Source: Thraustochytrium sp. TN22 (taxonomy: Eukaryota > Sar > Bigyra > Thraustochytrida > Thraustochytriidae). From it: DNA of 64,000 nt. Of this stretch, positions 1 to 64,000 are shown one piece after another. Numbering within the stretch: position 1 is the first letter of the stretch; every line of letters begins with the position of its first letter. The notes below the pieces were generated by a model. That model was not told where the DNA came from, did not search any database, and saw only the letters and a program-made list of their open reading frames with translations. Made by a program: the position numbers and the translations under genes. Location of the stretch: the NCBI GenBank assembly GCA_013306675.1, contig JABLUY010000009.1, positions 124,001 to 188,000 of the forward strand, read 5' to 3'.

Positions 1-109
1 CAACTCGCCGGCTAAGCGTCGAGCGCCCGCGCCGCGTCGCAGGCTGCCGCGCGGTGAGCGTGCGGGCAGGGAGGTAGGCCGGTAGGTCGCGTCGGGCCAC
101 GCCTCGCCT

Positions 110-152
110 GGCGTGGCGTGGCGTGGCGTGGCGTGGCGTGGCGTGGCGTGGC
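110..152. repeat. GGCGT pentanucleotide repeat
   Basis: About eight perfect GGCGT units lie just upstream of the first protease gene. An ATG-like reading through them gives only a repetitive Trp-Arg-Gly-Val-Ala peptide, so I place this tract in the 5' untranslated or promoter region. Confidence 0.85.
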
Positions 153-181
153 GAGTCAGGCCAATCCGGCACGGACGATCG

Positions 182-1240
182 ATGGCCATGTCCATGCCTC
201 CCTCTTTCGCTCGCACGCCGCGCGCGGCGCTGGCGGCGCGGGCCGCGCTGCTGCTGCTGGCCATGTTAGCTGCGGCGCAGGCGCAAGCGCCGCAGACCGG
301 GATGCGGAGCTTCGAGAGCACCAACGAACTGGGCAAGGTCCTGGCTACGCCGCGTATTGTCGGTGGCGTGGCTGTCTCGCCGCTTAACTACCCGTGGATG
401 GTCAACATCATCTTCTTCGCCACACCGACGTCGGGCTCCATCTGCGGCGGCAGCTACCTGGGCTCGGCCAGCAGCACGTCGCACTTCTTCCTCACCGCGG
501 CGCACTGCACCGTGAATGCTGACGATGCCCTTGAAATTCAGGTCGCCTTCAACCTGGACGACTACCAGTTGAGCGCGACGGACAAGGACGCCTTCGGCTT
601 CTATGAGGACCCCACCATCTATGACCACCCCTCCTTCCACGATTTCCCTGCTGCGCTTGTCAATGATGTGTCCATCATCGAGATGAAGGACAATTACGCC
701 ACGTCTAGCCTGCCCACCCCCGTTGCTCTTGCCGTCGAAGACAGCTCGCTTCCCGACGGCACTGCCGTGCACGTCATTGGCTACGGCGCCATTGCCGAAG
801 ACGATGAGTCCAACTCGGGGCTGCGCTCCGTTTATGTCAACGTCACCAACATTGATGACTGCGCCGCGGCGTACACCACGACCTTAATCCGCGAGTCTAC
901 GCATGTGTGTGCCGCTGCCTCCGGCAAGGACAGCTGCCAGGGCGACTCGGGCGGCCCTCTCTTCGTCACGCAAGAAGGCCTGGACATCCAGGTCGGCATC
1001 GTCTCCTTCGGCAACGGCTGTGCCGAGCCGGGCTATCCGGGCGTCTACACGCGCGTGGCCGGCTACACCGACTACATCATGTCCATCTTCCCGGGCGCCA
1101 CCTTCGCCAACGGCACCGACAACGTCTACACGATGGACCCCTACTCCATTTCGGATGAGCCCTCATCCGCGCCCGCCCTGGGCCTTTCCTCGGCCCCGCT
1201 CGCGACCCTGCTCGCCCTCGCGGCCCTCGTTGCGAACTGA
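182..1240 (+). CDS. Trypsin-like serine protease (S1), secreted, possibly membrane-anchored
   Basis: S1-family endopeptidase of 352 aa. I start it at the ATG at 182, because upstream in-frame codons are only the GGCGT repeat, and this start is followed by a typical signal peptide with a Leu/Ala-rich core (about residues 15-37). The mature N-terminus follows RIVGG. The catalytic triad is visible: His108 in LTAAHC, Asp162 in NDVSII and Ser256 in GDSGGP. Asp six residues before the serine (KDSCQGDSGGP) is the S1-pocket Asp of trypsin, so cleavage after Arg or Lys is expected. The C-terminus ends in a Ser/Pro/Ala linker and a short hydrophobic tail without a basic stop, as in GPI-anchor signals; this is inference. 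The gene is followed in tandem by a second S1 protease. Extracellular digestion is the likely role. Confidence 0.9.
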   Translation: MAMSMPPSFARTPRAALAARAALLLLAMLAAAQAQAPQTGMRSFESTNELGKVLATPRIVGGVAVSPLNYPWMVNIIFFATPTSGSICGGSYLGSASSTSHFFLTAAHCTVNADDALEIQVAFNLDDYQLSATDKDAFGFYEDPTIYDHPSFHDFPAALVNDVSIIEMKDNYATSSLPTPVALAVEDSSLPDGTAVHVIGYGAIAEDDESNSGLRSVYVNVTNIDDCAAAYTTTLIRESTHVCAAASGKDSCQGDSGGPLFVTQEGLDIQVGIVSFGNGCAEPGYPGVYTRVAGYTDYIMSIFPGATFANGTDNVYTMDPYSISDEPSSAPALGLSSAPLATLLALAALVAN

Positions 1241-1826
1241 TTCGCTCGTGCCCATGATCTTTTTGTCACGGAACGTTAGGCCCAGCTACTAGCGTGGTAG
1301 CCTCTAGCTAGCTAGCTAGAGCTAGCTACCTACCTAGAGAGTAGCGCCCGCAAGCATGAGCCGCCATGCCAGCGTCGTTCCTTCTGACAGCTGCATTTCG
1401 CTCTTGCCCGAGCCTTCGCTCGTGCCCATGATCTTTTGTCAATAATTAAGCGCCAGCAAACATGAGCCGCCACGCCGGCGTCGTTCCTTCTGACCGTTGC
1501 ATCTCGTTCTTGCCGAGCCTTCTCTTCTCCGGCTCCTCACGCTGCCTCGCGCCCGGCTGCCTCGCGCTGGCCGCCAGCTCGCCGCGGTACCGCTCGCCCT
1601 CAGTGGTCTCACTCACTGTCCAGTGCCTGCGGCCGCTTCCGTCCGCAGCGTAACCAGCGGGCTGCGAGTCAGCGCCGCACGCGCCGCGCCGGCATTCGCG
1701 CGGCCGCGGCGCGGCTCGCGGCGCGCTGCGCGCGGCGGAGTCGGGCGGGCCGGCGGCAGACGCGCTGCGGAGGGCCCGGTGGCGCGAGCGCAGCGGCCCG
1801 GGCGAGGCGGAGAGACGGAGACGAGG
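1241..1826. repeat. Intergenic region with a duplicated flank between the two proteases
   Basis: A segment beginning near 1242 (ttcgctcgtgcccatgatct) recurs near 1417. The sequence around 1350-1410 (gcaagcatgagccgccatgc, then a stretch containing cgtcgttccttctga) recurs with a few changes at about 1451-1520. The two copies are about 100-175 bp apart and imperfect, as expected of an old tandem duplication. The GC-rich 1600-1826 part is probably the promoter and 5' untranslated region of the second protease gene. A CTAGCTAG-rich stretch lies at 1300-1340. Confidence 0.65.
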
Positions 1827-2996
1827 ATGGAGGCCCGCGGCGGCCCGCTGAGCCTGAGGAGGCTGCTCGTCACGGCCGCGGTCGGCGCGAGCGTGGCGGC
1901 GGCGCACGTGGGCGCGAGCGGCGAGGCCAGCACGCGCATCGTGGGCGGGGTCGTCACGTCCCCGCTGGAGATGCCGTACATGGCGGTGCTCCTCGTCAGG
2001 GGAACCAGCGGCGGCCTTTCGCTGTGCGGCGGGTCCTACATTGGGTCCACGGACGACCTCGCGGAACACTACTTCCTCACCGCGGCGCACTGCGTGCCGG
2101 CCGAAACCACCGTCAGCATGCAGGTGGGGCTCTACTTTGACTCCGTCGGCTACGACGAGGACGGTATCGTTCTCGAGTCTTTCGACCCGGCGCTTGACCT
2201 CTTCGTACACCCAGACTACGAGGAGACCACCACCGAGACCACCAGCCTCTACACGAACGTCAACGACATCGCTATCGTGCGCCTCACGGACGGCGCGCCT
2301 GAGCGGGCGCTGCCGGACCCCGTCCTGCTGCAGGCCCCCTCCAAGCTCAAGGCCGGCTCGCCCGCCATCGTCGCGGGCTATGGCGTGCTCAGCGAGGGCG
2401 GCAAGAGCGACTTCGCGCTCCGCACCGCCGATGTCAACTTTGTGAGCAATAAGACTTGCGTCACCGAGAGCGAGGGCCTCTTCGCCATCGACCCCTCCGT
2501 GCACCTGTGCGCCGCGGCCCCTGGCCGCGACAGTTGCCAGGGCGACTCGGGCGGCCCTCTCGTCGTCCGCCACGACGGCCTCGACGACCTGCAGGTTGGT
2601 ATCGTCTCCTTCGGCTACGGCTGCGCGCGCGCCAATGCGCCAGGCGTCTACACGCGCGTTGCCACGTACCGGGACTTCATCCTCGGCGTCTTTCCCAACG
2701 CCACCTTTGCCATCGAGACGCCCTCGCCAACCCAAACGCCCACCACGCCGGTGCCCACCGCACTGCCGACGATCGGGCCCACCGCTTTTGTGGAGCTCTC
2801 CCTTTTCACCTCCACTGCGACCGAGGCACCTGTGCCTTCGGTCCACCCGGACCAAGACGCCGGTGAGGGCGGCGGCGCGGACTTCGCCTCGGCCGCGGTT
2901 TTGCAAGGCTCGCCCGCGCCTGCCCTTCGCTCCACATTGGCGGCGCCGGCCACGGCCCTGCTCGTCCTCGCCGCCTCTCTTCAAGTTCTCCGATAG
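1827..2996 (+). CDS. Trypsin-like serine protease (S1), tandem paralogue
   Basis: S1 protease of 389 aa, same architecture as its upstream neighbour. The ATG at 1827 is chosen because it is directly followed by an Arg-Arg plus hydrophobic signal peptide; codons upstream are low-complexity GC-rich sequence. The activation site is RIVGG near residue 37. Triad: His88 (LTAAHC), Asp147 (NDIAIV), Ser241 (GDSGGP), with the trypsin-type pocket Asp at GRDSCQGD. After the protease domain comes a Thr/Pro-rich stalk (about residues 290-340) and a hydrophobic C-terminal tail ending in VLR, which suggests a stalked, GPI-like anchored surface protease. Tandem duplication with the gene at 182 is supported by similar sequence and shared flanking repeats. 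Confidence 0.9.
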   Translation: MEARGGPLSLRRLLVTAAVGASVAAAHVGASGEASTRIVGGVVTSPLEMPYMAVLLVRGTSGGLSLCGGSYIGSTDDLAEHYFLTAAHCVPAETTVSMQVGLYFDSVGYDEDGIVLESFDPALDLFVHPDYEETTTETTSLYTNVNDIAIVRLTDGAPERALPDPVLLQAPSKLKAGSPAIVAGYGVLSEGGKSDFALRTADVNFVSNKTCVTESEGLFAIDPSVHLCAAAPGRDSCQGDSGGPLVVRHDGLDDLQVGIVSFGYGCARANAPGVYTRVATYRDFILGVFPNATFAIETPSPTQTPTTPVPTALPTIGPTAFVELSLFTSTATEAPVPSVHPDQDAGEGGGADFASAAVLQGSPAPALRSTLAAPATALLVLAASLQVLR

Positions 2997-3230
2997 CAAG
3001 TGAGTCTTTGCTGCCCGTGAGCGGCCACCCTGCACTGCAAAGCAACCGCGCAGCCTCGCCTCACGCTGACCCCTATGACCTTTGATCTCTTCCACGATGA
3101 ATGACATCTGACATTTATAATAACACCAATGTCGGCGACCTCTGGCAGGTTTGCGGAACGATCATCGACGCGATGCGGTGCTCGCGATGCTCCGGCTCGG
3201 AGCCGAGGCTGCCGCCGTCGCGCTCGCCGT

Positions 3231-3281
<51 letters not shown>

Positions 3282-3645
3282 CTGCCTGTCTATCGGACTC
3301 GGAGGCGGATTCGCGCACGATCCGCGGCTGTTCCGTCGCCTGGCCGCCAGTCGCGCGCCCGGGCTGACCAGATTGGCATCGCCAGGGAACTCCAAAACCA
3401 GTCAGCCAGCCAGTCCATCGGCGGCGGCGGCGGCGGCAGCAGCGGCGTAGCGCGCAGGCGGGCAGGCGGGCGCTCGCGCTCGCGCTCTTCCCGCGACCCG
3501 GCGGCGCGCGGCGTACGGCGCGCGCGAGGCGGACGGCAGCGGCGAACGCGCGGGTCCTCTCTCTCGCTTTCTCTCTCTCTCCTTCTTCTCTCGCGCGTGG
3601 TCCTTGGCGGCGGCAGACGCGGCGGACGCGCACCGCGCAGCAGCC
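2997..3645. other. Intergenic region upstream of eIF6 with repeats
   Basis: No gene is supported here. It holds a (TGCC)n tetranucleotide tract at 3231-3287, a (CGG) tract at 3421-3448, and a strong pyrimidine-rich stretch at 3556-3600 (CT and CTT runs) just before the eIF6 start, which may be a core promoter or leader element. Open frames through the TGCC tract are repeat artefacts. Confidence 0.7.
3231..3287. repeat. (TGCC)n microsatellite
   Basis: About 14 nearly perfect TGCC units. Because four is not a multiple of three, it reads as Cys-Leu-Pro-Ala in every + frame, which produces spurious open frames on both strands. Confidence 0.95.
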
Positions 3646-4461
3646 ATGGCGAACCGCGTGCAGTTCGAGAACAACAATGAGGTGGGCGTCTTCGCGCGCC
3701 TGACCAACTCGTACGCGCTGGTGTGCCAGGGCAGCTCCGAGGGCTTCTACTCGGTCTTTGAGTCGGAGCTGGCCGACCAGATCCCGGTCATTCACGCGTC
3801 CGTGGCCGACTGCCGCTTCCTGGGCCGTGTCACCGTGGGCAACCGCAACGGCCTGCTGCTGCCCAACAGCTGCTCGGACCGCGAGCTGCAGCACATCCGC
3901 AACGCGCTGCCTGACCGCGTCGTCGTGCAGCGCGTCGAGGAGCGCCTCTCCGCACTCGGCAACTGCATCGCCACCAACGACCACGTCGCGCTCGTGCACA
4001 CCGACCTCGACCGCGAGACCGAGGACATCATCGCCGACGTCCTCGGCGTCGAGGTCTTCCGCCAGACCATCGCCGGCAACGCGCTCGTCGGCAGCTACTG
4101 CGTCTTCACCAACCAGGGCGGCATGGTGCACCCCAAGACCTCCACCGAGGACCTCGAGGAGCTCTCCTCGCTGCTGCAGGTCCCGCTCGTCGCCGGTACC
4201 GTGAACCGCGGCTCCGACGTCCTGGGCGCCGGCCTCATCGCCAACGACTGGTCTGCCTTTTGCGGCGCCGACACCACCTCCACCGAGCTCTCGGTCATTG
4301 AGTCCATCTTCAAGCTCGACGGCACCATGGCCGCCCCATCAAGGCCAGGCGCTGCCGTCGGCGCCTCGGCCGCCACCTCTGCCGGCCCCTCGGCCGACGC
4401 CATGGCCAAGTCTACTGTTTCGGCCGACATTCGCGCCTCCATCATCGACACCATGACCTAA
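3646..4461 (+). CDS. EIF6: Eukaryotic translation initiation factor 6
   Basis: eIF6 binds the 60S ribosomal subunit, prevents premature joining with 40S, and acts in late nucleolar/cytoplasmic 60S maturation. The 271-aa product begins [20 protein letters not shown], close to the family N-terminus, and keeps the family blocks [14 protein letters not shown] (about residue 60), [11 protein letters not shown] (about 105), [17 protein letters not shown] (about 150) and [12 protein letters not shown] (about 200). The family is usually about 245 aa; here there is an Ala/Ser-rich C-terminal extension of some 35 residues. The single exon starts at an ATG with purine at -3 and G at +4. Confidence 0.97.
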
Positions 4462-4671
4462 ATACGTTGTCCTCGTGTGGGACAGACGCGCTCAGGGCGC
4501 CTTTTGATGCGCATGCAACCAGGGTGCGAGCGAGGGCGAGAGGCTACCCTCTTGTGTGCAAGCTTTGCTGTTGCGCATGCGTGCGTGCGTGCGTGAGTGA
4601 GTGAGTGAGTGACAATGATTGACCTGGACTGCCTGACAGTGAATGGAGGTGACACGCACGATGTCAGCCAA

Positions 4672-4700
4672 GACAGACAGACAGACAGACAGACAGACAG
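4672..4700. repeat. (ACAG)n microsatellite
   Basis: Seven ACAG units, followed by interrupted copies (for example gacagacagacactggcaac) to about 4765. Confidence 0.9.
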
Positions 4701-4903
4701 GCAAACCGTAACCGACCGAAAGACAGCCAGACACTGGCAGACAGACAGACACTGGCAACAGACAGACAGACATTTTGCTTGTTCTTGTTCTATTTTGGGG
4801 GCGGAAAAGGATGATAAACCCGATGTCAGCCAAGACAAGACAGGCACGTTCCTCGCAACTCGTCCTCGCTCTTTGAAATCTATCCACCAATGCCCTTCAC
4901 TGC

Positions 4904-4947
4904 GTCTCGTCTCGTCTCGTCTCGTCACGGTCTCGTCTCGTCTCGTG
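4904..4947. repeat. (TCTCG)n pentanucleotide repeat
   Basis: Two runs of TCTCG separated by one imperfect unit, about 90 bp upstream of the next gene's coding start region. Confidence 0.9.
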
Positions 4948-5076
4948 GCGCTTTTTTACTTCCTCTGGCGGCAGTGCACAGGCACGTGCCGCTCTTTGCA
5001 CTCTGGCCAAAAGACGAACTCGAGCGCTGTGCCACACCGCACCGCAACGCGACACGCAGCGCCGCGCGTGGCCATC

Positions 5077-7590
5077 ATGGCGGCGCGTCTACGCGCGTTG
5101 TTGACCGCGGCCGTGGCCCTGAGCAGCTTGCCGGGCACGCTCCTCGGCGCCCAGCTCGTGGTCCTGGAGGCTCCACATGGCAGTCTCGGCGGCATTCGGG
5201 CAGAGCGCAGGCTCGAAGGCCGCGTCCGCGCGCTCGCGGAGGCGAGCGGCGCAGCCTTTCGCCGCGTCACGGATGCCTCGCAGCCCGTGCCCGCCGATCC
5301 CCACGCCGCGAACGTGCAGGTGCTCGTGCTGTCATGGGACGACTCTCGCGCCAGGGCCGTGTGCGAGGCGGCCGAGACCGTGACGGGGGACGCCGCGCTG
5401 CAGAGCGCCGAGGTGCTCGACGGCTTTGCCCTGTGCTGGGGTCGCACCAAGGTCGCCATCGGCATCGACACCGAGCAGCAGGTGGACGCCGCGGCACTCG
5501 TGGCGCTGCCCAATCGCACAGCGGACGGCGGGCGATGCGCGCTTGCGCCCTTGTACGCCGGCTATGCGATGCTGGAGCGCCTCGGCGCGCACTTCCTCCG
5601 ACCCATGCGCGCCCATACAGGCACACTGAGCGAGACGGACGTCGAGGCGCTCGCCAGCGCGCCCGGCGCCGAGGCAAATCGGCCACGCTGGCCCGTGCGC
5701 GCCTGGCACTACCACACCATGCACCCGGTGGAGCTCATCAACGTGCTCAACGGCTGGGGCAAGACCGGCCCGTGGGACGAGGCGGGGTTCCAGGAGCTCC
5801 TGGGCCCGTACGAGGATGTTCTCGAGTGGCTCGTGGCGCAGCGCCAGAACGGCTTCGAGTTCGCCCTGCTCCGTCACGACGGCTGGCGCGACTTTGTGTA
5901 CGCGCCGGAGCGCCAGCGCCGCCTGCGCGTGCTCACGGACCTCGCGCACGAGTACTGCCTGCAAATGGGCATTGACGCGCCGCTCGTCTTCAAGCAGCAG
6001 CACGCCCTGCCGCTCATCCCGCGCGTGCTGGCCTCGCACGCCTCGCAGACGCAGCAGCTTCACAAGAGCATCGACTGGCTCGCGGCCACTGGCATCGACT
6101 TCCTCGGCACCGAGAGCGGGCTCAGCGAGTTCACCAAGCCGAGCTGCGCCGACATGCTGCGCTGGATGGACGAGGCCACCCGCTACGCGGACGAGCGCCA
6201 CGGCTTGCGCGTGCTCATCAAGTGCCACTGCTCCACGGGTCAGGTCTGCAGCGACGCCAGCATGGGCGGCATCAACTTCAACTTCTTGCCGCAGCTCGCC
6301 ACGCCCAGGCTCGTCGTGGCACCGCACACTGTGCAGTTCTACGCGCTCGACGACCCGACCCCGGGTGTCTATGGGAATCGCGACTTCTCCGCCATGCGCG
6401 ACTGGATGTTCGCACAGGCGCGCACCGGCCGCGACGTCGTGTACTACCCGGAAACCGAGTACTGGGTCGACTTCGACTCGCCGGTGCCGCTTTTCTTGCC
6501 CGTCTACGCACAGGCGCGCTTCCACGACCTCCACCTCGCCGCGGCGGAAGAGGAGAAAGACCCGACCGCCGCTATCCGTGGCCAGATGTTCTTCGACTCC
6601 GGCTTCGAGTGGGGCTATTGGCTCAACTCCGTCATCACGGCGCGCGCCGCCTACGACCCGTTGCGAGACGTTGCGCTGCGCGACGGCGAGCCCGCCGCCT
6701 TTCGCGCCATGCTGCAGCGCCTTGTGACGCGCCACGTCAAGGGCGGCGACAGCACCGGCCTCGTCGCCGACCGCCTGGCGCGCCTCGCCGACCTCATGCA
6801 TGAGCTCATGGTCGACGCTGGCGGCCCGGATGGCGCCGCCGGCAACCGCACCGTGAACGCCTACCTTGCCGGCTACAGCACGCTCACCGACATTGGCACC
6901 TTCAACGAACACACCACCGTGACCAGCGTGCGCGTCGCCTTCTCGCGCATCGTGCACGAGCCGTCAGCGCGCGAGTTCTACTCCAGAGAGGTGCGCCCGC
7001 TGCTGGAGCGCTTTGAGTCCGAGGCGGGCGCCCACCTGACCGCCTTGGCCGCCCTCCGCGGCGACAGCATCATGGACGAGCTCCTCGACGCGCTTGAGAT
7101 CACCCTCTGCCGCTCGCGCCAGGTGCGCAGCCTCTACGAGTTCCTCGCCACGGGCGACCCGACGGCTCTCAGTGCGGCGCGTCGGGCGCTCGACGACGCC
7201 CACGTCATCGTGCGCCGCCGCGAAGCTGACTACGCCACCTCGCTCGACGCCGTTCGCTCCTGGCGCGTCAACCCGACCTCCTACAAGTACGGTTACCTCT
7301 GGACGGTCTCCACGCTCTACTACTGGTTCCGGGACGAGGCTAGTGCGCAGATCTCGCGCCGTGGCGGCCATGTTTCGCCCTGCTTCCGCAATAAGGACAA
7401 CCTGATCGAGGAGCTCATTGACTTTTCTGGCGCGGCCGCGGTTTCGTGGACCACCGAGCACATCCGCGGCCTTTTCCGCAACGTCCCGCTCGTGCACGAG
7501 CTCACCGACTGCTTCAACTCGCCGGGCGACGGATTCGGGCCCTTTGAGCACCTCGAGGTCTCGACGGACGGCACCACGGCCGAGCTCTAG
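5077..7590 (+). CDS. Secreted protein of glycosidase-like appearance, unassigned
   Basis: 837-aa product. The ATG at 5077 is taken because a clear signal peptide follows (MAARLRALLTAAVALSSLPG, then LLGA). Residues about 40-170 look like the alpha/beta N-terminal domain found before some TIM-barrel glycosidases (GH20/GH67 type): a segment such as YAGYAMLERLGAHFLRP resembles the helix of that fold. The middle part (about 200-560) has spaced aromatic/acidic motifs of barrel strands, for example GIDFLGTESGLSEF, VVYYPETEYWVDFD and FFDSGFEWGYWLNS. The C-terminal part is helical. I cannot name a family or catalytic residues with certainty. NRT sequons fit an extracellular or lumenal location. Single exon. 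Confidence 0.55.
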   Translation: MAARLRALLTAAVALSSLPGTLLGAQLVVLEAPHGSLGGIRAERRLEGRVRALAEASGAAFRRVTDASQPVPADPHAANVQVLVLSWDDSRARAVCEAAETVTGDAALQSAEVLDGFALCWGRTKVAIGIDTEQQVDAAALVALPNRTADGGRCALAPLYAGYAMLERLGAHFLRPMRAHTGTLSETDVEALASAPGAEANRPRWPVRAWHYHTMHPVELINVLNGWGKTGPWDEAGFQELLGPYEDVLEWLVAQRQNGFEFALLRHDGWRDFVYAPERQRRLRVLTDLAHEYCLQMGIDAPLVFKQQHALPLIPRVLASHASQTQQLHKSIDWLAATGIDFLGTESGLSEFTKPSCADMLRWMDEATRYADERHGLRVLIKCHCSTGQVCSDASMGGINFNFLPQLATPRLVVAPHTVQFYALDDPTPGVYGNRDFSAMRDWMFAQARTGRDVVYYPETEYWVDFDSPVPLFLPVYAQARFHDLHLAAAEEEKDPTAAIRGQMFFDSGFEWGYWLNSVITARAAYDPLRDVALRDGEPAAFRAMLQRLVTRHVKGGDSTGLVADRLARLADLMHELMVDAGGPDGAAGNRTVNAYLAGYSTLTDIGTFNEHTTVTSVRVAFSRIVHEPSAREFYSREVRPLLERFESEAGAHLTALAALRGDSIMDELLDALEITLCRSRQVRSLYEFLATGDPTALSAARRALDDAHVIVRRREADYATSLDAVRSWRVNPTSYKYGYLWTVSTLYYWFRDEASAQISRRGGHVSPCFRNKDNLIEELIDFSGAAAVSWTTEHIRGLFRNVPLVHELTDCFNSPGDGFGPFEHLEVSTDGTTAEL

Positions 7591-7785
7591 CTGGAGCGGT
7601 GCCTCCCAAGCCTCGTCCTTGCCGCCGCCGCCGCCGCAGCCGGCCTGCCTGCCTGCTTGCCTGAGCCACGAACCAAGTGAGCTAGCTAGCTGCTCGCCGC
7701 GACGCGCATTCGTTTTGACCTCCGCGTCTCTTTTTTGTTTTGTATGCCCTCGCTCAACCTTCGTCTCTTTCTTTCCTTTTTTACA
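7591..7785. other. Convergent intergenic region
   Basis: 195 bp between the convergent glycosidase-like gene and the TauE/SafE gene. It contains a short GCC run, a CCTG-rich stretch and T-rich tracts (7730-7785) that may serve 3' end formation. No gene. Confidence 0.6.
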
Positions 7786-8757
7786 TCATGCAAAGATCAG
7801 CGAGCGGAGGCCGAGCCCGCCTATGACGACGCCGAAGCAGGTCTTGAGTGTGCGCTCCGGGACGATGACGGCAAGCTCGCCCCCAAGAAAACTACCGAGG
7901 ATGGTGCCTAGCACGACCGGCAGCGCAAGGCGCGGCTGCAGGTGACCGAGGCGAAAGTGCTCCCGCGTGCCGAGCATCGATGGCAGGAGCATGGCGGCTA
8001 GACTCGTGCCGAGGATCGTGTGGTGATCGTACGGAGTGCAGGCCGTGAGGCCGGCAGTCATGAGCACGCCGCCGCCGATGCCCAGAAACCCCGAGGCCAG
8101 GCCCACGATGCTGCCAAGACCGAAGAGCCCAGCATACTTGGCCGCGACTGCGGCGTCGCTCGAGGTGCCGGCCGCGACGCCCGCCTCGGCCTCGGCGCCG
8201 CCCTCCGGCTTGGCGCCCATGTCCTTGCCGACCGAGCTCATGTACGCCATGAACTCGTCGCGGAGGCCTACAACCGGCGCGGCGCAAACCATGAGCATGC
8301 CCATGGCCCGCTTCAGCGTCCTAGGCGTCACGGCGCTCGTGAGCCGCGCGCCGAAGCCCACCGTAAGGATGGCGCCTAGCGCCATGGGCGCCGCAGCCAT
8401 CGGGTCCAGAGCACCGTTGCGCATGAAGCTGATGGAGCTGCCAAACGAGGTCGCCGCCACGGCGGCAAGGCTCGTGGCGTGCGCCTGGTGCTGCGAGAAC
8501 TTGGCCACGCCCGTGAGCAGCGGCACCACCACAAAGCCACCGCCCATGCCCATGAGGCTGCCGGCGGCGCCGCCCGTGGCGCCCACGGCGGCCAGCACGG
8601 CCCAGTTCGTGCTCTGCTGCTGGCTCTGCGCCTGCGCCTGCTGCGCCTTGGGCGCGCTCTTGGCGCAGAGCGCGCGCTGCCGCGCCAGGCCGCTCGTCGA
8701 GGGTGCCCAAGGCGCACTCCGCACAGCCAGCGGCACCGTACGCCGCGCGCCGAGCAT
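7786..8757 (-). CDS. TauE/SafE family anion exporter with organelle-type presequence
   Basis: Membrane permease of the TauE/SafE (sulfite/organosulfonate exporter) family, 323 aa. After a 45-residue N-terminus rich in Arg, Ser, Ala and Gln (MLGARRTVPLAVRSAPWAPS...) come about eight hydrophobic segments in two related halves, each starting with the family's glycine motif: GMGGGFVVVPLL near residue 70 and GIGGGVLMTAGL near 225. The Arg-rich, acid-poor N-terminus resembles a mitochondrial or plastid transit peptide, so an organelle inner membrane is likely; that is inference. The substrate (sulfite, sulfonate or another small anion) cannot be read from sequence. Starts at the ATG at 8757. Confidence 0.85.
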   Translation of the reverse strand: MLGARRTVPLAVRSAPWAPSTSGLARQRALCAKSAPKAQQAQAQSQQQSTNWAVLAAVGATGGAAGSLMGMGGGFVVVPLLTGVAKFSQHQAHATSLAAVAATSFGSSISFMRNGALDPMAAAPMALGAILTVGFGARLTSAVTPRTLKRAMGMLMVCAAPVVGLRDEFMAYMSSVGKDMGAKPEGGAEAEAGVAAGTSSDAAVAAKYAGLFGLGSIVGLASGFLGIGGGVLMTAGLTACTPYDHHTILGTSLAAMLLPSMLGTREHFRLGHLQPRLALPVVLGTILGSFLGGELAVIVPERTLKTCFGVVIGGLGLRSLIFA

Positions 8758-9585
8758 CCTCTCCTCTCCTGCGCCGCGCCGCTGCGTCTCTGAGTCGGCC
8801 TGCGCGACGGAGTTCAGGTTTTGCCCGTGCTTTCGCTGTGAGCCGGGATGGCAATGGTCCGAGGAAGGGACGCCGATGTCCAGACACAGACAGACAGAGA
8901 GACAGAGAGAAACAGATACTCACGCCGCAAGACCTGGCCAAGCCTGATCAGGATGGTTCAAGGCCACGGAGAGACTCGCTGTCAAACAGTGTGCAAGCAC
9001 GCAAGCTCTGGCAATGCCTGGGTCTAGCCGAGACGTCCAATGAAGAGAGCAAAAGAGAGCAGCTCGCACGCCGAGACAAGTACAAGCCCAAGATCCTGCG
9101 CTCCTTTTCGAGCGCCTCGCACTCGGCCTCGCTTCGTCCCATGGTGCTGCATTCGCTGCTCCACTCGCTAGCGAGCTAGGCAGCTGCTGTCGCTGCACCT
9201 CTTGCTGCGCTCTGCTCCCACTCCTGCTCGTGCTCGTGCTCGTGCTCCTGCCGACGCTGGTGCTGCCGGGCGTCAGCATCTCCCCTGTCACTGCCCCGTC
9301 ATGGCAGCGCCAGCGCCAGCGCCAGCGCCAGTGCCGAGCCTCTGCCTCAAGTTCTCCTCGTCGCGGGCGGAGTCGTCGTTGGCGCCCACGCCCTGCTCGC
9401 GCTGCTGCACGCTGACGCTCAGCATGGTGAGTCAGCTCGCGCAGCCCGAACGAGCAGCTAGCTAGCTCATGCGCCGCGCGGCAGCGGCGTCGCGGCCGCC
9501 GTCAGCGCGACGAGGCGAGCGGGCGGCCGCAGAGCAGCGGACGTCTCGGCGGGCGAGGACGGTCGCGTGGAGCTGGGATGCAGCA

Positions 9586-9623
9586 TGGGTGGATGGATGG
9601 ATGGATGATGGATGGATGGATGC
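9586..9623. repeat. (GGAT)n microsatellite
   Basis: GGAT units with one deletion (atggatgatgg) in the middle, about 190 bp upstream of the SPRY gene start. Confidence 0.9.
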
Positions 9624-9680
9624 GCATGGCGCGCAAGGCGGCCACGCGCGCGCGCACGGCGGCGCGCGGCAAAGCGGGAT

Positions 9681-9686
9681 CGCGGC

Positions 9687-9717
<31 letters not shown>

Positions 9718-9737
9718 GCGGCGGCGGCGGCGGCGGC
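9681..9737. repeat. (CGG)n triplet repeat
   Basis: Roughly 19 CGG/CGC triplets with one CAG interruption in the likely 5' untranslated region of the SPRY gene; reads as polyalanine, polyarginine or polyglycine depending on frame. Confidence 0.9.
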
Positions 9738-9812
9738 ACGCGGCGCGCGAGCGGCGGAGCGGCGCGGTTTTTTGTTTGAAATTTGAACGGGTACGAGCCG
9801 GGGGAGGGCGAG

Positions 9813-10796
9813 ATGGGGGACTTCTTGACGACCATGTCGTACTGGAAGGGGGAGCAAGGCAAGGCGGTGCGCGCGCGCGGGAATGAGGTGTGGACGGCGG
9901 AGAAGGCGAAGCAGTCCACGCGCATGAACGCGCTGTGGCGCGAGGGCGCCGGCCTGAGCCCCGCGCTGCCGGCCGCGCAGTACTTCGAGGTGACGGTGCT
10001 ACAGGCGCCCGCGCCGGGCACGGTCTGGGTGGGCTGCACGGACGAGGCGCACTTCGGCGCCGGCTGGGCGCTCAAGGCCCTCAGCTACGGCGGCAACCTG
10101 AGCGACGGCGGCTCGCTGCTGGCGCAGCGCTTCGGCCCCGAGATCAAGCAGGGCGACGTGGTCGGCCTGCGCATGGAGATGGTGCCGCGTGATAACAAGC
10201 GCCACGACCTCGAGGTGTGCTTCTCCGTCAACGGCGAGGGCCTCGGCCGCGCCTTCTTTGTCGAGGAGATCGACGTCTACGCCATCGGCCCGCTCTACCC
10301 GACCGTCAGCTTCACGGACGGCCCGGCCAAGGTGGAGATCGTGCGCATGTCCGCGCCGCCCGCCTCCTCGCTGGCGCGCCCCGACTCCGGCTCGCGCGAG
10401 TCCGTGCACGGCTCCTGGCTCGCATCGGCCGCCGATTTTCTTGGCGACGAGGACTCTTCGCTGCCGCCCGTCGTCGTGCGCGTCGGCGCCAACGAGGCCA
10501 ACCTCACCGTGTCCGCCAAGGTCGCCAACACCATCTCCGTGCAGGCCTCGCTCGAGGCGCCGCACCAGGCCTCCGGCCCCTGCCTCTCCACCAAGATGAT
10601 GCCCTCGCCCGAGCTCCAGCCGCTCGAGGCGCGCGTCTCCGCCGTGCTCGAGGGCCTCGAGAACCTGGAGCTCGCCGACGGCACGCTCACGCTCACCTCC
10701 TCCGCTGCTGAGCCCATCCAGCTTCAGCCCCATGACGATGGCGCCGCCGCCGTCACCGAGGCCAAGCTCCGCTGGTTCAAGCGCACGGACCAGTAA
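9813..10796 (+). CDS. SPRY-domain protein
   Basis: 327-aa protein. The first ATG in frame is at 9813 (MGDFLTTMSYWKGEQ). Residues about 45-175 form a SPRY (B30.2-like) domain: QYFEVTVL, TVWVGCTDEAHFGAGW, LSYGGNLSDG, IKQGDVVGLRMEM and LEVCFSVNGEGLGRAF match its strand pattern, including the usual 'GDVVG' turn and the 'F..NG' motif. SPRY domains bind protein partners, often in E3 ligases or histone-methyltransferase complexes; no other domain is visible here, and the C-terminal 150 residues are Ser/Ala/Glu-rich and probably disordered. The partner cannot be predicted. Confidence 0.8.
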   Translation: MGDFLTTMSYWKGEQGKAVRARGNEVWTAEKAKQSTRMNALWREGAGLSPALPAAQYFEVTVLQAPAPGTVWVGCTDEAHFGAGWALKALSYGGNLSDGGSLLAQRFGPEIKQGDVVGLRMEMVPRDNKRHDLEVCFSVNGEGLGRAFFVEEIDVYAIGPLYPTVSFTDGPAKVEIVRMSAPPASSLARPDSGSRESVHGSWLASAADFLGDEDSSLPPVVVRVGANEANLTVSAKVANTISVQASLEAPHQASGPCLSTKMMPSPELQPLEARVSAVLEGLENLELADGTLTLTSSAAEPIQLQPHDDGAAAVTEAKLRWFKRTDQ

Positions 10797-11387
10797 GGCG
10801 TTTGCGTCGCAAGAAGCAAAAGAAGTAGTAGTATGAGGTGCGAAGTGCGAAGGGAAGGGGAGAGAAAACGGAGAGAGACAGGGAGGGGGACAGCGACTGC
10901 GACTGCGACAGGGAGAGCACGGGACGGCCACAGTCCATGCGTGCAGGCAGCGGCAGCCGGACGCGCGTACTCCTCTCGCCATTGTCTGACTGGCGGTGGC
11001 TGGCTGGCTGGCTGGCCTGGCTGGCTGGCTGACTGACTGACAGTGAGGCAGTCTGTATGTGTGGTGTGGATTGGCGTGGTGTGGCGGATGTTGGGGGAAA
11101 TGGAGGGTCTCGTCGTCGAGCGAAGCGCGTGCGAAGCAACCTTCGTCATCAAGATCACCACCATCATCATCACCATCATCAATCATCATCATCAAGTTTT
11201 CCTTCTTTCCTATTTGAGGTCGATACGCAGGGCGCTTGTGCACTGCGCGGCATCGCCAGGTCCTGTCAGGTCTTTCTCTCTCTTGTCTCTCTGTGTGTGC
11301 GTTCTGTTTGTCTGTCTGTCTGTCTGTCTGCTTCAATCTGTCTCTCTCTCTCTCTCTTCTCTCTTCTCTCTGCGCGCTTTCTTTCCC
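10797..11387. other. Convergent intergenic region with simple repeats
   Basis: No gene. Holds (GGCT)n at 10997-11042, a CAT/ATC triplet run at 11155-11193, (TCTG)n at 11306-11330 and a (TC)n tract at 11341-11370. The region separates the 3' ends of the SPRY and NELF-B genes. Confidence 0.75.
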
Positions 11388-14300
11388 TCACGGGCTTGTC
11401 TTGGAGCGCTTGATGCCGTCGACAACGTCCTCGGTGGTCTGGTCGAGCGGGCGCTTGCGCTGCGGCGAGCCGGCACCGACGCTGGCGCTGGACAGCGCCG
11501 GCGAGGCCGTGGCAAAGGGCGAAGGCGCGTAAGGCGAAGGCGAGGGCGAGATGAAGGGCGAGGGCGAGGGCGAGGGCGAAGGCCCGGTCGGGCCGGCGTC
11601 GTGCGCACCCAGGAGTGGCGGCAGGCCGCACTGCGTGCGCAGCGGCGGGAAGCGCCGGAAGAGCTTCTCGTACTGGCGGCGCGTCCGCTCAAAGGCGGGC
11701 GAGCAATAGCGCTCGTTGATGGCGTCCCTGGAAGCTGGCGAGGCGAGCACCGTGGTGTGCTCGATGTCATTGGAGCTGCCGGACAGGCTCACGAGCGCAG
11801 CGCGGGCAAAGCGCAGCAGGTCAGACTGCGGTAGCGTGTGCATGGTGTACTCGAGCGTGAGCAGGCGCGTGAGGTGGCCGTGCGCCCAGGCCGTCTTGGC
11901 CGGGTCCATGGTCGCCGACGGCGCGGATCGCAGAACTTCGGGCAGGAAGAGGCCCTCGATGGCAGACTTGAGCAGCGTGGCCGGCAGCGGCGCGTGCGAG
12001 CCCGTGCCGGACACGTGGTGCGTGACGGCGCGCCCGCTGGCGGCCGCCGCCGCCGCACTCGTGTTCTGGCGCTGCGACTGAATGAAGAAGCTCGTGACCA
12101 GCGAGTGTAGAAACGCAGGGTGCTCGGCCACAATGGCGCCCTGCTTCTGCACCAGCTCCAGCAGCTCGGGCAGGAGCGCCACGTCGCGGTGACAGACGCG
12201 CTGACAAAAGAAGAGCAGCATCGCGTTGCGCGTGAACCAGTCCGTCGGCAGCGCCTCGGCCAGGCAAGGGTCGACCAGACCGCGCTCCAGGCGCTGCTGC
12301 TCGAGGTGCTCCTGCGCCGCCGCCGTGGACGCCTTGAGCCGGAACTCGACCGCCTCCGACAGTAGCATGGCCAGCGCTGGCAGCGTCTTGCGCTCTGTGG
12401 TCTGGTCGAGCACGTGCACGATTACATCGCCCTTCTCGGCCTCCAGCACGAACTTGTGCGCCAGCGCGCTCACCTGCAGGAGCCAAGCCACGTTACGGGT
12501 CGTCTCCGAGTCGCGCGGTAGCTGCTCGCGCCGCACCACGTCGTCGCCAATCAGGTAGCACAGCACGTTCGTCAGCGCGTTCACCGCGAAGCCGGACGCC
12601 AAAATCATGGCGGCGTCGCTGACCGACCGCCGCAGCCGGCCCGTCTGCTCCAGGTTCGACAGCTGCGTCTGCGTCTCCTGTCGCTCCTTGCGCCGCCGCT
12701 CCGCGTCCTGCCGCTCGCGCTTGCGACGATCCTCCTGCGCCAGCGTCGCCTTGGACTTGCCGTCAGCCTCGCCGCTCTGCGCGTCCTCCATTGCCTCGTC
12801 CTCGTCCTCCTCGTCCTCGGATGACTTGCGCTTGGCGGCGGCGGGCGACGACTTGCTTGCGGCCTCGGCCGCCGCAGCCGCCGCCGTCGCAGCAGCCGTC
12901 GCAGCAGCCGCCTCGCCGCCCGGCCGGCTCGCGCGCTCGCGCTCGCGCGCCAGGCGCGCCGCGTCCTCAGCGCGCCGCGCCTCGTCCTGCCGGCGCTGCT
13001 CCTGCGCGCGCTGCCGCATGATGGCGTTCTGCAGCTTCTGCATGGCCTGGTTCAAGTACTGATCCGCCTTCACCTTCATGATGTTGCGCGCCGTCATGGA
13101 GACCTTGTGCGTGGGCCCGTTGAAGGCGATTGCGTTATCCGCGATCAGGTGCAGGTCTGCGCGCATGTCGTCGAGCGTCTCGTACTCACGCCGGCGGATT
13201 TTGTCCTCGATTGTGCTCAAATCCATCGGGTGTGAGATCTTGGCCTCGTATGCGCGCTTCAGCGCCGGGTACACCTCCACTACGGGGTTGTGGAACATGC
13301 GGTGCTTGTCCAGGTTTCGCACCTTGCGCCAGGCCTCCAGCAGCACCGAGTGCATGTCCACGGTCTTCTCGCCGCGCCCATGCGCAGCGTTCGCAGTCGC
13401 CACCTTGACGGGCCGTGGGCCCAGGCCGCCCTGGCCATTTGCAAAGAGCGAGCTCGCAGATGTGAAAATGTCCGCCGTCGACGCAAAGGCCGATGCCAGC
13501 CCGGGCTTGAGCCTGCCCGACACCAGCTTCACCAGCTCTGCCACCACCGTGCGCTGCAGGTTCGCTGTCTTCATGTCCAGCGCGGCGCGCGCGCTCAACG
13601 TGCAGATCTGCTTCACGTACGCGTCCAGGTGCCATGCGAAGTCGTGGCATGGCTCCGTCGCCAGCACCGTCTGTGCTGAAATGTCGTGCAGCCCCATGAG
13701 CAGGTCTGCGCGCAGCGCGCACAGCCGCGGGTTGCCGGTCTCCGCAAATTGATCCCGCACGCGGTCCGTCAGGAACCGGTACAGCTTCGCCGACGACCCC
13801 ACGGCGCGGATCAGCTCCTGCAGCGGCTGACTCTTCTGCCGCCGCTTGTGCGGCGGCGGGAAGTTCACGTCCGGAAACATCTCGTCCGACCACGTGGTTG
13901 AGGCCGAGTCGTGCAAGAAGCGCTCCACGATCGGGTCCACATGCGTCAAAAAGGAGTCTGGGTACTCCTCCCAGAGCCGCTGCCGCGTCTGCCGCGGCAG
14001 CTTCTCCAGCGCCGCGCCGTCCAGCTGGCTGAGCTGCTCCAGCACCGAGGCTGACGGGTTCGGCAGCGCGCCGAGGATCTTGAGCGGGATCTCCTCCAGC
14101 GTAGGGTGCGCCAGCAGGGGCAGCGTCTCCTCCAGCAGCGCCGCTAGCTGCGCCTTGGTCGCGCTGCGCACCTGCGCCAGCACCTTGGCCTTGAGGTTCT
14201 GGAACACGCCGCGCAGCACCTCGTGCCGCCGCTGGCCCAGCGCCTCCAGCAGCCACAGCGCCGGCTCGCACCCCTGCAAGCCGCCTCCGTGCGCCTCCTG

Positions 14301-14495
14301 CAGCGCATCCACGAACGCCAGAGGGTCCTCCGCGCCGCACAGCCCGCGCCGCACGTACGCCTGCGACACGAGCAGGCCGTCGGCCGCGCGCCCGCCATCC
14401 TGCCCGCCGCCAGCGCCGCCGCCGCCGCCAGCGCCAGCGCCGCCGCCAGCGCCCGCCGCCGCGGCCGCGCCGCCGTTGCCCGCGTCCGCCGCCAT
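11388..14495 (-). CDS. NELFB: NELF-B (COBRA1) homologue with an inserted bromodomain
   Basis: 1035-aa protein related to negative elongation factor B, a subunit of the NELF complex that pauses RNA polymerase II after initiation. The ATG at 14495 precedes a Gly/Ala-rich leader; upstream codons look non-coding. The COBRA1 region starts near residue 50, and its hallmark segment LRADLLMGLHDISA followed by EPCHDFAWHLDA (about 255-290) matches NELF-B (LRAELLMSLHD...DPCHKFTWCLDA). A later block, NALTNVLCYL...LPRDSETTRNVAWLL (about 640-680), matches the NELF-B segment around QETLPRDS. Between them, about residues 385-485, lies a bromodomain with PVVEVYPALK, HPMDLSTIEDKI and IADNAIAFNGP, including the acetyl-lysine-binding Asn. 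An acidic then basic coiled segment (about 545-620) and a Ser/Pro-rich C-terminal tail follow. Single exon. Confidence 0.88.
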   Translation of the reverse strand: MAADAGNGGAAAAAGAGGGAGAGGGGGAGGGQDGGRAADGLLVSQAYVRRGLCGAEDPLAFVDALQEAHGGGLQGCEPALWLLEALGQRRHEVLRGVFQNLKAKVLAQVRSATKAQLAALLEETLPLLAHPTLEEIPLKILGALPNPSASVLEQLSQLDGAALEKLPRQTRQRLWEEYPDSFLTHVDPIVERFLHDSASTTWSDEMFPDVNFPPPHKRRQKSQPLQELIRAVGSSAKLYRFLTDRVRDQFAETGNPRLCALRADLLMGLHDISAQTVLATEPCHDFAWHLDAYVKQICTLSARAALDMKTANLQRTVVAELVKLVSGRLKPGLASAFASTADIFTSASSLFANGQGGLGPRPVKVATANAAHGRGEKTVDMHSVLLEAWRKVRNLDKHRMFHNPVVEVYPALKRAYEAKISHPMDLSTIEDKIRRREYETLDDMRADLHLIADNAIAFNGPTHKVSMTARNIMKVKADQYLNQAMQKLQNAIMRQRAQEQRRQDEARRAEDAARLARERERASRPGGEAAAATAAATAAAAAAEAASKSSPAAAKRKSSEDEEDEDEAMEDAQSGEADGKSKATLAQEDRRKRERQDAERRRKERQETQTQLSNLEQTGRLRRSVSDAAMILASGFAVNALTNVLCYLIGDDVVRREQLPRDSETTRNVAWLLQVSALAHKFVLEAEKGDVIVHVLDQTTERKTLPALAMLLSEAVEFRLKASTAAAQEHLEQQRLERGLVDPCLAEALPTDWFTRNAMLLFFCQRVCHRDVALLPELLELVQKQGAIVAEHPAFLHSLVTSFFIQSQRQNTSAAAAAASGRAVTHHVSGTGSHAPLPATLLKSAIEGLFLPEVLRSAPSATMDPAKTAWAHGHLTRLLTLEYTMHTLPQSDLLRFARAALVSLSGSSNDIEHTTVLASPASRDAINERYCSPAFERTRRQYEKLFRRFPPLRTQCGLPPLLGAHDAGPTGPSPSPSPSPFISPSPSPYAPSPFATASPALSSASVGAGSPQRKRPLDQTTEDVVDGIKRSKTSP

Positions 14496-15236
14496 GCTCG
14501 CTCGCGCGCGCCAGCCAGCGGCCGCGCCGCGCCGCCGCGCTCGCCGCGCTTGGAGCTTTGGGCGCCAGGCGTGCTCGACTTGGTTGAAGGCAAGGCAAGG
14601 ACGCCAACGACGCCGCCGACTCGGACAGGGACAGCGCGAAGGAGCTGCAGCTGCAGCAGCTGCAGCTGCCGAGGAGGCCCGGGCTGCAGCCTGGCGCGCG
14701 CCAGAAGCGCGGAGCCGCCGGAACGCGGGGACGAAGATGCGCGCGCAGGCGAGACCGCAGGACCTGGGCAAATTCGACGAAGATCGAGCGAGGACTTGGA
14801 GCACGAGGCGATGATGAGGCACGCCGAAACGAGCATCTCCACATTGCGGGCAAGAAGCGCGGAGCGTCGAGCCAAGGGAATGGATTGGGAGGAGAGCTGA
14901 TCTAAGGCTTTTTGCGGCGGGAAGCAGAGATAGGCCGAGGTTGGGGCCAACAAAGACAGCTACGTAGCTACAAGTAGGCCGAGGCCGGATCACGCGAAGA
15001 ACCTGGACTACTGGAGCTACTCTTGTATATCGAAGAGCCAGAGGACGGAGGGCATGGAGGACAAGAATTTCAGCGCACAGTGATAATCAGAGTTACAGCG
15101 ATCTTGACGAATGTGCGAGGCTCGAACTGCGTCAAGAACGAGAACTGCACCTCCCGCGCGACCAGATGCGCTCGAGCCCCTCCCCTCCACCTTCACACAC
15201 TCGATCGCATCGCAAAGACTGCGTTACTGATTGCCA
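14496..15236. other. Intergenic region between NELF-B and the pseudokinase gene
   Basis: Upstream region of NELF-B and 3' flank of the minus-strand pseudokinase gene. It contains a GCAGCTGCAG-rich palindromic stretch near 14642-14670. The open frame that continues upstream of the NELF-B ATG lacks recognisable domains and is probably chance. From 14900 to 15236 composition drops in GC and I see no gene. Confidence 0.6.
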
Positions 15237-18200
15237 CTACCTTGCGTTGAGGACCCCGTGCTCACCCGGCCACATGGACGAGGCGCCAGCGAGGAGGCGC
15301 AGTGCTTCTTCCGGCTCAAATTCCTGGGGGAACTGTATGTGAGCCGCGTAAACCTGTGGAATGGCGCCCAGACGAAGCAGAGAGAGCCTTGCCGCGGGGT
15401 CTTCGTAGATGAGAACTGAAATAGTGCGGCAAGCAACCACCTGCATGTCCATGTCAGGAAACGAGCGCATGGCCCGGAGAATGTCAGCTCCGGCATCGAG
15501 TTCGTGGCCAAAAACTGCCTGACTTGGCCCGTATGCCTCAAGGAGAAGGCCTAGCACAGAGATCGCGCAGAATTGGACTTCTGAGTCTCCTGGGTGGGTG
15601 CGCATTGCTTCCAGAATGTCAACGCCAACATGAAGGTCTTGCACGAGGTCCTCCCAGTCATAGCTTTCCTCGTTTGATAGGATCGCGCAAATGGCTGAAC
15701 AAGCCGCGCCCTGAACTCCGGCATCGCCCCGATGCGCCCGCATCGCCTCGAGGATCTCGATGGTGGCCTGAAGGCTTTGTCCAGATGTGCCTTGCTGCTG
15801 CTCGTGGCGCCCAAGGCAGCGCAGCACACGACATGCCCGATCTTGCAGCGCTGCGACGTCTCGATGCGCCCTCATGACCTGGAGGACTTCTCCTCCTGCG
15901 TCGAGCTCTTCGAAAAGAATCCCGTGGGTTGCCTCGTCTGTGACGAAGTTGAGCAAAACTGTGCAGGCGAAGAACAGGAACCTGGGGCTCTCCCGATATG
16001 CACGCATGGCCTCGATGATAACTAAGCCAGCACGCATCTCGTTCACCAAGATCTCAGCATAGTGGAATGCTGCGGAGGTTGGATCTGTCAGGCGCGAGAG
16101 TGCCTTACACGCGGGACCTAGTACCTGAATGTCCCCAACGTGCGTACGCATGGCTTTCAGAATCTGAAAACTGATCTGATAGTCCTGAGTGAGCATTGCC
16201 ACGTTGCTCGCGCAGCACGCGAGCGAATGCAGCGCAAAGCAAGCGTGTTGTTGCACCGCGAGCTTGTTTTGGTGTGTCCGCATGGCCTCAAGAACTTCAA
16301 CGTCCGCCCGAAGGCCCTGCACGAGCCTCTCACTCGTGCTGACGTTGGTGGCGAACTTGTGAAGCGCGGCGCACGCAAGGAATTGTACCTCGTAGTCGTC
16401 CCGATGTCCTCGCATGGCCTGGAGAATATCCGCTCCAGCATCGAGCTCCAGAGCGAGAATGTCCACGTGGCGTTCACTGTGTGCGAGCTTTGCCAGAAGC
16501 CAACACGCGCGTTGCTGCACCGTGGAAACAGTACGATGCGCTCGCATAGCCTCGAGAATATCGACGCCGGCGTGACCTTCCTGGACAAGGCTATCCTGGA
16601 CGTTTGCGTTGTTTATCATTCTCATGAGCGCCGCCAATGCAGCCTCCTGCAAGGCAGCGTCGCCTCGATGGTCTCGCATGGCCTGGAGCACTTCCATGCC
16701 TGCCTGAAGCTCTTCCGCGAGGATCTCCGCATTGCGCTGGACAGTCGCGAGACTCGCCAAAGCCTTGCATACGCATAATTGGACACGTCGCGTGCCCCGA
16801 TGGTTTCGCATGGCCTCGAGCAAATCAACACCAGCATGAAGCTCCTGTACGAGGCGCTCTGCCGAGCTGTCGTTCGCCCCCGGCGCTTTCGTGGCGAGCA
16901 TATGAAGCAGGGTACAGGCCGCGTATTGCAAAGCCGCATCGCCTCGGTACGCTCGCATGGCCTGAAGCACGTCGATGGCAGCTTGGGTCTCCTGGTGCTT
17001 CAGAATGTCCACGTTGCGGCCGTCGAGCGCGAGACGATATAGGAGCCCGCACGCGCCACGCTGTATCAAAAGGTTGCTCTGGTTCTCCCGCATGCTGCTG
17101 AGAACCTCAACGAAGACGTCGAGTTCTTGCGTAAGTCTCTCACTCTCGCTCGAACCGGCCAGAACGAAAAAGAGCATTCTGAAGGCTTCATATTGCACCT
17201 TTCCGTTGCTCCGGTGCGCGCGAATGGCATCGAGAACCTCCGAGCAGGCGACGGCCCTCTCGTCCGAAGTCAGTCTTGATCGCAGGCCAACCAGACAGAG
17301 GAAGCTGCAGCCAACGCTTTGAACGGTCGGGTTGCTTCGATGCGCGTACATTGCGCTGCATACCAGCGCGCCGAGCCTTTGGCGCTGGACTGAGGCGACA
17401 ACATGTGCACGGCCTCGAAAGGCTTGCGCAGACGCGGCCAATACCGGAAGCGAGGCAGCCACCACATCCGCGTCCTCTTGATGCTCCATCACAAGCGTAG
17501 CGCAGATGGAGACCGCGCCCCGGGAAAGGGCCTCCCATCGGGGCGCATTGCGACTAGGTCCTGGGACAGATGTGTGAGCCTCGAGCAGCTTTCCTAGCGC
17601 ATCGAGCGTCTGGAGCTGATCGTCGCGGTCGTGCGGCTGCAGCAGGTGGCGGAGGCAGGCTTGCACTGCTGCGCAGGCGGCGCCGCCTGCAGAAGACGAG
17701 CCAGAGCTCGCGGCGTACGCCCGCCGGTTTCCCAGCCGGAGGCTGGGCGCCGAGTGCCGAGTCTTGCCGCGGGCAACAAGATGCCGTAGAGCGGCTGGCA
17801 CGGACCAGCGACCCTGTCGGGCCCGACCGCGAGGAGCGAAGCACTGCAGAGCTTGTGATGCCGACGGCCGGCAGCGCGGATGATGCTCCCAGCACGCTTC
17901 CATCAGAGCGAGTAGCCATGGCGTGTTCTCAACGTCTGCCGCGGTATTCTCCGGTCGGTCGCCAGACAACACCCCTGCCTCCGTGAAATGCGTGCCTGCG
18001 AAGGGTTCGGAGCCGTGGAAGACAGCCCACAGGATCATTCCGTAGGAGTACATATCTGCCCGTGTGGTCCAGCGCGAGGGGCGCTGCAGTGCCTCGGGTG
18101 CCGCGTACACGCGCGAGTCCGCGACCCCGGACGCAGCATCGGGCAAGGACGCGTCTCCGAGCAGGAGATTTCCCAACTTCGCATGACGAAAGTCGCGGGC

Positions 18201-19265
18201 CAGAAATATGCTGGACGGCTGCAGATTGCTGTGGACTACGCCCTGCTTGTGCAGATAGTCCAGGCCGCGGGCGACACACCGTAGGATTGCCTCCTTGGCC
18301 GCAAGGCCGAGCTCGGCCCATCCATTCCTCAAAAGGTCAGACAGGGTCGAGTCTGCGCGATCCGTGACTAGTACGAGGCTCCCTTCGAGAAGTCGGGTTC
18401 CGAGTAGACGCACTACGTTGGGGTGCACAAGACGCTTGTGCAGCTCGGCGGCCAGGATGAGCGGAGCACCCTCCTCGCGGGGCCGGTCCCCCTCTGTGCG
18501 CTGGACCACCACTGGAAAGCTGTCACCGTTCGGCCGATGGAGCAGGCCCGTGACGAACTGGCCAAAGCTGCCGCTGAAGAGGATTTCGATAGGCTCAGAC
18601 AGAGCGATCTCGTCATCCGGAAGCGTTGCGGCATGGGCGTCGCGCGCGCGGCGCAGGTCCGCCACGAGCGCATCGCGTGCGCTTGCCGCCGCATCAACAA
18701 GCGCCAGGTCCTCGTCGAGCTCCGGGCTCTCCTCGGGTGCCGTGCCCTCGTCTAGCGTCACCTCTTTCTCGAGCGCCGCAATCACGAGGTCTACTTGATC
18801 AGCTGCGGTGGCGAGCTGGCCTAGGTCCAGAAGCTGATGAAGGACTTGCTCAAGCTTCTGACGCGGGTCCACGCCGTCGTCCTTGCTGTCGATGGCGTCT
18901 CCCTCCGTGGCGTCCTCTACCTGGCTCCTTGTGAGCTTGCAGAGGCTCCTTTGAGATCTGAGCTCATCCGTCGCATGGGTGAGTTTAGCACGCACGCCCT
19001 TCGCGTCGAGAAGCAGCAATGCGTTCGCCGCGAGTCCGCCTCCGCGAAAGAGGTGCTGGCGCACGAGCCCCAGCGCCTGCCTTATGCCCTCCTCCACGAT
19101 GAGCGCGTCCTCCAGCTCGATGCCAGGCTCCTCGAGGTCGTCGGCGAGCTGGGCGAGCTCGGCGACCAGCGCCGCGGCCTCGCGTCCGCAGCACGGCAGC
19201 TCCGCGTTCTCCAAGTCGGCGGCGAAGGCACGCGCGAGCCGCGCGACGAGCCGCGCGTCATCCAT
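15237..19265 (-). CDS. Pseudokinase with helical N-terminus and about 15 ARM-like repeats
   Basis: 1342-aa protein, started at the first ATG (19265). Residues 1-190 are helical and resemble the four-helix bundle plus brace that precedes MLKL-type kinases; this match is by pattern only. Residues about 220-490 are a tyrosine-kinase-like fold: glycine loop SGSFGQFVTG, YAAPEAL, RADMYSYGMILW and a final CRPSASQAL. It lacks all three catalytic signatures: the VAIK Lys is Gln (PVVVQ), HRD is HSN (VVHSNLQPSS, near 346), and DFG is replaced by NLL (KLGNLLLG, near 363). It should be catalytically dead. Residues about 510-1320 contain about 15 ARM/HEAT-like repeats with the signature EAMRAHR....VQ..AC..L..LA. 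A scaffold or signalling role is likely. Single exon. Confidence 0.82.
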   Translation of the reverse strand: MDDARLVARLARAFAADLENAELPCCGREAAALVAELAQLADDLEEPGIELEDALIVEEGIRQALGLVRQHLFRGGGLAANALLLLDAKGVRAKLTHATDELRSQRSLCKLTRSQVEDATEGDAIDSKDDGVDPRQKLEQVLHQLLDLGQLATAADQVDLVIAALEKEVTLDEGTAPEESPELDEDLALVDAAASARDALVADLRRARDAHAATLPDDEIALSEPIEILFSGSFGQFVTGLLHRPNGDSFPVVVQRTEGDRPREEGAPLILAAELHKRLVHPNVVRLLGTRLLEGSLVLVTDRADSTLSDLLRNGWAELGLAAKEAILRCVARGLDYLHKQGVVHSNLQPSSIFLARDFRHAKLGNLLLGDASLPDAASGVADSRVYAAPEALQRPSRWTTRADMYSYGMILWAVFHGSEPFAGTHFTEAGVLSGDRPENTAADVENTPWLLALMEACWEHHPRCRPSASQALQCFAPRGRARQGRWSVPAALRHLVARGKTRHSAPSLRLGNRRAYAASSGSSSAGGAACAAVQACLRHLLQPHDRDDQLQTLDALGKLLEAHTSVPGPSRNAPRWEALSRGAVSICATLVMEHQEDADVVAASLPVLAASAQAFRGRAHVVASVQRQRLGALVCSAMYAHRSNPTVQSVGCSFLCLVGLRSRLTSDERAVACSEVLDAIRAHRSNGKVQYEAFRMLFFVLAGSSESERLTQELDVFVEVLSSMRENQSNLLIQRGACGLLYRLALDGRNVDILKHQETQAAIDVLQAMRAYRGDAALQYAACTLLHMLATKAPGANDSSAERLVQELHAGVDLLEAMRNHRGTRRVQLCVCKALASLATVQRNAEILAEELQAGMEVLQAMRDHRGDAALQEAALAALMRMINNANVQDSLVQEGHAGVDILEAMRAHRTVSTVQQRACWLLAKLAHSERHVDILALELDAGADILQAMRGHRDDYEVQFLACAALHKFATNVSTSERLVQGLRADVEVLEAMRTHQNKLAVQQHACFALHSLACCASNVAMLTQDYQISFQILKAMRTHVGDIQVLGPACKALSRLTDPTSAAFHYAEILVNEMRAGLVIIEAMRAYRESPRFLFFACTVLLNFVTDEATHGILFEELDAGGEVLQVMRAHRDVAALQDRACRVLRCLGRHEQQQGTSGQSLQATIEILEAMRAHRGDAGVQGAACSAICAILSNEESYDWEDLVQDLHVGVDILEAMRTHPGDSEVQFCAISVLGLLLEAYGPSQAVFGHELDAGADILRAMRSFPDMDMQVVACRTISVLIYEDPAARLSLLRLGAIPQVYAAHIQFPQEFEPEEALRLLAGASSMWPGEHGVLNAR

Positions 19266-19902
19266 CGCGCTGGCCGGGGCAAGGACCCTCCGAGTCGCGC
19301 GCTCGCGTTCGTCTTCGAGGCACGCAGCCGCCAGCGATCTACGCACTCATCAAGCCATGGCCACGCAAGCCACTGGCATGCTTCGCTGCAGGTTCGCACG
19401 CGCCGCGACGAGTGCTGATCTGCCGTGACTGACTGCGGGAGGCTCGCTCGCGCGCGGCCGAGCGCTCGCGTGCCTCTGGCCACCGTACGGCGGCAGTGGT
19501 GGCGCACGCGTTGGCGATGAGGCTTTGGTGATGGCATGATGATGCTTTGGCATGATGATGCTTTGGCATGATGATGCTTTGGCATGATGATGCTCTGGCA
19601 TGATGATGCTTTGGCATAATGATGCGTTGACATGATGCTTCGAAACGACAAGAGCGGCCCAGAGCGGCTTTGACAAAACAAAAGGTGCAACGTGGCAGTG
19701 TCAGACAGAATGAGCTAGTGCATGTTGATAACGGCTGGCTAGCTAGCTCGCGGACGCGAAGGTAGGCAAACAGGAGAGAGGCGTACCAGCTTTAGGGAAA
19801 TGTGCCCAGGTATGCGCAGCAGGCTCACGATCACTCTGAGACATGTGAGTGAGCAAGTCAACGAGCCGCGCGAGCGCAAGCATGGGCGGCGCAGCAGATG
19901 GC
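19266..19902. other. Intergenic region with a 16-bp minisatellite
   Basis: Separates two minus-strand genes. Apart from the 16-bp tandem repeat, I see no gene; the segment 19266-19500 should hold the promoter of the pseudokinase gene, and 19650-19902 the 3' flank of the cNMP-RGS gene. Confidence 0.7.
19535..19640. repeat. 16-bp tandem repeat (CATGATGATGCTTTGG)
   Basis: Four to five near-perfect copies of catgatgatgctttgg followed by two decayed copies (taatgatgcgttgacat). On the minus strand it reads as repeated Ser-Ile-Ile-Met-Pro-Lys-His, which makes spurious open frames. Confidence 0.92.
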
Positions 19903-21606
19903 TTAGAGGTCCTCCTCGTGGCGGTTCTGCTCGTAGATACCGATCTGGGCCATGAGATCGCGAAAGGAGTCAGAGTCCTGGAAGCGAGCAAAGGTGTCCT
20001 TGGACATGAGGGCGAAGACCTCCTTCTTGGCGTCGGAGAACATCTTGAAGTCGAAGTTGCCGCTCTTGACCTTGGCGGCGATATCGGCGACCATGTAGTC
20101 TGGGAGGTTGACCTGGTTGGGCGCGTCGTCGGCAATAAAATCTTCGTAGATGCGCATGGCCCGCTCCCGAAGCATGGCCTGCTTCTTGCCAGTGATCTCG
20201 CTGGCCTCGACGTGGAGGGCACCAAGGACAGACTTGCGCACGCGGCGGCGCGCGATGTTCTCGAGCTGCTCGACGGCGTACCAAAAGTCGACGTTCTCGG
20301 TGGCGAACTCCTTGGCGATGTGGCGCTGGAAGGCCTCACGGCCGAGGTGGTGGCGGAGGACGTCCTCGAGCGTGGCGCGCTGGCCGAGCACGCGGAGGGA
20401 AATCTCCGCAAGCACGGTGGGCTCGCCGACAAAGAGGGCGCGGAAGTCCTCCTGAGAGCACTCGAGCATGTAGGCGTCGTCCTCGTCGGAGACGCGCACG
20501 GTGGCGGAGTGCGGGGACTCGGACACCAGGCTGATCTCGCCGAAGTAGTCGCCGGCGACGAGGGTGCGCACGTGGTTGCCACCGACGAAGATGTCGACCT
20601 CGCCACGGGTGATGATGAAGAACTTGCGCGGCACGGTGCCGCCCTCCTCGAGGATGACAGAGTTGCGCGGGTGGCGGTTCATGGTGCAGACCTCGGCAAG
20701 CAGGTGCTGCTTGCGCTTGGAGAGCGACTTGAAGACGGGGATCTTCTCGGAAATGACGTTGACGGTGGCGCGCTCGTTGACGCTGCGCTCGAGGCGCTCG
20801 CCGAGCGTGGGCAGCGTCTTGATGAAGTAGCCGAACTCCTCGCGACCGAGCGAGAAGAGCACGCACTCCTCGAGCGTGGTGATGGTGGCGTTACGGGGGC
20901 GGTCCTTGAGCAGCGAGAGCTCGCCGAAGGTGGCGCCGGGGCGCAGGCGCGTGAGCTCGACGTAGAGGCCGAGCTCGTCCTTGGTCGTGACGACGAGCGA
21001 GCCGCGCGAGAGGATGTAGAAGCGGTCGCCGACGTCGCCCTCGTGAATAATGGTGGTGCCCTTGGGCAGCACCTCGCAGCGGAAGAGGCGGCCGATGAGG
21101 TTGAGCTGCTTCTCGTCGACGTCGCTGAGGAACTCGATCTCGCGCAGGCCGCTGGCCACGATGGAGCTGGCCGTGGCGTTCACCCAGCGCTGCAGGTTCT
21201 TGAGGCAGGTGTCGTTCTTGCTCTTCTCGTACACGGTGCGCGTCAGCACCAGCAGCACGACGTCCGTGATGGCCTGCACCGACACGGACCGCGGCGTGTC
21301 GAAGATGAGGCCGAACTCGCCGAAGGCCTCGTTGGCCGACATCATGCGGATCTTCTTGGTCGTGCCGTCCTCGGCCTCCGCGATGAAGTTCACCGCGCCC
21401 TTGGCGATGAGGAACAGCTCGTCCGCCTTGTCGCCCTGGTTGATGATGCGCTCGCCCTGCTCATACCGCCGCACGATGAACTTGTTCGCCGCCTGGCTCA
21501 CCAGCGACGGCGACAGGTTCCGGAAGAACGTGTTCTCCGCCAGGAACTCGCGCACCGACAGATCCTCGTCGATCATCGCCACGGGCTTGGACCCGCCGCA
21601 CCCCAT
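19903..21606 (-). CDS. Triple cyclic-nucleotide-binding domain protein with C-terminal RGS domain
   Basis: 567-aa protein linking cyclic nucleotide sensing to G-protein control. It begins MGCGGSK, a classic acylation signal (Gly2 myristoylation, Cys3 palmitoylation), so membrane attachment is expected; this decides the start at 21606. Three CNB domains follow, at about 20-145, 165-285 and 290-410. Their phosphate-binding cassettes are FGEFGLIFDTPRSVSV, FGELSLLKDRPRNATI and FGEISLVSESPHSATV. The first two keep the Glu and Arg that grip the cyclic phosphate; in the third the Arg is His. Residues about 420-545 form an RGS domain (EDVLRHHLGREAFQRHI, ENVDFWYAVEQL, IYEDFIADDAPNQVNLP, FARFQDSDSFRDLM), which in other proteins accelerates GTP hydrolysis by G-alpha. 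No kinase or channel domain is present. Confidence 0.92.
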   Translation of the reverse strand: MGCGGSKPVAMIDEDLSVREFLAENTFFRNLSPSLVSQAANKFIVRRYEQGERIINQGDKADELFLIAKGAVNFIAEAEDGTTKKIRMMSANEAFGEFGLIFDTPRSVSVQAITDVVLLVLTRTVYEKSKNDTCLKNLQRWVNATASSIVASGLREIEFLSDVDEKQLNLIGRLFRCEVLPKGTTIIHEGDVGDRFYILSRGSLVVTTKDELGLYVELTRLRPGATFGELSLLKDRPRNATITTLEECVLFSLGREEFGYFIKTLPTLGERLERSVNERATVNVISEKIPVFKSLSKRKQHLLAEVCTMNRHPRNSVILEEGGTVPRKFFIITRGEVDIFVGGNHVRTLVAGDYFGEISLVSESPHSATVRVSDEDDAYMLECSQEDFRALFVGEPTVLAEISLRVLGQRATLEDVLRHHLGREAFQRHIAKEFATENVDFWYAVEQLENIARRRVRKSVLGALHVEASEITGKKQAMLRERAMRIYEDFIADDAPNQVNLPDYMVADIAAKVKSGNFDFKMFSDAKKEVFALMSKDTFARFQDSDSFRDLMAQIGIYEQNRHEEDL

Positions 21607-23648
21607 CTTGCCGCGCGCTCTCCGCCGCCTGCCTGCCTGCCTGCCTTGCTGCCTGCCTTGCTGCACAACTCCAGCGCGCACGCGCCCTGGACCCAGCCCA
21701 GGCCCGCTGCCGCCTCTCCCCGGGCGCGAAGCGAAGCGAAGCGAAGCGGCGCGAAGCGAAGCGGCGCGGAGCCAGGGCGGCGCAGCGGCGCGGCGCGGCC
21801 GGCACTCGCACGACCCTCCCTCGCGCGGCTGCCCGGCCGAAGCGCTTTGGTGCCGCGCGCGCGCGCCGCTCTCTCTCTCTCCCTGCCGCGCCAGCTTGTG
21901 CTCAACAGCGGCTCAGCGCGCGCGTCTGTCTTGCCAGTTGCCGGGCGCCGCGCAAGTCGGGAATGGCCGCCGCCGCCACTTGCGGCCGCCGCGGGTCCAC
22001 TTGCGCGCGGGCCGCGCCGGCGCTTGCGGGCCCGGTGCGCGCGGGGGGCGCCGGCCGCGTCGGCGTCTTCCGCCGCGTCGCGTGCGCGCGCGCGCCGCGG
22101 AGGGCGCCTCTGCCCGCCGCGCGCGCAGTGGAGGCGGGGGGAGGGGATCGCGGGTGAGGGGGGGGTTTCGGCGCGCGGGCGAGGGGGGCCCCTCTGCGCT
22201 CGCCGTGGGGGGAGGCGGGGCGCGGCGGCAGGGGACGGCGGGGGAAGCGCGCCGCGGGCCGGCCGGTGCGGGCGCGAGGGCGCAGAGTGCCCCCCCAAGG
22301 CCCGGCGGAGGCTCCCGGTGTGCACGTGTGCAACCTGAGGTGACGTCAAGCCAGGGTGGCGGAAAAGGAAAAGGCAGGCAGCACGCGCGCGCCGCGCACG
22401 CGCGATCATGCCATGGGATGATGGGATGATGAGATGATCGCGCGCTGCTCGGGCGCTGGCGCTGCGCTGCAGTGCTCTGCGCTGCAGTGCTCTGCACTGG
22501 ACGCCGCGCGCCCGCTGAACGGCCAGGCGCGCCCGACCGCAGCCGGGCGGCGACTCGGACCGCGCTGTGAATTCGCAAAGCACAGCAGCGCGCGCACGTG
22601 CCGCGCCCGAGCTGAGCTCTGATCAGCCAGCAGCTGCCAGTGCCGTGCTGCCGTGACAGCTGGAGCTAACAACTCAAGTTACCTCGGACTCGGAGCCGGC
22701 AGACTGGCAGTGGCAGCGGACGGAACTGGATGCCAAGACTCCGAGACGTCGACAACGCGGCGCCTGCGCCCGAGCCCCGAGCCCGAGTCGGAGTCCGAGT
22801 CGCAGAGAACGCAGGCCGCGAACGAAAGAACGCGGCCTCGTCGTTCTTGGTACGTTTCGAGGGCGCGTTCACGTTTACCGCAGTCTGCGGCCCACAGCCA
22901 CGCTGTGGGCCGCAGTCACGCACTGTGGCACGCAAGGGCGCTCCCACTGCCGGCAGCGCGCGGCAGCTCGCTCATCAGTCCGCGTCCTGGCTGCCCGAGT
23001 CTGTCACATTCTGCTCTCAAATCGAATCGCCGGCGGCCGGGGTTGACATCGCCCGTGCAAGCCGCTGCGAAGCGCAGAGCTCCCGCGCGGTGGCGAGCTC
23101 CGCGGGAGAGCGGCGCAGTCGCGGCGCCGCCCTCCCGCCGCGCGTCGCTGCGCCTCGGCGGCGGGCCGCGCCTCCCTTGGCCTCACTCACCACACTCGCC
23201 CGCTCACCCGCTCGCACAGTGGGGGAGGGGGCCGGGGAAACGGGGCGACGCGCAGCGCGCGGGGACGCGGAGGGAGCCCCCCGCGGGGCGGGGGCCAGGC
23301 AGGCGGGCGAAGCGAAGAAGCGGGCAGCGCGCGAGTGCCGGCGCGCGGGGGAACCCGCGCGGCGCGGGCAAAAAAAAGGCAGGGATCGATCAAATTCGAA
23401 AGCGCGCGGCGGCGAGGCGGCGCGGGCGGCGCGGCGCGGCGGCGCGGCGGCGCGGCGGCGCGGCGCGGCGCGGCGCGGCGGGGCGCGGCGCGGCGCAGCG
23501 AGGAGCGCAGGCCGGCGGCAGGCAGGCAGCAGGGCCGCGGGGCGGGCGGGCGGCCCGCGCGGCGGCGTGGCGGCGCCCGGGGGCTGGCTACGCGGCTGCT
23601 CGCGGCTCAGGAGCGGGTCCATCGGAGGGAAGGAAGGAGGAGGCGAGG
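21607..23648. promoter_or_regulatory. Two-kilobase divergent GC-rich promoter region
   Basis: Lies between the divergent cNMP-RGS and MYB genes. It has CCTG repeats (21630-21665), a GCGAA/GCGGC tandem stretch (21725-21770), an extreme GC-rich zone with G runs (22130-22310), a CACGTG E-box-like site at 22323 and a perfect TGACGTCA (CRE-like) palindrome at 22341-22348. Duplicated gctgcagtgctctgc motifs occur near 22467-22495, and a CGG/GCG-rich run lies at 23400-23498 just upstream of the MYB gene. Open frames here have no recognisable domain. Regulatory function is inferred only from position. Confidence 0.45.
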
Positions 23649-26600
23649 ATGGGCAACGAGGCGTCGCAGGGCGGCAAGCAGGGCGGCACGCTGTGCCTGG
23701 GGTGCCGCAAGACCATCTCGGCGCGCAGCACGCGGTACCGCAAGTGCGCGTATCTGGACTGCAACCATGTCTACTGCGGCGACTGCAAGGGGGACTGCAT
23801 GTTCAAGCACGGCAAGAGTCAGTACTACTGCGGCGACCACCACTTCGCGCTAAACAACGGCGGCGCCATGCCGGAGACCAACACCACGGCCGGCACGCCG
23901 TCCGGCGTCGCGGCCAGCACACCCATGTCCGCGGCGCCAGCAGGAGCGCAAGGCGGCGGGCCGGCCATGCCCAAGCAGCCGCCGTCGGCGCGGGCGGCGC
24001 CCACGAAGCGCGCGCAGCCGCCCACGCCGGCAGAGACGCCGGGCACCCAGGCGCTGTACCGGTCCCTCGACGGCACCAAGCGCGCCGACCGCAACCAGAC
24101 GCCGGCCGGCATGACGGCTGCCAACGACGCGCTCGAGGCGGACCAGCTCGAGGCCTTTGACGGTCTCTACGATAACGGCTTCGGCGACGATGCCATGGGC
24201 GACGCCCAGGACGACAGCACAGACATGGGCGGTAACGACTCGATGCAGGCGGCGCCACCCCAGCCCCAGCCGCAGCCGCAGCCGCAGCAGCAGCAGCAGC
24301 AGCAGCAGGAGCAACAGCAGCAGCAGCCGCCGCAGGCCTCGCCGCCGCAGCAACAGCATCACCCCATGGGCCCGCAGGCCGCATACCCGCCAGCGTACGG
24401 GTATCCGATGATGCCCATGCACCCGCACGCTCAAATGTACCCGGGCGGGCACGCGCAGTTCGCCATGATGCCGGCGGGTGGGCCGCCTGCGTCGCTGACA
24501 GGCAACGGCGGCGGCGCCCGACGCGGCGCCTCGCTCAAGGCCGCTAGCTTGCTGTCGACCGAGGGCGACTCGGCCTCGCCCAACACGGCCATGCGCGCCG
24601 CCGAGGCGGCGCGAGAGGCTGCCATGGCCATGTCGCGCTCGTACGGCGCCTTCTCGCAAGGCACGAGCGGGACCACGAGCATCAACAGCGTGGACCTCCT
24701 CAACAAGATGCTCGAGACCAAGGGTGACACCGGCCTCCTCATCCACGGCGACCTGGACACAGCCGCCGATGGCCGCTCGCTGCGTCCGCGCTACTGGACC
24801 AAGGAAGAGGACAACAAGCTTCGCAAGGCCGTCGAGCAGTACGGCCCCAAACACTGGAAGGACATCGCCACCTTCGTGCCGGGCCGCACCCACGTGCAGT
24901 GCCTGCAGCGCTGGAACAAGGTGCTCAAGCCCGGCCTGCGCAAGGGTGCGTGGACCGAGGAGGAGGACCTCACGCTCACCAAATTCGTTGAGGAGTCCGA
25001 CGGCCAGCCCAACTGGTCCGAGATCGCTGACAGCATTCCGGGCCGCAGTGCCAAACAGTGCCGCGAGCGCTGGTCCTTCAACCTAGACCCTTCCATCAAC
25101 AAGGGCGAGTGGACCGCCGAGGAGGATGAGATCCTCCTCCAGACACAGGCCAAGCTCGGCAACCGCTGGTCGCAGATTGCGCTATCGCTGCCGGGCCGCA
25201 CCGAGAACGCCATCAAGACGCGCCACAAGTCCATCATGCGCGCCAAGCGCCGCGAGTGGCACCCGGCCGAGGACGCGCTCTTGCTCTCCTACCAGCGCGA
25301 CATCGGCAACCGCTGGGACGAGATTTCCTCGCACCTGCCCAACCGAACCAAGAACGCCGTCAAGATGCGTTTCAAGTTCCTCACGGAAGACAACTTCTCC
25401 TCCTCCACAAAGAAGAGCGAGGCCGCCAAGAAGGCCGGCGTCGACGACGACGGCGACGGCGACGGTGATGGCGATGGCGATGACGACGAGGACGACGGCG
25501 ACGGCGAGGGCGGCGGTCAGCATTCGCCCGTCGCCATCCCCACGGCCGTGACCTCGTCGACGTCCTCTTCCTCTGCTGCCACTTCTGCGGCGGCCGAATC
25601 CTCTTCGGAGGCGCCCGTGCCGGCTGCCTCCTCAGGCACCGCATCCTCCGGCACCGCCTCACCTGTGCGTCCGACGCCCGGCGCCGGCACGCAGGGCACA
25701 TCCAACTCGGCGGCCGCTGCGGCTGTTGCTGCCGGTACTAGCGGCAGCGGCAGCGGCAGCGGCGAGCCGGACGACATGTCCGTCAAGGTGGAGGCCGACA
25801 CGGACGCCACCGCACTCGCGGGCAGCAGCGGCGGCAAGGACGATGCCGATGACATGTCGGTCAGCACGTCCAAGTCTGTGCCCAGCTCCGTGGAGGACGT
25901 GCGCAAGCGGCGCACCATCCTGCAGCGCACGGGCGCGTGCCAGTCGAGCAAGGCCAAGGCCAGCTCCAAGGAGGCGCGAGAGCGCGCGCGCAAGGCCGCC
26001 GCTGCGGCTGTGGCTGCCGCCGAGGCCGCGGCGCGCCAGGTCACCGAGTCTCAGCAGCAGCAGCAGGCGCAAATGCAGCACTTCCACATGCAGCAGCAAC
26101 AGCAGCACTATCAGATGCAACAGCAGATGCACCTGGGGCACCCGGGCATGCCGCCGCCACACATCCTGCAGGCGCCGCACATGCATGCGCCTGGCATGTA
26201 TGGCTACGGCATGCCGCCCGGCTATGGCGCGCCCAACGTGCCCATGCCCTACATGTACCATGGCCCGCACCCCCAGCAGCAGCAGCCGCAGCACCCACCG
26301 CAGATGCACATGCAGCAGCCGTACGGCGGCCCGCGGGACCAGGGCCGTCCCGCAGCGCCAAACTTCAAGCCGGCCTACACGCCCGCGGCCCATCCAAACG
26401 GCAGCCACCACTCCGGCTCGCACAGCAAGTCCTCGGTGGGCGTCGTCTCCATGGGCACGCTTGGCTCCACTGCGAACAGCTCCGGCTCTGACCAGCGCAC
26501 GGCGCGCGCGACCAGCGGTGGCGCTGACAAGAACTCCAAGGCCATGCTCACCGAGATGCTCGACGACCTCGCCAACATGGACTTCGACCCGCTCGACGGC

Positions 26601-26798
26601 TCCAACCTCGACTCGCGCACCGCGGACACGACGGCCGAGCCACCGTATGCCTCGACGGCCATGCCCCAGCACCAATCCAACTACCAAGGTCAGCCCATGT
26701 ACCACCCCAACGTCCGTGCGGACAGCGAGGGCGCCAACAGCAACGCATATGCTGCGGCCTTTGACGGTCTCAATCTCGACGACTTCCAGGGCGCGTAG
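23649..26798 (+). CDS. Four-repeat MYB transcription factor
   Basis: 1049-aa DNA-binding protein. The ATG at 23649 is followed by MGNEASQGGK and a Cys/His-rich module (LCLGCRKTI...CAYLDCNHVYCGDCKGDC...YYCGDHH, residues about 17-75) that could bind zinc. Then comes a long disordered region with polyglutamine (about 210-240). Four MYB repeats lie at about 380-580: they start at YWTKEEDNKL, AWTEEEDLTL, EWTAEEDEIL and EWHPAEDALL, each with spaced Trp residues and a recognition helix such as GRSAKQCRERW or GRTENAIKTRH. After an Asp-rich patch, the C-terminal half is Gln/Met/His/Pro-rich, typical of activation regions, and ends in acidic FDGLNLDDFQGA. Related 3R/4R MYBs act in cell-cycle or snRNA transcription; the target here is unknown. 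Confidence 0.9.
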   Translation: MGNEASQGGKQGGTLCLGCRKTISARSTRYRKCAYLDCNHVYCGDCKGDCMFKHGKSQYYCGDHHFALNNGGAMPETNTTAGTPSGVAASTPMSAAPAGAQGGGPAMPKQPPSARAAPTKRAQPPTPAETPGTQALYRSLDGTKRADRNQTPAGMTAANDALEADQLEAFDGLYDNGFGDDAMGDAQDDSTDMGGNDSMQAAPPQPQPQPQPQQQQQQQQEQQQQQPPQASPPQQQHHPMGPQAAYPPAYGYPMMPMHPHAQMYPGGHAQFAMMPAGGPPASLTGNGGGARRGASLKAASLLSTEGDSASPNTAMRAAEAAREAAMAMSRSYGAFSQGTSGTTSINSVDLLNKMLETKGDTGLLIHGDLDTAADGRSLRPRYWTKEEDNKLRKAVEQYGPKHWKDIATFVPGRTHVQCLQRWNKVLKPGLRKGAWTEEEDLTLTKFVEESDGQPNWSEIADSIPGRSAKQCRERWSFNLDPSINKGEWTAEEDEILLQTQAKLGNRWSQIALSLPGRTENAIKTRHKSIMRAKRREWHPAEDALLLSYQRDIGNRWDEISSHLPNRTKNAVKMRFKFLTEDNFSSSTKKSEAAKKAGVDDDGDGDGDGDGDDDEDDGDGEGGGQHSPVAIPTAVTSSTSSSSAATSAAAESSSEAPVPAASSGTASSGTASPVRPTPGAGTQGTSNSAAAAAVAAGTSGSGSGSGEPDDMSVKVEADTDATALAGSSGGKDDADDMSVSTSKSVPSSVEDVRKRRTILQRTGACQSSKAKASSKEARERARKAAAAAVAAAEAAARQVTESQQQQQAQMQHFHMQQQQQHYQMQQQMHLGHPGMPPPHILQAPHMHAPGMYGYGMPPGYGAPNVPMPYMYHGPHPQQQQPQHPPQMHMQQPYGGPRDQGRPAAPNFKPAYTPAAHPNGSHHSGSHSKSSVGVVSMGTLGSTANSSGSDQRTARATSGGADKNSKAMLTEMLDDLANMDFDPLDGSNLDSRTADTTAEPPYASTAMPQHQSNYQGQPMYHPNVRADSEGANSNAYAAAFDGLNLDDFQGA

Positions 26799-27293
26799 AA
26801 CCAGGAAATGAAGAAGGACAAGGGGATGGAGACGGAGAAAAGTGAGAGTGCGAACGACCGAGACTGTCCTGGGCGCCGCGTGGCTCCTTCTGTCCTCGGG
26901 ATGTGTATGTGACATGCTCCTGCCTGTGCTAAAGAATTGAGAAAGGAATTATACGAGGTTTGTCTGCGAGAGTGCGAACGACCGACATGCCTCGAGAAAA
27001 GGAATGATTGCTGGCTTGGAGAGGACGTGAGAGAAGCAAGCGTGCGAACGACTGATCGTAATGTGTATGTGACATGCTCCGAGAAAAAGAATACTTGATA
27101 CAAGGTTTCTCTGACTCTCTCGTTCAAGATCTGCAGAGCAGAGGCCAGCCCGAGAGCAGCGCCAGCGTCTGTGTTGCGCCTCTTCTCGCTCGCTCTTTGT
27201 AACATGTGCTGACTACGCAGGTGCAATGGATGCTGCTGGCCAGCCGGCCTGCCCAACTCTTGGAGCCGCTAGTAAGCCTGGCTGCCTGGCGTC
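26799..27293. repeat. 3' flank of MYB gene with decayed duplicated motifs
   Basis: No gene. The motif gtgcgaacgac occurs three times (about 26849, 26972 and 27041) and atgtgtatgtgacatgctcc twice (about 26899 and 27060), with gagaaa.gaat following in each case. The spacing suggests two or three diverged tandem copies of a segment of roughly 125-165 bp. Confidence 0.6.
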
Positions 27294-27318
27294 TCACGAG
27301 CTGTCTTGCTTGGATAGC

Positions 27319-27375
<57 letters not shown>

Positions 27376-27878
27376 AGAAGAGTCTCAATGCGGGCGAGAT
27401 CCGTCAGAATACTGTTCTTGACGTCCGCGTCAGCGTCCAACAGGAGCGGCAAGGCACGCGAGAGTGAGTCGCGCGCCATGGTAAGCTCGCCAAAGTTGAG
27501 CTGCGCACGGCCAAGCGTGACGAGCAGGTAGGAGAAGGGCGGGTCGCGCAGCGCGAGGCCGCGCTCGGCGAGCTGGATAGCCTTGAAGGCGTTGCCGCGC
27601 TCCAACTGCACCTGCGCCTGCATCTCGAGCGCCTTGACGTGCTCGAGCGAGCCGTGGAGTTGCGCAGGCACCGCGCGGTCCGCCCGCGCGAAGGCCTCCA
27701 CGGCCGCGTCCATGTCGCCGCCCTGCGCCGCAGTCGCGCCTCGCACCACGAGTTCCCGGTAGGCGGCGGCAGCGGCGGCAGCGGCGGGCGGCGGCGGCGG
27801 CGGCGCGGGCGCCGGGTCGGCCTCCTCGGCCCACACGTCCTCGTCCGCGTCGTCCGCGCTCTCGGCGTCGGCGGCCAT
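27294..27878 (-). CDS. TTC33-like TPR protein
   Basis: 194-aa TPR protein, closest by pattern to human TTC33 (osmosis-responsive factor): an acidic N-terminus with a conserved Trp (DEDVWAEEADP, compare DNDEGNWLHAI), then TPR units YRELVVRGATAAQGGDMDAA, ALEMQAQVQLERGNAFKAI and SYLLVTLGRAQLNFGELTMA, matching the TTC33 block ending TLGRAQLGLGEIILA. TPRs bind protein partners; the molecular role of TTC33 is not well defined. The C-terminus has a polyglutamine tract of about 17 residues encoded by a CAG repeat. The start ATG at 27878 is the reverse strand of the same CCATGG that starts the adenylate kinase gene, so the two coding regions overlap by two bases, head to head. Confidence 0.75.
27325..27373. 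repeat. (CTG/CAG)n triplet repeat encoding polyglutamine
   Basis: About 16 uninterrupted CTG units on the + strand, read as CAG (Gln) in the TTC33-like gene near its C-terminus. Confidence 0.95.
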
Positions 27879-28715
27879 GGCGGCGACGCGCAGGGCTTTG
27901 CGGCTCATGCTGCTGGGCGCGCCGGGCGTCGGCAAGGGCACCTACGGCGCGCGCCTGGCTACGTGGATGGGCGTGCCGCTCGTCGGCACGGGCGAGCTCG
28001 TGCGTGCCGAGCTGGCCAGCGGCTCGGCGCGCGCCGAAGACCTGCGCGCGATAGTGCAGCGCGGTGGCCTGCTGCCCGACGACCTCGTCGTTGACCTCGT
28101 GCGCGACAGCCTGCTGCGCCAGACAGACAAGGGCGAGGGCTTCATCCTGGTAAGATGGCTTTTGCTACGCTCTCGCTTTCGCTCTGTTTTGCTCTGCTGA
28201 CTGACAAACGCACGTGGTGCTGCGTTGCGTTGCGTTGCGTGGCGTGGCGTGGCGTACCTGCGTGCGCGCGCTCCCAGGACGGCTTCCCGCGCACCGTGTC
28301 GCAGGCCGAGGCGCTGCAGGACTTTGCGCCGCTGGACGCGGTGCTCAACCTCGAGCTGGTCCGGGAGGACTACCTCGTGGCCAAGCTGCTCGGGCGCCGG
28401 GCGTGCACCTCCTGCGGCAAGTCGTACAACGTGGCGGACGTCATCAACGAGGACGAGGGCGTCCACATGCCAGCGCTGCTGCCGGCGAGCGGGTCCAGCA
28501 CGCAGTGCGACTGCGGCGGCGGCCTCGGTTGCCGCGACGACGACACGGAGCAAACCATTCGCGAGCGCCTGCGCGTGTACCGCGAGGAGACGCTCCCGCT
28601 CGCGGAGTTCTACGAAAACCTGGGCATCTTGACCAAGTTCACCATCCGCCGCGGTCTCGACGACATTCCCAAGCTGGAAGAGCTCGTGCAGCGCGAGGCA
28701 GATGCAAAGAATTGA
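27877..28715 (+). CDS. Adenylate kinase, two exons
   Basis: Adenylate kinase (ATP + AMP to 2 ADP), 236 aa. Exon 1 is 27877-28149 and exon 2 is 28278-28715; the phase-0 intron of 128 bp has GTAAGA...CCCAG ends and contains a GCGTT/GGCGT repeat. The P-loop is GAPGVGKGT (about residues 15-23), the AMP-site segment is GTGELVRAEL (usually STGDLLR), the NMP-side hallmark is DGFPRT just after the intron, and the LID begins GRRACTSCGKSYNV with a further Cys pair (QCDCGG), suggesting a zinc-binding LID. The LID insert is longer than usual. RDDDTEQTIRERLRVY completes the family signature. No clear targeting peptide, so cytosolic is most likely. Head-to-head with the TTC33-like gene, convergent with glucosidase II, 85 bp apart. 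Confidence 0.93.
28150..28277 (+). other. Spliceosomal intron in the adenylate kinase gene
   Basis: GTAAGA donor and cccAG acceptor; removing it joins GEGFIL to DGFPRT, restoring the uninterrupted adenylate kinase motif. It includes tandem gcgttgcgttgcgt and ggcgtggcgtggcgt. Confidence 0.9.
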
Positions 28716-28800
28716 TTTTTGGAAGGAGCGCGAGGTGCTCAAGCAGAGAGACAGACGCCGAGGCCACGCCTGGCTGTAACCTCTTTCAGTCTCGCACCCA

Positions 28801-31737
28801 TCAATGGATGGAGACCTCAAAGGGCAGGGCGATGAAGGAGCGCACCGGCTTGCGCACCGTGAGCACCTTGGCGGCCTCGTCGTAGTGAAACTCGAGCGGC
28901 GCGCCGCGCAGCACAATCTGGGTGGGCGCCTTGGTGACACCGAGCAGAACCAGGCGCTCGACGTGCACCGCGGGGGCAAAGCCGCGTCCGCATTCGATAG
29001 CGCCGACAAGGCGCGAGCCGGAGTTGGAGAGCGTAAAGGTCGCCGAGCAGGACTCGCCGTCGCGATAGCCAAAGGTCTCGCCGTCATCGACGTGGAGCGA
29101 GCCGGAGGCCGCACCGGTGGCCGGGTCCACGGCCACGAAGAGCGTGAGCGGATCATCGCGCATGGCTTGCGTGGATCGGCGCACGCGCATTTTGCGCGGG
29201 ACGATGGCGCCGGCGCGCAGAAAAACCGGGATCTTGTCCAGCGGCGCCTCCTCCTCGACGTGCACGCCGCCGGCGAAGAGTGCGTGCGGCGGCTCGAACT
29301 GATACCAGTGCGTACCGCGCGGCAGGTAGACGGACGCGGAGGTGACGCCGGCGTCCGTGACGGGCTTGACGAGGACGTCGTGGCCAATGAGCCACTGGTC
29401 GCCGAGCGCGAAGGTGGCCTCGTCCCGGGGCGCGAGAGACCAGAGCGGGCGCATGACGGGCATGCCGGTTCGCTCGTGTTCGGCGAAGACCGTGTACCAA
29501 AAGGGGAGCAGCGAGTAGCGCGTAGTGATGGCCTTGCGAATGCGTGAGAGCACCTCGGGGCCAAAGAGCCAGGGCTCGCGGCGCTTGGAGTCGATGTGCG
29601 CGTGGCCGCGGAAAAAGGGCTGGAAGGCGGCAGCCTGGTACCAGCGCTGCAGCAACTCCGGCTCCGGATTGCCGAAGAAGCCGCCGACGTCGGCCCCGGC
29701 AAAGGGCAGGCCGGCGACGTTGAGGCTGAGCAGCATGTCGCTGGCGATGCGCAGGTGGCTCCACTCGGCGGCGTTGTCGCCGGTCCAGATGGCGCTGAGG
29801 CGCTGTGAGCCGGCGAAGAAGGAGCGCGAGAGCACAAATGGCCGCAGGTTGGCGCCCTTGTTGCGGCGCGTGACGCCCTGCACGGTGGCGGCGTGATAGT
29901 ACATGCCGTAGAGGTTGTGCCACTCGCGGTGCTCCCAGCCGGCAAGTGAGCGCGCCTCCTTGGTCATGGACACCTCGGGCCCGTTGAAAACGCTGGGCTC
30001 GTTCATGTCGTTCCAAATGTGCAGGTTCTCGGAGCTGCCGACATACTTGTCAAAGTCGAACTGCGTGGCCCACCAGTCGCGCACCTCAGGCGACGTGAAG
30101 TCCAGGTACGAGGAATCGCCGGGCCAGCACCAGCCCTTGAAGTCGGTCTTGCCGTCCTTGTCCTTGACGTAAAAGCCCTTGCGCTCCGCTTCGCGGTGCA
30201 CGTGGTAGTTGCTGTCGCGCTTGATGTGCGGGTCGACAATGGCCACCATCTTGCGGCCAAAGTGCGCGATCTTGGCCTGCATGTCGAGCGGCGTGGGAAA
30301 CTTGTGCTGGTCCCACGTGAAGTAGCGTTTGCCGTCCGTGTGCTCGATGTCGAGCCAGATGACGTCGTACGGCAGGTCGTGCTCCTCGAAGCCGGCGTTT
30401 ACCTCCGCCACGTCTTTCTCGTCACGGTAGTTCCACCGACACTGGTGGTAGCCCAGCGAGAAGAGCGGCGGTAGCGGCGTTGTGCCGGTGATGCTGGCGT
30501 ACTGCTGGAAGACGTCAGAGGGCGTGGGGCCCACCATCACCATGAGGTCCACGACGCCCGACTCGCTCATCCAGTGCAGCAGCTTGTCGCCCGAGGCGGT
30601 CTCGGACGCAACGTCCACAAAGGTCTCGGACGGGTTGTTCCAGAACACGCTCACCGTGCCGGCGGCCGAATGGCCCACGGCGACGGGGATGTGCCCGTAC
30701 AGCGCCATGGGCTCGTCGATCTCGTACTCAAAGACATCCAGGTTGTAGTTGCGGTAGGGCTCCTCGAAGGCCTCGGGCCCGCCGCGCGTCTCGCGCAGCG
30801 AAAAGGGCGCCGCGTGCTCTGGGATGCCGTACACGTGCTTGCAGCCCGCCAGGCTAACGTCGAGGCCCACGGCCGTGGCGCCGTGCGGCTTGCCGTCCGT
30901 GTGACCGCCGAAGGACTCGGGCGCGTCTGGGTCCTCCCCGCCCGCGTTTGCCTCGCCCTCGATCGCGCCGCCCTCGTCCGCCGCCGCATCGAGCGCGTGG
31001 TCCGCGCCGGCCTCGCCGCCGTCCTCATAGATGGGCTTGCCGTCCTCGCCCCAGTCCACGATCTTACGCCCGCTCTCGTGCGCTGCGTCGCCCAGCTGCG
31101 CGTCGCCAGCCGCCACCACGTGCTCGCTGCGCAGATTGCCGTCGTCGCCCGGCCGCCGCTGCTCGAAGCGGAGCAGGCTGGCGCCGTTGATGCGCGCCAC
31201 GGCGCGCCCGGTCTGGGCGTCCTCCACCAGCACGCGCAGCGGCGCCGCCTGCACCACGACGCGCAGCCGTCCGTCCGCGGTTGAGGCCGCGAAGTCCTCG
31301 CTGCCATGGTCCCCGCCATGGTCCCCTTTGCCGCCCAGCGTGAGCGCCACGCCCTCGGCCTTGAGCGTGGCGGCGTCCAGCAGCACGTCCGGCGACTCGT
31401 ACCGCGGTGCCCGGCCCTCCTGCGCCGGCTCGACGAGCCGTAGCCGCAGCACACCGCGCCGGTACGCCTGCAGACTGAGTTCCAGCGGACCGCGGCTGCC
31501 CTTGACGGCCACCTGCGCGCGCACCACGCCGTCGTCCTGCCGCACCGACCCGGGCAGCACGTGGTACTCCTCGTTGTGCGCCTGTCGCTGCCGCCGGCAG
31601 AAACCGGTCTTGCCGCACGTGCGGAACTTGCTCCTGTCCACGCCCTGCGCAAGCGCCACGAGCGCCGCCAGCGCCGCCAGCGCCAGGAGCACCCGCCAAC
31701 GCGCGCAGGGCCGCGGCGTTGACATGGCTGCCGTCAT
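28801..31737 (-). CDS. GANAB: Glucosidase II alpha subunit (GH31)
   Basis: ER-lumen alpha-glucosidase that trims the inner glucoses of N-glycans on glycoproteins in the calnexin cycle; 978 aa, typical for the family. The N-terminus has a signal peptide (hydrophobic core ALAALAALVALAQG, about 18-31), followed by the conserved VDRSKFRTCGKTGFCRRQR stretch of glucosidase II alpha. The GH31 barrel carries DVIWLDIEHTDGKRYFTWD (about 455-475), the nucleophile Asp577 in WNDMNEPSVF, and the acid/base Asp654 in WTGDNAAEW. GADVGGFFGNP and RGHAHIDSKRREPW follow as in eukaryotic homologues. A Glu/Asp/Gly-rich insert lies near 230-290. No KDEL-type end is visible; the enzyme is normally retained by its beta subunit, which is not in this window. 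A second Met is only four residues downstream. Confidence 0.96.
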   Translation of the reverse strand: MTAAMSTPRPCARWRVLLALAALAALVALAQGVDRSKFRTCGKTGFCRRQRQAHNEEYHVLPGSVRQDDGVVRAQVAVKGSRGPLELSLQAYRRGVLRLRLVEPAQEGRAPRYESPDVLLDAATLKAEGVALTLGGKGDHGGDHGSEDFAASTADGRLRVVVQAAPLRVLVEDAQTGRAVARINGASLLRFEQRRPGDDGNLRSEHVVAAGDAQLGDAAHESGRKIVDWGEDGKPIYEDGGEAGADHALDAAADEGGAIEGEANAGGEDPDAPESFGGHTDGKPHGATAVGLDVSLAGCKHVYGIPEHAAPFSLRETRGGPEAFEEPYRNYNLDVFEYEIDEPMALYGHIPVAVGHSAAGTVSVFWNNPSETFVDVASETASGDKLLHWMSESGVVDLMVMVGPTPSDVFQQYASITGTTPLPPLFSLGYHQCRWNYRDEKDVAEVNAGFEEHDLPYDVIWLDIEHTDGKRYFTWDQHKFPTPLDMQAKIAHFGRKMVAIVDPHIKRDSNYHVHREAERKGFYVKDKDGKTDFKGWCWPGDSSYLDFTSPEVRDWWATQFDFDKYVGSSENLHIWNDMNEPSVFNGPEVSMTKEARSLAGWEHREWHNLYGMYYHAATVQGVTRRNKGANLRPFVLSRSFFAGSQRLSAIWTGDNAAEWSHLRIASDMLLSLNVAGLPFAGADVGGFFGNPEPELLQRWYQAAAFQPFFRGHAHIDSKRREPWLFGPEVLSRIRKAITTRYSLLPFWYTVFAEHERTGMPVMRPLWSLAPRDEATFALGDQWLIGHDVLVKPVTDAGVTSASVYLPRGTHWYQFEPPHALFAGGVHVEEEAPLDKIPVFLRAGAIVPRKMRVRRSTQAMRDDPLTLFVAVDPATGAASGSLHVDDGETFGYRDGESCSATFTLSNSGSRLVGAIECGRGFAPAVHVERLVLLGVTKAPTQIVLRGAPLEFHYDEAAKVLTVRKPVRSFIALPFEVSIH

Positions 31738-34700
31738 GACCTGGTCAACCGCACGTACGTCCGGCTCGCCCTGGACGGCGTGCCCGTCTGCGCAACGCTC
31801 GTCGGCGACCGCCGCACCGCGGCCGCGCGCTCGCCGGCGCCCGGCACGTTGGAGTCTGGAGGCGAAGCAAACTTCGCCGAAGATGATCGAGGTTGCCCTG
31901 TTGACGTTGATTCAGGTGTATCCGGAGACTCGTGAACACCATGTAAAGGGTCCAACGACCTGAGACCGTGATGACGTGACACGGTGACCGCCGTGATCGT
32001 CAGCGTCCGTGGCCTTTATCGTGACCTTCACCGTGGCAGCGCCCGGGATCGTGATTTGGACAAGAACCACCGCGATCGAGCATTCAGGCGGTTTTGCCTG
32101 CAACAGTTCAAGTCAAGTCGGCAGCGGCCGGCCCGAGTGGGCACGTACTGTTTCCAAAAAATCATGCACAATCCGGCTAGTAGAAGCATTCCCTCCTCTC
32201 TGACGGTCCGCCGGCGCAGTTCTAAGCACGCGACTTGCAAATGATGTCATGGTCTCTCAGACCCTCTCAGACCACGATTGATACGTGGCGGAGGGATGCA
32301 CGCAACCTTGCAAGAGCGATATCCATGACTTCACCGGTATAGCACGCTCAAAGTCAGTGTGCGTCAATTATAAGGTTCTCGTGGCACGGGTTTCCAGTCG
32401 GCAGCGCCGACCTGAAGACGTCGAGCGCCTCATGCGTGGCGTCCCCGAAGAGGGAGGGTCCAGAGAAGGATGCGTTTGGGCTGGAAAATCCATTGGATGC
32501 CGCCTGCGGAGGTGCGCGACCGCTCTGGCCGACTTGAAGATGTCCTCTGCGAGAGCATTCCGGTCATGGAGGTCGTGTGCTAGTCCGCGTCATGGCTCGG
32601 TTCTCGAGCGTACGTGAGTCGACATGTTCGTCGTTCACGTTCTTTGCCGGCACGAGCTCTATGTGGGGCTGCTGTGGCGTGCCATGAGTCATCGACGTCT
32701 ATGAGTCGAGTGTCGCGGAATAGCCTTGGCGGAAAGGCTGTCTTGTGTGCCAGCGCAAACGCGAGCACAAGCATGAGAACGATGACCGCGTATTGGGAGG
32801 ATGGCGGCTAGTCAATCACGTCGACGAGGGCCAAGAGCCCACGGTCGAGATGAGACCCGCCGGCAGCCTGTTGTAAGCACGCTCGCGCTGAGGTCACACA
32901 CATCGGTAAGTTCTTAGACGACCTCGACCGGCGCGGGCGGAGCGAGAAGAACAGCTGCGGCGCGGGATCCTGGTAGTCAACGATCAAAATGTTTGACAAC
33001 ATGGATCTAGGACAAGAGTTCAAGATCAACGCATGGCGCGGAGTCCAAGACGCCGCAGCCAGCTCGCCGAGCGAGCAATGCCAGACCGCGAGCAGATCTG
33101 AATCGCCGGAGAGCGAGGATCACAGCAAGCGAGAAGGCAGTAGAGCGACAAGCAGCAGCGTTCGCTCAACCACAACCTTTTCGCCCCGACCTCTCGTTCC
33201 ACCTCGGTGGACGAGGGGCGGGGCTCTTTTTCGTTTGTTAGAAGGCCACCAAGTATCTCTCCTACCCATAACTCTCATAACCGCGTGAGCAACCGGCAGC
33301 AACCGCAGCAACCACGAGCGTACACGAAAATGCGCAACAGGACGGGCACCGGCGCTGCTCGCGCAGTGCACTCAAATTTGATCCGTGCCTGACAAGGGCG
33401 CGCGCTCGCGAAATGGCGCGAGCAGAGGTAAACCTTAGTGCCGGGGTGGCGGGCCTCGCCGCTGTGGTGGCTGCCAGCCTGCTTCCGCAAGCGTGCTGGC
33501 AACAGGCTAGGCTCAGCCAGAGCGGTGCCAGCCGCCAACGAGTGGGCTGGCCACGCCAGGGTCGGTGGCGGCTGGCACGGAACGTCCGGCGAGCCTCGGA
33601 GGCGCCAGGCGGATTTCGTAGGCGCCAGGCGGATTTCTGTGGCTTAAAGACCAGTAGCTTGCAGCCAGTGGCCTGTGTGGTTGGCAACATTCGCCGCAAT
33701 CTCGGCGTCAGGCTCGGCGTCGTGACTACAACAGTCTGCCGCAGCCTCACGCCTCAATTTGATGCTCTCTACCACAGCAGCCATGCAACAACAGCCAGTA
33801 GCCATCGACCACGGAGAGGCCAGCAGCGTCCAGCACCTTGAGCCGTGCGCCGCGTGCGCCCGGCGCTCCAACATTCCCGGGACAATCCTCCGAGCTCCGC
33901 CGTGCGAGCTCTTTGCCGCTTGGCCTACTACTGGCAGCCGCGCAGGTCAGCAGACGTGTTACTCCTTCCAGCTTCTTGAGGCGCACCTGGGCCGGCGGCG
34001 GCGACGTCCTGCTCTGGCGCCTGGCTACCACAGGCTCGCTTTGCCACCACAGGCCATTCACCCTCCTCGAATGCCATGGCACGCGACCACTGCACGGCGC
34101 GGATCCGGACCGTCCTCCGCCGCCCGTTGCAGTGCTGCGTGCCTCCGAGTCCGGCACTGGCAGGGCGAAGGTGTCCAGGTGCGCCTCACGCCGCCGCCCC
34201 GCCGTCGCCGACCAGGTCGCGCCAGCCGCCACCGGCGAGAGGGCGGCCGCCAGGCTCCAGCTGACCGAGGCTCCGAGTCTGGCCTCCTCAATCACAGTGA
34301 GAGAGAGGCAGGGCACGAGAGCGCAGAGCCCGCCGACCAGGACTCGGAGGCGGAGGCCACATGCCAACAACTGGACGACTGACCCTTCTGTGTCACTCAT
34401 CATCACTCACTCAACTTCGCTTACTTCAAGGCGGCCCCGGGCCAGCAGCCGCCTGAGGCAGCTCCGCCGACTTGGCAGCTGCTCGTAGCTGCGCGCCGCC
34501 GCCATCCGACGTCGCAGACGGTCGCCGCCAGCTCCGCCGCCGCCAGCCGCCGCCAGCGCCCGCCGTGGCTTGAGTCTGGCCGCGGCCAGCTAGCTACCTG
34601 CGGCGGCGCTCTCCGCCTGCGGACATGGCCTTCTACACAGCGTTAAGATGCCCCACCGTGGCCCGCACTAGACGCGCTTTCCACAAAGCACGCCCACAGC

Positions 34701-35826
34701 CGGGGCACCGAGCGCTCGCGTCCCCTCCCGCGCAGCCCTGAGGTGGGCCACAGACGCCACAGTTGAGGCTCTAGGTGCTGTATCCCACGCTGCCCCCCGA
34801 AGCGGTGTTGGGGCCGCGGCGCCGGGTCCCGCGCCCGGTCGAACGCACCCCGGGGCGCGGGGACGGGGTGTGTATGGGGCAGCGTGCGAGTGCCAGGCGA
34901 GTGATTCGCGAGGCCAAAGCTGCGACGGGGACGCGGCCCCCGCCGGGCGCGCGGCGCCGGGATGCCGCGCGCGCGTCGCGCTTGGCAGGGGCGGGCTGCG
35001 CGCGCAGCGCGCTCGCGCGCGCGGCGGCGCGCGGCCGCGCGCGCGCAGCTGCAGGCGGCGGCGGCGGCGCCGGCGCGGCCGCGCGCGGCCGCCGCCGCGC
35101 GCAGGCGCGCGCCCCGGCGCGCGCGGGCCCCGCGCGCGCCGCCCCGGCGCGCATCGGGAGCCGGCAGCTCCGCCGCGGCACTCACCATCTGCAGCAGCGC
35201 ACAGCAGCAGCGGCCGCAGCAAACACGCTTCGCGCGGCGCGAAGGCGCGAAGCGGCGCGCGGCGCGCGGCGGGCGGGCGCGCGCGGGCGGGCGGCGGCGG
35301 CGCGCGGCGCGGCGAGGAGCGGCGGGCAGCGGCGGCGGCGCGCGCGCGGGCGCGGCGAGGGGCGGCGGCCGCGGCGGGCGCCGCTCCGAGGCGAGGCGAG
35401 GCGAGGCGAGGCGGGGCGCTCGCGGCGCTGCCGCTGTGCGCGCAGGCGGGCGAGGCGCGGCGCGCGCGAGGAGAGGCGCGCGAGGGGGCAGGCGCGCGCG
35501 CGCGCGCGAGGCGGCGCGCGGGGGAGAGGCGCAGGCGGAGGGCGCAGGCGCGAAGAGGGGCGGCGGAGGCAGGCGCCGCGGCGCGCGCGCGCCGGAGCGG
35601 CGCCGAAAGGGTCGGAGGCCGCTGCACAGGCGCGCCGGGCGCGCCGGAGGTGGAGACGGTGGTGGGGCAGACTCCGCGAGCCGTGCGCGGCGGGCGCGGC
35701 GAGAAGAGGGCCAGGCAGCGGCGGGAGGAGGGCAAGGGGGAGCGCAAGACGAGGCGCAAGGCGCAGGACGGCGAGCCCGCCGGGTCTCCGCGGCGCAAGC
35801 GCGCCGCGGGGACTGGGCGGGCCGCT
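31738..35826. other. Gene-poor region of about 4 kb
   Basis: No gene is supported. GC content falls between 31.9 and 33.4 kb. Small open frames here, including frames of about 216-219 codons on both strands near 33.7-34.5 kb, lack recognisable domains and are Ser/Arg/Ala-rich, as expected of GC-driven chance frames. A short direct repeat (aggcgccaggcggattt, twice) lies at 33598-33635. From 34.9 to 35.8 kb the DNA is extremely GC-rich with CGCG and GGCG runs, including GCGAG pentamers at 35390-35412, probably the upstream region of the RING gene. The long open frame through it is taken as non-coding. Confidence 0.6.
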
Positions 35827-35925
35827 ATGGATGGAGGCTCCGGGGGTGCCAGTGCTGGTGCTGGCCCCATGACGAGCTCGGCGAGCCGCGGCGAGGATGG
35901 CGCCCTTCCTGAGGCTGCCCAGCAC

Positions 35926-35960
<35 letters not shown>

Positions 35961-37119
35961 AGCGCAACTACAAAAGGATGTGGAGGAAGGTGTTGCCAAG
36001 TCGGTCGATCCGGAGCAGCAGGGGGAATCAGTGGCGGGTACTGGCGCTGTTGCGAGCACCGCTGAGCGGAGTCGCTCCTGGAGCCGCCGTGGCATGGGCA
36101 GCGACGAGGATGTCCTGTGCAGCATCTGCCTCAGGAACCGGACAGACGCGGTCGAGGTGTGCCAGACGGCATGCGGACACTTCTTTTGCCGCGGGTGCGT
36201 GGAGGAGGCGCTGGACCGCGGGCTTGGGTGCTGCCCCATGTGCAGGGCGCCCCTGAACAGATTCAATGTTCTGGTGCAGCGCACGGCCGAGCCGCTTGCG
36301 CGGCCCGACGTGGACAGCATCTGGGGCACGCACTTTGTGCAGAGCGACCCGCGCCTCAGCGTGGAAGGCCTGGCCAGCTACCACTTCGCGGAGGATGGCT
36401 CGAAAGCCTGGATTGCCTACGACCCGGCTGTCATCCCGGACAACTGGCGCCTGGACAACGGCCTCAAGCCGCCGGCGGCCAAGTACTTTGAAGACTTCAC
36501 CTACGAGGCGGACAAGCGCATCTTCACAGGCGCGATCCACTGGGCGCCCACGGCGTTTTGCGGCCACGCCAAGTGGCTGTACCGCATGGAGTTCGACGAA
36601 GCGCTGCAGACCATTGCGCACGGGTCTGTGCGCGCCTATTTGCCGGACGGCAGCCTGGCCAGCGAGCTCTTCTTTGGCCGCGACCTCATCTACCGCCGTG
36701 TGCGCCAGCACCTGCGCGGCGCCACCTTCGTGCAGATGACCGTGCTTGCCTCCATGCTGGCCAATAAGGCCGTCATGGTCGGCAAGGCGTCCTACCACTT
36801 CACTGGCGACAAAGCCTGGATCTCCTACACCACCGCGCCCGACGCCTGGAAGCTCGACTCGGGCGAGCGTCTGCCCGCCAAGAAGTTCTTCCAAGACACA
36901 TCCTACGACCCTGACACCCGCACCTTTCGCGGCACGATTGATTGGGCCTCGACGCCCATCTCAAACGCTGTTCGCTGGGAGTATGTCATGGTTTTCGACG
37001 TCACTTTCAGCCGCATTGTGGACGGCACTGTCCGCACCGTCTTCACCGACGGCACCGACCAGGTCAAGCGTTTCGGCGAGGACATGATCTACGTGCTGCA
37101 CGAGGACGCCGTCTGCTGA
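35827..37119 (+). CDS. RING-finger protein with a duplicated uncharacterised domain
   Basis: 430-aa probable E3 ubiquitin ligase. The ATG at 35827 begins a Gly/Ser/Gln-rich disordered segment with a polyglutamine run (CAG repeat at 35931-35960). A C3HC4 RING follows at about 97-143 (CSICLRNRT, CGHFFCRGCVEEA, CCPMCRAPL). Then two tandem copies of an approximately 125-residue domain that I cannot name occupy about 170-295 and 300-428. Matching segments are ASYHFAEDGSKAWIAYDP and ASYHFTGDKAWISYTT; PDNWRLDNGLKPPAAKYFED and PDAWKLDSGERLPAKKFFQD; RIFTGAIHWAP and RTFRGTIDWAS; FFGRDLIY and RFGEDMIY. The repeats probably bind a substrate or ligand. The stop codon is the first TGA of the GCTGA repeat that follows. 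Confidence 0.82.
35931..35960. repeat. (CAG)n repeat encoding polyglutamine
   Basis: About ten CAG triplets within the RING gene, preceded by CACCAG units (His-Gln). Confidence 0.9.
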
Positions 37120-37180
37120 GCTGAGCTGAGCTGAGCTGAGCTGAGCCGAGCTGAGCTGAGCTGAGCTGAGCTGAGCTGAC
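37114..37180. repeat. (GCTGA)n minisatellite at the RING gene stop codon
   Basis: Thirteen GCTGA units with one GCCGA variant. The first contains the stop codon of the RING gene. As the unit is five bases long, TGA appears in all three forward frames. Confidence 0.95.
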
Positions 37181-37939
37181 AAAAATGGTCATCGCGCCAC
37201 CATGGTGAAGCTGCTGCGAAGCTGATGCGCCACATGCACAGAGCTGCGACCTTCACATCCTACAGCGCTTCCGGGCCGCAGAGAGAGAACCTCTGCGGTA
37301 CCGGCGTGCCTAGGACTGCGCAGCACCTGGCTGTCTCAAAGGGAGAGCCCAGATCTATCAAGAGGCCGTGGCGTCGGCCGGCCCTGGACGAATCTAAATT
37401 TCGCTGTGTTGTAATTTCATTTTCCTCCTACTTTACACAAGGTTCCCCCGTCCGCAAGCATGTCCGGCTGATCCGTCGACCATGGCGCTCTGTCAGCAAC
37501 CGGCTGATCCCTGCGGCCGCTTGATCCCCCCACTGTCAAAAATTCTAAAAAATCTGTCTACCTGTGGTGCCCCCCTTCCCTCTCGCAATCCAAAGCCGCG
37601 CCTTCCGATGATTGCCATCACCATCACCACCGACGACTAGTAGGCTAGCTCTAGCACAGCGCAGCTCCATGCCTCATTCCCCCGCGCCCGCCAGCGTTTG
37701 CTTCCTTGGCCAGCCCGAGTCCGAGCCCTGCTTCATGAGATAGCTCGCCTGTGCTTGGGGGCAGTGTGCGGCAGTGTCCTGCAGAGCCCATGCCGCCTCG
37801 CTCGGCCGCGCACGGCGTCCGCGCGCACACCTGCGCACACCCTGCCATCCCTGAAAAAGAAGCCAACTTTAGGCAGGCCAGCGTGCACCTCTCCGGCTTC
37901 GACAGCAGACGGCGAAGCAGCGGCGGCGGCGGCGCGCGC

Positions 37940-37973
<34 letters not shown>

Positions 37974-38167
37974 GGCGGCGGGCGCGCGCGCGGCGGGCGG
38001 GCGGGCCAGCGCGGCGGGCAGGGCGGCCGGGCGGCCGGGGCGGCGCGGCGCGGCGCGGCGCGCGGCGGCGGGCCGGCGGCGAACGCGGGCAACGGCCGCG
38101 GCGGGCCGGCAGCGGGCGCGCGAAGGGCGGGCGGGCGGCGCACGCACGCGCGGGCGGTCGAGGCAGG
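37181..38167. other. Intergenic region upstream of PP2A
   Basis: No gene supported. 37.2-37.6 kb is of mixed composition with no repeat seen; 37.9-38.16 kb is a very GC-rich (GGCG)n-like stretch that reads as polyalanine/polyarginine and is probably the promoter and leader of the PP2A gene. Confidence 0.6.
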
Positions 38168-39079
38168 ATGGATACGCTGGACGGATGGATCGAGCGGCTG
38201 ATGAACTGCGAGGCGCTGTCGGAGAATGAGGTCAAGACGCTGACGACCAAGGCGCGAGAGGTGCTCATGGAGGAGTCCAACGTGCAGGCCGTGAGCGCGC
38301 CCGTGACGGTGTGCGGCGACGTGCACGGGCAGTTCTACGATCTCATGGAGCTCTTCCGCATCGGTGGCAAGACGCCCGATACCAACTACTTGTTTCTGGG
38401 CGACTACGTGGACCGCGGCTACTACAGCGTGGAGGTGGTCTCACTACTGGTTTGCCTCAAGGTGCGCTTCCCGCAGCGCGTCTTTATCCTGCGCGGCAAC
38501 CACGAGTCGCGCCAGATCACGCAGGTCTACGGCTTTTACGACGAGTGCCTGCGCAAGTACGGTAACGCCAACGTCTGGAAGGACTTTACCGACCTCTTCG
38601 ACTACCTGCCGCTCACCGCGCTCATCAACGAGCAGGTCTTCGGGCTGCACGGCGGCCTCAGCCCGTCCATCGACTTCCTCGACAACATCCGCGCGCTCGA
38701 CCGCGTGCAGGAGGTGCCGCACGAGGGCCCCATGTGTGACCTCCTCTGGTCCGATCCCGACGACCGCAGTGGCTGGGGTATTTCGCCGCGCGGCGCCGGC
38801 TACACCTTTGGCAGGGACGTCTCGCAGTCCTTCGCGCACAATAACGGCCTCGTGCTCATCACGCGCGCGCACCAGCTCGTCATGGATGGCTACAACTGGT
38901 CCCACGAGAAGCACGTCGTCACCATCTTCTCTGCACCTAATTACTGCTACCGCTGTGGCAACGAGGCCGCCATCCTCGAGGTCGACGAGCAGCTCAACTA
39001 CAACTTCCTCACCTTTCAGCCCGCGCCGCGCCGCGGCGAGCCCCACGTCACCCGGAGGACGCCTTCCTTTCTCCTCTGA
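38168..39079 (+). CDS. Protein phosphatase 2A catalytic subunit
   Basis: PP2A catalytic subunit, a metal-dependent Ser/Thr phosphatase that works with scaffold A and regulatory B subunits; 303 aa (human 309). The ATG at 38168 gives the family start [19 protein letters not shown]. The metal and active-site motifs are intact: [14 protein letters not shown] (about 50), [10 protein letters not shown] (about 78) and [15 protein letters not shown] (about 108). [32 protein letters not shown] and [15 protein letters not shown] follow as in PP2A rather than PP4 or PP6. The C-terminus is TPSFLL instead of TPDYFL: the final Leu that is carboxyl-methylated is kept, but the Tyr (human Tyr307) is Phe/absent. 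Single exon. Confidence 0.97.
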
Positions 39080-39352
39080 TGTGATTTGCCGTCCTCTTGC
39101 TCTCTCGCTCTCCCGTGCGTGTTTGTCTGTGTGTCGCCTGTGCTTCTCACAACTCCTGCTCCCTTTTTCACCCCATGTAGCTCCCGAGCCGCGCACCTGC
39201 CACCTGGCCCGCAGCTCGCCCATAGCCCTTATTCACTCAGCCTACGATGCTTTGTTGACGTTTGGATTCCTTTCCTTGCAATGACTCGGACGGTTGGTTG
39301 ACCAGGGATGCAGCCACGCAATGCAATGCAAACAAGTAACACAGACAATCGA

Positions 39353-42109
39353 TTACTTGGACAGCGTATTGAGAAAGGCCGCTTGCGACCACGCGCCGCG
39401 CTGCGCGCTCGGGGTGGCCCGGGGCGCCACGGTGGACGTCGAAGACAGCGCTCTCGAGGTGGACGTCGAAGACAGCGCTCTCGAAGTGGACGTCGAAGAC
39501 AGTGCTCTCGAAGTGGACGTCGAAGACAGCGCTCGCGAGGTGGACCTCGAAGACAGCGCTCCTGAGATGGACGTCGAAGACAGCGCTCTTGAAGTGGACC
39601 GGGGCCCTGCCAACGGGCCATGCGCGAAGTTGGCTCGACTTTGCAGGGGCGCAGTAGTCTTGACCGGAGCACGACTCGTCTCGCGCCAGCGCTGCAACAC
39701 GCGACGCAAACGGGCGTGGTCCTGCAGCATGCGCAGGTACAGGAGCGAACGGGGTCCCACCACATGCGTGGCTCGACGCTCGCGCACGTTGAACACGTGG
39801 GGCCCAAGGCGGCGCCGACAACAGCGACGCAGACGCGAGGCGAGCGAGGCCTCCCGCGCCCAGCGAATAAAGCAGCGGCGCGCAAGACGCGTCTCGTAGA
39901 GCGTCCGCGCCGCGTGTTCCGTGACAGGGATGCGCGGGCTCTGATACGAGGCCCAGGAGCGCCACGCCGCGAGCACCTTCCGCATCGAGGCTGTGTCCGC
40001 GTGCCGCGCCGCCAGGCCAAGAACGTAGCCCTCGGAGCGCTGTAGGCACCAGTGGTCGACCCAGTCCGTGAAGGCGCGCCCCAGCAGCGCCTTGCGGCGA
40101 AAGATGGCGGCCAGGCGCATGCCCTGGCGGTGCAATGCCTCCTCTGCGGCAAGCTCGTGCCAGGCGCGCAAGGCGCGCTGCGCCTGGCGCCGCACGATGA
40201 GGTTGCGTAGGCTTATCCAGCGCGCCGCGACCCAGTGCCAGTGCGCGAAGCAGCGCTGCGCAAGCTTGATGACCCGGACGCGCTCGTACGCGAGCGCCAG
40301 CCGCAGCGGCGCGAAGACGGCGTCGCGCCACGCAGTGAGCGCGCGCCGGCATGTCTGCAGGCGCCACAGCCGCAGCGCAGCCGTCTCGAGGACGCGGGCC
40401 TCGTACTCGTCCAGCGTGAAGAGCTGCCAGCCGCGCCAGACGCGAGACAATACCCGTTTGCGGTCCGCGACCTCGGCCAGCGCGGTGTGGGCACGGTGCT
40501 GCGCCGCGAGCGCGGCGGCCTCGCGCAGGGCGGCGAGCCCACTCGCCGTGGCGCGCCGCCGCCAGTGGCCCGCGGCCACGCGCTCGCACTTGAGCAGCCA
40601 CACCTCGTGAAGCCAGGCCCCGAAGCACCGCCGCAGGCCTTGCACGTCACGCAGCGCGTCCGCGTCGCACGCCTGGTTGCGCTGCACAGCGTGCTCGAGG
40701 AGCGCACGCAGGCCTCGTGCCCGGCTGCGCTCCTTCCAGAGGCGCACGGCCGCCTCCTCTTGCGAGCGCGTGCGCGCGCGGGCGCCCGCTGCACGCGCCA
40801 GTCGCCGCAGCGCAGCCCGCACGCGCACGAGCGTGATCCGTGCCGCCAAAGAGCGCACCACGCGCTCCTCGACGCAGTGCTCGTGCCAGGCTGCGAGCAC
40901 GCGCTTCTCGAGGCGGCACTCGTGCAGCACACGCGCGGCCTCCAGCTGCAGCTCGAAGCGCAACCTCTCTTGGAGGGCGCCGCGCCACACCTGTAATGCA
41001 TCCAGCGCGCGCCGCCGCTGCGCCATGCGGTGCACGCGCCGCGCCCGCGTGCGCAGAAACGCGTGCCTGCGCAGCACAGAGAGCGCTGAGAAGAGCCCCA
41101 CCATGCGCCGGAAGGCGTCCGCCGCCTCGTCCGCCTGCCGCAGTTGTTGCAGGCGGGAGGCGGACTCGTGCCAGCGCGTCAGCGCGCCGCGCAGCCGCCG
41201 CCGCCGCGACGCCAGCCCCGCATGCTTCTCCAGCACGGCCAGGCGCCGCCTCGCCCGGGTCTGGGCGCGAAGCCGCGTGAGCGCGCGCCGCTTCGACGCG
41301 ACCTCAAAATACGAGTCCCCGATGATGGCCAGCTGCGAGAACCGCCGCTCCGCCTCCACCAGCGAGGCCCAGCTCCCGAACGCTTTGAAGAGCGTGCGTA
41401 TCCTGTCCATCCGCACGGCCTGGTACGTCAAGCTCCAGCGCTCGAAGACCTCAGCGCGCCGTCGCGACTCCAGGGCCTGACCCATGGCGCGCGCGCGCGA
41501 CCGCCGCCGGCTGTGTGCGGCCAGCTTATGAAAGCAGCGCGCCAGCGCGCGCTGCTGCTCCGCCGCGATGCGCGCTACCTCGCGCTGTTCGAGCAGCTCG
41601 CGCTCCTGCCCGTCCGCGCACCCGGCCAGCGACCCGAGCGTGCCCTGCTTGTGAAAGCGCCACCGCTGCAGCGCCGCGGCAAAGTCGCTGTCCGCGTGCG
41701 CCAAACCGCCCGCCGCGCGGTCCCCGCACGAGCCCTTGGCGTCCATCTTGCTTGCCTCGCGGACCGCCGGTTCGCGTAGCAGCTGCTCGAAGGCGGCGTT
41801 GTCTTCGGACCCGGAGTCCGTGTGCGAGCGGACCTCATCCTCCTCGTGCGAGCGGATCAAGTCCTCATCACGTTCGTCCACGAGGTTTTTGGCCTCGCCT
41901 TGGAGCCATGAGCGCGTCTCCTCCTCTCGGTCCTCGCCCGAGCCTGTCGCCGTCACGGGCGCGAGCAGCGTCCGCTGCACGTGCGCTCGAAACGCGGCTT
42001 GTTCGCGCGCCGACTTGAACGAGACCGAGCCATTGGCGCCGTCCTCTGCTCCTAGCCGGTTCGCCCTGTTCAACTTGCCCGCCGCATTCTCATCGTACCG
42101 CCACGACAT
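39353..42109 (-). CDS. Sfi1-like centrin-binding repeat protein
   Basis: 918-aa helical protein. After an acidic, disordered N-terminal 150 residues, most of the chain is a series of about 15-20 degenerate repeats of 23-35 residues with a basic helix and a Trp, for example CFIRWAREAS, VLAAWRSWASY, AFTDWVDHW, ALRAWHELAA, CFAHWHWVAA, ALDALQVWRG and AFGSWASLVE. This spacing of an aromatic-x2-Trp in Arg-rich helices is the pattern of Sfi1-type proteins, which bind centrins along a long helix at centrioles, basal bodies or spindle poles. The C-terminal about 60 residues are a 9-residue tandem repeat (ALSSTSTSR) encoded by a 27-bp minisatellite. Flagellar or centriolar function fits the nearby IFT52. 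Single exon. Confidence 0.72.
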   Translation of the reverse strand: MSWRYDENAAGKLNRANRLGAEDGANGSVSFKSAREQAAFRAHVQRTLLAPVTATGSGEDREEETRSWLQGEAKNLVDERDEDLIRSHEEDEVRSHTDSGSEDNAAFEQLLREPAVREASKMDAKGSCGDRAAGGLAHADSDFAAALQRWRFHKQGTLGSLAGCADGQERELLEQREVARIAAEQQRALARCFHKLAAHSRRRSRARAMGQALESRRRAEVFERWSLTYQAVRMDRIRTLFKAFGSWASLVEAERRFSQLAIIGDSYFEVASKRRALTRLRAQTRARRRLAVLEKHAGLASRRRRLRGALTRWHESASRLQQLRQADEAADAFRRMVGLFSALSVLRRHAFLRTRARRVHRMAQRRRALDALQVWRGALQERLRFELQLEAARVLHECRLEKRVLAAWHEHCVEERVVRSLAARITLVRVRAALRRLARAAGARARTRSQEEAAVRLWKERSRARGLRALLEHAVQRNQACDADALRDVQGLRRCFGAWLHEVWLLKCERVAAGHWRRRATASGLAALREAAALAAQHRAHTALAEVADRKRVLSRVWRGWQLFTLDEYEARVLETAALRLWRLQTCRRALTAWRDAVFAPLRLALAYERVRVIKLAQRCFAHWHWVAARWISLRNLIVRRQAQRALRAWHELAAEEALHRQGMRLAAIFRRKALLGRAFTDWVDHWCLQRSEGYVLGLAARHADTASMRKVLAAWRSWASYQSPRIPVTEHAARTLYETRLARRCFIRWAREASLASRLRRCCRRRLGPHVFNVRERRATHVVGPRSLLYLRMLQDHARLRRVLQRWRETSRAPVKTTAPLQSRANFAHGPLAGPRSTSRALSSTSISGALSSRSTSRALSSTSTSRALSSTSTSRALSSTSTSRALSSTSTVAPRATPSAQRGAWSQAAFLNTLSK
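39432..39600. repeat. 27-bp coding minisatellite
   Basis: Six copies plus a partial one of a 27-bp unit (gtggacgtcgaagacagcgc plus 7 bases). It codes for ALSSTSTSR repeats at the C-terminus of the Sfi1-like protein on the minus strand and is also open on the + strand as DVEDSALEV repeats. Confidence 0.95.
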
Positions 42110-42728
42110 CTCCTCGCCGTCGTCCTCGTCGTCCTCGTCGGCGGCGTCGTTGTCGTCGTCGTGCTGGGACGTTGCGCCGCCGGGGCCCCTCAGGGGGTCG
42201 TCGCTCGCGCCCGCGCGCTCGCCGTGCCACCGGAGCTAGGCTGCCAGCGAAGCACAACGCGCCGCGCCGCGCCGCGCCGCGCCGCCCGCGCCGCGCCGCC
42301 CGCGCCGCCCGCGCCTCGACCGACGCGCGCGCGCGCGCCTTGCGGTTGTTGTGTTGTGTTCTGACAGCAAGGGCATGCGCAACGGGTCCGGCAGTGCCAG
42401 GCGGCCAACTTGAAAACTGTGTTCAAGTTGACGCCGGACTCTGATCAGCCAGGCAAGCTGTGGCTGCACGGATTGCCATGCTCCGCCAGCGCGCGAATCG
42501 CGATCCAAACAAAACCGCAATCCTTGCATAATGTTGGAAAGCAAGTTGTTTTCTCAGATCAGTTCTACAGATCAGGTCAGTCAGACGACGGTGGCAACGT
42601 TGTACACGTTTCTCTTCCTCTTCTCTCTCTCTCGACACATTGCAACACACAAGGCGGGTTGCGCCCTTGTGCATGCCCTTGTGCATGACGGTTTGTAGTT
42701 GATGCCTTTGCGAATGCTCCTTCCATCC
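42110..42728. other. Intergenic region between Sfi1-like and Fes1-like genes
   Basis: No gene supported. GAC/CGTCG runs at 42118-42160, CCGCG repeats at 42265-42310, and lower-GC sequence from 42350 with no clear frame. Confidence 0.6.
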
Positions 42729-43718
42729 TTAAGCGTCCATGAGGAGCGCCGGGCTCTCCTCCTCAGAGGGCAGGTCACGGCGGTCGATGGCCTCGCGCAG
42801 CTGGGCAGCCATGCCCAAAGAGACCTCGTCGAGCTCGTCAAAGTGCGAGCCTGTGTTGGAGAACTTGGAGAGGGCCTCGCGAGTGCCTTGCAAGACGGCG
42901 TCGTCGAGGCGCTCGCGCACGTGAGAATCGCGGTACATGGGTAGGAGAAGCTTGAGCGAGTTCTCGCGGATGTCAATGTCGCGCGAGAGCATGCTCTCGT
43001 TGAGCGCCGAAATGAGCTGGCCGCCCAGCGCGATGCGCACCGCAGGCACGGACGTGAGGATGTAGTGCATCAGGAAGAGCGCCTTGCGCTGCGCGCGGAT
43101 GCCGTAGACGGCCTGGTCGGCGCGAACAATGTCCAGCAAGACGGCAACACCCTTCTCATCCTTGATGAAGGCCACCGTGCCCGGCGTGTACTCGCGAATG
43201 AAGGTGGAGATGGCGAAGAGCAGCTTTGCGTACTCGTCGGCAGCCAGGTCCGCCGCCCGGAGCCGGCCCATCAGCTGCGGCAGGACGCGCAGCTGCATGG
43301 CGGCCTCCTGCACAGGCGGGTTGTTCTGCATGCAGGCACCGAGCACCTCGAGCGCCGCGAGACGAATGTCCACGTGCGGGTCGTCAAGCAGCTCGAAGAC
43401 CACCTTGAAGCCGTCCAGCTTGACAAAGTCGCGCGCCCAGTCGATCTGCTCCACGTAGCCCATTGCGGCCTGCAGCGCCTGCACCTTGCCGTCGGCAAAC
43501 TTCTCCTCGTCGCAGCCCTCCTCGCGCGTGGTCTCGATGATCTTGATGAGCACCTTGAAGTCCTCCATCGGGTCCCTCACGTGCTGCTCCAGCGCGCTCT
43601 TGAGGAACTCGCGCCGCTCTGCGTCCATCGCCTGCAGCGGCTTGTTCTCCGTGCCATCGTGGTACTGCAGCGACCACTGCAGCAGCCCCTTCCACTGGTT
43701 CAGGTTGGCGGACGACAT
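42729..43718 (-). CDS. Hsp70 nucleotide exchange factor, Fes1/HspBP1 type
   Basis: 329-aa armadillo-type protein. The ATG at 43718 gives MSSANLNQWKGLLQWSLQYH, matching the Fes1 N-terminus (LLKWSI...). The core has ARM-like helices with DWARDFVKLDGFKVVFELLD, IRLAALEVLGACMQNNPPVQ and RAQRKALFLMHYILTS, as in Fes1/HspBP1/Sil1. These factors clamp the Hsp70 nucleotide-binding domain and speed ADP release. No signal peptide is present, so this is the cytosolic form rather than Sil1. The last 60 residues are helical and acidic. Divergent from the DUF1769 gene across 685 bp. Confidence 0.88.
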   Translation of the reverse strand: MSSANLNQWKGLLQWSLQYHDGTENKPLQAMDAERREFLKSALEQHVRDPMEDFKVLIKIIETTREEGCDEEKFADGKVQALQAAMGYVEQIDWARDFVKLDGFKVVFELLDDPHVDIRLAALEVLGACMQNNPPVQEAAMQLRVLPQLMGRLRAADLAADEYAKLLFAISTFIREYTPGTVAFIKDEKGVAVLLDIVRADQAVYGIRAQRKALFLMHYILTSVPAVRIALGGQLISALNESMLSRDIDIRENSLKLLLPMYRDSHVRERLDDAVLQGTREALSKFSNTGSHFDELDEVSLGMAAQLREAIDRRDLPSEEESPALLMDA

Positions 43719-44403
43719 CTCGCCCCCCCTCCTGCGCCTCTGGCTCGCTCGCTCGCTCGCCGACGGAGACCCGCGCCGCGAGGGCCTGTGCTCCGCTGCG
43801 CGCTCCGCTCGCGCCGCTCCTCGCTCCCGCCGGCGCGCGCTTCGTGTTCCGGGTTTTGCTCGCCGCCGCTCGCCGTCCACGCCCTCGTCCTTCCCGAGTT
43901 TCTGGAGCTGGACCGCCGTAACCTCCGTAACTTCTGGCACTTCTGGCTCTCCAGGAACCGCGTTCGCGCGCTTCGATGCCGACGGCCGAGGCGCCGAGCC
44001 GAGCCGAGCCACGCCGGAAGCCAGCCGCCAGCGCTCGGCCACGGGTGGTGCCACTGCCGACCAGGCAGCTAGCTAGCTGACTGGCGAGCCGCCTCGAGCC
44101 GCCGCCACCGCTTGCTTGCCTGCGACGCTGGCGGCCTCCGAGTCCGAGCCATGACCACGCCGGAGGAGGCCGGAACCTTTGGAACCTTGTGGGTTTTGTC
44201 AAGCGCGTGAACCTGGTGCGCCCGTCCAGGCTTGGGCAGCCTCATCTTCGCAGTCAGGGCCGGGCGCGAAAGGTACGGCAGGTACCATACCAGCCTAGCC
44301 CGGGCCGGCGCTGCAGGCCTGCAGCGCGTTGCGGCCGCAGGCGGCCGCGCGCAGTGCGCCCTGGGTCCGGCGCCGGGCGGCGGGGGCGCGGGCAGAGGCC
44401 ACG
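43719..44403. promoter_or_regulatory. Divergent promoter region between Fes1-like and DUF1769 genes
   Basis: 685 bp with no supported gene. It has pyrimidine-rich and GCTCGCTCG stretches next to the Fes1-like start and a short palindromic region (gcaggcctgcagcgc) near 44310. Regulatory role inferred from position. Confidence 0.5.
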
Positions 44404-45535
44404 ATGGAGGCGCACGACGCACTGCACGACCAGCACGGCGAGCACGCAGAGGCCAGCACGGAGAATGAAGAGGAGGAGGAGGAGGAGGAGGAGGAGGAGG
44501 ACGGGGAAGGGGAGGATGCAGAGAAGAATGTCGAGGCGTCGTCGCAAGGCTTCATGGACGGCCTGCTGTCGTCGGCGCTGGGGTCCTGGGGCGAGAAGGT
44601 CGCCCCGCTCGTGGACGTGGCCGAGACGCAGGAGCCAGAGGTGCTCGTGGTGAAGACGCCCAGCGGCGAGGCGCACTTTAGCTGCCCGCGTACGTTGCCG
44701 CACCCGGAGCTGTGGCCGACCAAGCCGCTGCTGCTGCGCGAGAGCATGGTGCATCACGGCTGGGACGCGGACACCAACGTGGGCCGCGCACTGCCCACGA
44801 CGGGCGAGACATTCGCGTTCGAGACGGAGCTCTTTCACGGCGAGGCCATCTTTCGCGTCCGGGGCCAGCCTGAGGCGCAGTCCTACTTTGAGGGCCGCGC
44901 ACGCCTCTCATCGGTGATCATCAGCGGCCGCTTCAAGCGCGAGGTGCCCTTCGCCGACGTGCAGACCGGCCAGGAGTTCTGCCGCCCCGTCAAACAGCCG
45001 GGTGGCCTGCTCACCCGCGCCCTGGTCAAGTTCTTCCGCCTGCTTGCGCCCCTGCTCCAGCTGCACATCGGCGACCAGACCTACATGCTCTCGCCGCTCG
45101 CGCAAACTGTGCAGACCATGCACATCTCGGACGGCCCTTTGCAGCTCGCCCCGGGCATGGACCTCGAGGAGAACTTCGCCGAGGTCGAGCTGGGGGGGGC
45201 ACATGGAGGCCAAGGACCGCAAGAAGTTCTTCGCCAAGCGTAAGAACCTCAGCCGCTTCGCCTTTCGCACCGACTGTCACTACACCTTCGACTTTTACAA
45301 CGACAAGCTCGACATGGAGGCCTTTCAGCTCCGCGCCTTGGGCCAGCGCTACGAGATCCAGCCTTACCTTCGCGCCCAGCCGCTGCGCATCCTTGCGCGC
45401 ATCTTCGAGCCTGGGGACCCGTCCGCGCTTTACTTGTGGAACTTTGAGGTTTGGCACGAGAAAGTCCTGCCTTTCCTTGCACGAGATCATGATGCCGCCA
45501 GCGAGGGCGACGACGCTTCAGGCCAGGCCGGCTGA
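44404..45535 (+). CDS. DUF1769/UPF0590 family protein, reading frame broken once in a G run
   Basis: Protein of a family of unknown function known from fungi and protists. The ATG at 44404 is followed by an acidic polyglutamate leader (about residues 20-45). The conserved core is visible: ARLSSVIISGRFKREVPFAD (about 165) and YMLSPLAQTVQTMHIS (about 230) in the first frame, then KDRKKFFAKRKNL, FDFYNDKLDMEAFQL and YLWNFEVWHEKVLPF in the frame one base off. The shift falls in a run of eight Gs at 45192-45199; seven would keep the frame and give ELGGHMEAKDRK. Both sides match the family in order and spacing, so either the run length is an assembly/sequencing error or this allele is frameshifted. 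If the indel is corrected the protein is about 376 aa. Confidence 0.78.
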
Positions 45536-45560
45536 CCAGCTGTATGTGTTTATGTGACTT

Positions 45561-45612
45561 TGTACCACCACCAAGTAACGATCTGGTGTACCACCACCAA
45601 GTAACGATCTGG
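45561..45612. repeat. 26-bp perfect tandem duplication
   Basis: Two identical adjacent copies beginning tgtaccaccaccaagtaacg, just after the DUF1769 stop codon. Perfect identity suggests a recent event. Confidence 0.95.
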
Positions 45613-45650
45613 TTTCAAGTGGATTTTGGAGTTGAAATAGCCTGGGTGCG

Positions 45651-45840
45651 TTGCGGCATGGCCGCGCGAGGGGGCTCAAAAAGGTCACCGAATCCGCCTG
45701 CCTCGACCGGGCCCGTGCCCCTCTCGCCGAGATCTGGGCCAAGACCGCCACCGTCAAGCCGCGCACGCCTGACACGCGCGACAAGAAGACGAAACTCCTC
45801 CACCAGGTCAAGGCCAAGGGAATAGTAAGTAGCAAAGCAA
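45651..45840 (+). pseudogene. Relic of the C-terminal tail of the local LRR gene family
   Basis: The translation contains LAEIWAKTATVKPRTPD followed by TRDKKTKLLHQVKAKG. This aligns with the tail of the LRR gene at 48156 (LDETWAKYATVEAP...QRDKKTRRLQMLKAE) and the one at 52389 (LAEVWKTAKRPWPD...TREKKVILVEEANAQ). No LRR region precedes it here, so it is a truncated copy. Frame and key residues are preserved over about 40 codons, so it is not very old. Confidence 0.65.
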
Positions 45841-46210
45841 GGACGAGCTGTTGCGCGCGCTGCGACGTGGCCTGAGTCAAATCAGTGACGCCTGCCGCTT
45901 CGCCACCTCTCAGGCTTCACTGCCGCGCACCGCCGCTTCTGAGCCTGGGTCTCACTGCCGCACTGCAGAAGTGGATGGCAAGAACTGTCGAAGCCGCGGC
46001 TCGGGCTCGGATTTGGTGCACACCCCCTCCGCGCGGAGCTGAGGTCCACTACCACTCAACAACAAAGGCAGGCCGGGTGAGTCCCAGTCGAGCAGTGCGC
46101 GGCAGCTCTGCGTGCGGCGCGCAACGAGCGCACAGGCAAGCAGAAGCGCGCGCGCTTGCGCGCGTCATCGTTGTCTTACTGACCGGGCGCTCACAGGCTG
46201 GCAGGCGCTC

Positions 46211-46244
<34 letters not shown>
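46211..46244. repeat. (CAG)n triplet repeat in a probable 5' leader
   Basis: Eleven CAG units, then TAGTAG, ending 15 bp before the chosen ATG at 46259. Confidence 0.93.
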
Positions 46245-46250
<6 letters not shown>

Positions 46251-46258
46251 AAGGCACC

Positions 46259-47620
46259 ATGTTCCGGCCGACACCGAGCATGCGCTCGCTGCACTCCGTC
46301 AACAGCCGCAGCAGCCGGCGTACGGCGCGCGACGGGAGGCAGCGGCGCTTCAACCTGAGCGAGGTCATCGAGGGTTCTTTCGAGCTCATTGTGGGCGAGT
46401 ACGGGACCAAGGCAAACCTGGAGATCCCGATCGGCTTCTACGAGATGTACAACTCGGCGTTGATGCGCAACTTCTTGGCGAGCGCCATATTTTACTTTTA
46501 CGCCTACCTGCGCGTGATGCGGCTCGTGCAGCAGCACCGCGACCTGCTGACGGGCGGTCAGAGCAGCGCCCTCGCCAAACAGCTGCCCATCGACTTTGCC
46601 GCGCACCCGGATTTAGCAGCTGCGCGCGAGGAGCAGCGCGAGCGCCTGAGCCGCATGTCATGTGCCTACGCGCGTCTGCTACTTAGCTACAGCAACTTCG
46701 AGCATACCTACGACGACGTGCTGCTCTTTGAGTGCATCTACCAGTTCGTCTTCCTCGTGCTCAAGGCCAGCATCGACCCGGCCCCTTTCGAGGCCAAGGA
46801 GCTTTGGACGCGCGTGCAGGGCGAGCTCTGCTACATTTTCCGCGGACCGAACTTTGACATCGAGGCCAAACGCGCGCTCAAGCTCGAGTTCGAACGCAAG
46901 GCACAGGAGGTCGAGCGTCTCAAGCGCGAGGAGGCTCTGGGTGGACCCATCCCAGGTTTCGACCCCGGGCACGCGGTACACGGAGACCAAGACCTCGTCG
47001 TGCAGTCCTCCAGCACCACCGCTGCTACCGGCCTGCGCGCCGACTCCAGGTATCGATCCAGTGCCTCGGGCGGCTCTCGCACGAGCCGTCCAAGGGGCAG
47101 CACGCACCTCTCCGCGCCTCGCCCCAGCCTCGTGCACGGCAACGCAGACCAGCAGCCGCCGCAGCAGCAGTTGCAGCCGCTCCCGGACAACACCTACCTT
47201 AGCATCGCGTCCTTTGACCTAGCCGCGGAGGCAGCCGTCGCGACTAGCCCACGACGACCGTCTGAGCAGTCCGGCGCGCACCGCGATTCGCCGCGCGCCA
47301 AGCGTGCCTCAAATCTTGGCCTTTGGGAGCACGAGAACCTCGAGACGCGCGCCAGAGATCAGAAACGTGCCTTCTCCGTCCACAAGGCTATCCACGCCCG
47401 CTCGCCCATCCTCTCCATCATCCTGCCGGACCCGCTCGAGCGCACGCGTCTCGACGCACGCGAGGCCCTCGCACGGGCGTCGCAGCGCGGCAAGGGCGGC
47501 AAGGCTCGCTCCGAGTTCGCCATGCGCAAGCCTGCCAAGGCGCAGCCCATTGACCCTCTTGCCGCCGCCACCGACAAGCTCCTCCACGTGATGAACATTT
47601 CTTCCTCCTCATCTTCCTGA
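46259..47620 (+). CDS. Conserved helical protein, possibly PPP1R36-like
   Basis: 453 aa from the ATG at 46259 (context caccATGt), chosen over an in-frame upstream start that would translate the CAG tract as polyalanine. Residues about 35-225 are folded and helical: GFYEMYNSALMRNFLASAIF, YARLLLSYSNFEHTYDDVLL, FECIYQFVFLVLKASI and LCYIFRGPNFDIE. The order 'LLL.YS.....D..LFE.IY.F......L.Y.FR...F' resembles the PPP1R36 family (protein phosphatase 1 regulatory subunit 36, found in flagellated species), but I hold this loosely. The C-terminal half is Ser/Arg/Pro-rich and disordered, and a KKVRF-type PP1 docking site is not obvious. Single exon. Confidence 0.55.
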   Translation: MFRPTPSMRSLHSVNSRSSRRTARDGRQRRFNLSEVIEGSFELIVGEYGTKANLEIPIGFYEMYNSALMRNFLASAIFYFYAYLRVMRLVQQHRDLLTGGQSSALAKQLPIDFAAHPDLAAAREEQRERLSRMSCAYARLLLSYSNFEHTYDDVLLFECIYQFVFLVLKASIDPAPFEAKELWTRVQGELCYIFRGPNFDIEAKRALKLEFERKAQEVERLKREEALGGPIPGFDPGHAVHGDQDLVVQSSSTTAATGLRADSRYRSSASGGSRTSRPRGSTHLSAPRPSLVHGNADQQPPQQQLQPLPDNTYLSIASFDLAAEAAVATSPRRPSEQSGAHRDSPRAKRASNLGLWEHENLETRARDQKRAFSVHKAIHARSPILSIILPDPLERTRLDAREALARASQRGKGGKARSEFAMRKPAKAQPIDPLAAATDKLLHVMNISSSSSS

Positions 47621-47673
47621 CTGACCTTTGGCGGCAAAGTTTGGCCGTCCTTCGACCTGTTGTGTCATCACTG

Positions 47674-47676
<3 letters not shown>

Positions 47677-47717
<41 letters not shown>
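47677..47717. repeat. (CTG)n triplet repeat
   Basis: Thirteen CTG units, outside any supported gene. Confidence 0.95.
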
Positions 47718-47718
<1 letters not shown>

Positions 47719-47787
47719 GCAAACTTGCGCCATCCAAGTGTCTCTCCGTGTCTCTCTCCGAGTCTCTCTCCAAGTCCCTCTAGTTAT

Positions 47788-47834
47788 GTCTGTCTGTCTG
47801 TCTGTCTCTCTGTCTGTCTGTCTCTCTGTCTCTC
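47788..47834. repeat. (TCTG)n microsatellite
   Basis: Imperfect TCTG/TCTC units. Confidence 0.9.
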
Positions 47835-48155
47835 TTTCTTCTTCTGTTGCATTGCCAAGCTTTGGCGATCTGCGGCCCACGGCGTTTGTGGAGCGCAGTG
47901 GTCCCCCGGGTTTCCATCCATCGCCAACTGCCAGTGGAGGCCAAGCAGAATCCTAACGACCACCGCGGCGCCTATCCTCGCAAGCGCGGCCGCAGCGAGC
48001 GAGCGCGCAGCAGGCGCAGCAGGCGCAGGGATCGAGCGCGCGGAGGCGAGCTGTCTGCGGGCTACGGCGTGGCGCTGCGCTGCGCAGCGAGTCGCTTCCC
48101 GCTCTGACAGTGAGTATCCTTGGCGGCGTACCTCGTCATCAGGCAAGGCGCCAAG

Positions 48156-49691
48156 ATGCCGACCGCCTTCGAAAAGTACGTGCGCAAGGAGATCAAGGAA
48201 ATGCTCAAGAATACTGGGTATGGCGACTTCCAAGGCCTTCTTGAGCACCACGACCGGGAGGAGGCGAGAGAGGTTTACCAGATCCTTGAGGATGGCGCCA
48301 TTCATTCATGGGAGCAGAAGCAGAGGAAGCTCCGCGCCACGCCACAGGACTGCGCGAGTCTGGAACAGGCGGTGAGGCTCGCCAAGAGAAAGTACGAGTC
48401 CATCTCCGTCCTCGAGACGGCGAAGTTCTCGGACGATGGCCTCAACCAGCTTGCGCAGGCCATCACCCAGGGGGGCGTCCTCCGCGAGCTCACGCTGGAC
48501 CGTCACGAGGGTCTGGCAGATGACGAAATCGCCGGGCTCGTCGATGCGGTGCAGGCCCAGAACGCCATGACGAAGCTGCACGTCCATCTTCCCGCGCTCG
48601 GCCCGCGCTCGATCCAAGCCCTGTGCAAGGCCGTCCAGGAGATGCCCAAGCTCGAGGACCTGTCCGTACGCCTGCAGCCCACACGCGAGGTCATCGACGA
48701 CAAGGATCCCGCCGCGTCCGCCTTGCCCGCTGCCCTGTGCGACGCGCTGCAGAAGAACTCGACGCTGCGCAAGCTCGCGATCGGTGGCGTTGCGACCCAT
48801 GACGGGGCTGCAAAGATGCTGGCAGACGTGGTCGCGCAAAAGTCAGCGCTCGTCTCGCTCCACCTCACACGTAACCACATCACTGACAGCATCGGCAGCG
48901 TCTTGATCGAGGCGCTGCTTCACCAAGATGGCCACCTCACTCACCTGGACCTCTCGAACAACCCGCTCGGCCTGACCACCGCCGAGGCTCTTGGCAAGTG
49001 CCTGGCCACAAACAAGAAGCTGATCTCGCTCACTCTGGGCTGGCCCGGCGAGCGTGCGGCGCAGGCTTCCATCAGCACCAAGGGGGGCGAGGCGCTCGCC
49101 GTCGGACTCGAGCAGAACGATACACTCGAGGAGCTCATTCTGACCGACTACGACATTGGAGACGAGGTCGCCGAAGCGCTCGCGAAGATGCTCCGCACCA
49201 ACAAGACCTTGCGCCTCATCAACCTTAACAACAACCCTTCCATCACTGCGCGTGGCTCGCGCGCCCTGGCGGAGGCGCTCGAGGTGAACGAGTCACTCGA
49301 GACGCTCCAGTTGATCGGCTGCCCTGCCGTCGACGGCAAGGCGCTCCTCGCCGGTGTGAAGCAAAACGCGACGCTGCGCAAGCTCGACGTCGATGCCAAG
49401 GTGCCGGCTTTTGACGAGCTCGCTAAGGAACTGAAGCGCATGCACGAGGTCGAGGAAGCGCGTCTCGATCTCGAGGATGGCAAGCAATACGTCACCAGGT
49501 GGATTCAGGACCTCTCACCTCGGAAGCGGGCCCGCCTTTCTCGTCGCCTTGACGAAACGTGGGCCAAGTACGCCACGGTGGAGGCCCCTGCCGACGATCA
49601 GCGTGACAAGAAGACCAGGCGTCTCCAGATGCTCAAGGCTGAGTGGGAAGCGTACAAGCAGCAATCCTTCATCCTTGAGGCTGCCCAGTAG
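48156..49691 (+). CDS. Leucine-rich repeat protein A (RanGAP/NLRC3-type LRRs, family tail)
   Basis: 511-aa intronless LRR protein. The first ATG in frame is at 48156 (MPTAFEKYVRKEIKEMLKNT). Residues 1-90 are charged and helical. LRRs run from about 95 to 410, of the 28-residue ribonuclease-inhibitor/NLRC3 type, for example LTHLDLSNNPLGLTTAEALG, LEELILTDYDIGDEVAEALA and LRLINLNNNPSITARGSRAL. The tail (about 415-511) is coiled and contains YVTRWIQDL, LDETWAKYA, QRDKKTRRLQ and WEAYKQQS. LRR C shares both the repeat order and this tail (including a conserved GCP..DGK.L...KQNATL block), so they are paralogues. No signal peptide, membrane segment or kinase is seen; the protein is probably cytosolic. 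Function unknown. Confidence 0.85.
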   Translation: MPTAFEKYVRKEIKEMLKNTGYGDFQGLLEHHDREEAREVYQILEDGAIHSWEQKQRKLRATPQDCASLEQAVRLAKRKYESISVLETAKFSDDGLNQLAQAITQGGVLRELTLDRHEGLADDEIAGLVDAVQAQNAMTKLHVHLPALGPRSIQALCKAVQEMPKLEDLSVRLQPTREVIDDKDPAASALPAALCDALQKNSTLRKLAIGGVATHDGAAKMLADVVAQKSALVSLHLTRNHITDSIGSVLIEALLHQDGHLTHLDLSNNPLGLTTAEALGKCLATNKKLISLTLGWPGERAAQASISTKGGEALAVGLEQNDTLEELILTDYDIGDEVAEALAKMLRTNKTLRLINLNNNPSITARGSRALAEALEVNESLETLQLIGCPAVDGKALLAGVKQNATLRKLDVDAKVPAFDELAKELKRMHEVEEARLDLEDGKQYVTRWIQDLSPRKRARLSRRLDETWAKYATVEAPADDQRDKKTRRLQMLKAEWEAYKQQSFILEAAQ

Positions 49692-50442
49692 ACCACTCGT
49701 TAATTTAGATGAGCAGCTGAGCGCCGAACGGGCAAAACGGGGTTGGCCACTCTACCCAACCTTTTGAATGGGCGCAAGGTGGCCAGCGCTTGGCTTGCTC
49801 GCTACTTCAGCGTACCGGCGAGGCTTGAGATTGCCCGGCCCGGGTAGCGTCTGGTTTGCCCCGCTCCGCAACCCGAGTTCCCCACTCCAGCGACTGGGTT
49901 TTCACGAACCCGCCTCGAAGAACCCTGGCCGAACACCTGGAAGGAGTACGAGGAACAATAGCCTAGAAGCACCTCAGCAGGCCGTTTTGCGCGTGTGGCC
50001 AGTGCGCGTTCACGTATCTTTTCCCATTGAAGCGCCTCACGATGCGTCTGACAGCAGCTCCAAACAAAATGGACGCTGGCGCAGGCGTGACACCTTGACG
50101 TCAAGCAGCACTATTCCCGACTGCGGTCGAAGCCGGGCTTGGTCTTGGGCCTCAAGGAGCGCATCACTGGCATTCCTTTGCAGACGCACCTAACTTACGT
50201 CAACTCGACTCGCGCTGACTAGTAGGCCTAGCTCGGCCTACAGCGCGGCTCTTGTGCGCCGAGATGTCTTCGGCCGGCGCCGCGGCAAGTCGTCCTCACG
50301 ACCAACCTGTGCTCGCGCCACCGTGGGCAGACCTCAGCCTCCGCGCTTGCAGTGCGTGCGCGGGGGGGGGGGGCGTGGACACGGCGCGGCGGGCTGGATA
50401 CGGACGCGCCCCGCCACGCGCTCGCCAGGCCCGCGAGGCGGC
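49692..50442. other. Intergenic region between LRR genes A and B
   Basis: About 750 bp with no supported gene. It contains a G10 run near 50360 and a short inverted motif (gggttggcc...cccaacc) near 49740-49763. I looked for further LRR relics and saw none clear. Confidence 0.55.
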
Positions 50443-51643
50443 ATGCCTGGCTTCAGCGACCTCGGCGAGGCCCTCGCGGCCATCAACAACGGCGAGCTCC
50501 AGGTCACGTGCGTTGGCTGCAACGGAGGACGCAGTGCACCGGTCACGACGACTCACGTTTGATTTGCAGAATCTGGGCTTCGTGCTTTCTCGGCGACGCT
50601 GGCGTGGCCCAGGTTGCAGAGGCCGTCAAGGACAACGCCACGCTTCAGACCCTGGAGGTGACTTCCAGCAGGATTGGCGTGGCCGGTGCGCACGACCTCG
50701 CCAGGGCGCTTGAGACAAACGCTGCGTTGGCGAGGCTTTTGTGAGTGCGCGTTCTCCGAGCATGCTCTGCGCTGGCCAATGCTTTGCTGACCCGGTGGAA
50801 CGGCAGTCTCCAGAACAACAGCATTGGCGTCCCTGGCGCCCGAGCACTGGCAGAAGCACTCAAAGCCAACGCCACGCTTGTCCAGCTGGAGTGAGTCATG
50901 ACGAGTCGGGACGTCTTCCTCAGAGTGTCTGGCTAATTTTTCACGCAGTCTCGCAGAGAATGGCATCGGCGCCGCCGGCGCGAGCGCTCTCGCCGTGGCG
51001 CTTGAGAGCAACGCGACGCTCACGTCGCTTGGGTGAGTCAGAAACTGACGGGAGATTCTTGCGTGTGCGAGCTGACATGTGCTCGGCGCAAAGTCTCGGC
51101 CAGAACGGCCTCGGCGATGCCGGCGCCCAAGCCCTGGCAGGGGCGTTGACGACCAACACCACGCTCGCGCAGCTCAAGTGAGTTGTTTGAGCTAGACGAA
51201 ACGGGGCGCTGCTCTGGTGCTGACAGTCGCTCCATTCAATAGCCTGTGGTGGAACGAAATCGGCAACGCCGGGGCGCAAGCGCTGGCGGAGATGCTCGCT
51301 CAGAACACGAGCTTGGCCCTTCTCGAGTGAGTCGTTAGAGATGAGCGGGCAAGAGACGTTCACGCAGCGGAACTGACGCAGCCTGCCCCGCCTTAGCCTA
51401 GCCTACAATGACGCTATCGGGAACGATGGCGCAGCAGCTCTGGCCGGCGCCTTGGACTCCAATCTCACGCTTACCTCACTCTCGTACGTCAACGCCCTTG
51501 ACGTGGTCGCAGTCGAGTCGCCACGTCCACTCACATGGGTCACGATCCACAGTCTACTCAGCGGCCAAAGCAGTATCACGGACTCGACCGTCCTGTCCAG
51601 GGTGGAAGCGGCTTTGGCGCGCAACCGGTTGTCCCGAGGATGA
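50443..51643 (+). CDS. LRR protein B with one-repeat-per-exon structure
   Basis: 272-aa LRR protein from seven exons: 50443-50507, 50570-50740, 50807-50890, 50949-51032, 51094-51177, 51243-51326 and 51397-51643. All six introns are 58-70 bp, GT-AG (five GTGAGT donors, one GTGCGT), and all are phase 2. Exons 3-6 are each exactly 84 nt and each encode one 28-residue LRR; exon 2 (171 nt) holds two. The spliced frame closes at 819 nt. The repeats follow L.L..N.IG..GA.ALA.AL..N.TL..L, for example LQNNSIGVPGARALAEALKA, LAENGIGAAGASALAVALES and LGQNGLGDAGAQALAGALTT. These are NLRC3/RanGAP-type repeats. The last exon ends with a non-LRR tail of about 50 residues unlike that of LRR A and C. There is no signal peptide or effector domain. 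Ligand and role are unknown. Confidence 0.9.
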
Positions 51644-51692
51644 GACAATTTCCAGATCTCATCCGACTCTCACCCCCTGGACAACCGGTTGC
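51621..51692. repeat. Inverted repeat spanning the LRR B stop codon
   Basis: Perfect 14-bp arms gcaaccggttgtcc (51621-51634) and ggacaaccggttgc (51679-51692) flank a 44-bp loop that holds the TGA of LRR B at 51641-51643. Each arm contains the palindrome AACCGGTT. It may be a 3'-UTR hairpin or the end of a small inserted element; there is no proof of either. Confidence 0.8.
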
Positions 51693-52388
51693 ACGCCAGT
51701 CAATCTCCGTCGCCCTTCGCAAATTTGAACCTGGGGCCGAGGCGCGCGACATCAGAGAGAAGCAAAGGCGTGCGACCTCAGAGGCCGAGGCGCGCGACAT
51801 CAGAGACCAAGGCCCGCGACCTCAAATTTTAGTCTTCAGCTTCGAACAATGTGATGACGAGTTTTTTTTTAATGTGTGCACACCGGGATGGTCTGGCGGC
51901 CATCCACTCTCAGCTTGCGACCTCGACGCGCACGAGAGTGATGACGCTGAACGCGCAAGCGCATTTCTGCTCTCTGAAAGTTGCTCTCCTCCAGCAGCCT
52001 GCACTCGTCATCATATCTTGCTGCAGCGCAGCTGGCCGCGTGCCTGACGGCGCTCGTTGCTTGCTCGTAACTTGCTCGTAGCTTGCTCGTAGCTTGCCGT
52101 GATTTGGAGCGCGGGCGCGACCGTGACGGTGACGCCGCGACCGCCACCGTGACTCGGCCTGTCCTGTCCTGCAGGCCCCGGTCTCTAGCTAGGCTCAAGC
52201 TGGCACTCCATTCAGTGCCACACGTTGCACAGTTAGTCTGCTTTGACCTAACCATCAACCCCGACTCGGACTTGGACTCGGATAAGCACAACGTGAGGCG
52301 GCGCCGCGCAAGGTCGCCGCGTGCGTGCAGAACGCGACGCGACGCGGCACGGAGAGGCGAGAGAGCGTGGGACGGCAGCCGGCGCGCC
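51644..52388. other. Intergenic region between LRR genes B and C
   Basis: Contains decayed tandem repeats at 51736-51828 (gaggcgcgcgacatcagaga twice, with two variant copies), a T9 run at 51861, and gcttgctcgtaact/agc repeats near 52060-52095. No gene. Part is the promoter of LRR C. Confidence 0.6.
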
Positions 52389-53977
52389 ATGGGGCTGTTC
52401 TATGTTGGCGTCGGCGGTCTCGGCGGCGTCAACCTTCGCGACAAGGACGCGATGAGGGTGATGCTGGAGCTGGAGCGCGAACAGGAGGCAATGGAGGCGC
52501 AACAGGCGCAACAGGCGCAGGCCTTGGCGGATAGAGAACTCCGGACGGCGAAGTGCTACCGCTCCTTCGGCGGCGCGATCAAGGCCCTGGGCAGGGGCTA
52601 TCAAGTTGTCAGGTACGTGGACTCGACGCAGTGTCGCGATCCGACGCCGGCCGGCGGCACTGACATGTTCTGTCAACTTTGCGCCAAAACAACAGCATCG
52701 CGAGCGGCGTCGAGCGGATCCTCGCTCACGAGCCAGGCAGGCTTGCAGAGGCCCTGGCCGGCTCCTCGACCATCCGCAAGCTCATCGTCCGCCGCAACAA
52801 CCTCAACACGGATCAGGCGATGGAGATCATGCACGCGGTTCGTACGCACCCGAGCCTGACAATCTTCTTCCTGAACCTGCACAAGATGAGCGTGGGCCTC
52901 GCCAACGCTTTTTACGCCCTGATCGGGGCAAACAAGAACCTGACGACGCTCAGTCTGTCGACGGACTACGTGGCTGAAGGCGAGACGGTCTTTAGGCGCA
53001 AGGGGCTTGCCAAGGCGCTGGAGCAGAACGCGAGGCTTTCTGAGCTCCGCATCAACTCCATCAGAGTTGGGGCGTCGTGTGTCAGAGCCCTGGCGGACCA
53101 CCTCAAGACTGGCGGTCCTCTGCGTGTTCTCACGCTGTCCCAATGTCACCTCGGGGATGACGCTGCCATTCAGATCATACAGTCACAGGTGCAGGACGGC
53201 AAGCTGGTAAGCCTGAACCTGAGTGGTAACCCGGTCGGCCCTGCCACCGGAATCGCCCTTGCCAAGCTGCTGGAGACCAACACGGCGCTTCGTGTGCTGC
53301 GGCTCGGCCCGCACGGCAACAGCCCAAACCCGGCGATTGGGTCGGAGGGCGCCAAGGCGTTGGCAGCCAGTCTCGAGCAGAACGCCACGCTCCAGAAGCT
53401 GTTCTTGGGCGGTAACGATATCGATGACGAGGGTATCGAGGCGCTGGCGAAGATGCTCAAGGTGAACAAGACGCTGCGCGTCCTCTCCCTGTACTCGAAC
53501 AAGATCACGTCACGTGGGTCCGAGGCGCTGGCCGAGGCGCTCAAGGCGAACGAAACGCTGACCGAGCTGGACCTGCTGGGCTGCCCCACAATCGACGGCA
53601 AGGTGCTGGTGGAGGGACTCAAACAGAATGCGACGCTCACCGGGATCTATCTCGACAGGACAGTGTCGGGGTACGATCTGGTCCAGGCGGAGCTGGCGCT
53701 CTTCGCGCAGCTCGAGTTGGCGCGCAGGGCCGTGCAGGAAGGCCGCCGGTACGTGAAGGACTGGCTGCGCGACATGTCCAGCTCCTCGCTTGACGAGTAC
53801 GCCGATGAGCTCGCGGAGGTGTGGAAGACGGCGAAGCGCCCCTGGCCGGACGACGACACGCGCGAGAAGAAGGTCATCCTTGTAGAGGAGGCCAACGCTC
53901 AGTTCGAGGCCTACAAGGCTGAGTCGCATGTGCTCAAGAAGATCCAATCTCGAGTGCCCAATGCGTCTTCAGCTTGA
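52389..53977 (+). CDS. Leucine-rich repeat protein C, two exons
   Basis: 501-aa paralogue of LRR A. Exon 1 is 52389-52612, the intron 52613-52695 (83 bp, GTACGT...aacAG) is phase 2, and exon 2 is 52696-53977; the joined frame is 1506 nt. Exon 1 (starting MGLFYVGVGGLGGVNLRDKD, context gccATGG) is Gly-rich, then helical with Glu/Gln repeats. LRRs cover about 95-385, for example LTTLSLSTDYVAEGETVFRR, LVSLNLSGNPVGPATGIALA, LQKLFLGGNDIDDEGIEALA and LRVLSLYSNKITSRGSEALA. The block GCPTIDGKVLVEGLKQNATL and the helical tail with YVKDWLRDM, ELAEVWKTA, TREKKVILV and FEAYKAES are shared with LRR A. Cytosolic by lack of signal or membrane segments; role unknown. Confidence 0.87.
52613..52695 (+). other. 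Phase-2 intron in LRR gene C
   Basis: GTACGT donor and aacAG acceptor; removal keeps the frame. It has the same phase as every intron of LRR gene B. Confidence 0.8.
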
Positions 53978-54138
53978 AAATAGAACGTTGCCAGTTTCAG
54001 GCAATCACATTTGCAAAAGAAAAACATTTCCCTTGTTCTCTTGTTTCGACATTCTCCTCCGGCTCGGCACACAGAATTCTACAATGCAGGCGCAACAGGG
54101 CGGCGGGCGGCCCTCGCGCGTGCGCTTGATGTCGCGGA

Positions 54139-55119
54139 TCAAGTGGCCGGGCTGAACTTGCGCGAGGCCTTGAGACGCTCGATCTGCTTCTTGTCCTGCT
54201 CGAAGCGGGCGCGAAGCTCGGCGAGACGGTCCTTCTTCTCGGCGCGCATCTGGAAGCGGTAAAAGTCCTTGAGCGGGCCCTTGGCTGACTTCTTCTTGCC
54301 GCGGCCGTCCGAGATGCGGCGACCCGCGTCGCCGGTCGCAGCGGAGGACGAGTGCGCCACGGTCGGCGCCTTGCGCGCGCTCGAGCCCTTGCGGTAGCTG
54401 ACCAGGGTGAAGCCGTCCTCGTCCGTCTGGTTCTCCTGCGCCTTGCGCGCTTCCTCGATCTCCTTCTCAAGCTCGGCAAAGCGCTCCATGTAGCCCTCGG
54501 ACTCCTTCTTGAGCGTGGCCTGGCCGGGCCGCTCGGCGGCGTACTGCTCCATCCAGCGCGGCCGCTTGCGGGACTTCTTGTCAGTGCTGGCCTCGGCCGC
54601 CCAGGCCTCGCTCGCGTCCAGCGGGCCCTCCTTGTCGGCGAGCTTGGCGCGCTCCAGCGCGCGCAGTGCCGCCTTCTTGGTCGCGAACTGCACACGGGCA
54701 AAGCGCGCTGCCCCCGAGCGGCCCAGGTCCACGCTCTCCACCTCGCCAAAATGCTCAAAGACGCGTTTCACGAGCGCCTCGCCCCACATGGCGCCCACGT
54801 TCGCCACGAAGAGCGTCGCGCCGGCGTCCTCCTCGTCCTCATCGCTATCCTCCAGCTCCTCGCCGGCCGCGGCGGCGGCGGCGGCGGCGCGCAGCTTGTG
54901 GGGCGCCGTCGTGCCGTGCAGCTTGAGACAGAGGTACCTGACCAGCCTGACGCCCTCGGGCGTCTGCACGAACTCGGGGCTTCCGGCCAGCCGCTTGCGC
55001 TTCTTCGACCCGACCATCTCGCCGCCCCGCGCCTCGCGCTGCTGCTCCGTCCAGCCCGCCAGCGCCTCCGGCACGAGGTCGCAGACCACCGGCAGCGCCA
55101 CCAGCCCGCGGCCCGCCAT
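54139..55119 (-). CDS. RRP7: Ribosomal RNA processing protein 7
   Basis: 326-aa protein of the small-subunit processome (UTP-C/CURI module) that acts in the nucleolus in 18S rRNA maturation. The ATG at 55119 gives MAGRGLVALPVVCDLVPEAL. The RRM-like domain follows: TLFVANVGAMWGEALVKRVF and HFGEVESVDLG (about 105-150), then FARVQFATKKAALRALE. The defining C-terminal RRP7 block is GPLKDFYRFQMRAEKKDRLA, followed by ELRARFEQDKKQIERLK. A nuclear-type basic cluster (SKKRKR) lies near residue 40 and an alanine run plus acidic patch near 85-100. Upstream open sequence has no conserved motif. Confidence 0.92.
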   Translation of the reverse strand: MAGRGLVALPVVCDLVPEALAGWTEQQREARGGEMVGSKKRKRLAGSPEFVQTPEGVRLVRYLCLKLHGTTAPHKLRAAAAAAAAGEELEDSDEDEEDAGATLFVANVGAMWGEALVKRVFEHFGEVESVDLGRSGAARFARVQFATKKAALRALERAKLADKEGPLDASEAWAAEASTDKKSRKRPRWMEQYAAERPGQATLKKESEGYMERFAELEKEIEEARKAQENQTDEDGFTLVSYRKGSSARKAPTVAHSSSAATGDAGRRISDGRGKKKSAKGPLKDFYRFQMRAEKKDRLAELRARFEQDKKQIERLKASRKFSPAT

Positions 55120-56075
55120 CGCGGATCGACCGCCGCGGCTCTGGGCCTGCGAGGGGGGTCGCCGCGGGCCTCCGGGCGCCTCGCCGCGCTGCCCGCCGCC
55201 CTGCGCGCGCCCAGCCGCCGCGCCGCGCCTCCGAGTTGCGTCTCTGGCCGCCGCGATGCGCTCTGCGGCGCTCTGCGCAAGGACCGGTGGTCGCGCCGCC
55301 GGCCGGGTCTGGTCCGAGCCGGGCCCGCCTGGGGCCGGGCGCCGCCAGTACCGGACCCGGGCCGGCGGCGTCGTGCAGCACCCGGAGCCAGGCCAGGTTG
55401 AGAAGTTGAAGATGAAGACCAAGATGAAGACCGCCGAGGGCATGGAGATGACCCGGGAGTGGTGCCGTTGTTCGTGTTCGTGCCAATGTGGAGTGGAGTT
55501 TCTACCGAAGGGTTGGCGGCGAGGTGCGGCGGCTCCCGTCACATCGAGCCTGGTCCTCGGGTTGGCAATGCGCCACGGTCACGATCGGCAATGCGCGGAC
55601 AATGTAGAGCAATGTAGATCTGTAGGCTTGGTACCCAGGGTATTGGCACACGCGCTGGTACACCAGTACCATCCCACCGTCTTCCTGGTGGTTATGCATC
55701 TCCGCAGAAACCTTGAAGGAGTAATGTACCAGGAGGCCAGGCTTGAAGCCGTGAGGAACGAGGTAGTCGGCGCCAGCCGTCGAGAAGGCAGGTCGACGAC
55801 CTGGCCGCAGGCACGCAGACCATGGCCGTCTGAAGCACTGACGCATTACAATGTTGCTGATATGTGAGAGCGAGCGACAACTGCAGTGAGTCAGGCCCCG
55901 GCCGCTTCTGAGGCTGACTGACAGTGAGAAGAAGAAGAAGAAGAACAACAACAACAACAACAAACGTAACAACAACAATCACAACAAGGCGGTGAAGCAG
56001 GCTGGCCGAGCCGGGCCGGGCCGGGCAAAGCGGAGTGGCGGCGCGCGCGGGTCTCGCGCGGGTCTCGCGCGCGCG
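55120..56075. promoter_or_regulatory. Divergent intergenic region upstream of RRP7 and a membrane protein gene
   Basis: About 955 bp. 55120-55390 is GC-rich; 55500-55860 has balanced composition with no supported gene; 55927-55990 holds GAA then AAC triplets. Frames on both strands here lack recognisable domains. Confidence 0.55.
55927..55990. repeat. (GAA)n/(AAC)n compound triplet repeat
   Basis: About five GAA/AAG units run directly into about ten AAC units with small interruptions, roughly 85 bp before the next ATG. Confidence 0.9.
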
Positions 56076-59000
56076 ATGCGGCGCGAGGAGAGCAGCGGCG
56101 GCGGCGGCGCGGCCGCGGGCGAGAGCTCGCTGTACTTTCTGCCGGACGACTTGATCGCGGACGTGGGCGAGGCGGAGGCGGAGGCCGCGGCGCGCACGTC
56201 CGCGCAGCACGATGGCGGCGTCAGGGGCCTGAGGCTGCCGCCGCCCGCGCTGCCGCTAGCGCTGCGCGCGGATGGCGGCGGTACGCCCGTGCCGGGCACG
56301 CCGGAGCACTTGGCTGGCGCCGGCGCCGGCGCCGGCGCCAGCGGGCCGCGCGGCCTGCCTGGGTTAGACGCTGTCGGCGGCGGGTATGCGGCAGCGCCGC
56401 ACCACCAGCAGCACCAGCAGCACCAGCAGCACCAGCAGCACCAGCAGCACCAGCAGCACCAGCAGCACCAGCAGCACCAGCCCTTCGACATGGGCGGGGT
56501 CTTCGAGCCCATCAGAGACTCTGGCATTGTGGCGGGCCGCCCCGACGACCCGATGCTGGACGTCGGCTTCCACGGGTTCCAGCCCCTGGCGCAGGACGCG
56601 CGGGACCGCCAGGGCTCCAACGTACTCGACCTGCTGTCCGAGGCCATGCCACCGCAGGGCCACGCGCAGACCGCCTTTGCGCCGCCTGCGCCCCCGGGCC
56701 ATGATCGCGGCAGGTCACCGCTCCTGGCCAGCGACGCACCCGCTGGCTCGCAGCTGCGGCCCACGGCGGAGGACTTCCGGCCTAGCTTCGCACGCGGCGA
56801 CTCCGTGTCGCCAGCGCCGGGGCCCTTTGCGCCGCCGCCTCAGTCGCAAGATGTTGCGAGCCCGGACCTGGCTGCCTGGCTCGGCCCACCCTTCATCGTG
56901 CCGCCTGACGCGCATCAGGGCGGCCTTCCGCCGCCTCCGCATGCGCAGCAGCACTCGCAAGACCACCAGCCCATACACCTGCATCAACACGCGCAGGGCT
57001 CGGCGCGGCGGTCCCCGGCCAACTACTTTCGCAGCGCACGCAGCCTGGTCTCTGGCGCCTTCCCGTCAAGCATCTTCTCGCCTCGACCCACCTCGGACGC
57101 TTCGCTGCATGTGTCCGTGGACGCGAACTCGCGCGTTCCGGACTTTGCACCGCCACAACCGCAATACAGCCTCAGCCGCACCGTCTCGTGGCGCTCCGCT
57201 GCCCGCGGGCAGGCCAAGGCAACCGCTTCGTCCTCGCCGCCAGAGTCGGCATCGCCAACACCGCCGCCGCCGCCTCTAGACGCTTTGAATGCGCCAGAGG
57301 AGTGGCCCGCCATGGTGAGCTCCCCGCGCCGGGCCGCACGCACGCCCGACCCGGTCCTGCCCGCGCCGCCGATGGCGGCCAATCCCTTTTCCCGCCGCGA
57401 GGGCCTTGCCGTAGAACCCTCCAAGGAGAAGACCCGCTCGCAAAGCGTGGGCCAGCGCCCTCAGGCGCAGTCGCTCCCCGGCGCTGACTGGGGCCGCCCC
57501 CCTAGCACGAAGAAGGCCGGCGCCGAGGCACGCCCGGCCGCCAAGAGCAACCTGGTCGCGCGGCGTAGTGGTCACTTGCCCCTCAGGGACAGCCCGAGGA
57601 ACGCTGTCTCGAGCGAGACGTCCGCGGCGGCGAGTGCACGCTCGCGCTCGCGGTCTCCGCGCCGTCCGCACGGCGAGCCAGCGGCGCGCCTCACGCAAGC
57701 ACAACATTCGCAGCAAACGCAGCAGCAAACGCAGCAAGCGCAGCAGCAGCAAACGCAGGCCAAGTCCGCCACCAAGGAGCGCCGCGCACGCAGCACCCGG
57801 CGCGGCCGGTCGCCGGCGCGGTCGGCCGCGACGGCATCGCCGCCGCTCCCGGCCGAAGACGTGGCCGGGAATGGCTTTACCGAGGCCAGTCGGCACAGGG
57901 CGCCGCTGGCCTCTGCGCACGTGCAGCAGCAGCAGCGCAAGACCAACGAGAATGTGTGGGCAGTGCTGGACTCCATCGACGACGACGCAGCCTTGGATCT
58001 CGATGACCCCGAGATCGTGTCTGCGCTGCCTCCCGCCCTGCTGCAGTCCAGCGCCGACGGCGGAGGCCCCGTGGTCAGCGTCAAGGCGTCACCGGACGCC
58101 GAGGAGGATGTCGCACCTCCCATGCAGGAGCCTGAAAAGCTCGAGCGGGCCAAGGAGGTACCAGAAGAGCCAAGAGCGGGCTCTGAGGGCCCCAAGCCGC
58201 CGGCGGTGGCGGCGCCGGTTGCAGCCGAGACGGTGGATGCCTCCGCGGCGCTGAGCATCCCGGCCATCACCCAGAATGCGCCCAAGAAGACCGCCGTGCG
58301 GTCACGCGCCAGAAAGCGGTCCACGAAGCAGTCGGCCCCGCCTCGGTCCTCGGCCTTGAACCGCGCGCTCGCCGAGACCGCGGCCGCCACTAGGGCGGCC
58401 GCGCCGGCCAACGCCGCGGCGCCGCAGGCGGAGGCGGAGGCGGCCACTGCTGCCGGCAGCGCCGCCACGAGTGCAAGCGCGGGCCCAGCGGTGCCAAGGA
58501 CCGTGGAGAGCGACGCGGAGAGCATGTCAGCGCGTTCGGGTGCGCTCTACGTGCCCCTGACGGGCCTTCGCGAGGCGAGCCTGCGCGCGCAGGAGGCCGC
58601 GAGTCACGCGCAGGCTGCCGCCGTGCAACAGGTGCATGCGCTGGCGCACGCCAGCTACGAGGTGGCCACTGCGGCCACTGCGAGCGTGATTGCGAGCCAC
58701 CAGCGCGCGGCGGATGGCATCGTCAAGAGCGCGGACGGCGCCTTTGTGCTGCTGTGTTATGCGTTCTTGCAGGCCTTCTCGCCGTTCGTGTCCTTCGCGC
58801 TCGCCAACACGCCGCCCTGGGCACATGTCTGCCTGTGGTACGCCTTCTTGGCGCAGTACCTGTGCATGGGCGACTCGCCCAAGACGGTGACCTTCCAATT
58901 CGCCTTGCCCGTGCTCTTTGTGCTGGAGGGCGTTTCGCGGCCCTCGTATCTGCTCGTGCTCAACCCGGCCGAGCTCATGATGCTGGCTTTTGTGATACTG

Positions 59001-59192
59001 CTGCTGCGTGAGGACCGCGTCGCGCTCAGCCTGCAGCTGGCCCTGATTGTATCGGGGCACACGCTGCTTGCCATTGTGGCAGGCGAATCCTTCCTCGTGC
59101 AGTGGTTCCTCTTTGTCTCGCAGCTCGACTATCTGGCCTCGCTAACGACTGGGTCCGTCGCCGTCGCTGGGCAGCAGCAGGCTGGAGAGTGA
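56076..59192 (+). CDS. Large low-complexity protein with C-terminal multi-pass membrane domain
   Basis: 1038 aa, not recognised. The ATG at 56076 follows a CGCGCG-rich leader. Residues about 1-830 are Pro/Ala/Ser/Gln-rich and probably disordered, including a His-Gln-Gln repeat (about 110-135) from a 9-bp CAGCAGCAC array. A conserved-looking start, SSLYFLPDDLIADVGEAEAE, lies near residue 18. From about 835 comes an amphipathic Ala/His/Gln helix (ASLRAQEAASHAQAAAVQQV), then about five hydrophobic helices: AFVLLCYAFLQAFSPFVSFA, WAHVCLWYAFLAQYLCM, FQFALPVLFVLEGVS, AELMMLAFVILLL and LALIVSGHTLLAIVAG. The protein thus has a long cytosolic (or lumenal) tail on a membrane anchor. Function unknown. 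Confidence 0.6.
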   Translation: MRREESSGGGGAAAGESSLYFLPDDLIADVGEAEAEAAARTSAQHDGGVRGLRLPPPALPLALRADGGGTPVPGTPEHLAGAGAGAGASGPRGLPGLDAVGGGYAAAPHHQQHQQHQQHQQHQQHQQHQQHQQHQPFDMGGVFEPIRDSGIVAGRPDDPMLDVGFHGFQPLAQDARDRQGSNVLDLLSEAMPPQGHAQTAFAPPAPPGHDRGRSPLLASDAPAGSQLRPTAEDFRPSFARGDSVSPAPGPFAPPPQSQDVASPDLAAWLGPPFIVPPDAHQGGLPPPPHAQQHSQDHQPIHLHQHAQGSARRSPANYFRSARSLVSGAFPSSIFSPRPTSDASLHVSVDANSRVPDFAPPQPQYSLSRTVSWRSAARGQAKATASSSPPESASPTPPPPPLDALNAPEEWPAMVSSPRRAARTPDPVLPAPPMAANPFSRREGLAVEPSKEKTRSQSVGQRPQAQSLPGADWGRPPSTKKAGAEARPAAKSNLVARRSGHLPLRDSPRNAVSSETSAAASARSRSRSPRRPHGEPAARLTQAQHSQQTQQQTQQAQQQQTQAKSATKERRARSTRRGRSPARSAATASPPLPAEDVAGNGFTEASRHRAPLASAHVQQQQRKTNENVWAVLDSIDDDAALDLDDPEIVSALPPALLQSSADGGGPVVSVKASPDAEEDVAPPMQEPEKLERAKEVPEEPRAGSEGPKPPAVAAPVAAETVDASAALSIPAITQNAPKKTAVRSRARKRSTKQSAPPRSSALNRALAETAAATRAAAPANAAAPQAEAEAATAAGSAATSASAGPAVPRTVESDAESMSARSGALYVPLTGLREASLRAQEAASHAQAAAVQQVHALAHASYEVATAATASVIASHQRAADGIVKSADGAFVLLCYAFLQAFSPFVSFALANTPPWAHVCLWYAFLAQYLCMGDSPKTVTFQFALPVLFVLEGVSRPSYLLVLNPAELMMLAFVILLLREDRVALSLQLALIVSGHTLLAIVAGESFLVQWFLFVSQLDYLASLTTGSVAVAGQQQAGE
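56404..56480. repeat. (CAGCAGCAC)n 9-bp coding repeat
   Basis: Eight near-perfect units encoding Gln-Gln-His in the membrane protein's N-terminal region. Confidence 0.95.
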
Positions 59193-59309
59193 ACGAGCAG
59201 TCTCTACGACCGTAGGCTGGCTGGCTAGTCTAGCTAGTAGCTAGCTAGTAGCTAGAGTAGACACAGAACATCATCATCTTATTTGCAGGAACCTCTCATC
59301 TCAGCCTCT

Positions 59310-62300
59310 TTACCTCTTGGCGTTGGCAGGCGGCCCAAAGAGGGTGATGAAGTCGCACACCTTCTCCTTTCTCGTCTTGAAGGGCCCAGGGAAGCGAGCT
59401 TGCGCCAGGAGCATGACGGCGCGCTTAAACTCCGTTAGTGTCAGGCCCTGCGCGGCCTTGTCGCAATCCTCGCCGGCAGCGTTGCACGCGTGAAAGACCT
59501 TGGCAAGCAGGCCTTTGGTCACACCGCCCTTTTCCGTGATCCAGCGGTAGGTGTCCGGCAGGTGCTTCCAGTTGGCCAGGGAGAGCTGCTCGTAGGGCGA
59601 GTTCTTGGATCGAAGGCGCTCAAAGACCTGACGCAGGATGAGATTCTGTTCAGCCGAAAGCATCTTCAGGTCGCCCGAGACGAGAGGTTCGCACCGCTCG
59701 AGGCCTTCCAGAACACGCTCGCACAGCACGCTGGCGAAGGTGGCCGTGGCATCGTGGTCGATGGCCTCGTCGAAGCCGAGGTCGGCCGCGAAAAAGAGCG
59801 CGTTGACAAGCGCCTGCAGCGTGCTGCCCTCGTCCGTGATCAGACCGGCTACCTTGGGGCGCAGCTTTTTGGAGAAGAGCGCATTGCGATCCACGATGCC
59901 AGTCTCTTTGAGCATGTCAACCGGGGACTCGTATCGACCGAGTGCCAGGCCCAGCGGACGCATGTACCGCAAGAAGATCTCAGGCAGGCCCGGTACGCTG
60001 AGGTCAAAGCGCTGCATGGCCTGCTCCACAGCCCGCTGCACGTCCTGCGGCGTCGCGCGGCTGAGCCGGCGCACGACGGACGGCCGATGGCTGCCGGCGC
60101 TGCTTTTACGGCGGACCTTGGAGGACTCGCGGCGGCCGAGGCCGCCAAGCGCGGCCTCCTTCTCAACACGCGCGTGCTCCGTGTACGCGGCCCCTCCAGC
60201 CGCAAGCAGTCGCTCCCAGGCCTCGGCCTCGGCGGCGCGCGAGGTGCGCGCCCAGGACTGCAACCCTCGCGTCCGCTCTAGCTTGCCGAAGAAATCGTGC
60301 ATGGCGGCGTGCCACTGGCCCTTGAGCTTGCCGAGTGAGTCGAGGACGATCTCGACCGGCATGGCGCCACTGCCCCCCCCCATGGCGCCAAGGTCCCCGC
60401 TCTCCAGGCGAAAGAGCTCGTCTTCATTCTGCCCAGCGCGCTCGGCCAACGAGAGCGTCAGCTCCATGCTGACACGGCGAGCTTTGGCGGCAGCCTGCTC
60501 GTCGGCGAAGGATTCCATCGTGGTCTGGAAGCTCGAACGCAGGTCCTCCAAGCTACGAACCGTCGCGTCCTCGTCAGAGATGAGCGGTGGCAGCAGCGGC
60601 GAAGCGAGGAAGAGCTGCGACAGGAAGGTTGCCAAGAATGGCACGTCTGCGCCATCGCTGTCTGGCTCAAGCGCTTCCAGGAGCTCCGTCATTGCCACCA
60701 CCGGGAGGCTCTCGTCGACGAAGCTGGTCCGCGCGCCTCGCGGGCTCGAAGATTCTGACGAGGTGAGCAAGCCCTCGGCGTCACCGGCCATAGGCGCGCC
60801 GCCCTTGGCGAGCTTGCTGCTCTGCCGCTCCAGCAGCGTACGCCGCGTCGAGGTCGCCCTACGCAGCCCGCGAGGGCCGCGTGATGGCCCCCGTTGCGCA
60901 GCTTGCTCGTTCGAAAGGGTTCCGTCCTCGGCGGCCTGCATCGCCAGCACGTCGGCGTCGCGAACGGTGGACCCACGACTCAAGCAGATGGTAGATCCGC
61001 GCCGCAGAAAGGTGGCGCTACGCATGTCGTTTTGACAAAGCGAGAGGACCTGCATGAGGCTCGTCACAACGTGCACGTGCTGAGGGTTGAAAGATTCCAG
61101 ATCGGCAAATTCCGCGACAGCCTCCACCTTGACGGCCTCTGCCGCCTCGGCGCGTAGCTTGCTCGGCACGCACCGCTCCAGGTCCAGCAGCAGGCCGAGA
61201 TGAGCCAGATCGGCCAGGGAGTCGACGTTCTCCAGGAGCAGCCTCTTACGGTCATCGGCCTCATACAAAATACCAAGCGTGTGTTCAAGCCAGGTCAGCA
61301 GAAGCGCGTCCGGGTCGTCGCGCTCCCGTGCGGCGCTCGCAAGGGCGCGCGCATCCGGGGCATCCGCGAGGTGCCGGAGGGAGCCGGTTGCGGCGCGCAG
61401 CACGTTCTGCCCGACCGTATCGACGAGCCGCCGCAACTTGCGTGAGATCTCCACGAGGGTCTCGGTGGAGTGTTGCAGGTCAGCACCGCGGTCCTGCTCA
61501 CCCTCGAGCGCCTCTTGCAGGGCGTCGCGTGCCTTGAGCTCGCTAGCGTACTCTGCCTCCAAGGCGGCCACCTGCTCGTGCTTTTTGCGCAGGATGCGCT
61601 CGCGCTCCGTGACGATGCGCTCGTGGTAGGCGAGGTCGTCCGTGTTGCGCTGTAGGTCGTCCAGCAAGCGCTGCCGCACCGCGGCCTGGCGGAAGGCCGT
61701 CCACCGCGAGAAATAGATGCGCAAGAGGTCGTCGCCCTGGTACCACTTGGCAAAGATGGACTGGACCTTGGTCATGTGCTGCTTGCCAAGCGCCACGGCG
61801 CGCTTCCACGTTGTGAAAGTGCGCCGCAGCAGGCCCTGCTGCCAGAACTGCACGGTATCATCAAACAGCATTTTGTGCCGCTCGTGCTCCTGCTTCATGA
61901 CCAGCTGCTTTTCCACCAGCACCTTGCGCCTCGCGCGAAGCGCCCGAACTTCTGTGCGCAGATCCTTGGCTTGCACAAAGTAAGGTGTCTTGGACCCCGG
62001 AAGGTAGATGGTCTGCAACAGCTGCTCGTGCAGCTCCCGCAGCACATCGGCCAGGGGTGGCCGCACTGCCTGACTCAGCTCCCCAACCGCGTTCACCACT
62101 GCGCTAATCATGATCTCATTGGGTCGTGCGAGCGCGCAGACCTTGCGCCGCTGCTCCGTGAGCGCCACTTCGGCGCGCAAAAACGCAGACGAGAAGCGCG
62201 ATGATGGACTCAGCTGTGCATGTTGCTTTTGCTGCTGGCGATGTTTTTGCTGGTGGCTTGCGTGCTGCTGCTGCTGCTGCTGCTGCTGCTGTAGATTTGC

Positions 62301-62477
62301 AGGCAGCAGACCGCCAAGGTCCGCGCCCTGTCGCAGAATATGCTCCTGGTCGCCGCGCACGATCCTCACGCGGTCCGCATCCGAGAGCTCGACGCGCCGC
62401 GCACGCGCAGCCACGCGCCGTTCCGCCTTTCTTCGCAGCCGCTTCGCGAGAGCGCCGTCGTCTTCGACGCGCCACAT
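59310..62477 (-). CDS. Coiled-coil protein with Sfi1-like Trp repeats and possible CH-like domain
   Basis: 1055 aa. The first true ATG is at 62477 (MWRVEDDGALAKRLRRKAER). After a polyglutamine run (about 60-70), residues about 190-330 form basic helices with two or three Sfi1-type Trp units (FWQQGLLRRTFTTWKRAV, IYFSRWTAFRQA) and a coiled coil (TERERILRKKHEQVAALEAE). Around 410-520 the text LLLTWLEHTLGILYEAD, SLADLAHLGLLLDLERC and FNPQHVHVVTSLMQVLSLC resembles a calponin-homology domain. The middle is Ser/Arg-rich; the C-terminal 350 residues are helical with an EF-hand-like end (LTLTEFKRAVMLLAQ). A cytoskeletal or flagellar role is plausible, supported by the divergent IFT52 gene. Not assigned to a named family. 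Confidence 0.55.
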   Translation of the reverse strand: MWRVEDDGALAKRLRRKAERRVAARARRVELSDADRVRIVRGDQEHILRQGADLGGLLPANLQQQQQQQQQHASHQQKHRQQQKQHAQLSPSSRFSSAFLRAEVALTEQRRKVCALARPNEIMISAVVNAVGELSQAVRPPLADVLRELHEQLLQTIYLPGSKTPYFVQAKDLRTEVRALRARRKVLVEKQLVMKQEHERHKMLFDDTVQFWQQGLLRRTFTTWKRAVALGKQHMTKVQSIFAKWYQGDDLLRIYFSRWTAFRQAAVRQRLLDDLQRNTDDLAYHERIVTERERILRKKHEQVAALEAEYASELKARDALQEALEGEQDRGADLQHSTETLVEISRKLRRLVDTVGQNVLRAATGSLRHLADAPDARALASAARERDDPDALLLTWLEHTLGILYEADDRKRLLLENVDSLADLAHLGLLLDLERCVPSKLRAEAAEAVKVEAVAEFADLESFNPQHVHVVTSLMQVLSLCQNDMRSATFLRRGSTICLSRGSTVRDADVLAMQAAEDGTLSNEQAAQRGPSRGPRGLRRATSTRRTLLERQSSKLAKGGAPMAGDAEGLLTSSESSSPRGARTSFVDESLPVVAMTELLEALEPDSDGADVPFLATFLSQLFLASPLLPPLISDEDATVRSLEDLRSSFQTTMESFADEQAAAKARRVSMELTLSLAERAGQNEDELFRLESGDLGAMGGGSGAMPVEIVLDSLGKLKGQWHAAMHDFFGKLERTRGLQSWARTSRAAEAEAWERLLAAGGAAYTEHARVEKEAALGGLGRRESSKVRRKSSAGSHRPSVVRRLSRATPQDVQRAVEQAMQRFDLSVPGLPEIFLRYMRPLGLALGRYESPVDMLKETGIVDRNALFSKKLRPKVAGLITDEGSTLQALVNALFFAADLGFDEAIDHDATATFASVLCERVLEGLERCEPLVSGDLKMLSAEQNLILRQVFERLRSKNSPYEQLSLANWKHLPDTYRWITEKGGVTKGLLAKVFHACNAAGEDCDKAAQGLTLTEFKRAVMLLAQARFPGPFKTRKEKVCDFITLFGPPANAKR
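62263..62292. repeat. (CTG/CAG)n repeat encoding polyglutamine
   Basis: Nine to ten CTG units on the + strand, read as polyglutamine in the minus-strand gene. Confidence 0.92.
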
Positions 62478-63191
62478 CGCGCCGATGCAAACGATCGAGT
62501 TCCGCCCGGCGACCGACCTCGCCACCACAGCTCTTGGCACCAAGCAGCGAGCGCGCTGCGAACGCGGTGCGCACCTGCACTTGCTCAGGCTGCGCTCGCA
62601 GCGATTCGTCTGCTACGGTACAGCGCACACGTTCGACAGCGTAAGCTCATCTCATTTAGCCTACTGCCACTTCGTGCATCGTTGTGCCCGTGGCGTGTCC
62701 GAGTCACAGTCATTGCACCGTGGCGTGCGAACGGCTTTGCAGTTGTAGAAAGCGCACCAGGTGGACGTCCACAGGAAGCGGCCCACATCGTGAAAAGAGG
62801 TCCAACGTCCTTCTGCTTTCAAAGGCGGCGCGGCGAGGCTGCAAGTTCGAGGCCGAGGCCGAGTCGCGCTGGGCGGCGGGTACGGACCCGGACTCGGACT
62901 CGGACTCGGACTCGGGCGCCCACCACGCAGCGCCCTGCAAAAAGGCCTGGCTCGGCGAGCTACGATCTCAAGCTCTTGCGCGGAAGACCCTTCTGCATTG
63001 CACGGCGCATTGTGCGCATTGGCGCTAACTGGCTTTGCATTGCACGCCGAGGTGACCGTTTGGGTTCTCCAGCTTAATCGCCTAGGAGGACTCGGACCCG
63101 GACTCGGACCCGGACTCGGACTCGACGGCAGACGAGGACGAGGCGGAGGTGGAGAAGGGCGCGCGCGGGACGCGCCGGGGCAGGCGCGGCG
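62478..63191. promoter_or_regulatory. Divergent promoter region with GGACTC hexamer arrays
   Basis: 714 bp between the coiled-coil gene and IFT52. Two related arrays of ggactc/ggaccc units lie at 62884-62917 and 63086-63122. No gene is supported. Possible shared regulation of two flagellum-related genes is inference from position. Confidence 0.55.
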
Positions 63192-64000
63192 ATGAGCGGG
63201 CCGGACGCGACGGAGGCGGGCGCGACGCGCGAGGAGGCGCACGAGCCGCAGCAGGGGTCCGGCGGCAAGCTGGTGCTGATCGACGCGGTGAAGCGCGAGA
63301 CGCACCACGGCAACAATGGGCTCAAGAGGCTGCACCGCAGGCTGCGCGGCTCGTACAAGGTGGAGGTGAACAAGGAGCCGCTGAGCAAGGAGCGGCTGGC
63401 GGAGGCCTCGCTCATCATCTTCGGCGGGCCGCGCGAGAAGTTCTCGGCGGCCGAGTTCAAGGTGCTCAAGGAGTACCTGGAGGGCGGCGGGTCGGCGCTC
63501 TTCTTGCTGGGCGAGGGCGGCGAGGAAAAGTACGGGACGAACGTAAACTTCCTGCTGGAGGAGTTCGGCATTTCGTTCAACAATGATAGCGTGGCGCGCA
63601 CCGTGTACTACAAGTACCTGCACCCGAAGGAGGTCTTTATCGGGAATGGCGTGCTGAACAGGGGCATGGTGGAGGGCGCGAAGCTGGTCGGGAAGCGCGG
63701 TGGTGAGGGCGCGCGCGGCGACAAGAAACGCGGCAAACAGCAGCAGTCGCTGGCCAGCAAGCTCAAGAAGCAGCGCGGCGATGAGCACAAGGACAACGGC
63801 GGCCTGGAGTTTGTGTACCCGTACGGCAGCACCCTGAACGTGCAGAAGCCGGCCGTGGCCGTCCTGTCATCGGGCCATATCTCGTACCCCCTGAACCGGC
63901 CGCTCGTGGCGTGCGCGCAGACGCGCGGGTCGCCGACCTGGGAGAAGAAGGGCGCCGGCCGCATCGGCGTGGTTGGCTCGGTCGACATGTTTGCAGACGA
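63192..64000 (+). CDS. IFT52: Intraflagellar transport protein 52, 5' part (runs off the window)
   Basis: IFT-B complex subunit needed to build cilia and flagella. The ATG at 63192 opens a frame that continues to the window end (269 codons seen; the family is about 430 aa). It contains the N-terminal GIFT domain: NGLKRLHRRLRGSYKVEV, FGGPREKFSAAEFKVLKEYL, LFLLGEGGEEKYGTNVNFLL, EEFGISFNNDSVARTVYYKY and LHPKEVFIGNGVLNRG, closely matching human IFT52 (GPREKFTAAEF, MLGEGGESRFDTNINFLLEE, YHKYFHPKE...GVLNRE). A Lys/Gln-rich insert (about 165-200) interrupts the domain before FVYPYGSTLNVQKPAVAVLS and the final visible GVVGSVDMFADE. Confidence 0.96.
   Translation, partial: MSGPDATEAGATREEAHEPQQGSGGKLVLIDAVKRETHHGNNGLKRLHRRLRGSYKVEVNKEPLSKERLAEASLIIFGGPREKFSAAEFKVLKEYLEGGGSALFLLGEGGEEKYGTNVNFLLEEFGISFNNDSVARTVYYKYLHPKEVFIGNGVLNRGMVEGAKLVGKRGGEGARGDKKRGKQQQSLASKLKKQRGDEHKDNGGLEFVYPYGSTLNVQKPAVAVLSSGHISYPLNRPLVACAQTRGSPTWEKKGAGRIGVVGSVDMFAD

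What the first reader, a model, noticed from the sequence alone, without database searches (positions are those of the whole stretch)
50443..51643. Exon-modular LRR gene: each of four consecutive exons is exactly 84 nt, one LRR, all phase 2
I could close a seven-exon model in frame (65+171+4x84+247 = 819 nt). Every junction splits a codon after its second base at the same position of the LRR consensus, and five of six donors are GTGAGT. Such symmetrical exons can be duplicated, deleted, shuffled or skipped without frame damage. A comparable one-LRR-per-exon design is known from Ectocarpus LRR-ROCO and other candidate immune receptor genes and, with larger units, from vertebrate NLR/RNH1 genes. 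In an otherwise nearly intronless genome this concentration of introns is striking and suggests selection for repeat turnover, as in a recognition repertoire.
Basis: partly seen in the sequence, partly recalled or inferred. Interest (0 to 1): 0.88.

Follow-up and report, generated by a model that had tools for sequence, protein, structure and literature searches.

The report
Exon-by-exon LRR gene from receptor family
A small leucine-rich-repeat gene in a single-celled eukaryote carries most of its repeats on separate, interchangeable exons, and relatives built the same way look like immune-type receptors whose repeat exons are copied and shared between genes.

Summary
The design recurs: the DNA held from this 37.9-Mb genome contains 164 LRR exons of exactly 84 or 87 nt between AG and GT on 29 contigs. 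Intronless LRR genes also exist; two flank this one. Many arrays lead into ROC-COR-TIR proteins (46 COR matches; 40 with Roc upstream, 36 with TIR downstream). In some of those, exon-intron cassettes are tandemly duplicated and shared between loci with diverged ROC domains (introns 98.2%, ROC 70% nt), and exons differ mainly by amino-acid changes at a few codons. Repeat turnover and a recognition-type repertoire are thus supported for relatives, not shown for the window gene: its introns resemble each other no more than shuffled ones and its 84-nt exons are 52-67% identical. It is LRR-only. No RNA evidence. The organism is probably a thraustochytrid (inferred).

The parts
50443..50507 (+). exon 1 (65 nt), start ATG
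   Evidence: start codon not confirmed by RNA
50508..50569 (+). intron 1 (62 nt, GTGCGT..CAG)
50570..50740 (+). exon 2 (171 nt, two LRRs)
50741..50806 (+). intron 2 (66 nt, GTGAGT..CAG)
50807..50890 (+). exon 3, one LRR (84 nt)
50891..50948 (+). intron 3 (58 nt, GTGAGT..CAG)
50949..51032 (+). exon 4, one LRR (84 nt)
51033..51093 (+). intron 4 (61 nt, GTGAGT..AAG)
51094..51177 (+). exon 5, one LRR (84 nt)
51178..51242 (+). intron 5 (65 nt, GTGAGT..TAG)
51243..51326 (+). exon 6, one LRR (84 nt)
51327..51396 (+). intron 6 (70 nt, GTGAGT..TAG)
51397..51483 (+). exon 7, one LRR of 29 aa (87 nt)
   Evidence: terminal-exon resemblance to relatives; donor frequency; not confirmed by RNA
51553..51643 (+). 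exon 8 (91 nt), terminal half-LRR and stop
48120..49691 (+). intronless LRR neighbour (523-aa frame)
52679..53977 (+). intronless LRR neighbour (432-aa frame)

Best explanation
The locus is an eight-exon, LRR-only gene of the ribonuclease-inhibitor type. It belongs to a class of LRR genes in this genome in which each repeat sits on its own 84- or 87-nt phase-2 exon, the intron splitting the codon between the two leucines of the beta-strand (LxL). The class includes many LRR-ROC-COR-TIR genes and some LRR-TIR genes, which I take to be intracellular recognition receptors: the LRR arc binds a ligand, ROC-COR is a GTPase switch, TIR signals. In some of these receptors exon plus intron acts as a cassette: cassettes duplicate in tandem and are exchanged between loci by unequal crossing-over or gene conversion, near-identical introns giving homology and phase symmetry keeping the products in frame, while selection keeps amino-acid changes at exposed LRR positions. 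The window gene has the same architecture but is an old, presently quiet member, perhaps a ligand-binding, decoy or regulatory LRR protein. Shown: anatomy in sequence, recurrence, domain fusions, tandem duplication, cassette sharing between loci, pattern of variation. Inferred: splicing, mechanism of exchange, receptor function, selection as cause, role of the window gene.
For: Unique in-frame model. GT and AG both at the homologous place in 100 of 153 split and 0 of 133 contiguous LRR pairs; branch motif in 92 of 126 introns against 7.4 shuffled, 122 of 160 against 9.15 with all loci; 164 complete exons (109 of 84, 55 of 87 nt) on 29 contigs. Roc, COR-A and TIR_2 in one 864-aa frame after the C86 array; 46 COR matches, at least 40 with Roc upstream and 36 with TIR downstream. 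Of 14 ROCO loci fetched without a prior LRR hit and readable upstream, 10 have two or more complete 84/87-nt LRR exons, C17 has one LRR unit in 865 nt, and three of the C288 cluster have none found. Tandem units: C86 five identical exons at 285 nt, C11 eight units at 315-nt steps, C321 three. C86 and C321 share an intron at 98.2% over 228 nt while ROC is 70% nt identical (69% aa over the conserved first 48 codons); C86 and C53 have closer ROC (84% nt) but no intron above 79.3%. Between-locus pairs: introns 135/3845, exons 264/1566 differences, 112 nonsynonymous and 23 synonymous codon differences; without one divergent cassette 99/2773, 139/1131, 61 and 10. Trio of close paralogues with 2, 5 and 4 LRR units.
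Against: No RNA data. The window gene shows no recent turnover and has no signalling domain. Many LRR genes here, including some with ROC-COR-TIR (C402, C398, C217), have contiguous LRRs in one frame, so exon modularity is not needed for that architecture. Three ROCO loci had no LRR found upstream. The 30 cassette pairs are not independent: 13 cassettes from three contigs. In 3 of the 30, all within a locus, introns differ and exons do not; within loci and without the divergent cassette the rates are close (introns 37/1960, exons 28/783). Intron identities leave gaps out, and some pairs differ by about 41 nt of indel. In the 84-nt class, to which four of the window exons belong, only three exon pairs lie within 12 nt, with 6 nonsynonymous and 9 synonymous codon differences: no excess. 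No formal selection test; assembly quality of the identical copies unknown; no ligand or expression data.
Confidence: 0.62

Rival explanations
1. The exon pattern is an inherited structural feature without a recognition role: an early LRR exon multiplied with its intron, most arrays are now static, and the window gene is an ordinary cytoplasmic or flagellar LRR protein.
For: Window introns are at chance similarity and exons diverged; in the 84-nt class only 3 exon pairs lie within 12 nt, without nonsynonymous excess; PDB sequence matches include ribonuclease inhibitors and flagellar LRR proteins such as LRRC34 and DRC5 as well as NLRPs (best 60 of 83 shown).
Against: Tandem and between-locus cassette copying with exon-biased nonsynonymous change in ROCO-TIR relatives; fusion to TIR and ROC-COR.
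Confidence: 0.25
2. Introns were inserted independently at the same site of each repeat (introner-like gain) rather than multiplied with the exon.
For: The window introns show no more overall similarity than shuffled ones; intronless and intron-split LRR genes coexist.
Against: Exon and intron are duplicated together at C86, C11 and C321; no shared intron body that would mark a mobile element was seen among the window introns.
Confidence: 0.08
3. The window gene is a truncated LRR-ROC-COR-TIR receptor.
For: Its terminal exon resembles the exon that joins LRR to ROC in relatives (78% over 51 nt with L058).
Against: The frame is intact to a stop, and no Roc, COR-A or TIR match lies near it.
Confidence: 0.15

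Closest known systems
Brown-algal LRR-ROCO genes (PMC11378527; abstract and sections 10, 11, 15 read)
   Same: One LRR per phase-2 exon; expanded ROCO set; variation at concave-face positions; LRR-only sequences with the same exons also mentioned there.
   Different: Unit there 72 bp, here 84/87 nt RI-type; brown-algal ROCOs reported as LRR-ROC-COR only, here TIR follows in 36 of 46 COR loci; the paper reports no more than four ROCO copies in diatoms, oomycetes and Schizochytrium aggregatum; the window gene has no ROC.
Human NLR LRR exons (PMC6642158; abstract and passages seen)
   Same: RI-type LRRs; frame-preserving LRR exons with the border at a fixed place in the beta-sheet; NLRP3 exons 171 bp with two LRRs, the size of window exon 2.
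   Different: The switch there is NACHT (recalled); in relatives here it is ROC-COR, and the window gene has none. NB-ARC gave 2 matches in this genome.
Podospora HNWD/NWD non-self recognition genes (PMC1805685; abstract and section 7 read)
   Same: Repeats exchanged within and between loci; a few codons on the binding face diversify.
   Different: WD40 repeats with a NACHT domain, not LRR exons with ROC-COR-TIR; here introns travel with the repeat.
TPR-ROCO-TIR of Chondrus crispus (named in PMC11378527, section 10)
   Same: ROC-COR followed by TIR.
   Different: TPR instead of exon-modular LRR; known to me only from that sentence.

Membership tests
Exon-shuffled LRR-ROCO (brown-algal type) | one LRR per phase-2 exon | tested here: met
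   window and relatives, (84/87 nt instead of 72)
Exon-shuffled LRR-ROCO (brown-algal type) | ROC domain after the LRRs | tested here: not met
   no Roc or COR-A match near the window gene; met in relatives
Exon-shuffled LRR-ROCO (brown-algal type) | alternative splicing of LRR exons | not testable with these tools
   no RNA data
Exon-shuffled LRR-ROCO (brown-algal type) | exon turnover and variation at exposed LRR residues | tested here: inconclusive
   seen in 87-nt ROCO-TIR relatives; not seen in the window gene
NLR family | NACHT or NB-ARC next to the LRRs | tested here: not met
   only LRR_6 in the window protein; 2 NB-ARC matches genome-wide, neither on its contig; NACHT was not searched genome-wide
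RI-type LRR proteins | 28/29-aa repeats of the ribonuclease-inhibitor kind | tested here: met
   LRR_6 at 1.8e-24; ribonuclease inhibitor among the best PDB matches
HNWD-type repeat exchange | homogenised repeats within and between loci with a few diversifying codons | tested here: inconclusive
   pattern present in three relatives (C86, C321, C11); no codon-model test, no second strain

The most novel reading that the evidence does not exclude
A single-celled, non-photosynthetic stramenopile runs a recognition repertoire of LRR-ROC-COR-TIR receptors in which intron-flanked LRR cassettes are exchanged between loci by a dedicated or programmed (possibly even somatic) process, near-identical introns serving as recombination arms and change focused on exposed codons; LRR-only genes like the window gene would be part of the cassette reservoir.
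Probability: 0.1. Interest if true: 0.95.

Novelty: new variant of a known kind. Interest (0 to 1): 0.72.

Why it matters
It extends exon-modular LRR receptors beyond brown algae and animals, couples them to ROC-COR and TIR, and offers a compact gene class in which introns record the copying of repeat cassettes. Exon number, sharing between loci and change at exposed codons could be measured directly by sequencing strains of a protist, which bears on how unicellular eukaryotes diversify recognition.

Tried and rejected
Intron similarity within the window gene as evidence of recent duplication: rejected, mean identity 0.70 against 0.69 shuffled. A photosynthetic host: no Chloroa_b-bind match. 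Ribosomal RNA searches and TIGR02813 gave no answer. Thraustochytrid is inferred from two FabA domains in one 1719-aa frame with genome size and GC; that this marks a PUFA-synthase subunit and is typical of thraustochytrids is recalled.

Paper searches: LRR with 84 bp, exon and phase (5 papers, 4 listed, none on this by title and abstract start); NLRC3 with 84 bp (none); thraustochytrid with leucine-rich repeat and intron (none); ROCO with TIR domain, LRR and stramenopile (2); labyrinthulomycete with genome assembly, TIR, immune (1,837 papers holding 3 of 4 terms, 15 listed); thraustochytrid, TIR domain, ROCO (23 papers holding two terms, 15 listed); ROC-COR with TIR, LRR and protist (1, PMC11378527). 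By title and abstract start none of the listed papers describes this family; absence from print is not shown.

Not done: structure prediction (the spliced protein is no direct translation of one stretch); a ROC tree, so the order of intron gain and loss is untested; inspection of TIR catalytic residues.

Error found on checking: I took loci brought in by minus-strand matches as reversed, which they are not, so some overlapping loci were counted more than once and given the wrong strand, and inherited this. One search recounts with the right placement; its numbers replace 3/175, 8/175, 106/162, 131/162 and 93/127. One search counted 153 exons distinct in sequence; one search counts 164 by position, with the loci fetched later. 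The 10 distinct exons were chosen for a conserved core, so their fixed residues 9-24 are partly by choice; one search did not choose so.

In one search I gave 43 of the 108 Roc rows (one more was malformed and dropped), 97 of the 132 LRR rows, and all 46 COR and 123 TIR rows, typed; the Roc and LRR tallies are therefore lower bounds.

Full report
CHECK OF THE OBSERVATION. A search of splice chains with the stated exon lengths gave exactly one that closes in frame from 50443 to 51643. The 84-nt exons, the phase-2 junctions and the donors are as described. The last exon is probably mis-drawn: it holds an 87-nt LRR unit (51397-51483), then GTACGT, then CTCAC and CACAG ending at 51552, then a terminal exon 51553-51643. 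GTACGT is the commonest donor of this exon class (55 of 160). In five of the 22 arrays printed (C121, C46, C116, C230, C428) the frame running on past the last unit reads 'YV', as this donor does in the window, before it ends in a stop. Relatives have a terminal LRR exon of similar sequence. The corrected gene has eight exons and 249 codons plus stop.

IS IT MORE THAN CHANCE. A position matrix built from the repeats was run over the fetched loci. In the first 51 loci plus the window, 133 neighbouring LRR pairs are contiguous and 153 lie 120-330 nt apart. GT at the position homologous to the window donors occurs in 105 of 153 split and 2 of 133 contiguous pairs, AG at the acceptor position in 131 and 7, both in 100 and 0. 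Of 126 introns (99 after 84 nt, 25 after 87, one each after 81 and 90) 92 have CT[AG]AC 12-45 nt before the acceptor, against 7.4 in shuffles; with all loci 122 of 160 against 9.15. These numbers are and replace those, which had a placement error. The loci were fetched because they match LRRs, and 20 of them because their matches looked split, so the shares are not genome-wide rates.

THE FAMILY. A protein search found 132 LRR matches in the genome, a lower bound (150 of 208 candidates scored). Two architectures coexist: contiguous LRRs in long frames, and arrays with one LRR per exon. The window gene lies between two intronless LRR genes. After the C86 array one frame holds Roc, COR-A and TIR_2; C188 and C265 arrays lead into Roc and COR-A, C215 into Roc, and two C407 arrays into TIR_2. 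Genome-wide there are 46 COR-A matches (42 over cut-off) and 123 TIR_2 matches (114 over cut-off, counted by eye). At least 40 COR loci have Roc upstream and 36 have TIR downstream; at least 10 have an LRR row upstream. I then fetched DNA upstream of further ROCO loci without such a row. Of 14 readable ones, 10 have at least two complete 84/87-nt LRR exons, C17 has one LRR unit in 865 nt, and three of the C288 cluster have none found. C135 and C148 lie too close to the contig end to be read. NB-ARC gave 2 matches.

TURNOVER. C86 has five identical exons at 285-nt spacing; C11 has eight units with seven steps of 315 nt; C321 has three near-identical units. Three close ROCO-TIR paralogues (88-98% identical in their best-scoring stretch) carry 2, 5 and 4 LRR units; one of the four in C288 lacks the AG. 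C86 and C321 share an intron at 98.2% over 228 nt. Their ROC domains are 70% identical in nucleotides over 289 aligned sites; in amino acids 40% over 110, which includes a variable linker, and 33 of 48 over the conserved first 48 codons. C86 and C53 have closer ROC domains (84% nt; 40 of 48) and no intron above 79.3%. That pattern calls for movement or homogenisation of cassettes between loci independently of the rest of the gene.

EXON AGAINST INTRON. In 24 pairs of 87-nt exons differing at 1-12 nt (nine exons of three contigs, not independent), codon differences are 94 nonsynonymous and 14 synonymous, at codons 2, 3, 4, 5, 8, 27 and (synonymous only) 26 and 28; codons 9-25 show none. Among 30 pairs of cassettes with introns at least 95% identical (13 cassettes of C86, C321 and C11), introns differ at 183 of 6490 sites and exons at 358 of 2610, 165 codon differences being nonsynonymous and 28 synonymous. 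Without the divergent cassette C321:3728 it is 136/4733, 167/1914, 81 and 12. Between loci the contrast stays (99/2773 against 139/1131); within loci it is weak (37/1960 against 28/783), and in three within-locus pairs introns differ while exons are identical. In ten distinct exons chosen for a conserved core, codon 2 encodes six residues and codon 3 seven. These are variable x positions of LxLxxNxIGx; that they lie on or near the ligand face is recalled from LRR structures. No formal selection test was made. The 84-nt class showed no excess in its three close pairs.

THE WINDOW GENE ITSELF. Its introns are no more alike than shuffled ones, its four 84-nt exons are 52-67% identical, and no near-identical cassette was found among the held loci. 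No ROC, COR or TIR match lies beside it. Its protein resembles ribonuclease inhibitor and NLR LRRs, and flagellar LRR proteins too. It is therefore probably an old LRR-only member: a binding or decoy protein, a regulator, or something unrelated to recognition.

HOW IT MOST LIKELY WORKS. Phase-2 symmetry keeps any gain, loss or swap of a cassette in frame, and the split codon between the two leucines means that a swap can also change the residue at that point. In the ROCO-TIR genes I infer unequal crossing-over or gene conversion guided by near-identical introns, with selection for new surfaces, as described for Podospora HNWD repeats (PMC1805685, abstract and section 7). The exon design parallels brown-algal LRR-ROCO genes with 72-bp phase-2 exons (PMC11378527, sections 10, 11, 15) and human NLR exons (PMC6642158, passages). 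The TIR coupling and the number of ROCO loci are the main differences; PMC11378527 reports no more than four ROCO copies in diatoms, oomycetes and Schizochytrium aggregatum, and a TPR-ROCO-TIR in Chondrus.

LIMITS. No RNA, no second strain, no named organism. Thraustochytrid is inferred from the absence of light-harvesting matches and a two-FabA 1719-aa frame, with recalled knowledge. Assembly quality of the identical arrays is unknown. The odds given are those I held before the recount; the corrected numbers did not require a change.

Noticed in passing
window 11388-14993 (-): One 1201-aa frame carries both a COBRA1 match and a bromodomain; I did not look up how usual that is.
   Followed up: no
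window 15237-19346 (-): One 1369-aa frame joins a protein kinase to an ARM-repeat stretch matching LRRK2.
   Followed up: no
G000 C160:1247-4627: Four TIR_2 matches of equal score at 1043-nt spacing, each with one TGA inside, next to further TIR matches.
   Followed up: no
G000 C288:21993-35417: Cluster of ROC-COR-TIR genes in which two frames (1303 and 1149 aa) each hold two TIR matches; no LRR found upstream of three of them.
   Followed up: partly
G000 C215:26266-33357: Two ROCO genes in divergent orientation, with an exon-modular LRR array on the minus strand between them.
   Followed up: partly
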